From positions 62,001-126,000 of the forward strand of contig NZ_AQQY01000001.1 of the NCBI RefSeq assembly GCF_000671395.1: a DNA stretch of 64,000 bases, given 5' to 3'. The notes under the pieces were generated by a model. That model did not search any database. It had not been told where the DNA came from and worked only from the letters and a program-made list of their open reading frames with translations. Positions 1-64,000 of this stretch are shown here, piece by piece. Within the stretch, counting starts at the first letter, position 1, and each line of letters begins with the position of its first letter. The DNA comes from Actibacterium atlanticum. GTDB lineage: Bacteria; Pseudomonadota; Alphaproteobacteria; Rhodobacterales; Rhodobacteraceae. A program made the translations under genes and the position numbers.

Positions 1-218
1 AAAGGCTCGCCGCCGGTAATCCGCAGCTTTTCAACACCAAGCCCGATGAAGGTGGAGCACATCCGGTCCAGCTCTTCCAGCGTCAGCAGCTCTTTCTTTG
101 GCAGAAAGGTCATGTTCTCGGCCATGCAATAGACACAGCGAAAATCACAACGATCCGTGACCGAGACCCGAAGGTAGGTCACTGCACGGGCGAAAGGGTC
201 AATCAATTGCGGTGTCAT
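1..218 (-). CDS. moaA: GTP 3',8-cyclase MoaA (N-terminal part, cut by window edge)
   Basis: This is the first 72 codons of a radical-SAM protein reading leftwards off the window. MoaA converts GTP to 3',8-cyclo-GTP, the first step of molybdenum cofactor synthesis. The N-terminus contains [20 protein letters not shown], where the Cys-x3-Cys-x2-Cys triad binds the SAM-reactive 4Fe-4S cluster, followed by KLRITGGEP, the typical GGE SAM-contact motif. The ATG at 218 fits the short N-terminus usual for MoaA. It is divergent from the lipoprotein gene at 326. The C-terminal GTP-binding cluster lies outside the window, so integrity of the whole gene cannot be judged. Confidence 0.93.
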
Positions 219-325
219 AGCGTTTAATTTAAGGGCTTGGGCGGAAAGCGGCAAGTTTCAATCCCGTGCGTTGTCTGGTCAAATTGACCGCATTAGGATG
301 GTCGCAGGACAAATGGAGAGCCGTT

Positions 326-817
326 ATGACCCTTGTGCGTGTTTCAGCTGTTGTTGGGCTGAGTGTGATGTTGGCCGGTTGTGCCGAGTTGGGCGAAATG
401 CTTGGGGTGACGCCGCCTCCTGATCAGGAAGACGTGGCAACGCAACCCATTGCGCGCCCGGATGACACGGCCCCCGTGCCCACCGCAAACGCGGTTTCGG
501 TCGAAGAGTTTGATACGACAACGCCCGAAGAACGCGCTGCCGCTGCGGCGCCTGCTGCGCAAACCACGCAAGAACTGGGGACCATCGTGGCCTCTTTGGG
601 GGATCCGACAGCGCCGGGTTTCTGGGCCAAGACGGGTTTGGTTGACCGCGTTCAAATGGGGCGGTTGGTCTATCCCGAAACGGGAAACTCTGTGCAGGTT
701 GAATTGCGCCCGTTTGAAGGGGGTGGCGCGGCCGGGCAGGTTTCGTTGGCCGCATTGCGGGTGCTGGGCGCGCCACTGACCGCGCTGCCCGAATTGCAGG
801 TGTTTGCGGAACCCTAA
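326..817 (+). CDS. Small predicted outer-membrane lipoprotein
   Basis: The 163-residue product starts with a lipoprotein signal: a hydrophobic stretch (VSAVVGLSVML) ends in the lipobox LAGC, so Cys19 would be lipidated. The mature part begins with a Pro/Thr/Ala-rich linker of about 70 residues and then a compact domain of about 80 residues (GFWAKTGLVDRVQMGRLVYP onward) that I do not recognise. The start at 326 was chosen because it has GGAG at 315-318 and puts the signal peptide at the very N-terminus; an upstream in-frame start at 266 would bury it. Function unknown; probably a D-Ala-D-Ala-endopeptidase-unrelated structural or assembly lipoprotein, but this is only a guess. Confidence 0.75.
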   Translation: MTLVRVSAVVGLSVMLAGCAELGEMLGVTPPPDQEDVATQPIARPDDTAPVPTANAVSVEEFDTTTPEERAAAAAPAAQTTQELGTIVASLGDPTAPGFWAKTGLVDRVQMGRLVYPETGNSVQVELRPFEGGGAAGQVSLAALRVLGAPLTALPELQVFAEP

Positions 818-841
818 AAAGAAAAGTCGTCGAATATACTT

Positions 842-1528
842 CTAGGCTTGGTCATCAAGGTATTTGGAGGCTTCTTTGCGGGCAAAAGGTTTCATTTGCC
901 GCCCGTGCTCCTCCAGAAAGGCCCGGGTGCGATCGGCGTCATGTTTGGACAGATCACGCAGCCACCATGCCACCGATTTCTGGATGAACCATTCTTCGTC
1001 CTGCACATAGTCAGCCGCCCATCCCAGCACCTGCGCGCGGATGTCCAGATCGGCGGGTTTGGGGTTGTTCATCTTGGCCCAGGGCAGGGTGATCACCATC
1101 GCGGCGCGGCGGGTCCAGTGGTGATCGACAGTCGTCCATTCTACGACCTCCTGTACCCGAGAAGGGTCTGCGATCAGCCGCTTTTGACCGGCCATGCAGG
1201 CGTGATCGGCGATCGCCCAGCTATCAAACTGCGGCACCCAGGATTTGATCAAAGCCCAGGCATCGGCGTCAGGGCGCAGACGGGCCTGCGTCAGCAGCTT
1301 TGCGGCGGCCAGACGGGCTTCGAAGATATTGGTGTCCCACAAGGCGCGCGCCAGATCGACGCGAGCAGGCACATCCAGCGATTGCCGCCACGCTTTGGTC
1401 AGGTCATTCAGCGCTGGGTTAGGGATGCCCAGATAGGTGCGTGGCACCTTGTGATAGTCGGCCATGCCTTCTGCACGGCCCGGCTCGATCAACGCGTTCA
1501 GAGCCGCCAATGCATCTTCGAGGGTCAT
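842..1528 (-). CDS. DNA alkylation repair protein, AlkD-like (HEAT repeats)
   Basis: A 228-residue helical protein with features of the AlkD family of DNA glycosylases, which excise bulky or cationic alkylated bases using stacked HEAT-like repeats. Visible family-like stretches are ARALWDTNIFEARLAAAKLL, VPQFDSWAIADHACM and DEEWFIQKSVAWWLRDLSKH, the last resembling the conserved aromatic/Lys-rich DNA-facing helix. The start at 1528 overlaps the stop of the upstream PNPOx-like gene by 4 nt (ATGA), which indicates translational coupling and decides against the longer frame beginning at 1591. Substrate specificity cannot be read from sequence. Confidence 0.8.
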   Translation of the reverse strand: MTLEDALAALNALIEPGRAEGMADYHKVPRTYLGIPNPALNDLTKAWRQSLDVPARVDLARALWDTNIFEARLAAAKLLTQARLRPDADAWALIKSWVPQFDSWAIADHACMAGQKRLIADPSRVQEVVEWTTVDHHWTRRAAMVITLPWAKMNNPKPADLDIRAQVLGWAADYVQDEEWFIQKSVAWWLRDLSKHDADRTRAFLEEHGRQMKPFARKEASKYLDDQA

Positions 1529-2076
1529 TCTGGCTCTCCCAGTACACCGGTGGGCAACCCATCCAGCGTGGTTTGGTTCTTTTCGACCCAATAGTCGCGC
1601 ACACCGTCGCGCCCGCGCTGCTCGGCCCAGTTCGCCAGCGTGTCACGTTCGCCGACATAATCCATGAAGGGCACGGCGAAGCCGCAAGAGGTCTGCACCA
1701 TCTCGACGGTGACGTCGTAAATCTGACGGGCGCTGTTGGTTGGCGGGAACAGGTCAATCAGATCGTCCCAGCCATCGTCACGTTCGTGCAGGGTCTTGGC
1801 CGTGCCATAGGCGCGCAGGATCACCGGACGCTTGGTGAAACTGCACCACATCAAAGTCATCCGGTTGATGTCACGCAGGTGGCCGGCGGTTTCATTGCCG
1901 CTGCCAGTCCAGTTCAGCCATGCAATCCGGTTGGGGCCAAGCACCCGCAGGCTGTCCATGCCTTTGGGCGAGATATTCACCCGCCCATCGCGCGCGGCCG
2001 AGCCGACAAAGAACACATGCTGTGCCTCGATCAGGGCGCGGTGATCGTCTTCGATCCTGTCGAATTGTTTGGCCAT
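1525..2076 (-). CDS. Pyridoxamine 5'-phosphate oxidase-like flavin-binding protein
   Basis: A 183-residue protein of the PNPOx-like split-barrel superfamily, whose members bind FMN, F420 or haem. The N-terminal pattern with HVFFVGSAARDGRVNISPKG and the later IAWLNWTGSGNETAGHL match the family's beta-barrel core in which the flavin phosphate is held. The reaction is unknown; this subgroup is usually annotated only as PNPOx family and is unlikely to be PdxH itself, since the PdxH C-terminal substrate motif is missing. It is sandwiched between glmS (1 nt overlap, TAATG) and the AlkD-like gene (4 nt overlap), so it is probably translated from the glm transcript. Confidence 0.8.
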   Translation of the reverse strand: MAKQFDRIEDDHRALIEAQHVFFVGSAARDGRVNISPKGMDSLRVLGPNRIAWLNWTGSGNETAGHLRDINRMTLMWCSFTKRPVILRAYGTAKTLHERDDGWDDLIDLFPPTNSARQIYDVTVEMVQTSCGFAVPFMDYVGERDTLANWAEQRGRDGVRDYWVEKNQTTLDGLPTGVLGEPE

Positions 2077-3893
2077 TATTCCACCGTTACCGATTTTGCG
2101 AGATTGCGGGGCTGGTCCACGTCCGTCCCCTTGGCGACTGCGGTATGATAGGCCAGCAGCTGCGCGGGCAGGGCATAGAGGATCGGCGCGAACAGGTCGG
2201 GGACTTCGGGCAGTTGGATCAACTGCCAGACGCCTTCGCCAGCTTCTTTCGCGCCGCGGTTATTGGTGATCAATACCACTTTTCCGCCGCGGGCCAGAAC
2301 CTCTTGCATGTTCGATACGGTCTTGTCGAACAGCTTGTCATGGGGGGCCATGACGATCACCGGCACGGTTTTGTCGACCAGCGCGATGGGGCCATGTTTT
2401 AGTTCACCTGATGCATAACCTTCGGCATGTATATAGCTGATTTCTTTCAGTTTAAGTGCGCCCTCCAGCGCCAGAGGATACATCGCGCCACGCCCCAGAA
2501 ACAGCACGTCGCGGGCCTCGGCCAGTTTTTGGGCGACGGCTTTGATCTCGTCGCTTTGGGCCAAGGCGATGTTCATCAGGCCGGGCAGGTTTTGCAAGGC
2601 GCTCAGGTGTTCAGCCAATGCCGTCTGATCCAACTGACCGCGTTGTTGCGCCGCGCGCAGGGCCAGCAGCGCCATGACCGTCAACTGACAGGTGAAAGCC
2701 TTGGTCGAGGCCACGCCAATTTCAACCCCGGCCAGAATGGGCAGGGCGATATCGCTTTCGCGCGCGATGGAGCTTTCATCGACATTCACGACAGACAGGA
2801 TCGTTGCGGCCTTGCCGTGGCAATAGCGCAGCGCCGCCAGCGTATCGGCGGTTTCGCCCGATTGGCTGACGAACACCGCCAATGTGCGCGCCGGGATCGG
2901 CGGTTCACGATAGCGAAATTCAGACGCGACATCGACGTCAACGGGCAGGCCGGACAGCTGCTCGAACCAGTATTTCGACGTCAGACAGGCCAGATAAGCC
3001 GTGCCGCAGGCAACCATTGTGATGCGGTCATATTGGGTAAAATCCAGTGTTTCGGGCAGCAGGATCGCCGCACCATCGTCCAGATAATGGTGGATCGCAT
3101 CGCCCAGCACGATGGGCTGCTCGGCGATTTCTTTGGCCATGAAATGCTTGTGCCCGGCTTTTTCAACGCGGGTTGCATCCACACGAACCACGCGCATTTC
3201 GCGGTTGGTCTGGTTGCCCTGTGCATCGTAAATCTGCGCCCCGGCGCGGGTGATTACGGCGCGGTCGCCTTCTTCCAGATAGGTGATCTTGTTGGTCAGC
3301 GGGGCCAGGGCGATGGCGTCCGAACCGACGAACATTTCGCCGTCTCCGTGGCCAATGGCCAATGGCGAGCCCTTGCGGGCGGCGATCAGCAGGTCTTCTT
3401 CGCCGTCAAACAGAAAACACAGGGCAAATGCGCCCTCTAGCTTTTCCAGACTTTTGGCCGCTGCCTGATGGGGCGTACACCCTTGATCCAGAAACGAGCG
3501 GGTCAGCAGAACAATAGTTTCCGTGTCGGTCTCGGTCTGTGGTGTCAGGCCTTGCTCGGTCAGTTCTGCCCGCAATTCGCGGTAGTTTTCAATGATGCCG
3601 TTGTGCACCACAGCCACCGGTCCAGCGCGATGCGGATGGGCGTTGGATACATTCGGAGCGCCGTGGGTGGCCCAACGGGTATGGCCAATTCCGGATTTGC
3701 CGGGCAGGGGTTCATGAACCAGCTTATCCGACAGGTTCACCAGCTTGCCAACTGCACGCCGGCGTTCCAGCTTGCCTTGATTGACCGTGGCAATGCCAGC
3801 GCTGTCATAACCGCGATATTCCAGCCGTTTCAGCGCCTCTACCAAGAGCGGCGCGGCTTCGTGATTTCCTAGGACCCCTACAATACCGCACAT
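2076..3893 (-). CDS. glmS: Glutamine-fructose-6-phosphate aminotransferase (isomerizing)
   Basis: Makes glucosamine-6-phosphate from fructose-6-phosphate and glutamine, the entry to UDP-GlcNAc for peptidoglycan and lipid A. At 605 residues it has the normal length. The N-terminus MCGIVGVLG supplies the nucleophilic Cys2 of the class II glutamine amidotransferase domain (residues 1 to about 220). Two SIS sugar-isomerase domains follow: VSQSGETADT around 350 and LKEISYIHAEGY around 490 with GELKHGPIAL, and the C-terminus ends LAKSVTVE as usual. It overlaps glmU by 1 nt (TAATG), so the two UDP-GlcNAc genes form an operon. I saw no glmS ribozyme, which is expected outside Gram-positives. Confidence 0.97.
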   Translation of the reverse strand: MCGIVGVLGNHEAAPLLVEALKRLEYRGYDSAGIATVNQGKLERRRAVGKLVNLSDKLVHEPLPGKSGIGHTRWATHGAPNVSNAHPHRAGPVAVVHNGIIENYRELRAELTEQGLTPQTETDTETIVLLTRSFLDQGCTPHQAAAKSLEKLEGAFALCFLFDGEEDLLIAARKGSPLAIGHGDGEMFVGSDAIALAPLTNKITYLEEGDRAVITRAGAQIYDAQGNQTNREMRVVRVDATRVEKAGHKHFMAKEIAEQPIVLGDAIHHYLDDGAAILLPETLDFTQYDRITMVACGTAYLACLTSKYWFEQLSGLPVDVDVASEFRYREPPIPARTLAVFVSQSGETADTLAALRYCHGKAATILSVVNVDESSIARESDIALPILAGVEIGVASTKAFTCQLTVMALLALRAAQQRGQLDQTALAEHLSALQNLPGLMNIALAQSDEIKAVAQKLAEARDVLFLGRGAMYPLALEGALKLKEISYIHAEGYASGELKHGPIALVDKTVPVIVMAPHDKLFDKTVSNMQEVLARGGKVVLITNNRGAKEAGEGVWQLIQLPEVPDLFAPILYALPAQLLAYHTAVAKGTDVDQPRNLAKSVTVE

Positions 3894-5248
3894 TATTTGG
3901 CCTCTTTCTGCTGTCGAGCCTTCTTTTTCTTTAACATATCGAACAATTTCCGGGAAAGGCCGGGTTTGTTCTCTTGCCGGGCGCGGGCCACGGCCATGGC
4001 CCCTTCGGGCACGTTTGATGTGACCACTGATCCGGTGGCGGTCATGGCTTCATCCCCGACCGAGACCGGGGCAACCAGCATGGTATTGGACCCGATGAAG
4101 GCGCGCGCGCCGATTTCGGTGCGATGTTTGAACACACCATCATAGTTACATGTGATCGTCCCTGCGCCGATATTTGTTGCTTCGCCGACATTCGCGTCGC
4201 CGATATAGGACAGGTGGTTTACCTTGGCGCCTTCGGCGAGGATCGCGTTTTTGGTTTCAACGAAGTTGCCAATGCGGGTGTTTGCGGACAGTTCGGTCCC
4301 CGGGCGCAGGCGGGCATAAGGCCCGACCACCGCCCCGTTCGAAACGTGGCAGCCTTCAAGATGCGAAAACGCGCGGATATGCGCGCCGCTTTCCACGGTC
4401 ACACCCGGGCCAAAGAAGACGTTCGGCTCGACGATTGTGTCGCGCCCGATGACGGTGTCATGACCAAAGAACACAGTTTCTGGCGCGGTCAGGGTGACCC
4501 CGTTTTCAAGGGCCTCTGCGCGGGCGCGGGCCTGAAAGGCGGCCTCGGCCATGGCCAGTTCTGCGCGGGTGTTGATGCCCATAGTCTCGGCCTCGGGGCA
4601 GGTCACTACGGTCGCCGAAAGCCCGCTTTCCCGCCCTTTGGCGATGATGTCGGTCAGGTAGTATTCCCCCGAAGCATTGTTGTTATCCACCTGCGCGATC
4701 AGGTCAAATACCTGCGAGGCGGACCCCATGATAACGCCGCTATTACAAAGCGTTACGGCGCGCTCTTCAGGTGAGGCATCTTTGTATTCTACAATCGCCT
4801 GCAAGCTGTCGCCCTGGGTGATTAACCGGCCATAGCGGCCCGGTTCGGCTGCGACGAACCCCAAGACAATCAGATCATTCTTTGCACGGGCCTCGGCCAT
4901 GGCCTGCAAGGTTTCGGGCTGGATGAATGGCGTGTCGCCGTAGAGCACCACCACGTCACCGTCAAAGCCGCCCAGAATGTCGCGCGCCTGATCAACGGCG
5001 TGGCCGGTACCCAGTTGCTCTTCTTGCAGAACAACCTGTGCAAAGGGGTTGATGTCTTCGGCGGCTTTGGTCACGGCCTCGGCCCCGTGCCCAGCAACCA
5101 CCACAATACGCGCCGGTTCCAGCGCCATGCCGGCATGGATTGCATGGCCAAGCATCGGCGCACCAGCGATCTGGTGCAGCACCTTTGGCAGGTCGGAATT
5201 CATGCGGGTGCCCTGCCCAGCGGCAAGGACGATCAAAGCAATGGACAT
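3893..5248 (-). CDS. glmU: Bifunctional N-acetylglucosamine-1-phosphate uridyltransferase / glucosamine-1-phosphate acetyltransferase
   Basis: Catalyses the last two steps to UDP-GlcNAc: acetylation of GlcN-1-P and uridylylation. The 451-residue protein starts with the nucleotidyltransferase motif LAAGQGTRMNSDLPKVLH, contains YGDTPFI and NSGVIMG, and its C-terminal half is a left-handed beta-helix of hexapeptide repeats with the acetyl-CoA/active site region KNAILAEGAKVNHLSYIGDA and NIGAGTITCNYDG. The start at 5248 puts the uridyltransferase motif 7 residues from the N-terminus as in other GlmU; the frame is open further upstream to 5320 but without family similarity. First gene of the glmU-glmS-PNPOx-AlkD-like cluster. 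Confidence 0.96.
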   Translation of the reverse strand: MSIALIVLAAGQGTRMNSDLPKVLHQIAGAPMLGHAIHAGMALEPARIVVVAGHGAEAVTKAAEDINPFAQVVLQEEQLGTGHAVDQARDILGGFDGDVVVLYGDTPFIQPETLQAMAEARAKNDLIVLGFVAAEPGRYGRLITQGDSLQAIVEYKDASPEERAVTLCNSGVIMGSASQVFDLIAQVDNNNASGEYYLTDIIAKGRESGLSATVVTCPEAETMGINTRAELAMAEAAFQARARAEALENGVTLTAPETVFFGHDTVIGRDTIVEPNVFFGPGVTVESGAHIRAFSHLEGCHVSNGAVVGPYARLRPGTELSANTRIGNFVETKNAILAEGAKVNHLSYIGDANVGEATNIGAGTITCNYDGVFKHRTEIGARAFIGSNTMLVAPVSVGDEAMTATGSVVTSNVPEGAMAVARARQENKPGLSRKLFDMLKKKKARQQKEAK

Positions 5249-5374
5249 GGCATTGGCCTTTTTTCCTGTTGTGCACCTTTTATCGACGCTATGCAGGGGC
5301 GCAAGGGCAAGGCCGATCAAAAGGCGTTTCCACAGGTTTCAGCAATGGGCGGAAAGCCGCCAAACGGGGGTGCG

Positions 5375-6043
5375 ATGCGCACGGTAATCTTTGATCTGGA
5401 CGGGACCCTAGCGGATACCAGCGGCGATCTGATTGCGGCGGCCAATAGCTGTTTTGACGGGTTAGGTCTGGGCGCGCTGCTGGACCCGGTGGCGGATCAG
5501 GCGGCCGCCTTCAAGGGCGGGCGGGCGATGTTATCGCTGGGGTTTGAACGGGCGGGTCCCACCTATGGCCCTGCCGATGTCGAGACACAGTTCCCCATAT
5601 TCCTGCAAGCCTATGCCGATGCGATTGATGTGCAGACCACGTTGTACCCGGGCGTGGTTGACGCCATCGAGCGACTGCGCAGCGGCGGCGTTTTGGTGGG
5701 TGTCTGCACCAACAAGCCCGAAGGTCTGGCGGAAACCTTGCTGGCGCGTTTGGGGGTGCGAGGGCTGTTTGGCTCGATGATCGGGGCAGACACCTTGCCC
5801 ACGCGCAAGCCTGACCCAGCGCCCTATGTGGCCTCGGTTCAACAGGCAGGCGGAGAGGTCGCACGCTCTATCCTGATTGGCGACACGATCACCGACCGCG
5901 ATACCGCCCGCGCTGCGGGTGTGCCTTGCGCCTTGGTGACCTTTGGTCCTGATGGGCGTGACGTCGCGGAACTGGAGCCCGAGGCTCTGTTGGATCACTA
6001 TGATCATCTGGACGATGTCGTCGTGCGACTGCTGGGCGCGTGA
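5375..6043 (+). CDS. gph: HAD-family hydrolase, probable phosphoglycolate phosphatase
   Basis: A 222-residue haloacid dehalogenase phosphatase. Motif I is FDLDGTLADTSGDL with the nucleophilic Asp, motif II is CTNKPEG, motif III is TRKPDPAPY and motif IV is GDTITDRDTARAAG binding magnesium. The arrangement and cap-domain length fit Gph, which removes 2-phosphoglycolate, although HAD subfamilies are hard to tell apart by sequence alone. The start at 5375 gives MRTVIFDLDG, as is typical; an in-frame ATG at 5345 would add 10 residues without similarity. It is divergent from glmU. The aminotransferase gene follows closely, so the pair is probably an operon. Confidence 0.85.
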   Translation: MRTVIFDLDGTLADTSGDLIAAANSCFDGLGLGALLDPVADQAAAFKGGRAMLSLGFERAGPTYGPADVETQFPIFLQAYADAIDVQTTLYPGVVDAIERLRSGGVLVGVCTNKPEGLAETLLARLGVRGLFGSMIGADTLPTRKPDPAPYVASVQQAGGEVARSILIGDTITDRDTARAAGVPCALVTFGPDGRDVAELEPEALLDHYDHLDDVVVRLLGA

Positions 6044-6066
6044 CCCATGCAGAGGATGATGTTTCC

Positions 6067-7266
6067 ATGACCGAACGTTTCACCGGCTCTTTCACCCAGC
6101 AAGAACCGATCCCGGAAGCGGCGATCGAGGCCGCGTTGACGGTTATGCGCCATGGTCGCCTGCATCGCTATAACACTGTGGGCGATGATCCCGGCGAGGT
6201 CGCGCTATTGGAGCAGGAATTCGCCGCGTTGACCGGGGCGCAGTACTGTCTGGCGGTGGCCTCGGGCGGGTATGCGTTGGGCTGCGCGCTGCGGGCCTTG
6301 GATGTCGGGGCAGGGGATCAGGTGTTGACCAACGCCTTTACCCTTGCGCCTGTGCCGGGGGCCATTGCAGCGGTGGGCGCACAGCCGGTCTTTGTCGAGG
6401 TAACCGCACAGCTGACCATTGATCTGGATCACCTGCAAAAGATGATCCGCGACACCGGGGCCAAGGTTCTGATGCTCAGCCACATGCGCGGGCATCTGTG
6501 CGACATGGATGCACTGATGGCGATCTGTGATGCCGCGGGGGTGCAGGTGATCGAAGATTGCGCCCATACCATGGGTGCGGCGTGGAACGGGGTACCCTCG
6601 GGCCGTCATGGGGTGATCGGTTGCTATTCGACCCAGACCTATAAGCATATGAACTCTGGCGAGGGGGGGCTTTTGATCACGGATGACGCCGTGCTGGCGG
6701 CCAAAGCGGTGATCCTGTCTGGCTCTTACATGCTGTATGAACGCCATCTGGCAGCCCCTGCGCCCGAGGTCTTTGAGGGCCTGAAACTGGATACGCCCAA
6801 CGTGTCGGGGCGCATGGATAATCTGCGGGCCGCAATCCTGCGACCGCAATTGCAGGGCTTAACAGAACAGTGCGCGCGCTGGAATGAACGTTATCAAGTG
6901 GTCCAAGATGGCCTGCGCGACACGCCGGGTTTGCAGGTGATCCATCGCCCGGCGCCAGAAAGCTTTGTGGGGTCCTCTATCCAGTTCCTGCTGCCCGGCT
7001 GGTCGGGGGCAAAGCTGCGGGATTTGATAGCGCGGTGTGGGGCGCGTGGTGTTGAACTGAAGTGGTTTGGGGCAGATCAGCCAATCGGGTTCACCTCGCG
7101 CTATGACCATTGGCGTTATGCCGCGCCCACGGCGTTGCCGCAGACGGACGCGGTCTTGGCGGGGCTGATAGACATGCGCCTGCCCTTGACCTTTTCATTG
7201 GAGGACTGCGCGCTGATCGCCCGCATCATCCGGGCCGAGGTCAGCGCGCTTTATCAAGCCACGTAG
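6067..7266 (+). CDS. DegT/DnrJ/EryC1/StrS-family PLP aminotransferase
   Basis: A 399-residue fold-type I aminotransferase of the DegT/StrS family, which usually aminates keto-sugars or cyclitols. The cofactor region is visible: VIEDCAHTMGA holds the Asp pairing with the pyridine nitrogen, and YSTQTYKHMNSGEGGLL contains the Schiff-base lysine. The N-terminal LTGAQYCLAVASGGYALGCAL is the phosphate-binding loop region. The ATG at 6067 has AGAGGA at 6050-6055; a GTG at 6040 overlapping gph is also possible. No sugar-pathway genes are adjacent, so the substrate cannot be inferred. It converges on the ompW-like gene with only 9 nt between the stops. Confidence 0.87.
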   Translation: MTERFTGSFTQQEPIPEAAIEAALTVMRHGRLHRYNTVGDDPGEVALLEQEFAALTGAQYCLAVASGGYALGCALRALDVGAGDQVLTNAFTLAPVPGAIAAVGAQPVFVEVTAQLTIDLDHLQKMIRDTGAKVLMLSHMRGHLCDMDALMAICDAAGVQVIEDCAHTMGAAWNGVPSGRHGVIGCYSTQTYKHMNSGEGGLLITDDAVLAAKAVILSGSYMLYERHLAAPAPEVFEGLKLDTPNVSGRMDNLRAAILRPQLQGLTEQCARWNERYQVVQDGLRDTPGLQVIHRPAPESFVGSSIQFLLPGWSGAKLRDLIARCGARGVELKWFGADQPIGFTSRYDHWRYAAPTALPQTDAVLAGLIDMRLPLTFSLEDCALIARIIRAEVSALYQAT

Positions 7267-7275
7267 GCTGCGGTT

Positions 7276-7893
7276 TCAGAACCGCCGGACGTAAGAAACC
7301 GCGGCCACAACCGGGTCAATCTTGGTATTCCCCAGAGAGAATCCATTCACCGTCAGCTCGGATTCCAGATCGAAGTACCGCAAATCAAATCGCACGGCGC
7401 TGTAGTCATTCAGGGCATAGTCGAACCCTGCATGCAGTGCGAAACCGGTTGTGTCTTCAAGGTCAACGGTCGTTGCCGCCAACACGCCCTGACCATCGAC
7501 ATCGGTGAACTTGGTGTAGTTCAGGCCGACCCCCAGAAACGGATCAAACCGCCCTTCGGTGGGAAAATGATAATTCACGCTGATTGTCGGCGGAAGCAGT
7601 TTGGCGCTGGCAATATTGCCGACGCCTGGGTTGCTGATGTCATGTTCAAATGGCAATGAAGCCAGAAGTTCGACCCCCCAGTTATCGGCAAAGAAATACT
7701 CGGCGGTGAAAACCGGGCTGATGCCATCGTCCACGCTGTGGGGAATAAATCCCAGCAACAGGCCATTGTCGGATGCGGGCATGACCCCGGCGATCCCAAA
7801 CGACAACGTCCAATCCCCGCGCGATTGCGCGGTGGCAGGGGCTGCCAAGGCCAATACGGCCGCTCCGATCATGAGAGTGCTCATAGGTTTCAT
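7276..7893 (-). CDS. OmpW-family outer-membrane beta-barrel protein (first copy)
   Basis: A 205-residue protein with a cleavable signal peptide (MKPMSTLMIGAAVLALA, cleavage near ATAQ|S) and an alternating beta-barrel pattern ending in the aromatic C-terminus YVRRF needed for Bam recognition. The motif LPPTISVNYHF and the GLNYTKF strand are typical of OmpW, an eight-stranded channel for small hydrophobic molecules whose expression in other bacteria responds to oxygen and stress. The ribosome site GAGGAGGG lies just before the ATG at 7893. The paralogue at 8113 has the same architecture, so this is a tandem duplication that has diverged. An FNR-type palindrome lies 58 nt upstream. Confidence 0.9.
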   Translation of the reverse strand: MKPMSTLMIGAAVLALAAPATAQSRGDWTLSFGIAGVMPASDNGLLLGFIPHSVDDGISPVFTAEYFFADNWGVELLASLPFEHDISNPGVGNIASAKLLPPTISVNYHFPTEGRFDPFLGVGLNYTKFTDVDGQGVLAATTVDLEDTTGFALHAGFDYALNDYSAVRFDLRYFDLESELTVNGFSLGNTKIDPVVAAVSYVRRF

Positions 7894-7950
7894 CGTGTCC
7901 CTCCTCAGCCAGCGATGAGATTATGTTAATATACTATGTCACAAATCGCC

Positions 7951-7964
7951 CTGATTTGCATCAA
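7951..7964 (-). promoter_or_regulatory. FNR-type binding site upstream of the first ompW gene
   Basis: On the minus strand the sequence TTGATGCAAATCAG matches the FNR/FnrL consensus TTGAT-N4-ATCAA in 9 of 10 fixed positions. Its centre is about 64 nt from the ATG at 7893. A CATAAT (minus strand, 7920-7925) could be the -10 element and would put the box near -41 to -45, the usual class II activator position. This is pattern matching only; no transcript start is known. Confidence 0.6.
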
Positions 7965-8059
7965 ATTGCCCTGACCTATCCTTTTGATTGTATTGAGTTA
8001 TCATGTTCAATTCTAAGCGGATCGGCGCGTTCCCTTTGCGGCGCAGCGGGTGCATTCAC

Positions 8060-8090
8060 AAAAAAAGGCACCGCGCTGAGCGATGCCTTT
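8060..8090 (-). terminator. Rho-independent terminator after the second ompW gene
   Basis: On the minus strand AAAGGCA (8084-8090) pairs with TGCCTTT (8064-8070), with a GC-rich loop of 13 nt, and the second arm runs into seven Ts (8060-8066). It sits 23 nt past the stop codon of the gene ending at 8113 and separates that gene from the promoter of the next ompW copy. Confidence 0.8.
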
Positions 8091-8112
8091 GCAAGACCTG
8101 ATGGATGTCAGA

Positions 8113-8712
8113 TCAGAAGTTGTGGATGTAAGACAGCCCAAAGACAATTGGGTCAATCTCGGCTTCGCCGATGAAGGCGCCATTCAGGTAAGCATCCGAG
8201 TTGATGTCGATCCAGCGCAGGTCAGCGCGCAGCGAACCTTTGTCGGAAATCGCCACATCCAGACCCGCGTGCAGGGCCAGCCCGACCGAGTCGCTCAGGG
8301 ACACGGTGCCCAAGGCCGAGCTTTCCTCGAAGAACGTGGTATAGTTGATGCCAGCGCCGACAAACGGGGTGAATTTGCTGTCATTGGCAAAGTGGTAGTT
8401 CACCGACAGGGTCGGGGGCAGGTGTTTGGTCGAAACCGTGCCGACACCGGTGACGGTCGCGGTGTGTTCAAACGGGGTCGCGGCCAGCAGCTCAATACCA
8501 ATATTGTCCCTTACGAAGTATTCGAAGGTGATGGTCGGGCGCACGTCATTGTCGATTGTCGTGGGCTGACCCGCCAGCAGGCCGTTGTTGCTTTTAGGGG
8601 CCACAACACCCAGACCCAGACCAACGGTCCAGTCCCCTGCGGATTGGGCTAGGGCAGGCAAAGCGGTGGTGCCAAGGGCGGCAGCCAGTGTCGCGGCGAG
8701 AATCTTCTTCAT
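8113..8712 (-). CDS. OmpW-family outer-membrane beta-barrel protein (second copy)
   Basis: A 199-residue outer-membrane protein with signal peptide MKKILAATLAAALGTTALPALAQ and the OmpW strands SAGDWTVGLGLGVVAPKSNNG, LPPTLSVNYHF and GINYTTF; the C-terminus ends LSYIHNF with the aromatic residue required for barrel assembly. The start at 8712 is set by the signal peptide and by GAGGAGA immediately upstream, although the frame stays open far upstream. It is clearly paralogous to the protein at 7276 (same order of strands, related N- and C-termini). A perfect TTGAC-N4-GTCAA palindrome lies 59 nt upstream and a clear terminator follows. Confidence 0.92.
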   Translation of the reverse strand: MKKILAATLAAALGTTALPALAQSAGDWTVGLGLGVVAPKSNNGLLAGQPTTIDNDVRPTITFEYFVRDNIGIELLAATPFEHTATVTGVGTVSTKHLPPTLSVNYHFANDSKFTPFVGAGINYTTFFEESSALGTVSLSDSVGLALHAGLDVAISDKGSLRADLRWIDINSDAYLNGAFIGEAEIDPIVFGLSYIHNF

Positions 8713-8770
8713 TTTCTGTCTCCTCAGGATCGCGCGTGCTGCACCATTTTGCGGATGGGATGTCGGCGCT

Positions 8771-8784
8771 TTGACTTGGGTCAA
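8771..8784 (-). promoter_or_regulatory. FNR/CRP-superfamily palindrome upstream of the second ompW gene
   Basis: TTGACTTGGGTCAA is a perfect dyad of the TTGAC-N4-GTCAA type used by FNR-like regulators (FnrL, DNR, FixK) in alphaproteobacteria. It begins 59 nt upstream of the ATG at 8712, almost the same spacing as the related site in front of the paralogous ompW gene. Confidence 0.55.
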
Positions 8785-8914
8785 GTGCCGCTCAGTTGGG
8801 GCGTGTGGGCGGTTGGTCAAAACGTCGCAGGGCAGGGGTGATGGTGCTTTCGGCGCGGCGCTGGGTGTGGGAAGGTGGTGCACCCAAGCGCATGTCGATG
8901 GAGGGAAAACCATG

Positions 8915-8954
8915 ATGCACACCCCATGCACATCAGATGCACAAGGCATGCATA
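8915..8954 (+). repeat. 11-bp-phased array of ATGCACA motifs (array A)
   Basis: Four heptamers start at 8915, 8926, 8937 and 8948 (three ATGCACA and one ATGCATA), separated by exactly 4 nt each, giving an 11-bp period. The array ends 25 nt before the nuclease start codon at 8980. A closely matching five-unit array occurs at 37122-37172. The regularity suggests a protein-binding array on one face of the helix, but I recognise no known regulator. Confidence 0.75.
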
Positions 8955-8979
8955 TCTTTTGCGTCGCGGTTGGGTGTCG

Positions 8980-9429
8980 ATGAAACTGTCGCCAACCCTG
9001 TTTGCGTACGTGGTGGTGCTGGTGATGGCGCTGATCAAGTTCACCGATTGGTTCGTGGCCCATCACGATCTCAGCGCGCGGGGGTGCCTTGTGAGCTATG
9101 TCTACGACGGCGACACCGTGGCGCTGACCTGCGATGGGCAGGAACGCACCGCCCGGCTGGTGGGGTTTGACACGCCTGAAACCAAGTCTCCGGGCTGCGC
9201 TGCCGAAGCTGCCTTGGGCGCGCAGGCCACCACGCGGTTGCGCGCTCTGGTCGCGGCAGGCAGGGTGACGCTGGACGGACAGGGAAGCGACAAATACGGG
9301 CGGCTTTTGGTGCGCATGGCAGTCGCGGGCCAGGATGTGGCCGACACGCTGATCAACGAAGGGCTGGCTGTTGCCTATGACGGTGGCGCACGTCTTAATT
9401 GGTGTCGGCGCCTGCGCGCGGCGGGGTAG
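8980..9429 (+). CDS. Membrane-anchored thermonuclease (SNase-like)
   Basis: A 149-residue staphylococcal-nuclease-fold protein. After one N-terminal membrane segment (LFAYVVVLVMALI) the domain shows the calcium/catalytic motifs YDGDTVALTC, ARLVGFDTPET and DKYGRLLVRM, with LINEGLAVAYDGG near the end. It probably hydrolyses DNA or RNA in the periplasm while tethered to the inner membrane. The start at 8980 lacks a good ribosome site, but it places the membrane anchor at the N-terminus. The 11-bp-phased repeat array lies just upstream and may contain its promoter. No partner gene is evident. Confidence 0.87.
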   Translation: MKLSPTLFAYVVVLVMALIKFTDWFVAHHDLSARGCLVSYVYDGDTVALTCDGQERTARLVGFDTPETKSPGCAAEAALGAQATTRLRALVAAGRVTLDGQGSDKYGRLLVRMAVAGQDVADTLINEGLAVAYDGGARLNWCRRLRAAG

Positions 9430-9547
9430 CTTGCGGTGGCCCCTGGCGCAGCCCCGCAATTTTGACGTCACCTTTGCCCCGGGGCCACGCCACGGCAAGG
9501 TTGCACCGGGGCCGATCGCCGTGGATGATCAGCCCAGGAGGACCAGA

Positions 9548-10210
9548 ATGATACGATTGCACCACGTGCCGTTTTCGCGTTCGTTCCGGGTTTTGTGGCT
9601 GTTGCAAGAGCTGGAACAGAGCTTTGACATCATCGAATACAGCATTCGCGATGGATCGTTGCGCGCGCCGGATTTTATGGCGCACTCTCCGGCGGGGCGG
9701 GTTCCGGCGTTGGAAATCGACGGTGAGACGCTGTTTGAAAGCGGCGCGATCATGGAACTGTTGTGCGAGCGCCACCCGGAGTTCGGGCTGGGCCGCGCGC
9801 CCGGCCATCCGGACCGCGCGGCGTTTTTGCAGGCGCTCAATTTCGCCGAAACCCAGGCCAGCCTGATTGAACAGCTGAATCTGAACCATGTTTTCCTGCG
9901 CGATCCGGCAGATGCCAGCCCGGTGGTGATTAAGCTGAACACGATGCGGCTGACGCAGACGTTGAGGGCCACCGAGGCGATGCTTGCAGGGCAGGAATTT
10001 CTTTTGCCGTCGGGGTTCTCGGGGGCTGACATCATGATGGGCTTCAACCTGTTTGCCGCGCCCTACTTTGTGCCTCTGGATCCGTTCCCGCATCTGCGCG
10101 CCTATCGACAGCGCCTTGAGACCCGGCCCGGGTATCAGGCCGCACGGGCGCGCGACGGGCAGCAGGATTTCTATGCCAAAGATTTCTATCCGGTTCCGGG
10201 GGGCGCGTGA
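9548..10210 (+). CDS. Glutathione S-transferase family protein
   Basis: A 220-residue protein with an N-terminal thioredoxin-fold domain (MIRLHHVPFSRSFRVLWLLQ; Ser in the usual catalytic position after the first strand) and the SPAGRVPALEIDGETLFESGAI stretch containing the cis-Pro and the ES glutathione gamma-Glu contact. The C-terminal helical domain carries GFSGADIMMGF, the conserved N-capping Asp motif. AGGAGG at 9535-9540 fixes the start. It overlaps the HMG-CoA lyase gene by 4 nt (GTGA), so the two are co-translated, perhaps by chance of operon packing; the substrate is unknown. Confidence 0.9.
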   Translation: MIRLHHVPFSRSFRVLWLLQELEQSFDIIEYSIRDGSLRAPDFMAHSPAGRVPALEIDGETLFESGAIMELLCERHPEFGLGRAPGHPDRAAFLQALNFAETQASLIEQLNLNHVFLRDPADASPVVIKLNTMRLTQTLRATEAMLAGQEFLLPSGFSGADIMMGFNLFAAPYFVPLDPFPHLRAYRQRLETRPGYQAARARDGQQDFYAKDFYPVPGGA

Positions 10211-11079
10211 TCTTGCCCGACATGGTCGAAATCTTCGAAGTGGGGCCGCGCGACGGGTTACAAAACGAGCCGCGGATGATCGCGACCGATCAGAAAATCG
10301 CGTTGATTGATTTGCTGTCGGGGGCGGGGTTTCAGCGGATCGAGGTGGCCTCGTTCGTGTCGCCGCGCCTGTTGCCGCAGATGGCGGATGCGGCGCAGGT
10401 ACTGGCGGGGCTGAACCGCGTGCCGGGCGTGGCCTATGCGGCGCTGACCCCAAACCTGAAAGGGTTTGAGCGCGCCCTTGCTGCGGGGGCGGATGAGGTG
10501 GCGATTTTTGGCGCCGCCTCTGAGGGGTTCAGCCGTGCCAATATCAATGCCTCAATCGCGCAAAGCCTTGAACGGTTTGCACCGGTCGCGCAGGCCGCTG
10601 CCAAGGCGGGTGTTCCGGTGCGTGGCTATGTCAGCTGTGCCATCGCCTGCCCGTTTGATGGGCCGACCCCCGTGGCGCAGGTGGCGCGCGTGGCGGCGGC
10701 GTTGCGCGATCTGGGCTGCTATCAGATCAGTCTGGGCGACACGATTGGTGCGGGCACACCGCAGAGCGTGCGCGCCATGTTGAACGCTGTTTTGCAAGAG
10801 CTGCCCGCCGACCAGCTGGCCGGGCATTTTCACGACACGGGCGGTCGGGCGCTTGCTAATATCGAGGCGTCATTGGATTTGGGGCTGCGGGTGTTTGATG
10901 CTGCGGTTGGTGGCTTGGGCGGCTGTCCGTTTGCCGGAAACGCGCCGGGGAATGTGGCCACTGAAACCGTGGTGAACTGGTTGCATAACCGTGGCTTTGT
11001 TACCGGGCTTGACCCAGAGGCGATTGGGCAGGCGGCGGCTTTGGCGCGCGGGCTGCGCGGATCTGCCGGGACCCGCTGA
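10207..11079 (+). CDS. mvaB: Hydroxymethylglutaryl-CoA lyase
   Basis: Cleaves HMG-CoA to acetyl-CoA and acetoacetate, the last step of leucine degradation. The 290-residue TIM barrel shows VEIFEVGPRDGLQNE (catalytic Arg and metal-binding Asp), FHDTGGRALAN (metal-binding His of the HxH/HD motif region) and the signature GLGGCPFAGNAPGNVATE with the catalytic Cys. A GTG at 10207 overlaps the preceding stop; an ATG at 10222 (MVEIFEV) is the alternative and both keep the barrel intact. Other leucine-degradation genes are not in the window and may lie elsewhere. Confidence 0.93.
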   Translation: MILPDMVEIFEVGPRDGLQNEPRMIATDQKIALIDLLSGAGFQRIEVASFVSPRLLPQMADAAQVLAGLNRVPGVAYAALTPNLKGFERALAAGADEVAIFGAASEGFSRANINASIAQSLERFAPVAQAAAKAGVPVRGYVSCAIACPFDGPTPVAQVARVAAALRDLGCYQISLGDTIGAGTPQSVRAMLNAVLQELPADQLAGHFHDTGGRALANIEASLDLGLRVFDAAVGGLGGCPFAGNAPGNVATETVVNWLHNRGFVTGLDPEAIGQAAALARGLRGSAGTR

Positions 11080-11140
11080 CACAGCGATGTGCCCACCGCG
11101 ACCGCCGAACGCGTGGTTTTGACGCAGGCGGCGCGGTCTG

Positions 11141-11178
11141 CCCCTGCGGACCCACGCAAAGCACGCTTTGCACAGGGG
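11141..11178 (+). terminator. Nested hairpin downstream of HMG-CoA lyase gene
   Basis: CCCCTG (11141-11146) pairs with CAGGGG (11173-11178) around an inner stem GCAAAG (11156-11161) / CTTTGC (11166-11171). There is no T-run behind it, so it could be a Rho-type 3' end stabiliser rather than an intrinsic terminator. Confidence 0.4.
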
Positions 11179-11403
11179 CCAATAACATCATTGCAAGCCC
11201 TGAGCCTTTGTGACGTAGCCGGTAAAATGCTGCGACTGCATGTCGGTCCGCTGGCGGGCCGCGTCCCGGAGAGGGCGCCAAGCCATGCGCTTGGTGGCGT
11301 GGCGATGGCCGAGGGGAGCGACGGCTCTGGCCCCCAAATTTTGCGCCTCTTTTAAGGGCTCTAGCCGGAGGGGGCGTGGGCAGGTCGAAAAAATTTGTAA
11401 AAC

Positions 11404-11417
11404 TTGATCTAAATCAA
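11404..11417 (+). promoter_or_regulatory. Perfect FNR-type palindrome upstream of nuoA
   Basis: TTGATCTAAATCAA matches TTGAT-N4-ATCAA in all ten fixed positions. It lies 253 nt before the GTG of nuoA. A weak GATATT at 11423-11428 would put the box inside a promoter (repression), while a start near 11452 would make it a class II activator site; the sequence does not decide between them. Confidence 0.65.
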
Positions 11418-11669
11418 GGCGCGATATTTGCGCATTGACCCGGCACATTCCCGGCATTGAGTCGAATTCTGCGACGCAGCGGGCGCGAATCCCGCCCTGC
11501 GGCAATATTTCGCGGTTGTTCAAATGCCGCTTCAAAACACAATCTTGAAAACCCAACAAATAAAAGGGGTTGGAGGGTCGCGGTTTGGTTGACCCTGCTG
11601 GCGCGCAGGGGTAAACCATCTGGTGATCAAGGCATGCCGGTTCGGCGCACCTAACTAGGGAGAGACGCT

Positions 11670-12035
11670 GTGGAAGATCTGCTTCGTGAGTACCTGCCAA
11701 TTCTGATTTTCTTAGGAATGGCGACGGCACTGGGGCTTATACTCCTCCTTTCAGCGTTCATTCTGGCGGTCAGAAATCCCGATCCGGAAAAAACCTCGGC
11801 CTATGAATGTGGTTTCAACGCGTTTGATGACGCGCGTATGAAATTCGATGTGCGGTTCTATCTGGTCGCCATCCTTTTCATCATCTTCGATCTCGAAATT
11901 GCCTTCTTGTTCCCCTGGGCTGTTGCCTTTGGTGACATGGGGATGGTCGGGTTCTGGTCGATGATGGTTTTCCTGGCCGTTCTGACCATCGGCTTTGCCT
12001 ATGAGTGGAAGAAAGGGGCCCTGGAATGGGAGTGA
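11670..12035 (+). CDS. nuoA: NADH-quinone oxidoreductase subunit A
   Basis: Membrane subunit of complex I at the junction of the peripheral and membrane arms, helping form the quinone-site loop. The 121-residue protein has three transmembrane helices (about 9-30, 63-83, 90-110) and the conserved loop [21 protein letters not shown], including the Cys of the active/deactive switch. It starts with GTG at 11670 after GGGAGA (11658-11663). First gene of an operon of more than 20 kb; its end overlaps nuoB. Confidence 0.96.
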
Positions 12036-12559
12036 TGACCGGAGCCAACACCGCAGGCGGTGACAAAGAGCACGCCACGCGGTTGCTGAATGACGAGCTG
12101 CAGGACAAAGGTTTCCTGCTGACCTCGACCGAGGACATCATCAACTGGGCCCGCACCGGCAGTCTGCACTGGATGACCTTTGGGTTGGCCTGTTGCGCGG
12201 TTGAGATGATGCACACGTCGATGCCGCGGTATGACCTTGAGCGTTGGGGGACTGCGCCGCGCGCCTCGCCGCGCCAGTCGGACCTGATGATTGTGGCCGG
12301 CACCCTGACCAACAAAATGGCGCCAGCCCTGCGCAAGGTCTATGACCAGATGCCCGAGCCGCGTTATGTGATCTCGATGGGGTCCTGCGCCAATGGCGGC
12401 GGCTATTACCACTATTCCTATTCCGTCGTGCGCGGCTGTGACCGGATCGTTCCGGTTGACGTCTATGTGCCCGGCTGCCCGCCGACCGCCGAAGCGCTGG
12501 TCTATGGCATTTTGCAGCTGTCGCGCAAAATCCGCCGCACCGGCACGATTGCGAGGTAA
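12026..12559 (+). CDS. nuoB: NADH-quinone oxidoreductase subunit B
   Basis: Carries cluster N2, the 4Fe-4S centre that passes electrons to quinone. The 177-residue protein shows all ligand motifs: [10 protein letters not shown] with the tandem cysteines, [12 protein letters not shown] and [10 protein letters not shown]. Three in-frame ATGs exist: 12005, 12026 and 12035. I prefer 12026 because AGGGG (12014-12018) is well spaced; 12035 overlaps the nuoA stop as TGATG and is nearly as likely. It contacts NuoC and NuoD in the quinone module. Confidence 0.95.
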
Positions 12560-12562
12560 GCC

Positions 12563-13171
12563 ATGTCTGACGCTCTGAACGAACTTGGCGCCCATATCAG
12601 CCTGAAACGCCCAGATCACGTGCTGTCTTATGCCGTGAACTTTGGCGAGCTGACGCTGGAAGCCCCGGCCAATTCCATCGTGGAACTGGTCGAGTTTCTG
12701 AAATCCGATGCGACCTGCCGGTTCTCGACTCTGGTCGACATTACCGCCATCGACCACCCCGCGCGTGAAGCCCGGTTTGACGTGGTCTATCACTTCCTGT
12801 CGATGTACCAAAACCACCGTATCCGCATCAAATGCGCGGTGCGAGAGGATGAGATGGTGCCGTCTCTGATGCCGGTATTTGAATCGGCCAACTGGTTTGA
12901 ACGCGAAGTGTTCGACATGTTCGGGATCATCTTCACCGGCCACCCGGACCTGCGCCGTTTGCTGACGGATTATGGTTTCCGGGGCCATCCGCTGCGTAAG
13001 GACTTCCCGACCACTGGCTATACCGAGGTGCGTTACGACGAGACGCAGAAACGCGTGGTTTATGAGCCCGTTAGCCTGGTTCAGGAATACCGCCAGTTTG
13101 ACTTCATGAGCCCGTGGGAAGGGGCCGAATATATCCTGCCCGGCGACGAGCGGGGCGAGGCCAAAGGGTGA
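12563..13171 (+). CDS. nuoC: NADH-quinone oxidoreductase subunit C
   Basis: A 202-residue 30-kDa-type subunit of the hydrophilic arm, structural partner of NuoD. The signature [25 protein letters not shown], here seen from about residue 112, and the [14 protein letters not shown] segment are diagnostic. NuoC is separate from NuoD here, unlike the fused NuoCD of enterobacteria. A start ATG at 12563 lies 3 nt after nuoB. The downstream 270 nt before nuoD are unusually long for this tightly packed operon. Confidence 0.95.
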
Positions 13172-13437
13172 GCGGCGCACAGCACATAAGCGCCGTTTCG
13201 GCAGGCATTGGCATGGTTAACCAATGCCTTATTGCCGCCACATCGGGCGGGTATTCTCTGCGCGCCCGGGGGCGTCGTGATGGGAAGGCCCGCATGACGA
13301 ATACATGGTGCGAGACACGTCAATTGGATGGTCTGACAGCGATGTCAGCGCCGTCTTTTGGGCTGCGCACCAGCCTGAAAGATCAAGACACAGATGCGCT
13401 GACCCTTGGCGGGGCAGCAATCGGGGCGGGGGCCTAA
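13168..13437 (+). CDS. Possible small open frame filling the nuoC-nuoD gap (doubtful)
   Basis: An open frame of 89 codons begins with GTG overlapping the nuoC stop (GTGA) and ends 4 nt before nuoD, so it spans the gap exactly. Its product is low in hydrophobicity, has no signal peptide, and I recognise no domain. A strong hairpin (13204-13228) lies inside it, and codon usage is less GC-biased than in the neighbouring nuo genes. It may be noncoding spacer; an internal ATG at 13294 gives a 47-codon alternative. Confidence 0.25.
13204..13228 (+). other. Hairpin in the nuoC-nuoD gap
   Basis: GGCATTGG (13204-13211) pairs perfectly with CCAATGCC (13221-13228) around a 9-nt loop and is followed by TTATT. 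A competing palindrome GGTTAACC lies at 13215-13222. It could be an attenuator or an mRNA processing site setting subunit ratios within the nuo transcript. Confidence 0.55.
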
Positions 13438-13441
13438 GCGG

Positions 13442-14650
13442 ATGGACGGTAACTTCAACGACGCACAGACCGGCGAACAGAAGATCCGGAATTTCAATAT
13501 CAACTTCGGCCCGCAGCACCCTGCGGCCCACGGTGTGCTGCGCATGGTGCTGGAGCTGGACGGCGAGATCGTCGAGCGCGCAGACCCGCATATCGGCCTG
13601 CTGCACCGTGGCACCGAAAAGCTGATGGAAAGCCGCACCTATCTGCAGAACCTTCCCTATCTGGACCGTCTGGATTACGTGGCCCCGATGAACCAGGAAC
13701 ACGCCTGGTGCATGGCGATCGAAAAGCTGACCGGCACCGAAGTGCCGCGCCGGGCCTCGTTGATCCGGGTGCTGTATTCGGAAATCGGTCGCATCCTGAA
13801 CCACCTGCTGAACGTGACCACGCAGGCGATGGACGTGGGCGCGCTGACCCCGCCGCTGTGGGGGTTTGAAGAGCGCGAGAAGCTGATGGTGTTTTACGAG
13901 CGCGCCTGTGGCGCCCGTCTGCACGCCGCCTATTTCCGCCCCGGTGGCGTCCATCAGGACCTGCCGCCCGATTTGCTGGATGATATCGAAGCTTGGTGTG
14001 ACCCGTTCCTGAAAGTCGTGGACGATCTGGACACGCTGCTGACTGAAAACCGTATCTTCAAACAGCGCAACTGTGACATCGGCATCATCACCGAGGACGA
14101 CATTCTTGAATGGGGCTTTTCGGGCGTGATGGTCCGTGGCTCGGGCCTGGCTTGGGACCTGCGTCGTTCGCAGCCCTATGAATGCTATGACGAGATGGAA
14201 TTCCAGATTCCTGTCGGCAAGAACGGTGACTGCTATGATCGTTACCTGTGCCGCATGGAAGAAATGCGCCAGTCTGTCCACATCATGCGCCAGTGCATCG
14301 ACAAGCTGCGCGTGGAAAAGGGCGACGTGCTGGCCCGGGGCAAGCTGACACCGCCCAAACGCGGCGATATGAAAACCTCGATGGAAGCGTTGATCCATCA
14401 CTTCAAGCTTTATACCGAAGGCTTCCACGTGCCCGCCGGCGAAGTTTATGCCGCCGTTGAGGCGCCCAAGGGCGAGTTCGGCGTTTACATGGTGTCGGAT
14501 GGCTCGAACAAACCCTATCGCGCCAAGCTGCGCGCGCCGGGTTTCTTGCATCTGCAAGCAATGGATTACGTCTCGAAGGGGCATCAGCTGGCCGATGTCT
14601 CGGCGATTATCGGGACGATGGATATCGTGTTCGGGGAGATCGACCGTTGA
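13442..14650 (+). CDS. nuoD: NADH-quinone oxidoreductase subunit D
   Basis: The 49-kDa-type subunit that forms most of the quinone pocket, related to hydrogenase large subunits. The 402-residue protein has [13 protein letters not shown] near the N-terminus (quinone-site His), [14 protein letters not shown], and [16 protein letters not shown]; the C-terminus ends DIVFGEIDR as in other NuoD. The start at 13442 ([13 protein letters not shown]) is chosen because upstream frame to 13406 lies outside similarity. The ribosome site is weak. Confidence 0.96.
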
Positions 14651-14719
14651 TCGACCCCCGGGCATATCACGGAATCTGGGTGGGGACCCATCGGAGCGAA
14701 GGCGCCTGCGCGTCGGCGT

Positions 14720-14764
14720 CTCCTTTTCAAGAGTACGAGGCAAAGTTTGCCTCAATTCAAGGAG
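14720..14764 (+). promoter_or_regulatory. Possible Shine-Dalgarno-masking stem before the small exported gene at 14772
   Basis: CTCCTT (14720-14725) is complementary to the ribosome site AAGGAG (14759-14764); between them lies a perfect hairpin GAGGCAAA (14737-14744) / TTTGCCTC (14746-14753). Folding would place the ribosome site in a stem. The closing stem is only 6 bp with an internal loop, so it may be weak. Confidence 0.4.
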
Positions 14765-14771
14765 TAACCCC

Positions 14772-15062
14772 ATGAAAACCCTGATCAAAACTACCGCTTT
14801 CCTGATTGGCCTGTCGCCTTTGGCGCTGGCTGCGCAAGATTGGACTCCGACCGACGATGATCTTGCCACGTTCCGCGTTGCCTTGTTCAATGCGGGCTGC
14901 GTTGTGAATGACGAAGAGTCTGCCCTGGTGGTTGAATCGTCCACCGACTTTTCGGAAGAAGAGCTGGATGTGATGGTTGAACAGCTGCGCATCTATCAGG
15001 AAATTATCGACGCCTCGGAAGATGGCGGCATCAAACTCGTATCAGGAGCCTGCGCTGAGTAA
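14772..15062 (+). CDS. Small exported protein of the nuo operon
   Basis: A 96-residue protein with a clear signal peptide ([22 protein letters not shown]) and an acidic, probably helical periplasmic part of about 75 residues. Two cysteines (in FNAGCVVND and VSGACAE) could form a disulfide. I know no function; comparable unidentified genes are known between nuo subunits in Rhodobacter capsulatus. AAGGAG at 14759-14764 fixes the start, and the stop overlaps the nuoE start (TAATG), so its translation is coupled to NuoE. A role in complex I assembly or envelope stress is inference. Confidence 0.75.
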
Positions 15063-16213
15063 TGCTTCGACGTCTGCACCATGAACAGCCTGACAGCTTC
15101 GCCTTTACCCCCGCCAACCAAGCGTGGGCAGAGGCGCAGCTGACGAAATACCCCGAAGGCCGTCAGGCCAGTGCCGTGATCCCACTTTTGTGGCGCGCAC
15201 AAGAGCAGGAGGGGTGGCTGTCAAAGCCCGCGATCGAAACCATCGCGGACATGCTGGGCATGGCCTATATTCGGGTGCTTGAGGTTGCGACGTTCTATTT
15301 TATGTTCCAGCTGAAACCGGTTGGGACGCTGGCGCATGTGCAGATTTGCGGGACGACGTCCTGCATGATTTGTGGTGCCGAAGACCTGATCAAAGTCTGT
15401 CAGGACAAGATTGCCGACAAGGCCCATGCGCTGTCTGCGGACGGTAAGTTCAGCTGGGAAGAGGTTGAATGTCTGGGCGCGTGTACCAACGCGCCGATGG
15501 TCCAGATCGGCAAGGACTTCTACGAAGACCTGACGCCGGAAAAGCTGACGGAAATTCTGGAGGCGCTGGCCAAGGGCGACGTGCCGGTGCCGGGGCCGCA
15601 GAATGGCCGGTATGGGTGCGAACCTCTGGGCGGGCTGACGGCCCTGACCGAGGTCGACAGCGGCCACACCCAGTATAACGGTTCGGTTCAACGGGCTGTG
15701 GATCTGGGGGATACCGTCAAGCGGATTGATGGCACCGAGGTACCGTTGACCACGCCATGGAACGCCGCCGGGACGGGCGATGCGGATGCTGCAGTGCTGG
15801 AGAAACCTGCGGCCAAACCCGCCGCGGCCAAAGCTGAGGCGCCCAAACCTGCGCCCAAGGCTGAAACACCCAAGGCCGCGCCCAAACCCGCCGCCAAGGC
15901 CAAGGCTGAGGATGCCGCCCAAGAAGGTACGCGCCCGACCGGGTTGGAAGGGGCGCGCGACGGGGCTGGCGATGATCTGAAGATGATCAAAGGTGTTGGT
16001 CCCGCGCTTGAGAAATTGCTTAACGAGTTAGGTTTTTACCATTTCGATCAGGTTGCGGCATGGACTGCCGACGAGGTGGCCTGGGTCGATCAGAACCTGA
16101 AAGGGTTCAAAGGACGGGTCAGCCGGGATGGCTGGGTCGATCAAGCGCGCGTTCTGGCTGAGGGAGGTCAGACAGAGTTCGCGCAGCGTGTGAAAAAGGG
16201 TGATGTCTACTAA
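15062..16213 (+). CDS. nuoE: NADH-quinone oxidoreductase subunit E with C-terminal HhH-like extension
   Basis: The thioredoxin-like subunit that holds 2Fe-2S cluster N1a. The core (residues 1 to about 190) has the ligands CGTTSC and ECLGAC. At 383 residues it is more than twice the usual length. A Lys/Ala/Pro-rich linker (about 245-300) leads to a final domain of about 80 residues beginning [21 protein letters not shown], a helix-hairpin-helix-like motif followed by [16 protein letters not shown]. The next gene carries the same domain. The extension may bind nucleic acid or mediate contacts; neither is proven. Start overlaps the preceding stop (TAATG). Confidence 0.95.
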
Positions 16214-16245
16214 TCACCCCAGTGTAGGGACAGGAGGACCGGCAG

Positions 16246-16902
16246 ATGTCGGAAGGGTCGAACGGGCTTGGTTGCCCACTGAAGCTTTGGATAATCTCTG
16301 CGGTGGTTGGCGCCGTAGTGACGCTTGCGCTGGTCGCAGGTGGTTATGCATGGCTTGCAGCGATCTTTCTGGGCATTGTCACCTGCGGCCTTTTGGGCCT
16401 GCTTCTGACTTGGTTGATCTGCGTCTCGCCGCAGGAAGGACCGCGCCGTCAGGCCGCGTTTGGGGAGGAGGACCCCGACGCGATCGTGGCGCAGGTCGTG
16501 CAAACAGCGCCTGCTGAGACCGCTTCCAAGTCAGAACCTGCCCCCACACCCACACCAAAACCGGTTCAGCAGGCGGCGCCCGCGCCCGAAGCTGTGCCGG
16601 CACCCGAAGCTGCACCTGAACCTGCGCCCGCACCCCTTGCTGCGGTCGAAGAGGACACCGATGAAGTGCAGCCTGTCACCTTGTCTGCGGCACGGGCCGA
16701 AGGGGCAGATGACCTGAAGAAGATTAAAGGCGTGGGGCCCAAGCTGGAAGGCGTGCTGAACGAGCTGGGCTTCTATCACTATGACCAGATCGCGGCCTGG
16801 TCCGAGGCCGAAGTGGCCTGGGTTGACGCGAGACTGAAATTCAAGGGCCGTATTGAGCGCGATGGCTGGATCGCGCAGGCGGCGGAACTGGCAAAGGGTT
16901 AA
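16246..16902 (+). CDS. Two-helix membrane protein with C-terminal HhH-like domain
   Basis: A 218-residue protein with two N-terminal membrane helices (about 13-34 and 37-60), a Pro/Ala/Glu-rich linker (about 85-145) and a C-terminal domain starting DDLKKIKGVGPKLEGVLNELG that is strikingly similar to the end of NuoE directly upstream. The membrane topology leaves the domain in the cytoplasm by the positive-inside rule (GPRR after helix two). AGGAGG at 16229-16234 gives a strong start. It probably tethers the domain at the membrane near complex I. The shared domain suggests duplication within the operon or gene fusion of an originally shared module. Confidence 0.8.
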   Translation: MSEGSNGLGCPLKLWIISAVVGAVVTLALVAGGYAWLAAIFLGIVTCGLLGLLLTWLICVSPQEGPRRQAAFGEEDPDAIVAQVVQTAPAETASKSEPAPTPTPKPVQQAAPAPEAVPAPEAAPEPAPAPLAAVEEDTDEVQPVTLSAARAEGADDLKKIKGVGPKLEGVLNELGFYHYDQIAAWSEAEVAWVDARLKFKGRIERDGWIAQAAELAKG

Positions 16903-16946
16903 GCGCGGGTTTCGACCGCAGCTGACCAAAGAACAAAGGGCTGACC

Positions 16947-17174
16947 ATGACTGGGGGGCGTAACGCCAATCAATCGCAAAACGCGCAAAAAGGGCGCGTG
17001 GCTGCTGTGGTAATCGCAGTGGGCGGATTGATTGCCATCGTGGCCCCTTGGCTGACCGATATCCTTGGACTGTCGATGCGATTTGAGATGCTGTTCTACA
17101 TGCTCTCGCTCGCAGCGTTTTTCTGGGCGATGGTCGTGTTGTGGCAAATCCGGCGCGCGGGTCGCGAGAATTGA
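16947..17174 (+). CDS. Small two-helix membrane protein, DUF5337-like
   Basis: A 75-residue inner-membrane protein: a polar N-terminus of about 18 residues, helix one ([19 protein letters not shown]), a short loop with LGLSMRFEM, helix two ([20 protein letters not shown]) and a basic tail. The pattern fits the DUF5337 family, which I know from Rhodobacteraceae next to nuo genes. It could be an accessory or assembly subunit of the membrane arm, but no function is established. Ribosome site AAAGGG lies at 16936-16941. Confidence 0.75.
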
Positions 17175-17184
17175 GGGGCAAGAC

Positions 17185-18483
17185 ATGCTGAAAGACGAAG
17201 ATCGCATCTTTACCAATATCTACGGCATGGATGACCGTTCGCTGGCTGGCGCGCGCAAGCGTGGCCAATGGGATGGCACGGCGGACATCATCGAAAAGGG
17301 TCGCGACTGGATCATCGACGAGATGAAAGCTTCGGGCCTGCGCGGACGTGGGGGTGCGGGTTTCCCGACCGGGTTGAAATGGTCTTTCATGCCCAAGGAA
17401 TCCGATGGGCGTCCGCATTATCTGGTGATCAATGCTGACGAATCCGAACCGGCAACCTGCAAAGACCGCGAGATCATGCGCCATGATCCCCACACCCTGA
17501 TCGAGGGCGCGCTGATTGCCAGCTTCGCCATGGGCGCGCATGCCTCGTATATTTATATCCGGGGCGAGTTCATCCGCGAACGCGAAGCGCTTCAGGCGGC
17601 GATTGACGAAGCTTACGACGCCGGTCTGCTGGGCAAGAACGCTGCGGGCACGGGCTGGGATTTCGACCTCTACCTGCACCACGGGGCAGGGGCGTATATC
17701 TGCGGCGAGGAAACCGCGCTGCTGGAAAGCCTTGAAGGCCGCAAGGGCATGCCGCGCATGAAGCCGCCGTTCCCGGCGGGGGCTGGTCTGTATGGCTGCC
17801 CGACCACGGTGAACAATGTTGAATCCATCGCCGTTGTGCCCACCATCCTGCGCCGTGGCGGCGCGTGGTTTGCCGGTTTTGGCCGCCCCAACAATCAGGG
17901 CACCAAGCTGTTTGCCATGACCGGTCATGTGAACACGCCCTGCGTCATCGAAGAAGAAATGTCGATGTCGATGCGCGAGATGATCGAAAAGCACGGCGGC
18001 GGCATTCGCGGCGGCTGGGATAACCTGAAAGCGATCATCCCCGGTGGCGCCTCTTGCCCGGTTCTGCCCAAGGACATGTGCGATGAGGCGATCATGGATT
18101 TCGACTGGATGCGCGAGAATAAATCCTCGCTGGGCACCGGTTGCATGATCGTGATGGACCAGAACACCGATGTCATCAAAGCCGTCTGGCGGTTGGCCAA
18201 GTTCTTTAAGCACGAAAGCTGTGGCCAGTGCACCCCGTGCCGCGAAGGCACCGGCTGGATGATGCGGGTGATGGAGCGTCTGGTAACCGGCGAGGCTGAG
18301 GTCGAGGAAATCGACATGCTGCTAAGCGTGACCAAGCAGGTCGAAGGCCATACCATCTGCGCGCTGGGCGACGCCGCGGCATGGCCGATTCAGGGCCTGA
18401 TCCGTCATTTCCGTGACGAGATCGAAGACCGCATCAAATACACCAAATCCGGCCGTATCTCGGCGGCTGTGGCGGCGGAGTAA
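17185..18483 (+). CDS. nuoF: NADH-quinone oxidoreductase subunit F
   Basis: Binds NADH and FMN and carries 4Fe-4S cluster N3, the electron entry of complex I. The 432-residue protein shows the NADH/FMN-binding [16 protein letters not shown], the FMN stretch [14 protein letters not shown], the glycine-rich [13 protein letters not shown], and the cluster ligands [11 protein letters not shown] with the distal Cys in [13 protein letters not shown]. The start at 17185 ([14 protein letters not shown]) follows GAGGGG at 17173-17178. Together with NuoE and NuoG it forms the NADH dehydrogenase module. Confidence 0.97.
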
Positions 18484-18492
18484 GGCACGACC

Positions 18493-18993
18493 ATGCACCC
18501 CAAGGGCCATCATCTTGCGGAACTGAATGTTGGGCGGCTTCTGGCTGACCCGGCTGATCCGCGCGTGGCCGATTTTATGGGGGCCATCGACCTGATCAAC
18601 GGGCTGGGCAAGAAGATGCCCGGCTTTGTCTGGATGATGGAAGGGTCGGGCGCGCCGGACACGGGCAACACCGAAAACTGCATTGGCGGCGACCCGCAAA
18701 TGGTCAGCAATCTGACTGTGTGGGAAGACGTGGTCAGCCTTGAGAAGTTCGTTTGGGACACGGTGCATCGCCAGTTCTATGAGCGCCGGGCCGAGTGGTT
18801 CGAGCTGATGGGTGAGATGCATTTCGTCATGTGGTGGGTGCCCGAGGGGCATCAGCCGACGCTGGGCGAAGCCTTGGAACGTCTTGAGCATCTGCGCGCC
18901 AAAGGCGACAGTGATCATGCTTTTGGCTGGTCTTATCTGAAAGACGCCACCCGATGGCGCACACGCGGCTGTGCGCAGGTGGCGGCAGAATGA
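18493..18993 (+). CDS. DUF3291-like protein in the nuo operon
   Basis: A 166-residue soluble protein. The layout AELNVGRLLADPADPRVADFM, GFVWMMEGSG and LTVWEDVVSLEKFVW...RRAEWFELM resembles DUF3291, a dimeric alpha/beta-barrel-like fold related to antibiotic-biosynthesis monooxygenase domains. The His, Trp and Glu residues typical of that family are present, but no reaction is established. It lies 9 nt after nuoF and is evidently co-transcribed. A link to respiration (for example quinone or reactive-oxygen chemistry) is speculation from position only. Confidence 0.75.
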   Translation: MHPKGHHLAELNVGRLLADPADPRVADFMGAIDLINGLGKKMPGFVWMMEGSGAPDTGNTENCIGGDPQMVSNLTVWEDVVSLEKFVWDTVHRQFYERRAEWFELMGEMHFVMWWVPEGHQPTLGEALERLEHLRAKGDSDHAFGWSYLKDATRWRTRGCAQVAAE

Positions 18994-19082
18994 TGATGCG
19001 TGTGGGGGCATATCAGGGATCGAAACCAGCGGGGAACCGCCGGGCGGGTGGGCTGTTATTGAATAGCAGCGATCGCGCTCCC

Positions 19083-19103
19083 ACTCCTTTCTTCGAAAGG
19101 AGT
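19083..19103 (+). promoter_or_regulatory. Hairpin burying the Shine-Dalgarno of the DUF5333-like gene
   Basis: ACTCCTTTC (19083-19091) and GAAAGGAGT (19095-19103) form a perfect 9-bp stem with a TTC loop. The 3' arm contains the ribosome site AAAGGAG (19096-19102) for the ATG at 19110. The stem should block initiation until melted or bypassed by ribosomes or a protein. Confidence 0.65.
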
Positions 19104-19109
19104 TCCCTG

Positions 19110-19523
19110 ATGAACACATTGAAAACACTGGCATTTGCCACAACCGTTACCGGGCTTTCCATGGGGCCTTCGCTGGCCTCGGCGAATGGGCTGCGCGACC
19201 ATCAGCAGATCAATGACGGGCTGCTGATCATCGCGATTGGCGACAAGATCCAAGACAACTGTCCCAGCATCGAGCCGCGCATGTTCAAAGCCTATAGCTT
19301 TGCCAAGACCCTTGAGCGTCTGGCCAAGAATGACGGGTACACCGACGATGAAATCCGGGCTTTTGTCAAAGACAAGGCCGAAAAAGCCCGCGTGAAAGGC
19401 TTGGCCGATACGTATCTGGCCCAGCGTGGCGTCCAGCAGGACGACCCGCTGAGCTATTGCACGGCCGGGCTGAACGAAATCGAAAAGAATAGCCAGATCG
19501 GCGTGTTGCTGAAGACAAAGTGA
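19110..19523 (+). CDS. Exported DUF5333-like protein in the nuo operon
   Basis: A 137-residue periplasmic protein with signal peptide (MNTLKTLAFATTVTGLSMG, cleavage near LASA|N). The mature part is helical with the family-like segments INDGLLIIAIGDKI, GYTDDEIRAFVKDK and QDDPLSYCTAGLNEI; two cysteines could pair. It resembles DUF5333, known to me from Rhodobacteraceae, of unknown function. The start is fixed by AAAGGAG at 19096-19102, which lies in a strong hairpin. It is 6 nt from nuoG, so its translation may affect NuoG output. Confidence 0.78.
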   Translation: MNTLKTLAFATTVTGLSMGPSLASANGLRDHQQINDGLLIIAIGDKIQDNCPSIEPRMFKAYSFAKTLERLAKNDGYTDDEIRAFVKDKAEKARVKGLADTYLAQRGVQQDDPLSYCTAGLNEIEKNSQIGVLLKTK

Positions 19524-19529
19524 GACCAC

Positions 19530-21539
19530 ATGGCGGACCTGAAAAAGATCGTAATTGACGGCACCGAGATCGAGGTAGATCCGGCGATGACCATCCTGCA
19601 GGCGTGCGAGCAAGCCGGGGTGGAAGTCCCTCGGTTCTGTTACCACGAACGTCTGTCGATTGCGGGCAACTGCCGGATGTGTCTGGTTGAGGTCGTGGGC
19701 GGCCCGCCCAAGCCCGCCGCCAGCTGTGCCATGCAGGTGCGCGATCTGCGCCCCGGCCCCGAAGGCCAGCCACCGGTGGTGAAAACCAACTCGCCCATGG
19801 TCAAGAAAGCCCGCGAAGGCGTGATGGAGTTTCTGCTGATCAACCACCCGCTGGATTGCCCGATCTGCGATCAGGGTGGCGAGTGCGATCTTCAGGATCA
19901 GGCCATGGCCTATGGCGTTGATTTCAGCCGTTTCCGCGAGGCCAAACGCGCCACCGAAGATCTGGATCTGGGGCCGCTTGTAGCCACCACCATGACCCGC
20001 TGCATCAGCTGCACCCGTTGTGTGCGCTTCACCACCGAAGTTGCCGGCATCCACCAGATGGGCCAGACCGGGCGCGGCGAAGATGCGGAAATCACCAGCT
20101 ATCTGAACCAGACGTTGGACAGCAACCTGCAGGGCAACATCATTGACCTGTGCCCGGTGGGCGCGCTGACCAGCAAGCCCTATGCATTCACCGCCCGCCC
20201 GTGGGAGCTGACCAAGACCGAAACCATCGACGTGATGGATGCGCTTGGCGCCAATATCCGTGTGGATACCAAGGGTCGCGAAGTGATGCGCATTCTGCCG
20301 CGCAACCATGATGGCGTGAACGAGGAATGGATTTCCGACAAGACCCGCTTTGTCTGGGATGGTCTGCGCCGTCAGCGACTGGATCGCCCTTACGTGCGCG
20401 TTGATGGCAAGCTCAAACCCGCCAGCTGGGACGAAGCGCTTGGCGCGGCGGCGGCGGCGATGAAGGGCAAGAAAATTGCCGGTCTGATCGGTGATCTGGC
20501 CCCGGTTGAGGCGGTTTATGCGTTGAAGCAATTGGTGACCGGCTTGGGGGGCACGGTGGAATGCCGCACCGATGGTGCGAAACTGCCCGAAGGCAACCGG
20601 TCGGCTTATGTGGGTAATGCCCATGTCGAAGACATCGACACCGCCAAAGAGATTTACCTGATCGGCACCGATCCGCGTGTTGAATCGGCTGTACTGGATG
20701 CGCGCATCCGCAAGGCCTGGCTGGCCGGGGCAAATGTGCATCTGATCGGCACCGCCGAAGGGCTGAGCTATGACGTGACCAACCATGGTCCGGGCCGGAT
20801 CGTGATCAACCGTCTGCTGGCCGAGGCCAAACCGACCGAAGGCGCGCTTGTCATTCTGGGGCAGGGCGCGATCAGCGAAGGTGATGGCAAGCAGGTGACG
20901 GGTCAGAGCATGGCGCTGGCACAAGCTCTGGGCGCCAAGTTCATGATGCTGCACACTGCCGCCGCCCGCGTGGGCGCGATGGATGTGGGCGCAACGACCA
21001 TGGGTGGCATTGACGCCGCTATGGAGGGGGCCGAGGTGGTGTTTAACCTTGGCGCAGATGAGGTCGACATTCAGGACGGCCCGTTTGTGATTTACCAGGG
21101 CAGCCATGGCGACCGCGGCGCACACCGTGCTGACGTGATCCTGCCGGCGGCGTCCTATGTCGAAGAGCAGGGCCTGTTCGTAAACACCGAAGGACGCCCG
21201 CAGCTGGCGCTGCGCGCCGCTTTCCCGCCGGGCGAAGCCAAGGAAAACTGGGCCATTCTGCGGGCTTTGTCGGCGCATGTGGGCGAGGTTCTGCCGTTTG
21301 ACAGCATCGCACAGTTGCGCAGTGCGCTGGTGGCCGAGGTGCCGCATCTGGCACAGATCGACGAGGTGCCCGACAATGGCTGGACGCCAGAACCTGCGGC
21401 CGAGCTGCAAAAGGGCAAGTTCCGCCCGGTTGTAACGGATTTCTATCTGACCAACCCTATCGCCCGCGCCTCGCAGGTGATGGCCGAGCTGAGCGCACAG
21501 GCCAAGGCCCGCGCTGAGACCCCGGTGGCAGCCGAGTAA
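19530..21539 (+). CDS. nuoG: NADH-quinone oxidoreductase subunit G
   Basis: Holds several Fe-S clusters of the NADH module. The 669-residue protein begins with a 2Fe-2S ferredoxin domain ([15 protein letters not shown]), then the N5 ligands with His in [19 protein letters not shown], and a 4Fe-4S motif [10 protein letters not shown] with the fourth Cys in LCPVGAL. A molybdopterin-oxidoreductase-like domain without active-site function follows ([13 protein letters not shown], and NTEGRPQ near the end). The length resembles mitochondrial and Rhodobacter forms, shorter than the roughly 900 residues of E. coli. The stop overlaps the next start (TAATG). Confidence 0.97.
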
Positions 21540-21952
21540 TGAACAAACGCATCGCATATCACGTGGCAACAGGGCTGGTGCTGGGCACCGGGCTGTCGGC
21601 CTGTGTGAATGATGCGGGTGTGGATGTCGGGCAAGGCACGTTTGTGCCTGCTTATGACGGGGTGCAGACGCGCCGTCTGGATGACAAGCTGGTCAGCTTT
21701 GTTGTGCAGATGCAAGGCGCGCGCGGCCCGCAGGATGTCGAGGATTATGCCGAATGTGCCGCTGCGCAATATACGCTGATCCGTGGATATGGGTTTGCAC
21801 GTCATGTGCGGACACAAGTTGAAAACAATAATGACGTTTGGGTGGCGGATGCGGTCTATACGATCTCGCCCGCTTTGCCCGACGGGGTACAGAAACTGGA
21901 TGCCGAGGTGGTTGTTGCCAACTGCCGGCACCAAGGAATACCGACGGTTTGA
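21539..21952 (+). CDS. Small predicted lipoprotein in the nuo operon
   Basis: A 137-residue protein whose N-terminus ends a hydrophobic stretch with the lipobox-like LSAC (Cys22), so it is probably lipidated and periplasm-facing. The rest is a compact mixed alpha/beta domain with AECAAAQYTLIRGYGFARHV and a final Cys in VVANCRHQ. I do not recognise the family. The start overlaps the nuoG stop by 1 nt and nuoH follows after 15 nt, so it is a true member of the operon. A role in complex I biogenesis is inference from context. Confidence 0.7.
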   Translation: MNKRIAYHVATGLVLGTGLSACVNDAGVDVGQGTFVPAYDGVQTRRLDDKLVSFVVQMQGARGPQDVEDYAECAAAQYTLIRGYGFARHVRTQVENNNDVWVADAVYTISPALPDGVQKLDAEVVVANCRHQGIPTV

Positions 21953-21967
21953 AGGGACGGGGCTGGA

Positions 21968-23005
21968 ATGGCTGACTTTTTGAATACCGGCTTGGGGACG
22001 GTAGTGCTGATCGGGGCGCAGGGCCTTTTGATCATCGCCTTTGTGATGCTGTCTTTGCTGTTTTTGGTCTATGCGGACCGGAAAATCTGGGCCGCCGTGC
22101 AAATGCGCAAAGGCCCCAACATCGTGGGCGCCTTTGGCCTGCTGCAATCGGTGGCCGACGCGTTGAAATACGTGGTCAAAGAGGTCGTCGTGCCCGCAGG
22201 CGCCGACAAGCCGGTGTTCTTTCTGGCGCCGATCCTGTCCTTCGTGCTGGCGGTGCTGGCCTGGGCGGTGATCCCGTTCAATCCGGGTTGGGTGCTGGCT
22301 GATATCAACGTCGCGATCCTGTTCGTCTTTGCCGTGTCCTCGCTTGAGGTTTACGGGGTGATCATGGGCGGCTGGGCGTCGAACTCGAAATACCCATTCC
22401 TTGGCTCGCTGCGGTCCGCCGCGCAGATGATCTCCTATGAGGTGTCGATCGGCCTGATCATCATCGGGGTGATCCTGTCCACCGGTTCGCTGAGCTTTGG
22501 TGCAATCGTCGCGGCGCAGGATGGCTCTTATGGCCTGTTCTCGTGGTACTGGTTGCCGCATCTGCCGATGGTGGTGCTGTTCTTTGTTTCGGCGCTGGCC
22601 GAAACCAACCGCCCGCCGTTTGACCTGCCCGAGGCTGAATCGGAACTGGTTGCCGGTTTCATGGTGGAATACTCGTCCACCGCCTACCTGCTGTTCATGG
22701 CCGGGGAATATATCGCCATCTTCCTGATGTGTGCGCTGATGACCCTGCTGTTCTTTGGCGGTTGGCTGTCGCCCATCCCGGGCCTGCCTGATGGCGTGCT
22801 GTGGATGGTGGCGAAGATGTGGATCTTCTTCTTCTTCTTCGCGATGGTGAAGGCCATCGTACCGCGCTATCGCTATGATCAGCTGATGCGCCTGGGCTGG
22901 AAAGTGTTCCTGCCGATGTCGCTGGGTTGGGTCGTATTGGTGGCCTTCTTCGCAAAATTCGAACTCTTCGGCGGTGCCTATGCCCGCTGGATGATTGGGG
23001 GATAA
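21968..23005 (+). CDS. nuoH: NADH-quinone oxidoreductase subunit H
   Basis: Membrane subunit that connects the quinone chamber to the proton pumps. The 345-residue protein has about eight or nine transmembrane helices and the conserved cytoplasmic loops: [38 protein letters not shown] (the E-rich loop lining the quinone path) and [15 protein letters not shown]. Start ATG at 21968 with GGGACGGGG before it. No unusual feature seen. Confidence 0.97.
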
Positions 23006-23008
23006 GCC

Positions 23009-23503
23009 ATGGGTGCGATTGATCTGAACCGGGCGGTAAAATACTTCCTGCTGGCGGATTTCATCAAAGGCTTTGCGCTGGGCATGAAATACTTCGTGCA
23101 ACCGGCGGCGACGCTGAACTACCCGCATGAAAAGGGGCCGCTGTCGCCCCGCTTTCGCGGTGAACATGCTTTGCGCCGGTATCCCAACGGCGAGGAACGC
23201 TGCATCGCCTGTAAGCTGTGCGAGGCCGTCTGCCCCGCCCAGGCGATCACCATCGACGCCGAACCGCGTGAGGACGGCAGCCGCCGCACCACACGCTATG
23301 ACATCGACATGACCAAATGCATCTATTGCGGTTTCTGCCAAGAAGCCTGCCCGGTGGATGCAATTGTTGAAGGCCCGAACTTTGAGTTCTCGACCGAGAC
23401 CCGCGAAGAGCTGTTCTATGACAAGGAAAAGCTGCTGGACAACGGCGCGCGCTGGGAGGCCGAGATTGCCCGCAACCTTGAACTGGATGCGCCCTACAGA
23501 TGA
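23009..23503 (+). CDS. nuoI: NADH-quinone oxidoreductase subunit I
   Basis: A 164-residue ferredoxin-like subunit with two 4Fe-4S clusters (N6a and N6b). The ligand motifs are [12 protein letters not shown] near residue 64 and [12 protein letters not shown] near residue 103, each followed by Pro as usual. The N-terminal amphipathic region ([17 protein letters not shown]) contacts the membrane arm. It begins 3 nt after nuoH and its stop overlaps the next start (ATGA). Confidence 0.97.
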
Positions 23504-23907
23504 GTGATTTCAGCAAACTCTTTGAGCAGATGATGGAGCAGAGCCACAAGATGGCCAAGGCTTTCAACCCCGCGTTGGAAAGCTTTCAGGTGACCGGCTT
23601 CGACAAGCTCATGCCGACCATGCCCAAGAACTTCATGGACATGATGTGGGGCAACGCCTTCAACAAGGATGGTCTGGATTCCAAAACCCGCCTGCTGGTC
23701 GTACTGGCCGGGCTGACGGTGCTGGGTGCGCAGGCCGAGCCGCAGTTTAAATTGACCGTGCGCCACGCGCTTGAAGCAGGTGCAACGGAACAAGAGATCG
23801 CCGAAGTGATCTATCAGATGGCTATGCTGGGGGGCATCCCCGCGATGAACCACGCCCTGATGCTGGCCAAGGAAGTGTTCCGGGAACAGGAGGAGGACAA
23901 CTCATGA
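23500..23907 (+). CDS. Carboxymuconolactone decarboxylase-like (AhpD-fold) protein
   Basis: A 135-residue helical protein of the CMD/AhpD-like superfamily. The core pattern is [46 protein letters not shown] and [13 protein letters not shown]. It lacks the Cys-x2-Cys that peroxidase-type AhpD uses, so it is unlikely to be a peroxide reductant; it keeps the His of the decarboxylase-type site (RHAL). It overlaps nuoI (ATGA) and nuoJ (ATGA), the tightest coupling of any accessory gene here. Function in the operon unknown. Confidence 0.8.
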
Positions 23908-24518
23908 CCCCGATGGAGCTGACCTTTTATTTCTTCTCGACCATCGCGGTGATTGCCGCGCTGATGGTCGTGGTGTCGAAAAACCCGGTGCATTCGGTCC
24001 TGTGGCTGATCCTGTCGTTCCTGTCGGTGGCCGGGCTGTTCGTGCTGCTGCAGGCCGAATTTGTCGCGATGTTGCTGATCATCGTCTACGTGGGGGCGGT
24101 CGCGGTGCTGTTCCTGTTTGTGGTGATGATGCTGGATGTCGACTTTGCCGAGCTGAAAGGCGAGATGGCGCTGTATATGCCCATTGCGTTGCTGATCGGC
24201 GTGGTGATTTTGGTCGAACTGGGCATCGCCTTTGGCACATGGTCGATCACCGAGGCCGCCATGGCGCAACGTGCGGCCGTGACACCCGATGTGACCGAGG
24301 TGCAAAACACCGCCGCTTTGGGCGCGCTGATCTATGACGACTACATCTATCTGTTCCAGGCGGCGGGTCTGATCCTGCTGGTGGCAATGATCGGTGCCAT
24401 CGTCCTGACCCTGCGCCATCGCAAAGATATCAAACGTCAGGACATTCTGGCGCAGATCTACCGCGATCCGGCCAAGGCGATGGAACTGAAAGACGTGAAA
24501 CCGGGGCAGGGGCTCTGA
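23904..24518 (+). CDS. nuoJ: NADH-quinone oxidoreductase subunit J
   Basis: A 204-residue membrane subunit (ND6 type) with five transmembrane helices. The third helix includes the flexible [22 protein letters not shown] segment, which carries the pi-bulge linking quinone chemistry to pumping. The C-terminal tail after helix five is polar. Start overlaps the preceding gene. It is followed by a GC-rich hairpin and a 70-nt gap before nuoK. Confidence 0.96.
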
Positions 24519-24523
24519 TCGCA

Positions 24524-24542
24524 CCGCCCCGTGCGGGGGCGG
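24524..24542 (+). other. GC hairpin between nuoJ and nuoK
   Basis: CCGCCCC (24524-24530) pairs with GGGGCGG (24536-24542), loop of 5 nt, no T-run. It lies in a 70-nt gap inside the operon and is a candidate mRNA-stability or processing element. Confidence 0.45.
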
Positions 24543-24588
24543 CGCTAGGAAATTGGAAGCGGGCAGATAACAGGCCCGGAGGGACAAA

Positions 24589-24894
24589 ATGATCGGACTT
24601 GAACATTACCTGGCTGTTGGCGCGGCACTGTTCGTGATCGGCGTGTTCGGGATTTTCCTGAACCGCAAGAATGTGATCGTCATCCTGATGTCGATTGAAT
24701 TGATGCTGCTGGCGGTGAACGTGAACTTTGTCGCCTTCTCTTACTATCTGGGCGATCTGGTGGGGCAGGTGTTTACCCTGTTCGTGCTGACGGTGGCCGC
24801 GGCCGAGGCCGCGATCGGGCTGGCCATTTTGGTCTGCTTCTTCCGGACCCGCGGCACGATTGCCGTGGAAGATGTCAACGTGATGAAGGGATAA
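24589..24894 (+). CDS. nuoK: NADH-quinone oxidoreductase subunit K
   Basis: A 101-residue antiporter-like small subunit (ND4L type) with three transmembrane helices. The pumping glutamates lie in helix two ([14 protein letters not shown]) and helix three ([15 protein letters not shown]). Length is exactly typical. GGAGGG at 24578-24583 gives a strong ribosome site. It ends 6 nt before nuoL. Confidence 0.97.
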
Positions 24895-24900
24895 GCGGCT

Positions 24901-27063
24901 ATGGTTTCGGTCATTCTTTTCGCGCCGCTGATCGGCGCACTTATTGGTGGCTTCGGCTGGCGCATCATCGGCGAAAAAGGCGCGATGTATGTCACCACGG
25001 GCCTTCTGTTTCTGGCGGCTTTCTTCAGCTGGGTGGTGTTTGTCGGCTTTGACGGCGAGACCCAGCAGATCCAGCTGTTGCGCTGGATTGAAAGCGGCAG
25101 CCTCAGCACCGACTGGTCGATCCGTCTGGACAGGCTGACCGCGATCATGCTGATCGTTGTCACCACCGTGTCGGCGCTGGTGCACCTCTACAGCTTTGGC
25201 TACATGGACCACGACCCGCAATGGGGCGAGGGCGAGACCTATAAGCCGCGCTTCTTTGCCTATCTGTCGTTCTTTACCTTCGCCATGCTGATGCTGGTGA
25301 CCTCGGACAATCTGGTGCAGATGTTCTTTGGCTGGGAAGGCGTGGGCGTGGCTTCGTATCTGCTGATTGGGTTTTACTGGAAGAAACCTTCAGCGGGCGC
25401 GGCGGCGATGAAAGCCTTCATCGTGAACCGTGTGGGTGACTTTGGCTTTGCGCTGGGCATCTTTGCGCTGTTCTTCCTGACCGACAGCATCGACATGGAT
25501 GTGATCTTTGCTGCAGCGCCCGCGCTGGCGGAAACGCAGCTGCACTTCCTGTGGACGGACTGGAACGCGGCCAATCTGGTGGCTTTCCTGCTGTTCATCG
25601 GTGCAATGGGGAAATCGGCGCAGCTGCTGCTGCACACGTGGCTGCCCGACGCGATGGAAGGTCCGACCCCGGTGTCGGCGCTGATCCACGCTGCGACCAT
25701 GGTGACCGCGGGTGTATTCCTGGTTTGCCGGATGTCGCCTCTGTTTGAATACGCACCCGAGGCCAAGGCGTTTATCGTCTATATCGGCGCCACCACCGCG
25801 TTCTTTGCGGCAACCGTGGGATTGGTGCAAAACGACATCAAGCGCGTGATCGCCTATTCGACCTGTAGCCAGCTGGGCTATATGTTCGTGGCCGCAGGTG
25901 TTGGCGTCTACTCAGTCGCGATGTTCCACCTGCTGACGCACGCGTTCTTTAAGGCGATGTTGTTCCTGGGGGCCGGTTCGGTGATCCATGCAATGCATCA
26001 TGAACAGGACATGCGGAATTACGGCGGGCTGCGCAAAAAGATCCCCTATACGTTCTGGGCGATGATGATCGGTACGCTGGCCATCACCGGGGTCGGCATC
26101 CCGCTGACCCATATCGGCTTTGCCGGCTTCCTGTCCAAAGATGCGATTATCGAAAGCGCCTTTGCCGGTGGCATTGGCTATGCTTTCTGGATGCTGGTGA
26201 TCGCGGCCTGCTTTACCAGCTTCTACAGCTGGCGTCTGATGTTCCTGACCTTCTATGGCAAGCCGCGCGGCGACAAGCACACGCATGAGCACGCGCATGA
26301 AAGCCCGAAGGTCATGCTGGTGCCACTTGGTGTGCTGGCGATTGGGGCGGTGTTCTCGGGGATGGTGTTCTTTAAACCGTTCTTTGGTGACCATGCCGAT
26401 GTGAACAAGTTCTTCGGTATTCCGGGCCATCACGAAGAGCACGGCGAGGACAAAGATCACGCCGCGCTTGATACGGCACCTGTGGCGGTGATCGGCGATG
26501 ACCTGCATCAGGTGATCCGCGTTGCGGGGGGCGAGGCCCATGCCGCTACGGATGATCACGGGGACGCGCATGGCGCGGCCGACGATCATGCGGTGCAAAC
26601 CGGGGCGGCTCCGCAGGGTGCCATTTTCATGCACCCCGACAATCACGTGATGGATGACGCGCACCATGCGCCCAAATGGGTCAAGGTCTCGCCGTTCTTT
26701 GCGATGCTGATCGGGTTGGGCATGGCCTATTGGTTCTATATCGTGAACCCGAAACTGCCCCGCAAACTGGCCGAGAACCAACCGGTCCTGTACCAGTTCC
26801 TGCTGAACAAATGGTACTTTGACGAAATCTATGACGCGGTGTTTGTACGCCCCTCCAAGGCGCTTGGCCGTTTCCTTTGGACGCGCGGCGACGGTGCTGT
26901 CATCGACGGTGGGATCAATGGTTTGGCCATGGGGATCATCCCGTTCTTCACGCGCCTGGCTGGCCGGGCACAATCTGGATACCTGTTCCATTACGCCTTT
27001 GCGATGGTGATCGGCATGGTCGTGCTGATTACCTGGATGGCGATGGGCGGAGGGGCTGAATAA
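24901..27063 (+). CDS. nuoL: NADH-quinone oxidoreductase subunit L with His-rich insert
   Basis: The distal antiporter-like pump (ND5 type). Core motifs include [19 protein letters not shown] with the conserved Glu, [35 protein letters not shown] with the key Lys, and [19 protein letters not shown]. The 720-residue length exceeds the roughly 613 of E. coli because a hydrophilic loop rich in His, Asp and Glu (about residues 455-590) is inserted before the last helices. The C-terminus retains the lateral helix and a final anchoring helix ([19 protein letters not shown]). The nuoM start follows the stop directly. Confidence 0.97.
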
Positions 27064-28608
27064 ATGCTGGATAACATCCTTTCCCTGATCACCTTTTTGC
27101 CGCTGATCGCGGCGCTGGTGCTGGCCCTGTTTTTGCGCGGAGAAGACGAAGCCGCGCAGACCAATGCCAAATGGGTCGCTTTGGCCACGACGGTGGTGAC
27201 GTTCCTTGCGTCGCTGTTTGTCATCGCCCAGTTTGACCCGTCAAACACCGGCTTTCAGTTCGTCGAAGAGCGCGACTGGATTTTGGGTCTGAAATACAAG
27301 ATGGGGGTCGACGGCATCAGTGTGCTGTTTGTCATGCTGACCACCTTCCTGATGCCGATCACCATCGGCGCGTGTTGGGGTGTCACCCACCGCGTCAAGG
27401 AATACATGATCGCCTTCTTGTTGCTGGAAACCCTGATGCTGGGTGTGTTCTGCGCGCTGGATCTGGTGCTGTTCTATCTGTTCTTTGAGGCCGGTCTGAT
27501 CCCGATGTTCCTGATCATCGGCATCTGGGGCGGGGCGAACCGCATCTATGCGTCGTTCAAGTTCTTCCTTTATACCTTCCTTGGCTCGGTGCTGATGCTG
27601 GTCGCCATGATTGCGATGTTCATGGATGCAGGCACCACCGATATCCCGACCCTGCTGAACCACGAGTTCAGCGCGGGCACGCTAAGCCTGTTTGGCTGGC
27701 AGATCGTCGGTGGGTTGCAGACCTTGCTGTGGCTGGCCTTCTTTGCAAGTTTCGCGGTGAAAATGCCGATGTGGCCGGTGCACACCTGGTTGCCAGATGC
27801 GCACGTGCAGGCCCCGACGGCGGGGTCGGTCATTCTGGCGGCGATCCTGTTGAAGATGGGGGGCTATGGCTTCCTGCGGTTCAGCCTGCCGATGTTCCCG
27901 GTGGCCAGCGACCTGCTGGCGCCGCTGGTTTTGTGGATGTCGGCCATCGCTATTGTCTACACCTCGCTGGTGGCGATGGTGCAGCAGGATATGAAAAAGC
28001 TGATCGCTTATTCGTCGGTTGCCCACATGGGCTACGTGACCATGGGTATTTTTGCAGCCAACCAGCAGGGGATTGATGGTGCGATCTTTCAGATGATCAG
28101 CCACGGCTTTATCTCGGGCGCATTGTTCCTGTGTGTCGGTGTGATCTATGACCGGATGCACACCCGCGACATCGACGCCTATGGCGGCTTGGTGAACCGT
28201 ATGCCGGCCTATGCCTTGGTCTTTATGCTGTTCACCATGGCCAACGTCGGCCTGCCCGGCACCAGCGGGTTCGTGGGTGAATTCCTGACCCTGATGGGCG
28301 TGTTCCAGGCCAACACCTGGGTGGCGCTGATCGCGACCTCGGGGGTGATCCTGTCAGCGGCTTATGCGTTGTGGCTCTATCGCCGCGTCGTCTTTGGCCA
28401 GCTGATCAAGGAAAGCCTGAAGTCGATCACCGACATGAACAAGCGCGAACGCATGCTGTTTGCGCCGCTGATCTTCATGACGCTCTTGCTGGGGGTCTAT
28501 CCCAGCCTTGTCACCGATATCATTGGCCCGTCTGTGGCGGCGCTGATCGAGCAACAACAAACCGCTGTGGTCGCCTTTGACGGTACGACCCAGATGGCAC
28601 AGCACTAA
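27064..28608 (+). CDS. nuoM: NADH-quinone oxidoreductase subunit M
   Basis: Antiporter-like proton pump (ND4 type) of 514 residues with about 14 transmembrane helices. It shows [18 protein letters not shown] with the conserved Glu, the broken-helix lysine region [27 protein letters not shown] and [14 protein letters not shown]. The ATG immediately follows the nuoL TAA, so translation is likely to be reinitiating. Nothing unusual. Confidence 0.97.
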
Positions 28609-28620
28609 GAGGGCACAGCG

Positions 28621-30063
28621 ATGATCTCTTCTGATATCTCCACCGTCCTTCCGGAAATCGTGCTGGCGGTCTATGCCATGCTGGCGCTGGTGGGCGCGGT
28701 TTATACCGGCAAGGACAAGGTTACTGGGCTGCTGACCTGGATTACCGCCGCAGTGCTGGTTCTGGTTGGCCTGTGGATCGGGCTGGGCGGCAATGGTGCA
28801 CGCAGCGCGTTCAACGGCGCCTTCATCGACGATAGTTTCGCCCGTTTCGCCAAGGTCGTGATCCTGCTGTCGGCGGCGGCTGTGCTGGTGATGAGCCAAG
28901 ACTATATGAAACGCATGCAGCTGGACCGGTTCGAGTATCCGGTTCTGGTCACGCTTGCGGCCGTCGGCATGATGATGATGGTTTCCGCAGGCGACCTGAT
29001 GGCGCTTTACATGGGGCTGGAGCTGCAATCGCTGTCTTTGTATGTGGTTGCCGCCCTGCGCCGTGACAGTGCCAAATCGACCGAGGCTGGCCTGAAGTAC
29101 TTTGTGCTGGGCGCGATCAGCTCGGGCATGCTGTTGTACGGTGCCTCGCTGGTTTACGGCTTTACCGGCACAACGCTGTTTAGCGGTGTGATCGAGGTAG
29201 TGCAGGCGGGTGAACTTTCGCTGGGTCTGCTGTTTGGTCTGGTCTTCCTGATCATCGGTCTGGCGTTCAAAGTGTCGGCCGTGCCCTTCCACATGTGGAC
29301 GCCGGACGTCTACGAAGGCTCGCCCACGCCGGTCACCGCCTTTTTCGCCACCGCGCCGAAAATGGCGGCGATGGGCCTGTTTGCCCGCGTGATGTTTGAT
29401 GCCTTTGGCGAAGCCACCCATGACTGGACCCAGATCATCGCGCTGCTGTCGGTTGCGTCGATGTTCCTTGGTGCGGTTGCGGCGATTGGCCAGACCAACA
29501 TCAAGCGTCTGATGGCGTTCAGCTCGATCGCGCATATGGGCTTTGCCCTGATGGGGCTGGCGGCTGGCACCGAGGCCGGCGTTCAGGCGATGCTGATCTA
29601 CATGACCATCTATGTTGCGATGAACGTCGGCACTTTTGCTTTTATCCTGAGCATGGAGAAAGACGGCAAGCCGGTGGTTCAGATCGACGCGCTGCACATG
29701 TATTCCACCCGCGAGCCGCTGAAGGCACTGGCCATGCTGGTGCTGCTGTTCAGCCTGGCAGGTGTGCCGCCACTGGTGGGCTTCTTTGGCAAGTTTTACG
29801 TGCTGATGGCCGCTGTGGACGCCGGCATGGCATGGCTGGCGGTTGCCGGTGTGATTGCCTCGGTTATCGGGGCCTTCTATTACCTGCGGATCGTCTACTA
29901 CATGTACTTCGGCGACGAGGCCAAAGCTGGTGTGGATTCGCGGGTTAACCCGGTTTTGTGGGGCTTCCTGATGGTGTCGGCTCTGGCGATGCTGTTGGGG
30001 GTTGTGAACCTGTTTGGGATCGAAGGACCGGCCCTGGCAGCGGCACAAACTCTTGTCCGCTGA
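28621..30063 (+). CDS. nuoN: NADH-quinone oxidoreductase subunit N
   Basis: Third antiporter-like pump (ND2 type), 480 residues. Motifs include [15 protein letters not shown] with the conserved Glu, [27 protein letters not shown] with the pump Lys, and [14 protein letters not shown]. Its 3' end overlaps the likely birA start, so the operon continues past the last complex I subunit. Confidence 0.97.
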
Positions 30064-30811
30064 CATTGATTGGGCCGGATGGCCCGACACCTATGACCGG
30101 GTAATTCTGGATCAGGTCGACAGTACAATGTCCGAGGCCGCACGCCGCGCCTCGGACGTTTTGCGTCCAACGTGGATTTTAGCGCATCATCAAACGGCGG
30201 GCCGGGGGAGGCGCGGGCGGGCTTGGGAAAACCCCAAGGGCAACTTTGCCGCGACATTGATCCTGCGCCCCAAGGGGGATCCGCAACAGATCGCGTTGCG
30301 CTCTTTCGTGGCGGCATTGGCTTTGTATGACTGCATGGCCACCGTGGTGGACCCGGCGAAACTGTCGCTGAAATGGCCCAATGATGTGCTGCTGTCGGGC
30401 GGTAAGGTCGCGGGCATTTTGCTGGAGGCCATGGGGCAGGGCGCTGAGGTTCTGAGCATCGGTATCGGGATCAACCTGTCCAGCGCGCCAAGCCCAAACC
30501 AACTGGAAGAGCGCGCCGTGGCGCCGGTCGCGCTGGCCGATCATACCGGCGCAAAGTTGCCCGCCGAAGGCGTGCTGTTTGAACTGGCCACCGCTTATGC
30601 CCGCTGGGAAGACCGTTTCAACACCTATGGGTTTGAACCGATCCGCACCGCGTGGTTGCAACAGGCCGCCCGTCTGGGGCAACCCATCACCGCCCGCACG
30701 GCGCGCGATGAAATCACCGGGACGTTTGACACTGTGGACGAAGGCGGCAATCTTGTTTTACGCACGCCCAAAGGCCGTGTGGCAATCGCGGCGGCGGACG
30801 TATTTTTCTGA
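30053..30811 (+). CDS. birA: Biotin-[acetyl-CoA-carboxylase] ligase
   Basis: Attaches biotin to the carboxyl carrier protein. The catalytic core shows the substrate loop [16 protein letters not shown] and [19 protein letters not shown] with the catalytic Lys; a small C-terminal SH3-like domain ends [10 protein letters not shown]. There is no N-terminal helix-turn-helix, so it is a monofunctional (group I) ligase and not a repressor. Start is uncertain: TTG at 30053 gives [10 protein letters not shown] and overlaps nuoN by 11 nt; ATG at 30014 would add 13 residues with a longer overlap. Co-transcribed with nuoN. Confidence 0.92.
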
Positions 30812-30822
30812 AAGGGGTGGGC

Positions 30823-31602
30823 ATGCTTCTGTGCATTGACTGCGGCAACACGAACACGGTGTTCTCTATCTGGGATGGACAGAAGTTTCTGTGCACGCTC
30901 AGGACCTCCACCCATCACAAGCGCACGGCCGATCAGTATTTTACCTGGTATTCGACGCTGATCCGGCATCACCAGATCGACGCGGATATCACTGATGTGA
31001 TCATCTCATCAACGGTGCCGCGCGTGGTGTTTAACCTGCGCGTTTTTACCGACCGCTATTTCAATTGCCGCCCGCTGGTGGTGGGCAAACCGGAATGCGC
31101 CTTGCCGCACGCACCGCGCGTCGATGTGGGGACACAGGTCGGGCCGGACAGGCTGGTGAATACGGCCGGCGCTTTTGATCGCCATGGTGGCAACCTGATC
31201 GTGGTGGATTTTGGCACCGCGACCACCTTTGATGTTGTGGCTGCAGATGGCGCCTATGAGGGCGGCGTGATTTCACCGGGCGTGAACCTGTCGCTGGAAG
31301 CGCTGCACATGGCGGCTGCGGCACTGCCCCATGTGGACGTCACCATGCCGCCGCAGGTGATTGGCACCAACACGGTGGACTGTATCCAATCTGGTGTGTT
31401 TTGGGGCTATATCGGGCTGGTGCAGGGCGTGTGCCATCGAATTCAGACAGAATATGCGGCCAAGATGAAGATTATCGCCACCGGGGGGCTTGCACCTTTG
31501 TTCGCGCAGGGCGAAGACCTGTTTGACAGTTTCGAAGACGATCTGACGATGCACGGTCTGACCGTGATCCACGCCTATAACAAGGAAGTTGGCGCGATAT
31601 GA
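30823..31602 (+). CDS. coaX: Type III pantothenate kinase
   Basis: Phosphorylates pantothenate in CoA synthesis. The 259-residue ASKHA-fold protein shows the phosphate-1 motif CIDCGNTNTVFSIWDG, the GPDRLVNTAGAF pantothenate-site motif, IVVDFGTATTFDVV and the adenosine motif ATGGLAPLF. The ATG at 30823 has AAAGGGG at 30811-30817; a GTG at 30817 overlaps that site and is unlikely. It overlaps rnj by 4 nt (ATGA). Type III kinases need potassium or ammonium and are not feedback-inhibited by CoA, as known for the family. Confidence 0.96.
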   Translation: MLLCIDCGNTNTVFSIWDGQKFLCTLRTSTHHKRTADQYFTWYSTLIRHHQIDADITDVIISSTVPRVVFNLRVFTDRYFNCRPLVVGKPECALPHAPRVDVGTQVGPDRLVNTAGAFDRHGGNLIVVDFGTATTFDVVAADGAYEGGVISPGVNLSLEALHMAAAALPHVDVTMPPQVIGTNTVDCIQSGVFWGYIGLVQGVCHRIQTEYAAKMKIIATGGLAPLFAQGEDLFDSFEDDLTMHGLTVIHAYNKEVGAI

Positions 31603-33272
31603 GCAGTAAAAACCGCCTGATCTACCTGCCGCTTGGCGGCGCAGGAGAGATCGGCATGAACGCCTATGTGTATGGCTACGGTCCCAAGGGCAAAGAGCGC
31701 TATATCCTTGTCGATCTGGGCGTGACCTTCCCCGATATGGACAGCACGCCGGGCGTGGACCTGATCTATGCCGATATCGACTGGCTGGTGCAGCGCGCCG
31801 ACCGGCTTGAGGCAATCTTTATCACCCACGGGCACGAGGACCACATCGGGGCGCTGCCGCTGGGCTGGCCCAAGCTGAAAGTGCCGATCTATACCCGGAC
31901 CTTCACCGGCAATCTGGCGATGCACAAGATGGAGGATCGCGGGCTGGACCCCCTGCAGGTCCGCGTGGTGCAGCCTTGGCCTGAAACCATTAAAGCGGGT
32001 CCGTTCACGGTTAGCTTCCTGCCAGTGTCGCATTCGATCCCCGAAAGCTCGGCCTTGGTCATCGACAGCCCGGCAGGGCGGGTGGTGCACACGGGCGATT
32101 TCAAACTGGATGAAAGCCCGGTTGTGGGTGAGCCGTTCCAGCCCGATCTGTGGGCTGAGGTCGCAGGCGATGGCATTCAGGCGCTGGTCTGTGATTCCAC
32201 CAACGTGTTCTCGCCAGCGGCGGGCCGCTCTGAGGCCACCGTTGGCCCGGCGATTGAACAGTTGATCAAACAGTCTTCGGGCATGATGGTCGCAACCACC
32301 TTTGCCTCGAATGTGGCGCGTGTGCGCACGCTGGCGATGGCGGGGCAGGCGGCGGGGCGCTCGATTGTGCTGTTGGGCCGCGCGATGCGCCGGATGGTTG
32401 AGGCGGCCGTTGAAAGCGGCGTTTTGACCGATTTTCCCACCACGATCCCGGCCGAAGATGCCACCAACGTACCGCGCGAGAACCTGATGCTGCTGGTCAC
32501 CGGCAGTCAGGGCGAACGCCGCGCGGCCTCGGCGCAGTTGGCACGGGGCAAATACATGGGTCTGACGATGAAAGAGGGGGACACCTTCCTGTTTTCGTCC
32601 AAGACCATTCCGGGTAATGAAAAGGGCGTGGGCCACATCGTGAATGCCTTCTCTGAGATGGGTGTGCATGTGGTCGATGATGGCGCGGATCTGTACCATG
32701 TGTCCGGCCACGCCAACCGTCCTGACCTTGAGCGCGTGCATAAGATCATGAAGCCCAAGATCGTTGTGCCGATGCACGGCGAACACCGTCATCTGCGCAA
32801 GCACCGTGATCTGGCGCAGGGCAATGGCTTTGCCTCGGTGATTGCGCCCAATGGCACCATGGTGGACCTGACCGGGGATGCGCCGCAGATTGTCGAGCAT
32901 ATCGAGGCCGGGCGGACCTATCTGGATGGCAAAGTGCAGATTGGCGCCTTTGACGGCATTGTGCGCGACCGGATTCGGATGGCGTTGAACGGGCTGTTGG
33001 TGATCAACCTGATCATGGATGAAAACGATGAGCCGCTGGGCGAACCCTGGGCCGAAATCAAGGGCCTGCCTGAGGTTGGGTTGTCAAAGGTTCCTTTGTC
33101 CGAGCTGCTGGAGAACGATCTGGCGCAGCTGATGAACCGTACCGATGACAAGGTGCTGATGGACGATGACAAGCTGGAAGAGGCCCTGCGCCGGCGCACC
33201 CGTCAGGTGGCGCAGGAAGAGCTGGGTCGTAAGCCAGAGGTCATGGTGGTGATCAGCCGTTTGATGGCTTGA
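31599..33272 (+). CDS. rnj: Ribonuclease J
   Basis: A 557-residue metallo-beta-lactamase/beta-CASP RNase with 5'-to-3' exo- and endonuclease activity in mRNA decay and rRNA processing. The zinc site is ITHGHEDHIGALP; further ligands lie in VSHSIPESSALVI, VHTGDFKLD and VSGHANRPDLERVHKIM. The N-terminus LIYLPLGGAGEIGMN is typical. It is the last gene of the nuo-birA-coaX-rnj transcript and ends before two strong hairpins. RNase J in alphaproteobacteria coexists with RNase E. Confidence 0.95.
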   Translation: MSSKNRLIYLPLGGAGEIGMNAYVYGYGPKGKERYILVDLGVTFPDMDSTPGVDLIYADIDWLVQRADRLEAIFITHGHEDHIGALPLGWPKLKVPIYTRTFTGNLAMHKMEDRGLDPLQVRVVQPWPETIKAGPFTVSFLPVSHSIPESSALVIDSPAGRVVHTGDFKLDESPVVGEPFQPDLWAEVAGDGIQALVCDSTNVFSPAAGRSEATVGPAIEQLIKQSSGMMVATTFASNVARVRTLAMAGQAAGRSIVLLGRAMRRMVEAAVESGVLTDFPTTIPAEDATNVPRENLMLLVTGSQGERRAASAQLARGKYMGLTMKEGDTFLFSSKTIPGNEKGVGHIVNAFSEMGVHVVDDGADLYHVSGHANRPDLERVHKIMKPKIVVPMHGEHRHLRKHRDLAQGNGFASVIAPNGTMVDLTGDAPQIVEHIEAGRTYLDGKVQIGAFDGIVRDRIRMALNGLLVINLIMDENDEPLGEPWAEIKGLPEVGLSKVPLSELLENDLAQLMNRTDDKVLMDDDKLEEALRRRTRQVAQEELGRKPEVMVVISRLMA

Positions 33273-33280
33273 TAAATTGC

Positions 33281-33329
33281 GCGCGCCAAGGCGCGCTAGA
33301 GATATCTCCGCGCCCCCTTTGGGGGCGCG
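33281..33329. terminator. Two GC-rich hairpins between convergent rnj and DEAD-box helicase genes
   Basis: GCGCGCC (33281-33287) pairs with GGCGCGC (33290-33296), and CGCGCCCCC (33309-33317) pairs with GGGGGCGCG (33321-33329) with a TTT loop. Neither has a long T-run, but in this convergent position they probably end transcription from both sides. Confidence 0.6.
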
Positions 33330-33362
33330 TCGAGTGGGCGCTTAAGTTTCAGGTCAGCGTAT

Positions 33363-34739
33363 TTAAGCCGGGGTTTTGAACGACCGCAGGATGAAAGCCG
33401 GGACGTGATCGCCCATGCCGACAACCGGTTCGCCACCACCGCCGCGTCCGCCACGTCCGCGTGAGCGGCTGCGCGATGCGGTCGGTTTGCTTTCCTTGGG
33501 CTTGGTGTCCGCCTTGGCTTTCTCGGCGGGTTTTTCCGCCGGTTTTTCGGCCTTGGTCTTGTGTTCGGCTTTCGGCTCGGGTGCGGCGGTTTTGAGCGGA
33601 TTCTCGATGCGCGGGATTTCCATTTTCACCAGCGCTTCGATATCGGCGAAGTTTTTCTCGTCGTAGGGCACGCACAGCATCATCGCCTTGCCTTTGCGCC
33701 CGGCGCGGCCTGTGCGGCCGATGCGGTGCACATAGTCTTCGGCGTGGCTGGGCACATCGTAGTTGAAGACGTGGGACACATTCGGGATGTCCAGCCCGCG
33801 GGCGGCCACATCCGAGGCGCACAGGAAGCGGATCGAGCCATTGCGGAACCCTTCGAGGGTTTTCATGCGGTGGCTTTGGTCCAGATCGCCATGGATCGGA
33901 GCGGCGTTATAGCCGTATTTGTTCAGCGATTTCGCAACAATGTCGACTTCGGTCTTGCGGTTGCAGAAGATGATCGCGTTGGTGCAGGCGTCGCCTTCCT
34001 GATCAATCAGTGCACGCAGCAGTTTGCGTTTTTCGCTGGCCTGACGGTCTTTGCGCGAGGCTTTGAAGATCACCACACCCTGTTCGATATTTTCCGAGGT
34101 TGTCGCGGCGCGGGCCACTTCGATCTTTTCGGGGTTCGACAGGAAGGTGTTGGTGATGCGTTCGATCTCGGGCGCCATGGTGGCAGAGAAGAACAGCGTC
34201 TGGCGGGTGAAGGGCGTCAGTTGGAAGATGCGTTCGATATCGGGGATGAAGCCCATATCCAGCATCCGGTCGGCCTCGTCCACCACCATGATCTGCACGC
34301 CGGTCAGCAGCAGCTTTCCGCGTTCGAAATGGTCCAGCAGGCGGCCCGGTGTGGCGATCAGAACGTCGACACCTTTGTCGATCAGCTGGTCCTGTTCCTT
34401 GAAGCTGACGCCGCCGATCAGCAGCGCTTTGGTCAACTTGGTGTTCTTGGCGTAAATGTCGAAGTTTTCAGCGACCTGAGCGGCCAGTTCACGGGTCGGC
34501 GCCAGAACAAGGCTGCGCGGCATGCGGGCCCGGGCGCGGCCCTTGGCCAGCATGGTGATCATCGGCAGGGTGAAGCTGGCGGTCTTGCCGGTGCCGGTCT
34601 GGGCGATCCCCAGAACGTCCTTGCCCGACAAAGCGTGCGGAATAGCACCGGCCTGGATCGGAGTGGGAGATTCATAGCCCGCGTCTTCAACGGCGGAAAG
34701 AACTTTGGGATGCAGTCCCAAGTCAGCAAATTTGGTCAT
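33363..34739 (-). CDS. DEAD-box RNA helicase, RhlE-like
   Basis: ATP-dependent RNA helicase of 458 residues. All motifs are present: Q motif (YESPTPIQ), Walker A AQTGTGKT, PTRELA, VVDEADRMLDMGF (DEAD), SATMAPE, and motif VI HRIGRTGRAG. The tail after about residue 380 is Lys/Pro/Glu-rich and ends with an RGG-type segment (SRSRGRGGRGGGG), which usually adds RNA affinity. Probably involved in ribosome assembly or RNA decay; the adjacent RNase J gene on the opposite strand is noteworthy but not proof of partnership. Confidence 0.93.
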   Translation of the reverse strand: MTKFADLGLHPKVLSAVEDAGYESPTPIQAGAIPHALSGKDVLGIAQTGTGKTASFTLPMITMLAKGRARARMPRSLVLAPTRELAAQVAENFDIYAKNTKLTKALLIGGVSFKEQDQLIDKGVDVLIATPGRLLDHFERGKLLLTGVQIMVVDEADRMLDMGFIPDIERIFQLTPFTRQTLFFSATMAPEIERITNTFLSNPEKIEVARAATTSENIEQGVVIFKASRKDRQASEKRKLLRALIDQEGDACTNAIIFCNRKTEVDIVAKSLNKYGYNAAPIHGDLDQSHRMKTLEGFRNGSIRFLCASDVAARGLDIPNVSHVFNYDVPSHAEDYVHRIGRTGRAGRKGKAMMLCVPYDEKNFADIEALVKMEIPRIENPLKTAAPEPKAEHKTKAEKPAEKPAEKAKADTKPKESKPTASRSRSRGRGGRGGGGEPVVGMGDHVPAFILRSFKTPA

Positions 34740-34877
34740 TCAGGCCCTATCAATTGCGGCGTCTGTAAGAATGCCGCTAAACTGTGCGGCCTGATCAGCC
34801 GTATTGCCGATCTTCGTCTTGGCGCAGTGCTTAGGCCAAGCGTACTTAAAGGTCAAGGTTTCACCGGGTTTGGGCGC

Positions 34878-35432
34878 CTAGGGCCAAAGCCATAGGATCA
34901 GAGCGATTTCGGGCACGACGATGGCCCAGCCAATGGCCACCAGAACCCCATCGCGCAGGGTCAGGCCCAGGCCGAAAACCAACAGATGCCACGACAGGGC
35001 GAAGGGCAGGCCGGGGATGAACCCGGCGAAGATGATGATCACGCCGCTGGCGACGCAGGTGATTCCGATCAGAGCCACCGCAAGGGGCGAAGCCGACAGG
35101 CCCGATCGGCGCTGGCCCAGTACCGGATGCAGCCACCCCATGACTTTGCGCAGGTATTTCGCGGCTCCGCGCAGCAGGTTGGCACCGATCATCACCCGCC
35201 CCAGTCGTGCAGGCAGCCACAGGCGGGTGCGCCCGATCATCATGTGCAACCCGATCAGGAAAAGGGTCGCGCCCACGATTGCGGGGACGCCGGGCACCAT
35301 CCCGACCGGAGAGATCACTAGCAAAGACAAAACCACCAGCAGTGGCCCAAAGCCCCGCGCGCCGAGGGCCTCGATCACCGCGCGCAGAGCGACCTTTTCA
35401 CGCCCGGCGCCGGTTTGCTCTAACGAGGCCAA
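34878..35432 (-). CDS. ExoD-family membrane protein
   Basis: An integral membrane protein of about 184-197 residues similar to ExoD, named for exopolysaccharide production in rhizobia. Features are LRAVIEALGARGFGPLLVVLSLLVISPVG, VPGVPAIVGATLFLIGLHMMIGR and four or five membrane helices. Biochemical role is unknown. The start is unclear: no ATG is available; TTG at 35432 lacks a ribosome site, while a CTG at 35471 overlapping the prfC stop would restore family-like N-terminal residues and has AAAGGAA upstream. It is coupled to prfC in either case. Confidence 0.78.
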   Translation of the reverse strand: MASLEQTGAGREKVALRAVIEALGARGFGPLLVVLSLLVISPVGMVPGVPAIVGATLFLIGLHMMIGRTRLWLPARLGRVMIGANLLRGAAKYLRKVMGWLHPVLGQRRSGLSASPLAVALIGITCVASGVIIIFAGFIPGLPFALSWHLLVFGLGLTLRDGVLVAIGWAIVVPEIALILWLWP

Positions 35433-35467
35433 AAGCGCCGTTATCGAGGGGTGATGCTCTGGGTCGT

Positions 35468-37075
35468 TCAGACCTGCATTTCCTTTGTAGCAGAAAGGGT
35501 TAGCTCGGGATGGTCGCGCTCTACACGGTCAATATCCCACTGCAGGCGGGTCATGTAGACGACGTCCCCATCATTGTCATAGCTGATGTGCTGCTTGTTG
35601 GTGTCGGTGAATTTGTCGACATCCGCCTTGGCGCCGGTGACCCAGCGGGCCGAGGTGAATTGCGATTGTTCGAACCGCACGGGCAGGCCGTATTCCAGCT
35701 CGATCCGGCTGGCCAGAACTTCGAATTGTAGCGCGCCCACAACGCCCACAATAAAGCCCGAGCCCATCATCGGCTTAAAGACTTTGGCCGCGCCTTCTTC
35801 GGCGAATTGCATCAGGGCTTTTTCCAGATGCTTGGCTTTCATCGGATCCCCTGCGCGGCAGGTTTGCAGCAATTCGGGCGCGAAGGACGGAATACCAGTA
35901 ACACGCAAAGCTTCGCCTTCGGTTAACGTATCGCCGATGCGCAGCTGGCCGTGGTTGGGGATGCCGATGATATCGCCGGCCCATGCTTCCTCGGCCAGTT
36001 CGCGGTCCGAGGCCAGGAACATCACCGGGTTGGAAATGGCCATCGGTTTTTTGGACCGCACATGGGTCAGTTTCATGCCGCGTTTGAAGTGGCCTGAGGC
36101 CATGCGCACAAAGGCCACACGGTCGCGGTGCTTGGCGTCCATGTTGGCTTGCACCTTGAAAACAAAGCCAGAAACCTTCTTTTCCTCGGGCGCGATCTGG
36201 CGTGGCTCGGCGTTTTGGATTTGTGGCTGGGGGCCGTAGTTGGCGATGCCGTCCATCAGCTCACGCACGCCGAACGAATTGATCGCAGAGCCAAACCAGA
36301 TGGGTGTCATATGCCCTTCGAGCACCGCTTGTGGGTCCAGCTTGGGCAGCAGTTCACGGGCCATTTCGACCTCTTCGCGCAGCTGTTCCAGCAGGTGGTC
36401 GGGGATCAGCTCGTCCAGCTTGGGGTCGTCAAGCCCTTGAATCGAAACGCTTTCGGCCACGACGTTGCGGTCGGCGCGGTCCATCAGTTCCAGGCGGTCA
36501 TTGATCAGGTCGTAACAGCCCAGAAAATCGCGGCCAACGCCAATCGGCCAGCTGGCCGGGGTGACGTCGATGGCCAGATTTTCCTGAATTTCATCAATGA
36601 TTTCAAAGGTGTCGCGGCTTTCGCGGTCCATCTTGTTACAGAAGGTCAGGATCGGCAAATCGCGCAGGCGGCAGACCTCAAACAGCTTGCGGGTCTGGCT
36701 TTCCACGCCTTTCGCGCCGTCGATCACCATCACCGCCGCGTCCACCGCCGTGAGCGTACGATAGGTGTCTTCGCTAAAGTCGCTGTGGCCGGGTGTGTCG
36801 ACCAGATTGAAGCGGAAGCTATTGAAATCAAAGGACATTGCTGACGCGGAAACCGAGATGCCCCGGTCTTTCTCCATCTGCATGAAGTCCGAGCGCGTGC
36901 GCCGTGCCTCGCCCTTGGCGCGCACCTGACCAGCCATCTGAATGGCACCCCCGTAAAGGAGGAACTTTTCCGTCAGGGTCGTCTTACCGGCATCGGGGTG
37001 CGAGATGATCGCAAAGGTCCGGCGGCGCGCAATCTCGGGCGGCAAATCGGGGCGGTTTTGGGCGTTGTCCAACAT
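35468..37075 (-). CDS. prfC: Peptide chain release factor 3
   Basis: GTPase that recycles RF1/RF2 after termination, 535 residues. G motifs: SHPDAGKTTLTEKFL (P loop), RGISVSASAM with the switch region, DTPGHSDFSEDTYRTL, and FCNKMDRESRD; domain III contains the RF3-specific GVVGALQFEV. The start at 37075 (MLDNAQNRPDLPPEI) matches family length; the frame is open to 37138 but that part is the phased-repeat array. The phased motif array (37122-37172) lies 47-97 nt upstream and may overlap the promoter. Confidence 0.95.
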   Translation of the reverse strand: MLDNAQNRPDLPPEIARRRTFAIISHPDAGKTTLTEKFLLYGGAIQMAGQVRAKGEARRTRSDFMQMEKDRGISVSASAMSFDFNSFRFNLVDTPGHSDFSEDTYRTLTAVDAAVMVIDGAKGVESQTRKLFEVCRLRDLPILTFCNKMDRESRDTFEIIDEIQENLAIDVTPASWPIGVGRDFLGCYDLINDRLELMDRADRNVVAESVSIQGLDDPKLDELIPDHLLEQLREEVEMARELLPKLDPQAVLEGHMTPIWFGSAINSFGVRELMDGIANYGPQPQIQNAEPRQIAPEEKKVSGFVFKVQANMDAKHRDRVAFVRMASGHFKRGMKLTHVRSKKPMAISNPVMFLASDRELAEEAWAGDIIGIPNHGQLRIGDTLTEGEALRVTGIPSFAPELLQTCRAGDPMKAKHLEKALMQFAEEGAAKVFKPMMGSGFIVGVVGALQFEVLASRIELEYGLPVRFEQSQFTSARWVTGAKADVDKFTDTNKQHISYDNDGDVVYMTRLQWDIDRVERDHPELTLSATKEMQV

Positions 37076-37121
37076 GAGGGCGATATAGCGGCGAGGGGGG
37101 GAAAGGGCAATGGAAAGGGGC

Positions 37122-37172
37122 ATACACAAGCGATGCACATCCCATGCACATCCGATGCATATCGCATGCGCA
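37122..37172 (+). repeat. 11-bp-phased array of ATGCACA motifs (array B)
   Basis: Five heptamers start at 37122, 37133, 37144, 37155 and 37166 (ATACACA, ATGCACA, ATGCACA, ATGCATA, ATGCGCA) with exactly 4-nt spacers. The central units and the spacers TCCC/TCCG resemble array A at 8915-8954. It lies between prfC and the pentapeptide-repeat gene, in the prfC leader. Confidence 0.8.
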
Positions 37173-37203
37173 GCAATTTATTCCCCCGGATTGCCTGCAA
37201 TCC

Positions 37204-37273
37204 GGTTCGCGCCCGACCCCGCCCCCCAGGGCGGGCGCGAAATCGCACCCACCCTCGGCGCCGGGCGCGAACC
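37204..37273. repeat. 12-bp perfect inverted repeat with extra half-site
   Basis: GGTTCGCGCCCG (37204-37215) is the exact reverse complement of CGGGCGCGAACC (37262-37273), and CGGGCGCGAA recurs at 37232-37241, so two alternative hairpins are possible. A separate hairpin CCGGATTGC/GCAATCCGG lies just before at 37189-37208. Its position after the stop of the pentapeptide gene fits a terminator, but the spacing and lack of Ts are unusual. Confidence 0.6.
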
Positions 37274-38424
37274 TATGTTCCGATAGAAGGTGGCAGGGTA
37301 GGCGGCGGTGGTGGAGGTGGCGCCTGAAACAAGCCATCAAACGCATTGCGCAGGCCGTTCAACGCGGATGCACCGTATTCGCCCAACATGATCTCTCCGC
37401 CCGATAGAATGGCCGCAGCGGTACCCGCGCCTAGGGTGGTGCCAAACGAGATCGCGAAAGCAGAGGTGCCTTTGCGCCACACGGAAGAGTCTGCGCCCTT
37501 CTTCTTGAGCTCTTCGATTTCCGCAGTCTGCTTTTCGATGGTCGCGCGCAACTTTTCTATCTTGGCGAGGGCGTCAGTGAGTTCCTTGGCGAGACTGTCT
37601 TCATCGGCGGAAGGGATCGCTTTGGCCAGTTGTTTGAACGTGTCCGAGACCTGTTCGACCAGCAGCAGGTCATCGGGTAGGTCGTTGCAGTTGTTGGCTT
37701 GGCGAAAGGTTTGGGTGGCGTAATCGAGCTGTGCCGCGAAGGTTTCGGCGGTGTTGGCGTTTTGGGCCGGGGCGGCGAGGATAACTTGCACTTGAGTTTT
37801 CAGGGCGGCGAGTTGACGGGCCGATGGGTTGGTGGCTGGATCGGGCATTGGTTCCAGCGGGTCGGGTAGCTGTGGGGCGGGCTCAATCCCCTCCGGGTCC
37901 GGCCAGTGGGGTGGGTGGGTCAGGCCGAAACGCAGGATAGTGCCGGTGTCTCCATTCATTGCATCGACTTGTGTCTGTGTAAGGCTAGGGAGTTCGAGCA
38001 GTTTGGTGTTTAAGTACTGGCCTGCACTAATGATCGTGCGGACGTTTACATTTTTGACGGATGCCTTTTGATCGTATTCTCTTCCGAAATCGGCGTTCCA
38101 GAGATCAGCGCCTCTGAGGTCAGCATGATTTAGCTCAGCTGATGCCAACTGTGACCTACGAAGGTTCGCCCTCCTCATATTTGAGCTTTGAAGGTTAGCC
38201 CCTCTCAGATCGGCGGCGACGAGATTGGTGTCGGATAGGATTGCTGCTCGTAAATTCGTTCTCCTTAAGTCAATGCTGGAGGTCCCAAGTAGTGGGCGCG
38301 TTTTCTTGTAGGCACGGCGAATATCAAACCCCGACAAATCCGGCACAAAATCGTCGGACTCGCGCCGCGCGTTCCACGCTTCGACGCCTTCCAGCAGCCA
38401 TTCCAGGTGTTGGGGGTTGCCCAT
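37273..38424 (-). CDS. Pentapeptide-repeat protein with coiled coil and C-terminal membrane segment
   Basis: A 383-residue protein with several parts. Residues about 49-115 are pentapeptide repeats of the A(D/N)LxG type (IDLRRTNLRAAILSDTNL, ADLRGANLQSSNMRRANL, AELNHADLRGADLWNADF), forming a right-handed quadrilateral helix. A Pro-rich linker follows, then a helical region with a heptad stretch near 275-310 (LAKIEKLRATIEKQTAEIEELKKK), then a glycine-rich hydrophobic segment (about 318-345) and a poly-Pro tail. Nothing indicates gyrase protection. Function unknown; could be a membrane-associated scaffold. Confidence 0.72.
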   Translation of the reverse strand: MGNPQHLEWLLEGVEAWNARRESDDFVPDLSGFDIRRAYKKTRPLLGTSSIDLRRTNLRAAILSDTNLVAADLRGANLQSSNMRRANLRRSQLASAELNHADLRGADLWNADFGREYDQKASVKNVNVRTIISAGQYLNTKLLELPSLTQTQVDAMNGDTGTILRFGLTHPPHWPDPEGIEPAPQLPDPLEPMPDPATNPSARQLAALKTQVQVILAAPAQNANTAETFAAQLDYATQTFRQANNCNDLPDDLLLVEQVSDTFKQLAKAIPSADEDSLAKELTDALAKIEKLRATIEKQTAEIEELKKKGADSSVWRKGTSAFAISFGTTLGAGTAAAILSGGEIMLGEYGASALNGLRNAFDGLFQAPPPPPPPTLPPSIGT

Positions 38425-38482
38425 AATGCTTTCCTCAAATCCGTCCGCTCAGCCTAGGGGTGTGCGGGCGTGAGGTAAACAC

Positions 38483-39577
38483 TCAGTCGCGGCGGCGCAG
38501 GTCTTGGGGGGAGAGGCGGGCGACCATGTCGGGGTCGGCCTCGGTGCCATAGTGGGGATCATGCGCGGTGTCGGGCAGGGTTTGGGCGACCTCGCGGGCC
38601 ATGTCCTCGGGCAGTTGACCCAAGGAGGCGTCGTTGATCAGCAGGCTCTCGGTCGGGATGTATTCGGCATAGATGATTTCGTGGCGGTCAAAGACCACGT
38701 GGAAATATTCAACAAACCCGCCGCCGCGGATATAGACCTGATCGTCATCGACAAGATCGCGGGCTTTGACAAGGATTTCAGCGGTTTCGCCAAGGCCACG
38801 GCGGCCCTGACGATAGATGAACAGGCGTTGGTGCTGGCTGACGATCAGGTCGGATTCATTGGCCAGCACGCCTTTGGGGATGACCACGGGCGCATGGGCG
38901 CCGACGGCGCGCACGGTGCGGTGGCCGACCCAGCGCACGGGTTGGGGGCCGTGGTCGCGGGTCAGGATTTTGTCGCCGGGTGCGAGGTTTTCGATGGCGC
39001 GTTGGGAGCCATCCGCAAGAGTGATCAGCGTGCCGCGGGTAAAGGCCACGGGGGTGATATCGGCCAGACGGACCTCGGTTGGGTTTGGGTCGGCGGTCAG
39101 CAGGGTGTATTGCAGCTTTGGCTCGATCGGGTCGAGCGGCAGGAAGAACAGGTAGCGCCCGTCCTGCCCGCGCGGTTGGTGGCCGATCAGGATCAGGTCG
39201 ACCTTGTCGCCATCGGGTGCCATGAAGGTCAGGCGGCCCTCTAACATCAGCGTGTCGCCGGGATTGCCCAGTTCAGAGCCTTCGGCCACTTTGTGCCCGC
39301 CTTTGGCGGACAGGAAGCCACCCGCAGAGTCATCGGCGCTGACCGACAGTTCCTGCGTTTCAGCCATTTCCAGCAGGTGATAGACATCGCCCAGACACAG
39401 GTCGTCGATGGGCATCATCGGGTCGCCATGGTTGACGCCGGAAAGCACTTCGAGTTCGGTGGCTGGATAGACCTGAGCCGCGTAGCTTGCGCGCAGATTT
39501 GGCTTGGGCGCTTGGGTCATCTTGGCGCGAAATTCCTGTAACGAAAGGTTGTGTACTTGGTAAAGCGCGCGCACCAT
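38483..39577 (-). CDS. Hint-domain protein lacking the catalytic cysteine
   Basis: A 364-residue protein. The N-terminal half (about 1-195) is a beta-rich domain of unknown role; the C-terminal half resembles Hedgehog/intein (Hint) domains common in Rhodobacteraceae: FTRGTLITLADGSQRAIENL, PGDKILTRDHGPQPVRWVGHR, SQHQRLFIYR and HEIIYAEYIPTESLLIND. Where self-processing Hint domains have Cys before the first Phe, this one has Ala (VAFTRGT), so autocleavage is not expected. ATG at 39577 follows AGGGGAAG. It is divergent from the SDR gene. Confidence 0.78.
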   Translation of the reverse strand: MVRALYQVHNLSLQEFRAKMTQAPKPNLRASYAAQVYPATELEVLSGVNHGDPMMPIDDLCLGDVYHLLEMAETQELSVSADDSAGGFLSAKGGHKVAEGSELGNPGDTLMLEGRLTFMAPDGDKVDLILIGHQPRGQDGRYLFFLPLDPIEPKLQYTLLTADPNPTEVRLADITPVAFTRGTLITLADGSQRAIENLAPGDKILTRDHGPQPVRWVGHRTVRAVGAHAPVVIPKGVLANESDLIVSQHQRLFIYRQGRRGLGETAEILVKARDLVDDDQVYIRGGGFVEYFHVVFDRHEIIYAEYIPTESLLINDASLGQLPEDMAREVAQTLPDTAHDPHYGTEADPDMVARLSPQDLRRRD

Positions 39578-39669
39578 AGGGTTCGCTTCCCCTAAGGTCA
39601 ACGTGCCCGAGCTTTGCAGCCAGTATGCCGCAATGCTAGGCAGGGGAAAAGGGTAACAGGAGGGGTAAA

Positions 39670-40449
39670 ATGGATCTTGGAATTCGGGGGAAACGCGCGC
39701 TGGTGTGTGCATCGTCCAAGGGGCTGGGTCTGGGCTGTGCCCGGGCGCTGGCCGAGGCTGGCGTGGCGCTGGTGATGAACGCCCGTGGCGCCGAGGCTCT
39801 GGAGGCCTCGGCGCAAGCGATCCGCGAGGAGTTTGGGGTGGCGGTCACGACAGTTGTCGCAGATGTCACCACGGCCGATGGACAGGCTCAGGTGTTAGAG
39901 GCTGCGGGTGATGTGGACATTCTGGTAACCAATGCGGGCGGGCCGCCGCCGGGCATGTGGACCGATTGGGAGCGCGATGATTTCATCGCGGCGCTGGATG
40001 CCAATATGCTGGCGCCAATCGCTTTGATGAAGGCGGTGTTGCCCGGCATGATGGCGCGCGGCTGGGGCCGGGTGGTGAACATTACCTCGGTTTCGGTCAA
40101 AGCGCCGATTGCGGTGCTGGGCCTGTCGAACTCGGCGCGGGCCGGTTTGACCGGCTATGTTGCGGGCACGGCGCGGCAGGTGGCCGACAAAGGCGTGACC
40201 ATCAACAACCTGTTGCCCGGTCTGCACGATACAGACCGCGCGGCGGCGCTGGATGGCGGCGCGGCGGCGCAGCAGGGGATCACCGTCCAACAGGCCCGCG
40301 CCCAGCGTTTTGGGACAATTCCGGCGCATCGCTATGGCACGGCGGCCGAGTTCGGCGCGACCTGCGCCTTCATGTGCTCGCAACATGCCGGTTTCATGAT
40401 CGGGCAGAACATTCTGCTGGATGGCGGTGCGACCAACACCACGATGTAA
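39670..40449 (+). CDS. SDR-family oxidoreductase with non-canonical active site
   Basis: A 259-residue Rossmann-fold protein resembling beta-ketoacyl-ACP reductases. The nucleotide motif is ASSKGLGLGCA (in place of TGxxxGxG), VTNAGGPPPG is conserved, and the catalytic Ser is present in VNITSVS. The usual Tyr-x3-Lys is replaced: the aligned segment reads SNSARAGLTGYV, giving Ser-x3-Arg. This fits a known divergent BKR-like SDR subgroup lacking a full catalytic tetrad. The C-terminus LLDGGATNTTM is normal. Reaction unknown. AGGAGGGG at 39659-39666 gives a strong start. Confidence 0.85.
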   Translation: MDLGIRGKRALVCASSKGLGLGCARALAEAGVALVMNARGAEALEASAQAIREEFGVAVTTVVADVTTADGQAQVLEAAGDVDILVTNAGGPPPGMWTDWERDDFIAALDANMLAPIALMKAVLPGMMARGWGRVVNITSVSVKAPIAVLGLSNSARAGLTGYVAGTARQVADKGVTINNLLPGLHDTDRAAALDGGAAAQQGITVQQARAQRFGTIPAHRYGTAAEFGATCAFMCSQHAGFMIGQNILLDGGATNTTM

Positions 40450-40521
40450 CCGCGCTGGCGGCTTGCGCGCCGGGGCACCGCTTGGTATCCCGGCTGCAAT
40501 ATCCTATGTTTTCTCTAGGAA

Positions 40522-41643
40522 ATGAGGTGCGCCTTGGCTGAAGCCCCCCCGCGACTGGAAATTCGCAACATCACTCGTCAGTTTGGCGGGCGAAAGGTTG
40601 TGGATGACGTGTCGTTGTCGGTGGCCCCGGGCGAGGTCACCTGTCTGTTGGGGCCGTCTGGCTGTGGCAAGTCCACCACCTTGCGCATCATCGCGGGCGT
40701 GGACATGCAAAACAGCGGCGAGATTTATATCGACGGCAAGCTGATCTGCGACACCCAGTTCCGAGTCCCGCCTGAACGGCGTTCCGTGGGGATGATGTTT
40801 CAGGACTTTGCGCTGTTTCCGCATCTGAGCGTGGCCCAGAATGTCGCTTTTGGGCTGACCAAATCCCGCCGGGCAGAACGCGCCGCGCGGGTGCATGAGT
40901 TGCTGACCCGTGTCGGCCTTGCCCATTACGCTGATGAATACCCCCATGCGCTTTCGGGCGGGGAGCAACAGCGCGTCGCGCTGGCCCGCGCCTTGGCGCC
41001 GCGCCCCGGCATTATGCTGATGGACGAGCCGTTCTCAGGACTCGACAACCGGTTGCGCGACGACATTCGCGATGAAACGCTGGCCGTGCTGAAAGAAGAG
41101 GGCACAGCCGTTCTGTTGGTGACCCATGAGCCCGAAGAGGCCATGCGCATGGCCGATCAGATCGTGTTGATGCGGGATGGCAAGGTGGTCCAGCGCGGTG
41201 CGCCTTACAATATGTACAACGCGCCGGTGGATCGCGCAGCGGCGGCCTTCTTTTCAGACCTGAATGTGATCACCAGTTCGGTGCATAACATGATGGCGGC
41301 CACGCCGTTTGGCGAGTTCATGACGCCGGGGCTACCGGATGGTTCGTTGGTCGATATCGCCATTCGCCCACAGCATCTGAAGATCGAATTTGACCGCAAC
41401 GGTCACGCCCCTTCGGCCACGCCGCAAAATGGCATGCCCGCACGCGGCAGGGTCGAACGGGCCCGGTTCATGGGCGACGAAAGCCTTGTGGAATTCCGCA
41501 TGGAATATGACGGCTCGCTTTTGAAAGCGACCTTGCCCGGCGTGTTCCTGCCCAAGCCGGACACGCCGATGTGGCTGCTGATCCGGCGTGATCGCTGTTT
41601 GGTCTTTCCCTCGACCCACAGCGATTCCATTGCCGCCAGCTAA
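40522..41643 (+). CDS. ABC transporter ATP-binding protein (FbpC/PotA-like)
   Basis: ATPase of a binding-protein-dependent importer, 373 residues. Walker A GPSGCGKST, Q loop MFQDFALFPHL, signature LSGGEQQRVALARAL, Walker B GIMLMDEPFSGLD and H loop VTHEPEEA are intact, followed by a regulatory TOBE-like domain after about residue 240. The sequence is closest in layout to iron(III) or spermidine/putrescine ATPases. No permease or binding protein lies nearby, so it is an orphan. TTG at 40534 with GAGG upstream is an alternative start. Confidence 0.9.
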   Translation: MRCALAEAPPRLEIRNITRQFGGRKVVDDVSLSVAPGEVTCLLGPSGCGKSTTLRIIAGVDMQNSGEIYIDGKLICDTQFRVPPERRSVGMMFQDFALFPHLSVAQNVAFGLTKSRRAERAARVHELLTRVGLAHYADEYPHALSGGEQQRVALARALAPRPGIMLMDEPFSGLDNRLRDDIRDETLAVLKEEGTAVLLVTHEPEEAMRMADQIVLMRDGKVVQRGAPYNMYNAPVDRAAAAFFSDLNVITSSVHNMMAATPFGEFMTPGLPDGSLVDIAIRPQHLKIEFDRNGHAPSATPQNGMPARGRVERARFMGDESLVEFRMEYDGSLLKATLPGVFLPKPDTPMWLLIRRDRCLVFPSTHSDSIAAS

Positions 41644-41646
41644 GGG

Positions 41647-42024
41647 TTAACCCCCCATTTCACGCGGTGCGCCGGTGGCCATATTGGTGCCGATGTATTT
41701 CTTGTTCGCGGTTTTCCAGGCGCCGAACCCGCCATCCAGATGCGCGATTTTGCTGTGACCGGCGGCCAGGTAGGACTCGGCCATTTTGCGCGACCGCACG
41801 CCCGAGCCGCAATGGAGCACCAAGGGGCGTTCGCCCGCTGTGGGCAGAAACTTGGGGTCAAATCCGGCCATCGGCATCAAAAGCGCGCCGTGGATATGTT
41901 CAAACATGTATTCTTGCGGCGTGCGCACGTCGATCAGGGTAATCGCGCCCTGCGCCATCGCAGCGGCGACATCTTCGGGGTTCCAGTGTTCCAGCGTCTT
42001 GCCGCCCAAATCCTCGGTATGCAT
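41647..42024 (-). CDS. Rhodanese-like sulfurtransferase domain protein
   Basis: A single-domain rhodanese of 125 residues. The domain shows ITLIDVRTPQEYMFEHIHGALLMPM and the active loop LVLHCGSGVRSRKMA with the catalytic Cys, ending HLDGGFGAWK. Such proteins move sulfane sulfur, often for cyanide detoxification, thiolation or redox signalling. AAAGGAG just before the ATG at 42024 decides the start over an upstream in-frame ATG at 42078. Convergent with the ABC ATPase, only 3 nt between stops. Confidence 0.9.
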   Translation of the reverse strand: MHTEDLGGKTLEHWNPEDVAAAMAQGAITLIDVRTPQEYMFEHIHGALLMPMAGFDPKFLPTAGERPLVLHCGSGVRSRKMAESYLAAGHSKIAHLDGGFGAWKTANKKYIGTNMATGAPREMGG

Positions 42025-42189
42025 CGGAGTCTCCTTTAACGAGTGAGTCGCGCGCATTTTGCGGAAAAAATCAAACATTCACACCCTTGAATGCGGCAGA
42101 TGATTGCCCATGGAATGGGATTTGTGAAAGAAATCGTCATTTCCGTGCCAAATGGGGTTTGCACTTTAGTCGTGAACCCATAAATGTTT

Positions 42190-42203
42190 TTGACGAATAT
42201 CAA
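42190..42203 (+). promoter_or_regulatory. FNR-like palindrome upstream of tatA
   Basis: TTGACGAATATCAA matches TTGAY-N4-RTCAA. It lies 39 nt before the tatA start, too close for class II activation of a start near the gene, so if functional it could repress or act on a start close to the ATG. Weak evidence. Confidence 0.35.
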
Positions 42204-42241
42204 TCAGGGCGCCCTTGAGGCGGCCCGTAGGGGAGAAGACC

Positions 42242-42463
42242 ATGCTCAACAATATCGGCCTGCCCGGCCTTCTGCTTATCGCCGTCGTGGTTCTGGTGCT
42301 GTTTGGCCGCGGTAAAATCTCGTCGCTGATGGGCGAAGTGGGCAAAGGCATCACCGCCTTCAAGAAAGGTGTCAAAGACGGCACCGAAGAGCTTGAAAAC
42401 GAAATGGAAGCCGCCAAGGACATCACGCCCGAAGTGGAAGTCGAAGAAAAAGACAAAGTCTGA
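42242..42463 (+). CDS. tatA: Sec-independent protein translocase subunit TatA
   Basis: Pore-forming Tat component of 73 residues. One N-terminal membrane helix ([21 protein letters not shown]) contains the FGRGK hinge, followed by an amphipathic helix ([21 protein letters not shown]) and an acidic tail. GGGGAG upstream gives the start at 42242. Tat exports folded, often cofactor-containing proteins with twin-arginine signals. Confidence 0.95.
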
Positions 42464-42493
42464 TCTTTCTGATCCGCGCAAGGCAGGTGTCGC

Positions 42494-42964
42494 ATGTTTG
42501 ATCTTGGCTGGACCGAGCTTTTAGTGGTTGGGATTGTCGCGCTTATTGTCGTCGGCCCCAAAGACCTGCCCGGAATGTTCCGCACTCTGGGCCGGTTTAC
42601 CGCCAAGGCAAAGGGCATGGCGCGCGAGTTTCAGCGCGCCATGAATGATGCCGCCGATGAGGCGGGCGTCAAAGATGTGGCCAGCGATCTGAAGGCGGCC
42701 ACCAACCCCAAGAAGATGGGGCTGGATGCGGTGAATGACGCGGTCGAAAAGTTCGAAAAGTGGCAGCCACCGATGCCCGGCAAGGACAAGACCGAGCCCG
42801 CCAAGACCGAGCCTTTGTCTGAAGAACGGGCCGAAGCTGCTCGCAAGATCAACGAGGCCACCGCCAAAAAGGCGGAGGCGCGCATTGCCGCGCAAGAGGC
42901 CGCAAAGGCCGAAGCCGACACCAAGGCCACGCCTGAAGACAGTGCTGGAAAGACCGACGCATGA
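42494..42964 (+). CDS. tatB: Sec-independent protein translocase subunit TatB
   Basis: Receptor component of the Tat system, 156 residues. The N-terminus MFDLGWTELLVVGIVALIVVGPKDLPGMFRTLG has the TatB Glu8 and the GP hinge, followed by an amphipathic helix and a long Lys/Ala/Glu tail. It overlaps tatC by 4 nt (ATGA), as usual for equimolar TatBC. Confidence 0.95.
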   Translation: MFDLGWTELLVVGIVALIVVGPKDLPGMFRTLGRFTAKAKGMAREFQRAMNDAADEAGVKDVASDLKAATNPKKMGLDAVNDAVEKFEKWQPPMPGKDKTEPAKTEPLSEERAEAARKINEATAKKAEARIAAQEAAKAEADTKATPEDSAGKTDA

Positions 42965-44016
42965 GCGACGCCGAGCCCGAGATCGAAGAAACCAGCGCCC
43001 CGTTGATTGAACATCTGGCCGAGCTGCGCACGCGGCTGATCCGTGCCGTCGGGGCGTTTATCGTAGGCATCGTTCTGGCCTTTGCCGTGGCCGAGCCGAT
43101 CCTGCAATTCCTGTTGGCCCCTATCGAAGCGACCCTGCGCGATTTGGGCGATCCGGCCCCGACGTTGCAGTATACCTCGCCCCAGGAATACCTTTTCACG
43201 CTGTTCCGCATCTCGATGGTGTTTGGCTTTGCGCTGGCCTTCCCGGTTATTGCGCATCAGCTTTGGCGGTTTGTCGCGCCGGGGCTTTATAAGAACGAAA
43301 AGAACGCATTCTTGCCCTTTATCATCGCCTCGCCGGTGATGTTTCTGCTGGGGGCCGCGTTCGCGCATTTCGTCGTGACCCCGCTGGCCATGGCGTTCTT
43401 CCTTGGCTTTGCCGATGTCAGTTCGATCTTTGCCAATCTGTTGTCGACGGCGGTGCCTAACCTGCCCGTGGACGCGGCGGCGGTGGTGCCGGAAACCGAT
43501 GACGGCATCAAGATCACCTTCTTTGGTAAGGTGAATGAATCCCTTGATATCACGCTGAAATTTATCATCGCCTTTGGCCTGTGTTTCCAGCTACCGGTTC
43601 TGCTGACCTTGATGGGTAAGGCCGGTCTGGTCAGCGCCGCCGGTCTGGGCGGCGTGCGCAAATACGCCATGGTGGCGATCTTGCTGCTGGCCGCTTTGGT
43701 GACCCCGCCGGATGTGGTCACACAGCTGATCCTGTTCACCGTGGTCTATGGGCTCTATGAAGTCTCGATCTTCCTTGTTGGGCGCGTTGAAAAGAAACGC
43801 GAACGCGATCTGCGTGCGCAGGGCCTGTGGTTTGACGAGGACGAAGACGAAGAAGAGGCCGACGAAGCCGAGGCAGCAGATGCCGACGCCGAAACCCAAG
43901 CCGCCTTTACCCCCACCAAGGACGATCCGCTGGTTGACGAGTTCGACGCAGAGGAGGAATCCAAGGATGGTGACATCGAAGAAGACGACCCGGGTCAGGT
44001 CGACGACACCAAGTGA
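42961..44016 (+). CDS. tatC: Sec-independent protein translocase subunit TatC with acidic tail
   Basis: Six-helix core of the Tat receptor, binding the twin-arginine signal. Conserved parts are APLIEHLAELRTRLIRAVGAF, YTSPQEYLFTLFRISMVFG, and LVTPPDVVTQLILFTVVYGLYE. At 351 residues it is about 90 longer than E. coli TatC because a very acidic, probably disordered C-terminal tail (from about residue 280, rich in Asp/Glu) is added. The stop overlaps the DUF815 gene start. Confidence 0.95.
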   Translation: MSDAEPEIEETSAPLIEHLAELRTRLIRAVGAFIVGIVLAFAVAEPILQFLLAPIEATLRDLGDPAPTLQYTSPQEYLFTLFRISMVFGFALAFPVIAHQLWRFVAPGLYKNEKNAFLPFIIASPVMFLLGAAFAHFVVTPLAMAFFLGFADVSSIFANLLSTAVPNLPVDAAAVVPETDDGIKITFFGKVNESLDITLKFIIAFGLCFQLPVLLTLMGKAGLVSAAGLGGVRKYAMVAILLLAALVTPPDVVTQLILFTVVYGLYEVSIFLVGRVEKKRERDLRAQGLWFDEDEDEEEADEAEAADADAETQAAFTPTKDDPLVDEFDAEEESKDGDIEEDDPGQVDDTK

Positions 44017-44867
44017 TGTCTGACACTGAGTACCTGAAACGGATCGCCGAAGCGCTGGAGCGGGTCAGCCCCGCCCCGGCCGCGGCCCCCGACTTCGCCG
44101 CTGCGGATGCCTTTGTCTGGCAGGTTTCACCGGATCATCTGGTGCCGGTGCCCAAGGTCAACCGCGTGGCGCTTGAGCTGCTGGTGGGGATCAACCGCTC
44201 GCGGGATACGCTGCTGGAAAACACCCTGCAATTCGCCCGCGGCCTGCCGGCCAACAACGCGCTTTTGTGGGGCGCCCGTGGGATGGGCAAGTCGTCCTTG
44301 GTCAAGGCCGTGCATGCGGCGGTGGTCGATCAGGGCCTGCCGCTCAAGATCGTCGAAATCCAACGCGAAGATCTGGCCACCATCGCCCGCCTGCTGACGC
44401 ATCTGCGCGCTGTACCTGATACGCGGTTCATCCTGTTTTGCGATGATCTGTCCTTCAGCCATGATGATCAGCACTACAAATCGCTTAAGGCGGTGCTGGA
44501 CGGTGGTATCGAAGGGCGCCCGGAAAATGTGGTGTTCTACGCCACCTCGAACCGTCGCCACCTGATGCCGCGCGACATGATCGAGAATGAGCGCTCCAGC
44601 GCGATCAACCCGTCCGAGGCCGTCGAGGAAAAGGTTTCGCTGTCGGATCGGTTCGGGTTGTGGCTGGGCTTCCATCCCTGCGATCAGGACGAGTTCCTGA
44701 CCATGATCCGGGGCTATTGCGACGCTTACGATGTGCAGATTGATGACGATACGCTTCGGGCCGAAGCCATCGAATGGCAGGCCACGCGCGGGTCGCGTTC
44801 AGGCCGGGTGGCGTGGCAGTATTTTACCGATCTGGCGGGCCGCAGAGGCGTCGCGCTGACAAAATAA
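44016..44867 (+). CDS. DUF815-family AAA-type ATPase
   Basis: A 283-residue P-loop ATPase. It shows Walker A LLWGARGMGKSSLVKAVH, Walker B RFILFCDDLSF, and a sensor-type TSNRRHLMPRDMIEN, the hallmark of DUF815. A catalytic Arg segment (RFGLWLGF) follows. The function is not known; a link to Tat or membrane protein handling is suggested only by its 1-nt overlap (TGATG) with tatC. Confidence 0.88.
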   Translation: MSDTEYLKRIAEALERVSPAPAAAPDFAAADAFVWQVSPDHLVPVPKVNRVALELLVGINRSRDTLLENTLQFARGLPANNALLWGARGMGKSSLVKAVHAAVVDQGLPLKIVEIQREDLATIARLLTHLRAVPDTRFILFCDDLSFSHDDQHYKSLKAVLDGGIEGRPENVVFYATSNRRHLMPRDMIENERSSAINPSEAVEEKVSLSDRFGLWLGFHPCDQDEFLTMIRGYCDAYDVQIDDDTLRAEAIEWQATRGSRSGRVAWQYFTDLAGRRGVALTK

Positions 44868-44877
44868 CAAAATAGTT

Positions 44878-44904
44878 TGTCACAGATCGCTCCCAACTGA
44901 TGTC
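44878..44904 (+). promoter_or_regulatory. ECF41-like promoter before the sigma factor gene
   Basis: TGTCACA (44878-44884), a 16-nt spacer and TGTC (44901-44904) resemble the ECF41 group promoter TGTCACA-N15/16-CGTC with one mismatch. It lies in the 70-nt gap before the sigma gene, with an expected transcript start near 44911, 27 nt before the ATG. It suggests autoregulation. Confidence 0.6.
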
Positions 44905-44937
44905 TAACTAAGTATAGGCAATCAGATGAGGCGCCCC

Positions 44938-45717
44938 ATGGCAGACCTTTCCGACATTCAGGCCGCACAGGGCGGTGACAAACAGGCGCTGGAACGCGTG
45001 GTGCTGTCCGTGCAGGATCAGGTGCACAGGCTGGCGCTGCGGATGCTGGCCCTGCCCGAGGACGCGCGCGAGGCGACGCAGGAAATCCTGATCCGTGTGG
45101 TAACCAACCTGTCCGCCTTTCGCGGTGACAGCGCCTTTTCGACCTGGGTCTACCGGATCGCCACCAACCATCTGCTGACCGTACGCAACGGCCGTCAGGG
45201 CCTGACGTTTGAGGCCTTCGAGGCCGACCTACATGACGGCCTGTCGGACACCCCCGATGCGACCGATACGGTGATGCTGAACGAGCTGCGCATGGCCTGC
45301 ACCATGGCCATGCTGCTGTGTCTGGATGTGAACCACCGGCTGGCTTACGTGCTGGGCGACATTCTGGAAATGGACCATGCACAGGCGGCCGGGCTGCTGG
45401 ACATCACGCCGGCCAATTACCGCAAACGCTTGTCGCGGGCGCGGGCCGATGTGCAAGGCTTCACCGCGCGCGTCTGTGGGCTGGCCAACCCGGCGGCCAA
45501 ATGCAGCTGCCCGCGCCGCCTGCCTGCGGCACAGGCACTGGGGCGTCTGCCCAAGGCGCCCGCGCCTGATGCGCCGGATTACGACACCGTCAAAACCCGC
45601 GTCGCCCGCGCCGAAGCGGGCCTGAAGGCGATCACGCTGCAACGCGCCACCGGCGCGCTTGCCGCCCCCCACGATCTGACCAAAGCCCTGATGGCCGCGG
45701 TCGACCCGCCGGGCTAA
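44938..45717 (+). CDS. ECF-type RNA polymerase sigma factor with Cys-rich tail
   Basis: A 259-residue extracytoplasmic-function sigma factor. Region 2 is seen in RLALRMLALPEDAREATQEILIRVV and FSTWVYRIATNHLLT; region 4 in DILEMDHAQAAGLLDITPANYRKRLSRAR. An extension of about 85 residues follows with a Cys cluster (VCGLANPAAKCSC) that could bind metal or sense redox, then a basic/Ala-rich end. GAGG at 44928-44931 supports the start at 44938. No anti-sigma gene is adjacent; the SnoaL-like gene downstream may take the regulatory role. Confidence 0.88.
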   Translation: MADLSDIQAAQGGDKQALERVVLSVQDQVHRLALRMLALPEDAREATQEILIRVVTNLSAFRGDSAFSTWVYRIATNHLLTVRNGRQGLTFEAFEADLHDGLSDTPDATDTVMLNELRMACTMAMLLCLDVNHRLAYVLGDILEMDHAQAAGLLDITPANYRKRLSRARADVQGFTARVCGLANPAAKCSCPRRLPAAQALGRLPKAPAPDAPDYDTVKTRVARAEAGLKAITLQRATGALAAPHDLTKALMAAVDPPG

Positions 45718-45742
45718 GGCCCTTTCACCCAAGGAGAAACCC

Positions 45743-46213
45743 ATGAACCGCTTTTTCGCGGCGGCTGCGCTGTGCGTTGCCGTCACCACCCCCGCCTTGT
45801 CAAATGAAGGAGTTCCCATGACACAGGATCAACAAGACGTACTGGCCACCATCACCGGCATGACCGAAGCGTTCCACGCCAAAGATCTGGACGGCGTGAT
45901 GGCTGCGTATGAATCTCAGGCCACCATCAACTTTGAACCTGCCAGCCCGGCCAGTGACCCGACCCACATCCGCGCCGGGTTTGAGATGTTCTTTGGCTTC
46001 AATCCCCATTTCACCTATGGCGAACACGAGGTGATCGTGAACGGCGACACGGCCCTGCACCTGACCCCGTGGGACATGACCGGCACGGCCCCGGATGGAT
46101 CACAAATGGCCCAAAGCGGCCTGTCCGTCGCGGTGCTACACCGCCAATCTGATGGCAGCTGGAAAATGGTGATCGACAACCCGTTTGGTGCCCATGTGAT
46201 GCGGGATCGCTGA
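45743..46213 (+). CDS. SnoaL/NTF2-like protein with two possible starts
   Basis: A 156-residue NTF2-fold protein of the SnoaL/DUF4440 type: ATITGMTEAFHAKDLDGVMAAYE, FEPASPASDPTHIRAGFEMFF and WKMVIDNPFG form the cone-shaped pocket. From 45743 it has a plausible signal peptide (MNRFFAAAALCVAVTTPALS) with AAGGAG at 45731-45736. A second in-frame ATG at 45818 (MTQDQQDVLA) has its own AAGGAG at 45807-45812 and would give a cytosolic form of 131 residues. It follows the ECF sigma gene by 25 nt, so it probably belongs to the same regulon. Confidence 0.85.
   Translation: MNRFFAAAALCVAVTTPALSNEGVPMTQDQQDVLATITGMTEAFHAKDLDGVMAAYESQATINFEPASPASDPTHIRAGFEMFFGFNPHFTYGEHEVIVNGDTALHLTPWDMTGTAPDGSQMAQSGLSVAVLHRQSDGSWKMVIDNPFGAHVMRDR
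45807..45820 (+). promoter_or_regulatory. Internal ribosome site and start codon within the SnoaL-like gene
   Basis: AAGGAG (45807-45812) is followed after 5 nt by ATG (45818-45820), in frame with the longer gene. It equals the quality of the ribosome site of the upstream start (AAGGAG at 45731-45736), so both products are expected. Confidence 0.6.
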
Positions 46214-46223
46214 TCTGAAAGCT

Positions 46224-46341
46224 GCGCCTGCGGCGCGGATATTTGAACCAAAGCAAGGGCCCCGGACCGGGGCTCTTTTCTTGCATTTGCTTTGGGCGAA
46301 ATATCCCGGGGGAGGCCCAAAGGGCCGGGGGCAGCGCCCCC
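46224..46341 (+). repeat. Gene-end inverted repeat, copy 1
   Basis: Starts with the small hairpin GCGCC/GGCGC (46224-46236). Arm GGATATTTGAACCAAAGCAA (46237-46256) pairs with TTGCTTTGGGCGAAATATCC (46287-46306). Between them is an intrinsic terminator (see 46259). A second hairpin GGGGGC/GCCCCC (46327-46341) ends at the nlpD stop. It fills the whole gap between convergent genes. Confidence 0.8.
46259..46282 (+). terminator. Intrinsic terminator inside gene-end repeat copy 1
   Basis: GCCCCGG (46259-46265) pairs with CCGGGGC (46267-46273) and is followed by TCTTTTCTT. It ends transcription from the sigma/SnoaL side. Confidence 0.7.
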
Positions 46342-47508
46342 TTACTCCAGATAGGGCAGGGGATCGACGCTCTCAAACCCTTCGCGTACTTCGAAATGAA
46401 CAAAGGCTGGATCACCGGCGCGCACTTTGGCGATGGTTTGACCCCGGGTGACACTGTCGCCTTTTTCCACCGTAATGCTGTCAATGTTGGCATAGACGGT
46501 CATCAGGCTATCGGTGTGGCGGATGACCAGAATAGGAACCTGATCGGTATCACGGGTGATCGCGGCGACGGTACCGGCTTCGGCGGCTTTGACGGTGCTG
46601 CCTGCGCTGGCGGAAATATCGATCCCGTCATTGGACTTTTTCTTGAAGCCGCGAATGATGGGGCCGTTCACCGGCATGGCCAGTTCCGAGCTGACCGTGG
46701 CATCCGATCCAAGATCGGGCGAGGCGGGGAGATCAACCGGGGTGGTGCGGGCGGCTTCATCGGCAGGCAGCGGGGTGGCGGCGCTGGGAGGCGCGGCCAA
46801 AACCGAGGACCCACCCGGTGGCGAGGTTTCATCGGCATTGGTTGGGGCCGTGTCGCCGGTGATCGGGATCAGCAGGTATTGGCCTTCGCGCAGGCTAAGT
46901 TCAGGACCCAGACCATTCCACTCAGCCAGCGCAGACACTGAGACCCCGTAGATACGAGAGATCGAATAGGCGGTTTCGCCGCGCTGGACCTGATGCCGGA
47001 CGGGTTCCGGCGCCACAGCCACTTTGGTGCCTTCGGCGGTGGTGGCAACGGCGGGCTGCCCCGTGCTGGCGCGGTCAATCGCGCCGCCGGCCAGTGTGGT
47101 GATGTCAATCACGTCCGGCGACTGGATCGGCCCCGTGGTCGGGGAGCCGGTGGCGGGCGAGGGTTCGGCTACGCGCGTGTGCAGGGCGATGATTTCGCCG
47201 TCGCGCAGGGATGTGGTGGGTTCCATGGCGTTATGTTGTGCCAGAGCGGCGCTGTCCACGCCGACCCGTGCGGCCACATCGGCGACAGTATCTCCGCGCC
47301 GGGCCACGGCGACCTGATAGGTGGGATATGAAATCACGCCGCGATCATCCGGGCGCGGCAGATCGGCGGTGGCTTGTTGGGCGGCGGCCGATGTATTGGC
47401 GCCGTTATTGCGCAGGTCGATGTCAAAATCCGAGCACCCAGCCAGCGATACGGCGCTGGCCAATAGGGCGGCACGGGAAATACAGGCTGCGCGCGAATGG
47501 GCAGGCAT
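46342..47508 (-). CDS. LysM/M23 peptidoglycan-binding lipoprotein, NlpD-like
   Basis: A 388-residue envelope protein with lipobox LAGC near residue 25, two LysM motifs (about 64-110, VARRGDTVADVAARVGV; about 172-216, VQRGETAYSISRIYGVS) and a C-terminal LytM/M23 domain (about 280-388). The domain is degenerate: the first zinc His is replaced (KSNDGIDI) and the HxH is VHFEV, as in NlpD/EnvC activators of cell-separation amidases. So it probably activates an amidase rather than cutting murein. It lies downstream of pcm and surE, the usual order. Confidence 0.9.
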   Translation of the reverse strand: MPAHSRAACISRAALLASAVSLAGCSDFDIDLRNNGANTSAAAQQATADLPRPDDRGVISYPTYQVAVARRGDTVADVAARVGVDSAALAQHNAMEPTTSLRDGEIIALHTRVAEPSPATGSPTTGPIQSPDVIDITTLAGGAIDRASTGQPAVATTAEGTKVAVAPEPVRHQVQRGETAYSISRIYGVSVSALAEWNGLGPELSLREGQYLLIPITGDTAPTNADETSPPGGSSVLAAPPSAATPLPADEAARTTPVDLPASPDLGSDATVSSELAMPVNGPIIRGFKKKSNDGIDISASAGSTVKAAEAGTVAAITRDTDQVPILVIRHTDSLMTVYANIDSITVEKGDSVTRGQTIAKVRAGDPAFVHFEVREGFESVDPLPYLE

Positions 47509-47564
47509 GGCTCGTTCCTCAATGTCGGCCTATCCCGTGTTTGTCCGGGCTTTTGTGGCCTTGG

Positions 47565-48209
47565 TTACTGGTCTCTACCGATCCCCTCTACCAGCGGGAC
47601 GAACCGCACTGGTAAGAGCTCCTCATAGTCGAATCCGGTGGCGGTGCGCGTAACCTTGATCAGGCTTTGCACCGCGTCGGACTGACCCACGGGCAAGACC
47701 ATAATACCGCCCTCACGCAGTTGAGCCAAGAGCGGGCCGGGGGGGTCTTCGGCGGCGGCGGTCACAATGATGCGGTCAAAGGGGGCCAGATCGGGCAATC
47801 CGTGTGATCCATCGCCCAGCATGGCGATCACATTATTCAGCGACAGGGCTTCAAACCGTTTCTGCGCTTCGGCCACAAGGCCGCGATGGCGTTCGACCGT
47901 GTAGACCCGGCGCGCAAGATGCGACAAGATCGCCGCCTGATAGCCTGAGCCTGTCCCGACCTCCAGAACCTTGTCGCGTGGCTGCACCTTGGCAGCCTGT
48001 GTCATCAGCCCCACGACAGAGGGTTGGCTGATGGTCTGCCCACAAGAGATCGGCAGCGGCATGTCTTCATAGGCGCGGCCCTCAAACAGGCCCTGCACAA
48101 ACTGGCCGCGGTCCACAGATTCCATCGCCGACAGCACCCGTGCATCCGTCACCCCGCGCGAGCGCAGGGCGAAAAGGAACTGCATTTTGCGCTCGGCGGT
48201 GTCGCTCAT
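47565..48209 (-). CDS. pcm: Protein-L-isoaspartate O-methyltransferase
   Basis: Repairs isoaspartyl damage in proteins using SAM. The 214-residue protein has the Pcm motif [19 protein letters not shown], the SAM loop [15 protein letters not shown] and [21 protein letters not shown]. It overlaps surE by 4 nt (ATGA), the usual stationary-phase repair pair. No unusual residues. Confidence 0.96.
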
Positions 48210-48991
48210 TCCAGGCTCTCTTTTAGTTCAGCCAAGGTATCATGCGCGGTCAGATCGGCGCGCATCGGGGTAACGGCGATATAGCCATCAAGGTTCAGGG
48301 CGACATCCGTGCCCGGTGCGGTGGGGGTGTTTTGCGGCCCACCGGTGATCCACAGGAATTTCTTGCCACCCGGAGATTTATGCGGCTGGACGCCAAAGAA
48401 CGCATCGCGCCGGTAACCCTGAGCGCAGACTTTAAGGCCCTTTACGTCCGCTGCCCGCACAGGCGGGAAATTCACATTGTAGAACAGCCGGTAATCATCG
48501 CCATCCCACAGGCCCCGATCAAGCAGCGCGCGCACGGTCTGCGTGCCATGGGCTGCGGCAGTTTCAAACTGAATATCGGGGTCATAGTTTGTCGGACCCA
48601 GATACTGTGACAGTGCGATGGCGGGCAGGCCCTGAAGCGCCGCCTCCATGGCGCCGCCCAACGTACCAGAGTAGAGCGCGTTTTCGCCGGCGTTATTGCC
48701 CCGGTTCACGCCCGAGAGCACCAGATCGGGTTTGGCATCGGTCATGACGTCATGCAGCCCTGCCAGCACGCAATCGGCGGGCGAGCCTTCAGCGGCATAG
48801 CGGCGCGCGCCCAGTCGGGCGATCATCATCGGATGGGTGTACGAGATTTTATGCGCCACGCCGGACTGCTCAAAAGCGGGCGCCACTGTCCAGACTTCTC
48901 CGTCCGGGCCAGCGATGTCTTGCGCGATAGCATCCAGAACCTTCAGGCCGGGCGCGTTGATACCGTCGTCGTTGGTGATGAGAATGCGCAT
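48206..48991 (-). CDS. surE: 5'/3'-nucleotidase SurE
   Basis: Metal-dependent nucleoside monophosphatase and exopolyphosphatase of 261 residues. The active-site N-terminus [17 protein letters not shown] supplies the adjacent metal-binding Asp residues; further ligands are in [25 protein letters not shown]. The gene leads the surE-pcm-nlpD-like group. Start ATG at 48991 follows directly from the conserved N-terminus. Confidence 0.96.
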
Positions 48992-49058
48992 GTTATGCCG
49001 CCCGTTGCTGCCTGCCCTTCCTCAATAGTCAAGCCAGAAGCCCCGGGCAAGCGGTGCC

Positions 49059-49709
49059 TCACCCCAAGGCGGCGATCAGGCGCAGGGCTTCGCTTTGGGG
49101 CGCGGTCAGGGCATCGCGGTCCTCGCCGGGGTAAAACCGGGCGCGGGTGGCTGTGGGCATCGGGGCGGGCACAAAACGCAGCACCTTGGCAGTGGCTTGG
49201 GTATTTTGCGTTTCGGCCTGCCAGGCCCCGAAAAGGGCGCGTTGGGCCGCTTTGGCCGCACTGTAGGCGCCCAGAAACTTGCCCGCATTGTCATCGTCGA
49301 TGAACACGGCTGTGCCCGAATTCAAAAGCGGCGCAACGAACGGGATCAACAGGCCGGGTGTGGTGACGCCGGTGGCGATGGTCTTGGCCCAGTCTTTTTC
49401 ATCCAGATGGTCGCTCGGAGACATCGGCGGCACATGGATGGCGGTATGCACCCACAAGTCCAGCGCCCCCCAACGGTCATGGACGGATCGGCATAGATGG
49501 CGCATGGCATCGGGGTCGGTGACGTCCATAGGGGCAAGGGTCATAGGCTGCGCGCCGCGCGCCCGGGCGCGGTCGTCCAGCTCTTCCAGAGCACCGGTGG
49601 TGCGGGCAACGGCAATCACATGCCAGCCCGCGACGGCCAGCTCTTCGGCAAGTGCCGCACCAAAACCGCGGGAGGCGCCGGTGATCAGGGCAAGTTTTGT
49701 ATCAGTCAT
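49059..49709 (-). CDS. SDR-family oxidoreductase
   Basis: A 216-residue short-chain dehydrogenase-like protein with TGASRGFGAALAEELA (nucleotide loop) and GAYSAAKAAQRAL (Tyr-x3-Lys). The expected catalytic Ser region reads AVFIDDDNAG, so Ser is replaced by Asp; the usual NAG loop is also altered (HTAIHVPP). It resembles YciK-type proteins in length. Start at 49709 (MTDTKLALITGA) is preferred to 49745. Divergent from the phosphatase gene; substrate unknown. Confidence 0.8.
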   Translation of the reverse strand: MTDTKLALITGASRGFGAALAEELAVAGWHVIAVARTTGALEELDDRARARGAQPMTLAPMDVTDPDAMRHLCRSVHDRWGALDLWVHTAIHVPPMSPSDHLDEKDWAKTIATGVTTPGLLIPFVAPLLNSGTAVFIDDDNAGKFLGAYSAAKAAQRALFGAWQAETQNTQATAKVLRFVPAPMPTATRARFYPGEDRDALTAPQSEALRLIAALG

Positions 49710-49790
49710 GGATCGGGGTTTGCGGCGAATTAGGCTGGAGGTCAAGAGGCCCGCGCGCTAGACCAAACCCAAAGGCGGCAGGAGCGTGAA

Positions 49791-50450
49791 ATGGTTGAAC
49801 TTACATTCGTCAGACATGGGCAGGCCAACACCGGTGCTCAGGACGAAGCCAGCTATGATCAACTCTCTGACACCGGGCGCGAACAGGCTCAATGGCTGGG
49901 CCAGCATTTCATAACGGCGGGACGCGGGTTTGATCACGTGATCAGCGGCACGTTGAAGCGCCAGCAGGACACTGCCCGGATCGTGGCCGACCAATTGGGG
50001 CTGAGGGTCCATCAGGATGCGCGGCTCAACGAAATGGATTACTTTGGTCTTTCGCACTCGCTGCTGGAAAGCCATGCCGTGGATTTCCCAACCGATCGCG
50101 AAAGTTTCATCGCCCATGTGCCGCAGATTTTAGAAGTCTGGTCGCGCGGCCAGATCCACAGCCACCTGGAAAGCTTCGACGCCTTTGAAACCCGTATCAG
50201 CGCGATGATTGATCACGCGGACAATCTGGGCGGACGTGTGTTGATGGTGACATCAGGCGGTGTCATCGGGATGGCGATGAAAATCCTGATGCAGCTAGAA
50301 CTCTCGGCGCTCAGTAAGGTGTTGTTGCAGGTCTATAACAGTTCCATCCATCGCTACGTGAAAGCCGGCGATCAACTGGTGCTGGATACGTTTAACGCAG
50401 TGCCACATCTGGAGCGGCCAGAGCGCGCCGAAAAGCGAACGCATATCTAA
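49791..50450 (+). CDS. Histidine phosphatase family protein
   Basis: A 219-residue phosphoglycerate-mutase-like phosphatase. The phospho-histidine motif FVRHGQAN is at the N-terminus, the second Arg lies in ISGTLKRQQDTA, and the second His pocket in MVTSGGVIGMAM where Gly/Ser replace the usual GH, so the second catalytic His is not obvious. SDTGREQAQWLG is conserved. Substrate unknown. Followed by a short hairpin (50451-50467) and gene-end repeat copy 2. Confidence 0.82.
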   Translation: MVELTFVRHGQANTGAQDEASYDQLSDTGREQAQWLGQHFITAGRGFDHVISGTLKRQQDTARIVADQLGLRVHQDARLNEMDYFGLSHSLLESHAVDFPTDRESFIAHVPQILEVWSRGQIHSHLESFDAFETRISAMIDHADNLGGRVLMVTSGGVIGMAMKILMQLELSALSKVLLQVYNSSIHRYVKAGDQLVLDTFNAVPHLERPERAEKRTHI

Positions 50451-50467
50451 ACGCGCGTGCCGCGCGT

Positions 50468-50577
50468 TGCCTGCGGCGCGGATATTTGACCCAAAGCAAG
50501 GGTCCCGGATGCGCGACTTTTTCGGCTTGCTTTGGCCAAATATCCCGGGGGAGCCGCAAGGCGGGGGCAGCGCCCCC
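50468..50577 (+). repeat. Gene-end inverted repeat, copy 2
   Basis: Arm GGATATTTGACCCAAAGCAA (50480-50499) pairs with TTGCTTTGGCCAAATATCC (50527-50545), followed by CGGGGGAG and the hairpin GGGGGC/GCCCCC (50563-50577). An additional hairpin ACGCGCG/CGCGCGT at 50451-50467 precedes it, right after the phosphatase stop. Same order and orientation relative to the upstream gene as copy 1. Confidence 0.8.
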
Positions 50578-50587
50578 TCAAACGTGT

Positions 50588-51145
50588 TTAGTTCGCGCCG
50601 CAGCTTCCGACCAGATCGCCGTAGCGGTCCGTCAGCCATCCCAAAGCCGCTTCGGGATCACGATCCGCGATTTTGCCAGTGATCTTCGAGAAGACGGCCG
50701 AGGAGCGGCTGTCATCGACCACCTGAACGGGGTCCGAGGTGACCACCATCTCATAGACGAAGAACGCAACGGCGACCAAAAGCACGCCGCGTGCGACACC
50801 GAACAGGAAGCCAAGCCCCTGATCCAGCCCGCCCAAAACGGAACGTTGCACCATCGATGAAAAGAGCGGTGTGAAAATCGACACCAGGATCAGCGCCACG
50901 GCAAATACCGCAGCGAAGGCTGTGATGATGCTCAGCTCGCAACTGTCCTTGATAATGTCGTCCAGAATCGGGATTTGTTTGACCAACGGTTCTGCCTGTG
51001 AAGCGAACATAAAGGCCAGCATGGCCGCGGCGATCCATCCGACAATGGCCATGCTTTCGCGCACCAGTCCGCGCGAATAGGCCAAAATTGCCGAGATAAT
51101 AATAACGGCCGCCACAACCGCGTCGATGATGGTGAAACCTTCCAT
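50588..51145 (-). CDS. CvpA-family membrane protein
   Basis: A 185-residue inner-membrane protein similar to CvpA (colicin V production). It begins with FTIIDAVVAAVIIISAILAYSRGLVRE, the family's signature helix plus RG motif, and has three or four membrane helices with GGLDQGLGFLFGVARGVLLV. CvpA family members are linked to envelope stability and, in E. coli, lie before purF; here it lies 19 nt after radA. No specific activity known. Confidence 0.9.
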   Translation of the reverse strand: MEGFTIIDAVVAAVIIISAILAYSRGLVRESMAIVGWIAAAMLAFMFASQAEPLVKQIPILDDIIKDSCELSIITAFAAVFAVALILVSIFTPLFSSMVQRSVLGGLDQGLGFLFGVARGVLLVAVAFFVYEMVVTSDPVQVVDDSRSSAVFSKITGKIADRDPEAALGWLTDRYGDLVGSCGAN

Positions 51146-51164
51146 GTCCCTGTCCCCGTGGCTT

Positions 51165-52532
51165 TCAGCCTGCGCCGAATATGTCTCCGACGAATCCTGT
51201 TAAATCCGTCATGTGCCGCAATGTTATTCCGGTCTGCCCCCCCGCTTTAGCGCGGGACGGTGCGATTGCATGTGAGAAACCAAGTTTTTGCGCTTCTTTC
51301 AACCTGTTTTCTGTCTGGCCCACGGGGCGTAAGGCGCCGGAAAGGCTGATTTCACCAAAAACCACTGTATCTGGCGGCAGGGCGACGTCTTCTCGGGCAG
51401 ATAAAAGTGCGGCGGCAACGGCAAGATCGGCCGCTGGCTCGGTTACGCGCATCCCGCCAGCAACATTCAAGAACACATCCAGCCCTGCGAAAGGGATGCC
51501 GCAACGGGCCTCCAAAACGGCCAGAGTGGTAGAGAGCCGCCCCGAATCGAGCCCGACAACCGTGCGCCTGGGGGTTCCCAGGGGCGAGGGCGCGACGAGG
51601 GCCTGAATTTCGGTCAGCACCGGGCGGGTGCCTTCGATGCCAGCAAACACGGCCGAGCCGGGGGCGGGTTTGTCGCGTTCGGACAAGAACAGGGCTGAGG
51701 GGTTGGTGACCTCACTCAGACCTCTCCCAGTCATTTCGAACACGCCGATTTCATCTGCCGGGCCAAAGCGGTTTTTGACGGCGCGCAGGATGCGGAACTG
51801 ATGACCACGCTCACCTTCAAAATAGAGCACCGTATCGACCATATGTTCGACCACGCGCGGACCGGCGATTTGGCCCTCTTTGGTCACATGGCCGACAAGG
51901 ACCACAGCGGTACCGGTGCGTTTGGCAAAGGTGGTCAGTTCATGCGCGGCGGCGCGAACCTGGCTTACGGAGCCCGGCGCGCTGTCGACATTGTCGGCCC
52001 ACATGGTTTGGATCGAGTCGATGATTGCCAGCTCGGGCCGCTCTTTATCCAAGGTGGTCAGGATGTCGCGCAGATTGGTTTCGGTTGCCAGTTTCACCGG
52101 CGCGTCTGACAGGCCGAGTCGCTGGGCGCGCATGCGGACTTGGGCGCTGGCTTCTTCGCCCGATACATAGACACAAGACAGACCCGCGCGTGCGAAACTG
52201 GCGGCGGCTTGTAACAGAAGTGTTGACTTCCCGATGCCCGGGTCGCCCCCAACCAACAATGCCGAGGCAGGCACCAACCCGCCACCTAGAACCAGATCCA
52301 GTTCTGACAGGCCTGACTTTGTACGCTGGGGTGGGGTTTCCTCGGTTGCCAGGTCCTTAAGTGCGATGGCGCGCCCCCGGTCGGCGCCCAGGCTTTTCTT
52401 TGTCGGGCCTGCAGATAGGGGGGCTTCTTCGGTGATAGAGTTCCATTCGCCGCAAGCATCACAACGGCCTGACCATTTCTTGTGAACGGCGGCGCAGGCG
52501 GAACAGATGTAGCTGACAGTTGGTTTGGGCAT
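51165..52532 (-). CDS. radA: DNA repair protein RadA
   Basis: RecA-like helicase of 455 residues aiding branch migration. N-terminal zinc finger (YICSACAAVHKKWSGRCDAC), Walker A GGDPGIGKSTLL, Walker B ELAIIDSIQTM, the RadA KNRFG motif and a C-terminal Lon-like domain (PDTVVFGEISLSGALRPV) are all present. The start at 52532 (MPKPTVSYICSAC) follows AAGG; the frame is open further upstream into the gene-end repeat, which is noncoding. Confidence 0.96.
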   Translation of the reverse strand: MPKPTVSYICSACAAVHKKWSGRCDACGEWNSITEEAPLSAGPTKKSLGADRGRAIALKDLATEETPPQRTKSGLSELDLVLGGGLVPASALLVGGDPGIGKSTLLLQAAASFARAGLSCVYVSGEEASAQVRMRAQRLGLSDAPVKLATETNLRDILTTLDKERPELAIIDSIQTMWADNVDSAPGSVSQVRAAAHELTTFAKRTGTAVVLVGHVTKEGQIAGPRVVEHMVDTVLYFEGERGHQFRILRAVKNRFGPADEIGVFEMTGRGLSEVTNPSALFLSERDKPAPGSAVFAGIEGTRPVLTEIQALVAPSPLGTPRRTVVGLDSGRLSTTLAVLEARCGIPFAGLDVFLNVAGGMRVTEPAADLAVAAALLSAREDVALPPDTVVFGEISLSGALRPVGQTENRLKEAQKLGFSHAIAPSRAKAGGQTGITLRHMTDLTGFVGDIFGAG

Positions 52533-52575
52533 GCCTTGCTTGTGCCCGTTTTGTTCTGGTTTGGCAAGCGGGGAA

Positions 52576-52766
52576 GGGGGCGCTGCCCCCGTCTGGCGAC
52601 TCCCCCGGGATATTTGGCCAAAGCAAGCCCGGATTTGGCGCGCCCTGCTCCGTGGCATGGAGCAGGGCGTCTTGCTTCGGACGGTCATCGGCGTCCCCGC
52701 CTGTACCGTAGGGTTAAAAAAGCCCAAAAGGGTTTTGCTTTGGTTAAAATATCCGCGCCGCAGGCA
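52576..52766 (-). repeat. Gene-end inverted repeat, copy 3 (expanded centre)
   Basis: Minus-strand copy following the pqiA-like stop. Arm GGATATTTTAACCAAAGCAA (52735-52754) pairs with TTGCTTTGGCCAAATATCC (52608-52626), and the hairpin GGGGGC/GCCCCC lies at 52576-52590. The centre is about 108 nt instead of about 30 and holds an 11-bp hairpin CGCCCTGCTCC/GGAGCAGGGCG (52641-52651, 52659-52669) plus a T-rich stretch near 52715. Confidence 0.8.
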
Positions 52767-52773
52767 GCCCGCT

Positions 52774-53217
52774 CTAGCGGGCTTTGGCGCTTTCCCGCAG
52801 GGAAAGCGCCAGCGAGGCCAAAATGCAGAAGGAAAACAGGTACAGGCCCCAGGCTGTTTCGACTTTGGCCAGGCCCACGCCTTTGACCACAACGATGTAG
52901 AGGGCAATCAGGAAGACGTCTGCCATGGCCAGTTTGCCCAGTGTGGCCAGCGTCGGCAGCAAGCGGGGGCTTGCCAGGTCGAATTGGATCAGAGCAAGCC
53001 CGATGGTTTTTAGATACGGGGCGAATAGGGCGAAGATCGTGACCAGAAGTGCCAAGAAGATATCTGTGTCCCACAGGGCTTGCAGGCCCGAGACGACGCT
53101 GATTTCGTCAAGGTCAAAGAATGGCAAGCCCAACCCGGCCCGCATAAGCGGGGCGAACCAGGCGATGGGAAACAGGATCAGCAGGGCGAGGTTTGCCCAT
53201 CTTGCCATGTCGTTCAC
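52774..53217 (-). CDS. PqiA-like inner-membrane protein
   Basis: A 147-residue membrane protein with four predicted helices (about 6-22, 52-74, 92-110 and 118-138), a single-unit version of the paraquat-inducible protein A fold. Family-like parts are FDLDEISVVSGLQALWD and LATLGKLAMADVFLIALYIVVVKG. PqiA proteins act with Mce-type lipid-transfer systems, and mlaF/mlaE lie nearby. GTG at 53217 abuts the previous stop; ATG at 53208 is equally plausible. Confidence 0.8.
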   Translation of the reverse strand: MNDMARWANLALLILFPIAWFAPLMRAGLGLPFFDLDEISVVSGLQALWDTDIFLALLVTIFALFAPYLKTIGLALIQFDLASPRLLPTLATLGKLAMADVFLIALYIVVVKGVGLAKVETAWGLYLFSFCILASLALSLRESAKAR

Positions 53218-54021
53218 TTACTCTGCAGCGTTGCCCAGACCGGCCAGTACAGCGGGAATACTGACAACTTTGCTGCCCTCGGTTTTTGTCGTTGCCCGAG
53301 CTATGCCCGATGCGGGCGTGTCGTTCAACTCTGGCAGCAGGTCGGCCAGATCTTTGCACAGCTGTTCGATCTGTTGATCGGCCACGGATTCCTCGACCGA
53401 GACCTGTGTCGTCCAGCGGCGCAGCTCGTCTGTCAGCGATTTGGCGTGGTTGATACGTTCTTGCAGCTCTGAGACTTCGGTCTGGCGTTGCTTCAGCACG
53501 GCTTTTGCGCGGTCAACATTTTCATCCGAGTACACAGTTGCCAGATCGCGGCTGACGTGACTCATTTGCGCCGCTGCTTCCAGAACGTCCGGCTCTAACC
53601 GGGACAGATCGGGATGCTGGCGCAGGTAGGTCATGCGTTCGCGCACTGCGTCAAATTCAGACGACAGGTTGAACACCCCTTCGCGATCGGCACGGTGGCT
53701 GATCTGATAGGCATGGGCGACGTCCTCCATCCGCATGGAGAATTTGCGATGCGCGTGCTCCAGCTGCGATACTCTTATTGCCGAAGGCAGATAGAGCAGC
53801 AGTGCAACACCAAGACCTGCGCTGGCGATTTGAACAACGTGGCCCGCCGGGAAGGTGTAGCCCCAGCCCGCGATCTCGAGCGTCAGCCAAGGCCAGATCC
53901 CGGTGGCAGACAGGACAAGGCTGAGCACGGCAGCAGCGCAAAGCAGGGCGATGTAAGCGATTGCAAACAGCCTTAGCGTGCGAGCAACCCCTCCTTGGGT
54001 ATTGAAAAGACTTCGAAACAT
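53218..54021 (-). CDS. Coiled-coil membrane protein of unknown function
   Basis: A 267-residue protein with two N-terminal membrane helices (about 15-38 and 57-80) and a long helical cytoplasmic part: LEHAHRKFSMRMEDVAHAYQ, VLKQRQTEVSELQERINHAKS and VADQQIEQLCKDLADLLPEL have heptad-like spacing. No enzyme motif is seen. It sits between mlaF and the pqiA-like gene and probably shares their transcript. A DNA-related role sometimes assigned to such proteins is not visible here. Confidence 0.7.
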   Translation of the reverse strand: MFRSLFNTQGGVARTLRLFAIAYIALLCAAAVLSLVLSATGIWPWLTLEIAGWGYTFPAGHVVQIASAGLGVALLLYLPSAIRVSQLEHAHRKFSMRMEDVAHAYQISHRADREGVFNLSSEFDAVRERMTYLRQHPDLSRLEPDVLEAAAQMSHVSRDLATVYSDENVDRAKAVLKQRQTEVSELQERINHAKSLTDELRRWTTQVSVEESVADQQIEQLCKDLADLLPELNDTPASGIARATTKTEGSKVVSIPAVLAGLGNAAE

Positions 54022-54170
54022 ATGAACCCCCAGACAATATGAACTGTCTCCATAATAGGCGAAAATCCGCCAATTTTTGAGGGGAAAAGCGCGCGGTAAC
54101 GGACCGTTGAACGTGTGGAAACGATTCAGGGCGTGATTCTACCGGGAAAATTTTGGTCGGACAGGGGGGA

Positions 54171-54917
54171 TTAGCGCACTGCCTCGATCGGGCCTTCGGC
54201 CACGCCCGAGACGAACTGGCGCACGTAAGGGTCGGGGGTGGTGTCCATCTCGGCGACGGGGCCGGACCATTTGATCACCCCGTCATGGAGCATGGCGACC
54301 TTGTCGGCGATGGCGCGCACCGAGGACATATCGTGGGTGATGGTCATCGCTGTGGCGCCCATTTCCACCACGATCTCGCGGATCAGGTCATTGATCACAC
54401 CGGCCATGATCGGGTCGAGACCCGTGGTGGGTTCATCAAAAAAGATCACCTGCGGGTCGGCGGCGATGGCGCGGGCCAGGCCCACACGTTTTTGCATGCC
54501 GCCCGACAGTTCCGCCGGGAACAGGTCGGCGACATCCGGGGTCAGGCCAACGCGGCGGAGTTTTTCGATGGCGATCTCGCGGGCTTCGGACTTGGGCCGT
54601 TTCAGAGAGCCGCGCAGCAGGCGGAAGGCGACGTTTTGCCAGACCGGCATGCTGTCAAACAGCGCGCCGCCCTGAAACAGCATGCCGAACTTTGCCAGAA
54701 AGGCGTCTCTGTCTTGTTTGGCGACGTTTTGACCGTCCAGCGCGATGCGCCCAGCGTCTGGTGCGATCAGCCCCAGCACGCATTTCAGCGTCACCGATTT
54801 ACCGGTGCCCGAGCCGCCAATGATCACCATGCTTTCGCCTGAATCGATTTTCAGATCGACCCCGCGCAGCACCTTTTTGGGGCCGAAAGATTTATGGACG
54901 CCTTGCAGTTCAATCAT
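54171..54917 (-). CDS. mlaF: Phospholipid-transport ABC ATPase MlaF-like
   Basis: ATPase of 248 residues. Walker A IIGGSGTGKSVTLK, Q loop LFQGGALFDSM, signature LSGGMQKRVGLARA, Walker B VIFFDEPTTGLDP and H loop THDMSSV match MlaF of the Mla system, which moves phospholipids between the membranes. It overlaps the permease gene by 4 nt (ATGA). MlaD/MlaC are not present next to it. Confidence 0.93.
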   Translation of the reverse strand: MIELQGVHKSFGPKKVLRGVDLKIDSGESMVIIGGSGTGKSVTLKCVLGLIAPDAGRIALDGQNVAKQDRDAFLAKFGMLFQGGALFDSMPVWQNVAFRLLRGSLKRPKSEAREIAIEKLRRVGLTPDVADLFPAELSGGMQKRVGLARAIAADPQVIFFDEPTTGLDPIMAGVINDLIREIVVEMGATAMTITHDMSSVRAIADKVAMLHDGVIKWSGPVAEMDTTPDPYVRQFVSGVAEGPIEAVR

Positions 54918-55693
54918 GAGGTAAAGAAGGCCTCGGTCAGGATGTAATTGGAGGCCAGGATCATCACCGATGCGGTCACCACTGCGGATTTGGTGGCGCG
55001 GCCCACGCCTTGGGCGCCGCGACCCGAGTTCATGCCGTAATAGCAGCCGACCAGAGCCACCAGAAAGCCAAACACCGCGCCTTTGACGAGGCCCGAGCCG
55101 ACGTCCCAGAATTCCAGAAAATCGACGGTGTTTTGCAGATAGTTGGCCGGGTTGAATCCCAGCCGGGTGACGCCCACCAGATAGCCGCCGAAAATGCCGA
55201 TAGCATCGCCCACACCGACCAGCACCGGCACCGCCAGCGTGGCGGCCAGAACGCGCGGTACGGTCAGATAGCGCATCGGGTCGGTAGAGAGCGTGACCAG
55301 CGCGTCGATCTGTTCGGTCACTTTCATCGTGCCGATTTCCGCCGCGATGGAGCTGGCGACGCGCGCCGCCACCATCAACCCGCCCAGAACCGGGCCCAGT
55401 TCACGTGTCATGCCAATGGCGACGATCGAGGGAACCACCTGTTCGGCGCTAAATCGCGCGCCGCCTGCATAGATTTGCAGGGCCAGCGCCGCGCCGGTGA
55501 ACAGCGCGGTAAGTCCGACCACCGGAAGGCTGAAATAGCCAATGGTCAAAAGGGCTTGCAGGAACTCTTTGAGGTAAAAGGGCGGGCGGATCAGCGCCAC
55601 CAAGGTTTGTGCGGCAAAGATCACAGCGCGCCCTACGCCGGCGATCAGGCCAAGGGACGCGCGGCCCAGTCCCGCCAGCGAGGCGCTGATCAT
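54914..55693 (-). CDS. mlaE: MlaE-family lipid-transport permease
   Basis: A 259-residue integral membrane protein with five or six helices and the MlaE signature [56 protein letters not shown]. It pairs with MlaF and overlaps alr by 4 nt (ATGA). Shares the usual conserved Glu in AAEIGTM. Substrate lipid is inferred from family knowledge. Confidence 0.94.
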
Positions 55694-56745
55694 GCGTGCT
55701 GCCCCGTGCCGTTGTATTGGCGGGCATAGCGTGCACCCAGAGAGGTCAGGATTTCATATCCGATTGTGCCTGCCGCATTGGCCAGATCGTCGACCGTCTG
55801 GTCGGGGCCAAGGATCTCTAGGGCTTTGGGGGCGCTGCTGAGGTGGGTGATGTCGACCGAGATCAGATCCATCGAAACCCGGCCCGCGATTGGGCAGGGC
55901 GCGCCTTCAAAGAACAGGTGGCCGCGCCCGGACATGGCACGGATCAAGCCATCCGCATAACCGCCCGAGACGGTGGCGATCACTGTGGGTTCCTGCGCGG
56001 TGTAGGTGGCCGAATAGCCCACGGTTTCCCCGGGCTCAAGTTCGCGAATTTGAATGACGGGCAGAGACAGGTTGACCACCGGGCTGGCGTCTTCAAACGG
56101 GGCACCACCATACATGCCAACGCCCGGGCGGGTGATGTCGAAATGGTAGTCAGGGCCCATCAGGATGCCGCCGGTCGCCGCCAGAGACCGCGGTACATTC
56201 AACCCGTCGGTCATGGCGCGAAACGTGTCCAGCTGTTGTTGGTTCTGCGGGTGATCCGGTTCATCTGCGCAGGCAAGGTGGCTCATGATCAGTTCCGGCC
56301 CGGCCCCCAGCGCGATTTCCGCAACGGCGCCCCATTCGGCGGGTTCCATGCCCAGTCGGTTCATGCCGGTGTCCAGCTGAATGCCGAACGGTCGGCCCGG
56401 CAACGCCTCCAGATGGCGGGTCAGCTGTTCCAGCGAATTCAGCATTGGCACCAGATCAAGATCGTGGATCATGTCGGTGTCGCCGGCCATATGGCCAGAA
56501 AAGACGCAAATCTGCGGCCCCGGGCCAAGCGCCTGACGCACAGCGGCGCCTTCTTCGGCGGCAGCCACGAAAAAGCGCCGCGCTCCGGCGCGTGCCAAGG
56601 CCCGTGCCACTTGCGGTGCCCCAAGGCCGTAACCATCGGCTTTTACAACAGCTGCGGTTTCAACACTGTCCGCGCTTTGCGCATCCAGAGCCTGCCAATT
56701 GCGCACCAGGGCGCCAAGATCGATATGTAGTTTACCAGTTGCCAT
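55690..56745 (-). CDS. alr: Alanine racemase
   Basis: PLP enzyme interconverting L- and D-alanine for peptidoglycan. The 351-residue protein shows [10 protein letters not shown] with the PLP Lys, GMNRLGM, and the C-terminal GYSATY containing the second catalytic Tyr, plus [10 protein letters not shown]. The start at 56745 ([17 protein letters not shown]) is chosen as it places the barrel start correctly; the frame is open to 56949. Follows dnaB closely. Confidence 0.95.
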
Positions 56746-56786
56746 GGATAGGGTTTCGTCCGCGTGTTGGCCAAGGTCAAGGGGAA

Positions 56787-58274
56787 TCAGAATTCCTGAT
56801 CGGCGCCTTGTTGCCAAGCTTTGACCAGATTTCCAAAGCGGGTGAACTGGGCCTCGAAGGAGAGTTCGACCGTGCCGATGGGGCCGTGACGCTGCTTGCC
56901 GATGATCACTTCGGCCTTGCCATGCAGGCGGCTCATGCGTTCCTGCCAAGCGGCCATTTCATCCAGCCGCTCGTCCGAAGGCTTTTCGCGTTCGACATAG
57001 TATTCCTCGCGGAACACGAACATCACCACATCGGCATCCTGCTCGATCGAGCCCGATTCCCGCAGGTCTGACAGCTGGGGGCGTTTGTCGTCGCGGTTTT
57101 CCACCTGACGGGACAGCTGTGACAGAGCGATCACCGGGATATTCAGTTCCTTGGCGATGGCTTTCAGACCCATCGAGATTTCGCCGATTTCCTGCACCCG
57201 GTTTTCCGCCGAGCCGCGCAGCAGCTGCAAATAGTCCACGATCACCACGTCCAGCCCATGCGTCCGTTTCAGACGGCGCGCGCGCGCGGCGACCTGGCTG
57301 ATCGGCAGGGCCGGGGTATCGTCGATGTAAAGCGGGCAGGCTTCCAGCTGTTTGGCGGCTTCGACAAAACGGCGGAACTCGGCCTCGGTCATATCGCCCT
57401 GACGGATCTTGTGCGAACTGATTTCTGAGGCCTCGGCCAAAATCCGGCCTGCCAGCTGTTCGGCGCTCATTTCAAGGCTGAAAAAGCCGACAACGCCGCC
57501 CTCGATAGCCCCTTCCGAACCATCCGGTTTCAGCCCGCGTTTATAGGCCTTAGCAATGTTAAACGCGACGTTGGTTGCCAGCGAGGTTTTGCCCATTGAG
57601 GGCCGCCCAGCAAGGATTAAAAGGTCAGAAGGGTGCAGCCCGCCCAGCTTGTTGTCCATGTCGATCAGGCCGGTGGAAACCCCCGCCAGACCGCCGTCGC
57701 GCTGGTAGGCGGCGTTGGCCACGTTCACCGCGTCGGTGACGGCGTGCAAAAAGCTTTGAAAGCCGCTTTCAGACTGGCCTTCTTCGCCCAGTTTATAGAG
57801 CGCCTGTTCGGCTTCGACGATTTGTTCTTTGGGTTCGCTGTCGACCTTAACCGAGCCAGCCTTGGCCGAGATGTCGTGGCCCAGACGGATCAGCTCGCGC
57901 CGGATGGCGAAATCATAGATCATCTGGGCATAGTCTCGCGCCGCAAAGCTGGAGATCGCGGCCCCTGCCAGACGGGCCAGATAGGCCGGGCCGCCCAGTT
58001 CTTTCAGGCCTTCGTCTTCTTCCAGAAAGGCTTTCAGCGTAACCGGCGAGGCCAGCGCATTTTTCTGAATCCGCGCGGCGGCGGTTTCGAAAATCCGGGC
58101 ATGGACCGGTTCGTAAAAATGACTGGGCTGGATAACGGACGCGATCCTGTCATACACATCATTGTTCGTCAGGATCGCGCCCAGCAGTTGCTGCTCGGCC
58201 TCGATGCTGTGGGGCAGTGTGCCTGCCTCGTCCGCTGTGTCGTCCCCGTTACGGATCTGTGCGATCTCGTTCAT
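56787..58274 (-). CDS. dnaB: Replicative DNA helicase DnaB
   Basis: Ring helicase of the replication fork, 495 residues. The N-terminal primase-binding domain is seen in [19 protein letters not shown]; the RecA-like core has Walker [19 protein letters not shown], Walker [11 protein letters not shown], and the beta-hairpin and Arg-finger region [22 protein letters not shown]. Intact, no intein. Two DnaA-box-like motifs lie upstream (58346-58365). Confidence 0.96.
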
Positions 58275-58345
58275 TTTTCTTCCCTGTCACCCCGTAAGAT
58301 GCGGGTATAGAGACCCCGCTGCGGACCGATCAAATTGTATGTTTC

Positions 58346-58365
58346 TGTGGATAGCCTGTGGACAA
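58346..58365 (-). other. Two DnaA-box-like motifs upstream of dnaB
   Basis: On the minus strand TTGTCCACA (58357-58365) and CTATCCACA (58346-58354) each differ from the DnaA box TTATCCACA by one base and start 11 nt apart. They lie about 72-91 nt before the dnaB ATG. Could couple dnaB expression to DnaA. Confidence 0.45.
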
Positions 58366-58505
58366 GCAGATTAGCACAAATTGTCGCAGAGCGCACCCGG
58401 CAGCAGCGCCAGATTTTGTGGCAGCATCCGTGACAAATGCGACAATTATTCCAAAGAAATGTAACAGGCCGTGCCCGTCGTCGCGGCGAAATGGCCCGTG
58501 TTACG

Positions 58506-59186
58506 TCAGCCTTTCTGACGCGCTTCCTGCCAGGCGCGGGGATCATTCAGGAATGATTCGACCTCGGCCAGGGTTTCGGCGTCAAAAGATTCGGCTGCCT
58601 TGGCTTCGGCCAGAACGTCCCACCATGTGCACAGGCTGTGCAGTTCCACACCATGTTCCGCCAGACGTTCACGGGTGCCCGGGAAGATATCATAGAAGAA
58701 CACAACGGCTGTGTGGCCGCAGGAGGCGCCGGTTTCGCGGATCGCATCCACAAACGACAGTTTCGAGCCGCCATCGGTGGTCAGATCCTCGACCAGCAGC
58801 ACGTTTTGGCCTTCGGTCATCGCGCCCTCAATCCGGGCATTGCGGCCATAGCCTTTAGGCTTTTTGCGCACATAGGACATGGGCAGCGCCAGACGTTCGG
58901 CAACCCAGGCGCCAAAAGGAATGCCAGCCGTTTCACCGCCGGCGATGTTGTCAAAGGCCTCAAACCCCGCGTCGCGCATCACGGTGACGGCCATGAAGTC
59001 CAGCAGCGTGGAGCGCACGCGCGGGAAGCTGATGATCTTGCGGCAATCCACATAGGTCGGCCCCTGCAGGCCCGAGGCATAGGTGAAAGGCTCGCGCGCG
59101 TTGAAATCCACCGCGCCGATTTCCAGCAGGGCGCGGGCGGTCAGGCGGGCGATTTCTTCTTTGGCGGGGAAGCTGGTGGGGATCAT
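58506..59186 (-). CDS. pyrE: Orotate phosphoribosyltransferase
   Basis: Adds ribose-5-phosphate from PRPP to orotate in pyrimidine synthesis. The 226-residue protein shows the PRPP motif [27 protein letters not shown] near the N-terminus and [18 protein letters not shown], the flexible catalytic loop. It lies 12 nt after pyrC, forming a pyrimidine operon. Confidence 0.96.
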
Positions 59187-59198
59187 TTTGCGCCTTTC

Positions 59199-60239
59199 TT
59201 ATGCGTCCACGTGCCAGTGCAGCGGGAAGCCGGGATCGAACATGGTGACCGGGCCGGCGCCGGTCTGAATTTTATCGGGATAGTCCACCGGATCGCCCTT
59301 GGTCAGGGTGATGGTGGCCGTGTTTGCGGGCAGGCCATAGAAGGCGGGGCCGTTCAAGCTGGCAAAGCCTTCCAGCTTGTCCAGCGCATTGGCGGTATCA
59401 AACACCTCTGCAAGGCAGCTCATGGTGTTGGTGGCCGAGAAGACCCCGGCGCAGCCACAGGCGCTTTCCTTGTTGTCGTCGGTGTGGGGCGCACTGTCGG
59501 TGCCCAGGAAGAAACGGCTGTCGCCCGAGGTCGCGGCCTCAACCAGTGCCAGACGGTGGCTTTCGCGTTTGGCGACGGGCAGGCAGTAATAGTGCGGCTT
59601 GATCCCACCCACCAGAATGTGGTTGCGGTTGATGATCAGGTGATGCGTGGTGATCGTCGCGCCCAGACCGCTTTCGTTGGATTTCACATAGTTCACCCCG
59701 TCGGCGGTGGTGATGTGTTCCATGATCACGCGCAGGCCGGGGGTGGCGCGGCGGATCGGGTCCAGCACGCGGTCGATGAACACGGCTTCACGGTCGAAGA
59801 TGTCGATGTCGGCATCGACCACCTCGCCGTGCACACACAGCGGGCAGCCGATCTCGGCCATTTTTTCAAGAACCGGGCGCACTTTGTCAAAATCGGTCAC
59901 GCCGCTGGCCGAGTTCGTGGTTGCGCCCGCCGGGTAGAGTTTGACCGAGGTGATCAGGCCCGAGGCATGGGCCGCAGCCAAGTCTTCGGGGTCGGTGTCC
60001 TCGGTCAGATAGAGGGTCATCAGCGGTTTGAAATCCATGCCGTCGGGCAGGGCGGCCATGATCCGGTCGCGATAGGCGGCCGCATCGGCGCCGGTCACCA
60101 CGGGGGGCACCAGATTGGGCATGATGATCGCGCGGCCGAAATGGCGCGCGGTTTCGGGCAGCACGCCTTGCAGCATGGCGCCATCGCGCAGGTGCAGGTG
60201 CCAGTCATCGGGGCGGCGGATCGTCAGTGTCTGGGTCAT
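59199..60239 (-). CDS. pyrC: Dihydroorotase (class II)
   Basis: Cyclises carbamoyl aspartate to dihydroorotate. The 346-residue amidohydrolase has the metal-binding HxH ([10 protein letters not shown]), [17 protein letters not shown] with the carbamylated Lys, CVHGEVV, and the [20 protein letters not shown]-type region (GTDSAPHT). Length and motifs fit the short E. coli-type PyrC. It is divergent from ureD. Confidence 0.96.
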
Positions 60240-60436
60240 GCCTTGCGGTTACACAATTGGCGGCGCGGTTTCCAGAGGAGATCGCGCTTGGCGGGGCGCC
60301 AAGGCGGATTCATGGGTGATCAAAATATGGGCGTTGGATTGGGTGGCGCACAGCATTTGCCCAAACTATGGGCATTGCTGCAGTGCGGCATTGTGCTATG
60401 CTGACCCCAACCGCAGAAGATGGATATGAAGAGTCG

Positions 60437-61258
60437 ATGTTGGACCAAACCGACTCCCTAAACCTCATGCAACGGACCCGAGGAAGGGCAGAGGTTGCAT
60501 TGCGCGCGGCACCCGGTGGTGCGCGTCTGACCCATCTGCATCAATCCGGCTCAGCAAAGGCGATGTTGCCACGTGTTCATGGCGCCGCCCCTGAGGTGGT
60601 TTTTTTGAACACTGCCGGGGGGTTAACCGGTGGAGATCAAATGCGCTTTGCGTTGGATCTGGCCGAGAACGCCCGCGCCACCGCAACCACCCAGACCGCT
60701 GAACGGGCCTATGCGTCGTCAGGGGGCAATGCCCAGCTGAACGTAGATTTGACCGTTGGCGCCGGGGCGCATCTGGATTGGTTGCCGCAAGAAACGATTC
60801 TGTTTGAAGACAGCGCGCTGACGCGACGGACAACAATTGCCCTGACGGGCGACGCGCATCTGTTGATGGTGGAAATGGTCGTGCTGGGCCGTATTGCCAT
60901 GGGCGAAGAGCTGCGTCGCATTCGGTTCAATGATCTGCGCCATGTGACCCGCGACGGTCGGCCCGAACTGATCGAGCCGCTACAGATCACCGATGACAAT
61001 CTGTTGAAAAGCGCCTCGGCAGCGGGGTTGAGCCATGCGCGCGCCTTTGCGACGCTTGCCTTGATCGCGCCGGGCGCAGAAGATGCGCTGGAAACCCTGC
61101 GGTCGGTCTTGCCTGAAACAGGTGCGGCCGCCTCGGGCTGGAACGGCAAATGCGTCGCGCGTTTCATGGGCACAGACGCAATGCCGGTGCGTAAAGCGCT
61201 GGCCAAAGCCATCACAACTTTGCGCGGCGGTCCGCTGCCGCGCGTTTGGCAACTTTGA
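60437..61258 (+). CDS. ureD: Urease accessory protein UreD
   Basis: Scaffold for nickel delivery to urease, 273 residues. Conserved features are LHQSGSAKAMLPRV, LNTAGGLTGGDQMRF, TTQTAERAY and LPQETILFEDS. It begins the urease operon. The start at 60437 has GAAGAG just upstream; in-frame ATGs at 60368 and 60398 would add residues with no similarity. It works with UreF and UreG, presumably further downstream. Confidence 0.95.
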   Translation: MLDQTDSLNLMQRTRGRAEVALRAAPGGARLTHLHQSGSAKAMLPRVHGAAPEVVFLNTAGGLTGGDQMRFALDLAENARATATTQTAERAYASSGGNAQLNVDLTVGAGAHLDWLPQETILFEDSALTRRTTIALTGDAHLLMVEMVVLGRIAMGEELRRIRFNDLRHVTRDGRPELIEPLQITDDNLLKSASAAGLSHARAFATLALIAPGAEDALETLRSVLPETGAAASGWNGKCVARFMGTDAMPVRKALAKAITTLRGGPLPRVWQL

Positions 61259-61270
61259 GGAAGACACGGC

Positions 61271-61573
61271 ATGAACCTGACCCCCCGCGAAAAAGACAAG
61301 CTTCTGGTTAGCCTGGCCGCCATGGTGGCGCGCGGGCGGCTGGAGCGCGGCGTCACGCTCAACCATCCCGAAGCAATCGCGCTGATCACCGACTATGTGG
61401 TCGAAGGTGCGCGAGACGGCAAATCAGTGGCGACACTGATGGAGGAGGGCGCGCATGTCGTCACCGCCGCCCAGTGCATGCCGGGCATTCCCGAAATGAT
61501 CCACGAAGTGCAGGTCGAGGCGACATTCCCCGATGGCACCAAACTGGTCACCGTACACCATCCGATCCGCTGA
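61271..61573 (+). CDS. ureA: Urease gamma subunit
   Basis: The 100-residue small subunit with the standard N-terminus [37 protein letters not shown] and [12 protein letters not shown] motifs and the C-terminal [22 protein letters not shown] gives a good start. Part of the (alpha-beta-gamma)3 enzyme. Confidence 0.97.
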
Positions 61574-61587
61574 AGAAGGAGCCACCC

Positions 61588-61746
61588 ATGAAACGACTTA
61601 TCCCGCTTTTCGCGCTCTGTGCTTCGCCCGCCATGGCCCATTCGGGCGCGCATCTGCACCCGCATGGCTTTGACGCGGCCACGCTGATCCTTGCCACCAG
61701 TTTTGGGGCGGCTGTCACCTATGCAGTTGTAAAGGTGCGCAAATGA
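61588..61746 (+). CDS. Small His-rich exported/membrane protein in the urease operon
   Basis: A 52-residue protein with a signal-like N-terminus ([17 protein letters not shown]) and a mature part starting [10 protein letters not shown], rich in His, followed by one membrane helix ([19 protein letters not shown]) and a basic end. AAGGAG at 61576-61581 gives a strong start and it overlaps ureB (ATGA). The His cluster could bind nickel near the membrane, in line with urease needs; this is inference. Perhaps a remnant of a HupE/UreJ-like protein. Confidence 0.65.
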
Positions 61747-62054
61747 TCCCCGGAGAATATTTTATAAAAGAGGGAGACATTACCCTCAACGCCGACAGGA
61801 AGGCCCTGACCCTTACCGTTGCCAATACCGGGGATCGCCCGGTTCAGGTGGGGTCGCACTATCACTTTGCTGAAACCAATACTGCGCTGGAATTTGACCG
61901 GGACGCGGCACAGGGCATGCGGCTGGATATCGCTGCAGGCACCGCGGTGCGTTTTGAGCCGGGTCAAGGCCGAGAGGTGGCCCTTGTGCCACTTGCCGGA
62001 GCGCGGAAAGTTTTCGGTTTTAATCAACTCGTCATGGGGGATCTCGATCCATGA
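61743..62054 (+). CDS. ureB: Urease beta subunit
   Basis: A 103-residue structural subunit with [57 protein letters not shown] and [11 protein letters not shown], all typical. Starts with an ATG overlapping the small His-rich gene. Usually followed by ureC, but two unrelated genes intervene here. Confidence 0.97.
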
Positions 62055-62071
62055 ACGCAAAGGAATTCGCT

Positions 62072-62719
62072 ATGGTTTACGCCTCTCCTGCCGCTTGTGC
62101 GGCGTCATATAACAATGCCGTCCAGATGTGGGCGAAATCTGTCGAAATGCAGATGACGGTTATGAACTCTTGGATTGAACTGGCCCAGAAGTTCAACCCG
62201 ATTTTGCCGACGCTTGAGGTGCCCTTGGGCATAGCGACGCCGGCCCCGGCAAATGCACCGACCCCGGTCGCCAAGCCCAAACCCGTTGCCAAGAAGGCAG
62301 CCCCCAAACCTGCGGCCAAAAAGCCAGCGGCCAAGAAACCTGCCGCAAAAGCTGCGCCTGCCCCAGAACCTGTGACAGAAGCAAAGGTAGAGGCGCCTGC
62401 TAAGCCCGCTCCTGCTGCGAAAAAGCCAGCAGCCAAGAAACCTGCTGCCAAGGCAAAACCCGCCGCCAAGGCTGAGCCCAAGCCCGCTGCCAAGGCCGAA
62501 CCAAAACCTGCGGCCAAAGCGGCGCCCAAACCGGCTGCCAAGGCTGCGCCCAAACCAGCAGCCAAGAAGCCCGCTGCGAAAAAAGCGGCCACAAAACAGT
62601 CAGCCCCCGCCAAAAGCGCGAGCGACAAGGTGGCCACATCTGAAATCGCGACGGATGATAAACCGGCGAACCGCCGTCGTAAGCAGCCCTCGAAACCGGC
62701 ACAGCCGTTCAAGGAATGA
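62072..62719 (+). CDS. Phasin-like N-terminus with Lys/Ala/Pro-rich (histone-H1-like) tail
   Basis: A 215-residue protein. The first about 55 residues (SYNNAVQMWAKSVEMQMTVMNSWIELAQKF) are helical and phasin-like; the rest is built from repeated KPAAK, KKPA and KAAPKPA units, resembling histone-H1-like proteins or PhaF-type DNA/granule-binding tails. ATG at 62072 has AAAGGA at 62059-62064; ATG at 62051 overlaps the ureB stop and is the alternative. Its role between ureB and ureC is unknown. Confidence 0.65.
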   Translation: MVYASPAACAASYNNAVQMWAKSVEMQMTVMNSWIELAQKFNPILPTLEVPLGIATPAPANAPTPVAKPKPVAKKAAPKPAAKKPAAKKPAAKAAPAPEPVTEAKVEAPAKPAPAAKKPAAKKPAAKAKPAAKAEPKPAAKAEPKPAAKAAPKPAAKAAPKPAAKKPAAKKAATKQSAPAKSASDKVATSEIATDDKPANRRRKQPSKPAQPFKE

Positions 62720-63420
62720 TAGGGAACTCACAACAAACACCTCCCAGCTCGAGCGACATGTTGGGAGCTGGGCTGGAGGTGTGGCATCTGGTTGTTGAAT
62801 CGCAGATGGTCGTCGCCATGCGCCTTTTGGGCATGGCGGGGATCTGGGCGGTCAAGCCGGATGAAAATGTTCGTATGGTTGGTGAAAAGGTTTCCGGGTT
62901 CAGGGATGCGGCTTTGGCGATGCAAAGCTCTGTTTGGCGTGGCGAGCGCCCCGATCAAATCATGGTGGCCGGGATACGCCCGATCCGCGCGCGCACCTAT
63001 TCTAATTCACGTCGTCTGTCGCGCGATGGAAGCCGCGATTTCAGTTCGTTTCTGCCCGCAAAGGTGATGGAGACGCTGCCCACGGTGCCGATGCCGCCCT
63101 ACATGATCCTACTGGTGATCTGGCGCAAAGTGACCGGCGCAGAAGCCGAACCTGCGACGGCGCTGGTGGATGGGCGGCGTTACCCGCTGCTGGCGGGGCC
63201 TGATCCGTTGGCGATACTGCCTGCTCCGGCCCCTCAAGCGCGTCCTGAAGTGATTGAGTCCACAGCGAAAGAGGTGCAGTTGATCGCCCCTCAGGCAGAT
63301 CCAACCCCTGCGCCCGTGGCCCCTACGCCGGACCCGGCACCCAAGCCACGCCGCAATCCGGGGCTTGGCCTGCGTTTACGCAACCTGTTTCGCCGATCCG
63401 GCGGGACGGACAAGACATAA
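62716..63420 (+). CDS. Phasin-like protein of unknown function
   Basis: A 234-residue protein whose N-terminal segment (VWHLVVESQMVVAMRLLGMAGIW) and GEKVSGFRDAALAMQ resemble the phasin-like or so-called antifreeze proteins of Rhodobacteraceae. A middle part with PPYMILLVIWRKVTG and a Pro-rich stretch (APAPQARP) lead to a basic C-terminus (RNLFRRSGG). Start overlaps the preceding gene (ATGA). No enzyme motif. A start at 62758 is possible. Confidence 0.65.
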   Translation: MIGNSQQTPPSSSDMLGAGLEVWHLVVESQMVVAMRLLGMAGIWAVKPDENVRMVGEKVSGFRDAALAMQSSVWRGERPDQIMVAGIRPIRARTYSNSRRLSRDGSRDFSSFLPAKVMETLPTVPMPPYMILLVIWRKVTGAEAEPATALVDGRRYPLLAGPDPLAILPAPAPQARPEVIESTAKEVQLIAPQADPTPAPVAPTPDPAPKPRRNPGLGLRLRNLFRRSGGTDKT

Positions 63421-63493
63421 CAAAAACGGGCCGGAGAAATGTTTCGGCCTATGACGACCAACACGGAGCGATCCGGAACCAAGAAGGTGAGAC

Positions 63494-64000
63494 ATGCCCG
63501 CTAAAATCTCTCGTGCTGCCTATGCCGATATGTATGGCCCCACAACGGGGGACCGTCTGCGTCTTGCCGACACAGACCTTGTGATCGAGGTGGAAAAAGA
63601 CCTGACCACCTATGGAGAAGAGGTCAAGTTTGGCGGCGGTAAAGTGATCCGCGATGGGATGGGGCAAGCCCAGACCACCCGCGCAGGCGGGGCGGTGGAC
63701 ACCGTCATCACCAACGCGCTGATCCTGGATCACACCGGTATTTACAAGGCCGATGTCGGCCTGAAAGACGGCAAAATCCACAAGATCGGCAAGGCGGGCA
63801 ACCCGGATACTCAGCCCGGTGTCGATATCATCGTCGGCCCCGGCACCGAGGCGATCGCGGGCGAAGGTAAAATCCTGACCGCGGGCGGCTTTGACAGCCA
63901 CATCCACTTTATCTGCCCGCAGCAGGTCGAAGATGCGTTGCATTCGGGCCTGACCACCATGCTGGGCGGCGGCACTGGCCCCGCCCATGGCACGCTGGCC
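63494..64000 (+). CDS. ureC: Urease alpha subunit (N-terminal part, cut by window edge)
   Basis: The first 169 codons of the catalytic subunit. [27 protein letters not shown] and [17 protein letters not shown] are characteristic, and the first nickel ligands lie in [14 protein letters not shown]. The carbamylated Lys and the remaining ligands are outside the window. GAAGGTGAG before the ATG at 63494 sets the start. Confidence 0.97.

Follow-up and report, generated by a model that had tools for sequence, protein, structure and literature searches.

Arrays of the heptamer ATGCACA, repeated at intervals of 11 bp, are scattered between the genes of Actibacterium atlanticum and have the appearance of docking sites on the chromosome, not of a chance pattern or a conventional gene switch. 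The spelling of the heptamer seems, from sequence comparison, to shift between genera in step with a small protein carrying a ribbon-helix-helix (RHH) domain. The reading we favour on balance is that of an RHH chromosome-binding protein whose specificity and sites change together and whose polar complexes would serve the chromosome and not a regulon. Two arrays lie in the window (the whole 64,000-nucleotide stretch of DNA that was analysed), with the genes beside them given for context only, and the gene of the RHH protein lies outside it:

8915..8954, + strand: array 1, units at 8915, 8926, 8937 and 8948 (three times ATGCACA, then ATGCATA) in 11-bp phase
37122..37172, + strand: array 2, five units in 11-bp phase (37122 ATACACA, 37133 and 37144 ATGCACA, 37155 ATGCATA, 37166 ATGCGCA)
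8980..9429, + strand: nuclease gene with an SNase domain, its called start 25 bp to the right of array 1
8113..8712, - strand: gene of the OmpW family, 202 bp to the left of array 1
35468..37075, - strand: release factor 3 gene (prfC), with its called start 46 bp to the left of array 2
37273..38424, - strand: pentapeptide-repeat gene, the 3' end of which is 100 bp to the right of array 2
277220-277642 of contig C2 of the same genome (G000): RHH protein gene, 141 aa, with an array before the gene

The preliminary description had reported four and five heptamers in exact 11-bp phase, and their phase and positions hold, while the units are not all identical; ATGCACA is exact in three of the four units of array 1 and two of the five in array 2. 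When three units were scored against ATGCACA, the 11-bp spacing reached 21/21 at one array and 20/21 at the other; the best score at spacings of 9, 10, 12, 13, 20 and 21 bp was at most 16/21, and 22 bp merely re-finds the same arrays. The second array, described as a twin 28 kb away, is present but the two are no mere pair, since the genome contains at least 27 heptamer arrays in 11-bp phase, a lower bound obtained with a relaxed definition at places matched by a two-unit search. None of these lies within a predicted gene, the gene calls coming from a small predictor of our own with approximate gene borders. Allowing one mismatch at most, the two-unit pattern gave 78 matches in the genome and the reversed control none. 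An alignment on the last unit of 140 arrays from many genera, among the matches listed, gave the consensus ATRCACA-N4-ATGCACA-N4-ATGCACA-N4-ATGCAYA. In this alignment the spacers have mostly A/T after units 1-3 and mostly C/G before the units, a weak A-richness is seen 7-9 bp ahead of unit 1, and outside the units and these biases there is little conservation; the deviant spelling of the last unit recurs in several genera. The conserved phase together with the variable spacers, the RHH candidate and the covariation described below support the earlier proposal of a DNA-architecture element or cooperative protein binding, while the link of array 1 to the nuclease gene looks incidental. A DnaA box has the sequence TTATNCACA, and a DnaA-box array was rejected as an identity for the arrays, whose units are mostly preceded by C/G and not by TT.

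The occurrence of ATGCACA arrays is nearly all-or-none per genome; among 394 genomes of the family Rhodobacteraceae 10 gave 12-80 matches, 6 gave 1 or 2 and 378 none, with no match in the reversed controls. The same-genus genome G001 has neither ATGCACA arrays nor a homologue of the RHH protein at E<=1e-10, a combination that fits the binder model. Absence from close relatives had been named beforehand as a sign of coincidence, and ATGCACA arrays are indeed lacking in G001 and most genomes of the family, but different heptamers form arrays in other genomes of the family. Scanning named genomes for the pattern gave at least 114 stretches, of which 99 were judged to be Rhodobacteraceae and 15 others were left out; the duplicate loci L051, L053 and L061 were removed before context counts, and G263, G331, G292, G329 and G364 were treated as equal to G062, G061, G065, G066 and G064, respectively, as their coordinates coincide. 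A separate three-unit ATGCACA element with 11-bp spacing and alike surroundings was seen in Ruminococcus (L098, L111, L144 and L165). In IMG/VR, 11-bp-spaced ATGCACA stands beside DnaA-box-like GTGGATAA repeats on viral or plasmid contigs (L178, L180, L181, L182 and L185), apparently unrelated; none of 29 viral loci, several with DnaA-box-like arrays, entered the analysis.

A protein of about 140 aa was found to recur beside arrays in four genomes, with the array upstream, and it is very probably the array binder, judging from the sequence evidence that follows. Its RHH part matches the Pfam family PF14384 (BrnA_antitoxin) above the cut-off in both proteins tried (E 6.6e-14 and 3.5e-14), and conserved N-terminal and C-terminal parts extend beyond this match. 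Homologues at E<=1e-19 are present in 10/10 array-positive genomes and in 37/384 other genomes of the family (hypergeometric ~2e-10, with kinship ignored and the query drawn from an array genome). In a class-wide sample of 385 genomes 12 matches outside the family at E<=1e-12 are confined to the RHH part, and the weak family matches L438 and L439 gave no strand match by motif scan. A PDB sequence search with the RHH protein gave no match at E<=1 and NCBIfam holds no family for it; AlphaFold models of three sequences (mean pLDDT 54.9) were too weak and were left unused. Five neighbours of the RHH gene in G000 were scanned against Pfam, revealing a ketoacyl-ACP synthase III, an Xre/MbcA protein, a RES protein, a thymidine kinase and one unmatched protein, with no BrnT, ParM or relaxase among them. 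A BrnTA module was therefore rejected for the G000 protein, the BrnA domain being present and an adjacent BrnT absent in this one genome. Directly 3' of the RHH gene (L212, 4646-5756) the Xre/MbcA antitoxin-like and RES-domain genes form a likely toxin-antitoxin pair.

When analysing the upstream regions of 40 fetched homologues and G000, 41 in all, many genomes without ATGCACA arrays were seen to have three to four units of another heptamer at 11 bp, about 90-130 bp before the called RHH start, the spellings including GTATGG, GTCTGG, GTCTTGC, GTCTTCC, GTACAC, GTGCAC, GTTCATG and GTATGAC among others. In G000, G033, G115, G263, G292 and G329 the array starts 98-132 bp before the called RHH start. 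A motif-blind score of at least 12 at period 11 was reached by 25/41 upstream regions (6/10 array-positive and 19/31 others), the 19 being homologue-bearing genomes with few or no ATGCACA arrays and a clear 11-bp upstream array, mostly of another heptamer; at periods 8, 9, 10, 12, 13 and 14 the same score was reached by 0, 0, 0, 2, 0 and 0 of 41, and by 0/410 shuffles. An array stands ahead of the RHH gene in most array-bearing genomes, suggesting that this gene may be autoregulated. G331, G381, G094 and G364 have genome-wide arrays, yet their upstream array is absent or degenerate.

The upstream heptamers were then searched for genome-wide. Three-unit GTATGG arrays occur in 10/394 genomes with 2 to 125 matches, including 6/6 with a GTATGG operator and 0/10 ATGCACA genomes, the reversed control giving one match each in G136 and G334. 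Among the 41 genomes GTCTGG gave 24 matches in G206, 6 in G222 and 2 in G316, while the 2 in G256 and the 1 in G334 equal their controls and G236, classed by eye, gave none in the three-unit search. For GTRCAC, the palindromic units of which are counted on both strands, arrays were found as predicted among the same 41 in G362 (54), G217 (50), G415 (20) and G315 (11); G262, G012 and the irregular G239 gave none in the three-unit search despite an operator. ATGCAC-like operators in G078, G122 and G161 go with 0, 1 and 1 ATGCACA matches, and no GTATGG array was found in G175, whose GTATG-like units are spaced at 12 bp. From these misses and successes across three heptamers, the operator heptamer is a good but imperfect guide to the genome-wide arrays. 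Thalassovita taeanensis (G292) holds an unpredicted second set, with 26 GTGCAC matches on both strands beside 28 of ATGCACA, possibly pointing to a second binder, and G105 has eight GTATGG array matches and no RHH homologue at E<=1e-10; its RHH protein may be too diverged for detection.

The relation of protein to heptamer was assessed on a tree built without the strand columns. Position 1 of the RHH beta-strand is R in 21/21 CA-type and K in 9/9 TGG-type genomes (Fisher 7e-8), where CA-type is mostly CAC, with CAG or CAT in G228 and G137; 11/41 rows are unclassed, including G102 (R with GTATGAC), G331, G381, G094 and G364 are classed by their genome-wide arrays, and G236 and G239 by eye. The fewest changes needed for R/K are 5, and all 5 of the independent pairs are in accord (sign test p 0.0625). 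At position 5 a small residue is found in 13/13 genomes with A-first units and in 4/24 with G-first units (p 7e-7). N at position 3 is confined to three GTCTT-type genomes of the 41, and G412, added later, has GTCTT-type units without N. These patterns had been noticed before they were tabulated, and a written prediction was made afterwards on 16 named loci, to which four more were fetched. Of the readable rows, i.e. R/K rows with a recognisable array, 10/11 agree, with residues and arrays judged by eye: 9/9 of the named rows (K in G166, G147, G398 and G070; R in G287, G323, G162, G161 and G125), G398 having just one full TGG unit, and among the added rows G004 agrees and G395b misses. In G161 a position 5 A goes with A-first ATGCACA, as the rule has it. 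Nine rows were unscored: K with a weak array (G017, G297 and G206b), no array (G177, G311 and G242) or residues outside the code (G022, G412 and G152b).

To turn to gene context, 5/147 arrays (among the matches listed), 1/40 and 0/20 lie inside predicted genes in three array sets. Four of the five intragenic cases (L054 272-300, L118 888-927, L150 2023-2062 and L166 2692-2720, from four genomes) have alike surroundings. Among the matches listed, 128 arrays with both neighbours called are found at 43 convergent, 14 divergent, 51 antiparallel tandem and 20 parallel tandem junctions, the tandem classes being relative to the direction of the array and the count leaving aside those inside genes and 14 further arrays without a called neighbour. 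When compared with other junctions of the same loci, again among the matches listed, convergent junctions are enriched (36/102 arrays against 47/460) and divergent ones depleted (12/102 against 144/460).

The leading alternative is that of a transcription regulon, with the RHH protein as a classical repressor or activator and the arrays as its operators. It draws support from the six arrays placed 98-132 bp ahead of the RHH start and from others near start codons (28 bp for lpd, 46 bp for prfC), but the junction bias runs against it, and does so too in the other-heptamer sets where it was examined; of 142 arrays (among the matches listed), 97 have a stop codon as their closest gene end and 45 a start, and the array-flanking proteins inspected by eye are functionally unrelated, so that we hold a regulon to be unlikely. 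The boxes of PhoB/OmpR-type response regulators are 11-bp direct repeats of 7 bp + 4 bp. A PhoB-like promoter operator, considered from the 7+4 bp spacing, is disfavoured by the gene context; unlike with such boxes, the covariation points to the RHH protein and most arrays are away from promoters.

The spacing of the arrays was followed in Oceanicola sp. m2, where among the matches listed they extend from 5 kb to 4.25 Mb on a chromosome of 4.31 Mb. The 42 arrays listed in the first 2.99 Mb are at least 19.6 kb apart (0/20000 uniform draws) with a gap CV of 0.67 (p 0.004), and three further contigs show the same trend toward even spacing (CV p 0.10, 0.009 and 0.05). A role of the arrays for the chromosome is, in our judgement, somewhat the better supported view.

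The strand of the arrays agrees with the local GC skew in 117/132 (among the matches listed), 37/40 and 16/20 cases, 170/192 in total and covering four heptamer classes. When the skew left of the array was subtracted from that on its right, a step of +0.042 appeared at 1.5-4 kb (n=103, p 2e-10) and of +0.043 at 1.5-8 kb (n=62, p 2e-10; the 5 ATGCACA cases of the latter alone are flat), with no step at 0.1-1.5 kb (n=174, p 0.56). Restricting the comparison to third codon positions and to genes of like strand gave a difference of +0.089 (151 comparisons, p 5e-12). A contiguous stretch of 400 kb from Harenicola maris carries 8 arrays, all on one strand, and its skew profile looks saw-toothed. For flanks of 10 kb the step at the arrays is 0.078 (p 0.005 against random intergenic places, p 0.010 by rotation), for 15 kb 0.068 (0.002, 0.0025), for 5 kb 0.053 (0.04, 0.058) and for 20 kb a non-significant 0.025 (0.14, 0.052); array-free convergent junctions there have a mean of -0.014 (28 junctions, 10 kb). 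Replichore polarity, tried as a reading of the skew agreement, is unproven because the distance profile showed an added local step. The upward step resembles an initiation point rather than a barrier, and other mutational causes are possible. A directional process at the arrays is speculative, and we regard it as conceivable rather than probable.

The agreement with skew could also be expected if the arrays were polar replication-fork barriers or KOPS-like polar guides for a translocase, and the sequence GGGNAGGG does run with the arrays in two sets (204:79 and 126:52, the former from ATGCACA genomes). Being G-rich, GGGNAGGG is not independent of local skew, its bias is little or none in G206 (45:37) and G217 (27:27), and by eye the array strands form no two-replichore pattern along the 4.16-Mb contig of G206; for a barrier, including one of the Tus/Ter kind, we would expect lower skew to the right of the array, and the observed step is the opposite. 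We consider this explanation improbable, more so than a regulon. KOPS orienting FtsK were rejected as an identity for the arrays, the units of which differ from the GGGNAGGG-type octamer, with GGGNAGGG itself still strand-biased in ATGCACA genomes. TraY and NikA are of the relaxosome accessory protein type, and an RHH protein of this kind acting at arrays that resemble oriT and start strand displacement or the transfer of chromosomal DNA would suit the RHH domain (Pfam), the polar arrays and the one-sided skew step; with no relaxase among the scanned neighbours in G000 and no conserved nick-like sequence beside the arrays, it appears very unlikely.

Sites with different heptamers were compared by means of their neighbouring genes, the other-heptamer arrays coming from 7 genomes. 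Array-adjacent proteins are common to ATGCACA and other-heptamer sites (>=55% identity) in 23/119 cases against 28/696 for other genes of the same loci (p 5e-8). After the stop of gltD (TIGR01318) an array is found as ATGCACA in G000 and G263 and as GTACAC in G315 and G217, in the same orientation, and before lpd (TIGR01350) as ATGCACA in G000 and Thalassobius sp. I31.1, as GTCTGG in G206 and as GTATGG in G080. From these comparisons the sites seem to persist while their spelling changes in place. A dispersed mobile repeat of the REP or MITE kind, spread by copying, would account for the patchy occurrence and for the dozens of like copies found between genes, close to gene ends, but is hardly credible with so little common sequence outside the units, positions common to genera with differing heptamers, and the protein-heptamer covariation.

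According to the model of an RHH chromosome-binding protein, each heptamer would be contacted through the beta-strand and assembly over four units, one helical turn apart, would be cooperative and yield a polar complex, formed at dozens of intergenic places per chromosome. The protein would also regulate its own gene through the array ahead of it. The sites, lying mostly at gene 3' ends, more evenly spaced than at random in the best-sampled genome and kept in position across genera, would serve the chromosome and not a regulon, and would be re-spelled in place as the specificity of the protein changes. More speculatively, the complex might mark the start of, or orient, a directional strand-asymmetric process linked to replication or segregation and so produce the GC-skew step. 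The full picture, of docking sites tens of kb apart that launch a directional process shaping strand composition, with protein and sites re-spelled together in place between genera, as a chromosome-wide system resembling centromeres or origins and having a fast-evolving recognition code, is put forward tentatively, as the less probable part of the proposal.

A search of the open-access literature revealed no system resembling these arrays, and the nearest described proteins appear to be the RHH chromosome binders CdbA, SegB and MatP, plus ParR, by common domain type and style of site. As far as the cited texts describe it, CdbA of Myxococcus xanthus is an RHH nucleoid protein of moderate specificity with 569 ChIP peaks, ~35% of them intergenic, and a direct-repeat consensus with a four-bp gap, has little effect on transcription and has a role in chromosome organization and segregation (PMC7156744). 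The RHH domain, the many chromosomal sites and the four-bp-separated direct repeat are shared, whereas the present sites are tens of sharp multi-unit arrays, nearly all intergenic, strand-oriented and with a genus-dependent heptamer. In Sulfolobales the RHH protein SegB, with a ParA-type ATPase as partner, is described as binding ahead of the operon that encodes it and at tens of sites dispersed over the chromosome, its site being a 13-bp palindrome kept across genera and mostly intragenic (PMC12284271). An array before the own gene and scattered sites are found here too, but as intergenic arrays of varying heptamer. E. coli MatP is reported to have more than 20 chromosomal sites, with matS in the Ter region (PMC12756933). 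The central RHH with further N- and C-terminal parts, known here from sequence, is alike, while in contrast to terminus-only sites the arrays lie along the whole sampled chromosome. Each matS is a single palindrome. ParR of the ParR/parC plasmids is described as an RHH protein on phased direct repeats, 11-bp in R1, with specificity differing between families (PMC9426499). There it is one plasmid centromere with ParM; here the arrays are dispersed on the chromosome, with no ParM beside the G000 gene. BrnA (PF14384) shares the RHH domain, the differences being the conserved terminal parts and the lack of BrnT beside the G000 gene. Nothing found in the open-access literature search matches the re-spelling in place or the skew step.

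In numerous bacteria of one large family, a protein that Pfam labels as an antitoxin seems to bind DNA throughout the chromosome. With tens of sites per genome seemingly re-spelled together with the beta-strand, the evolution of DNA-binding specificity becomes testable by single substitutions, and should the skew step stem from fork direction or some other directional process, the copying or segregation of these chromosomes would become open to test as well.
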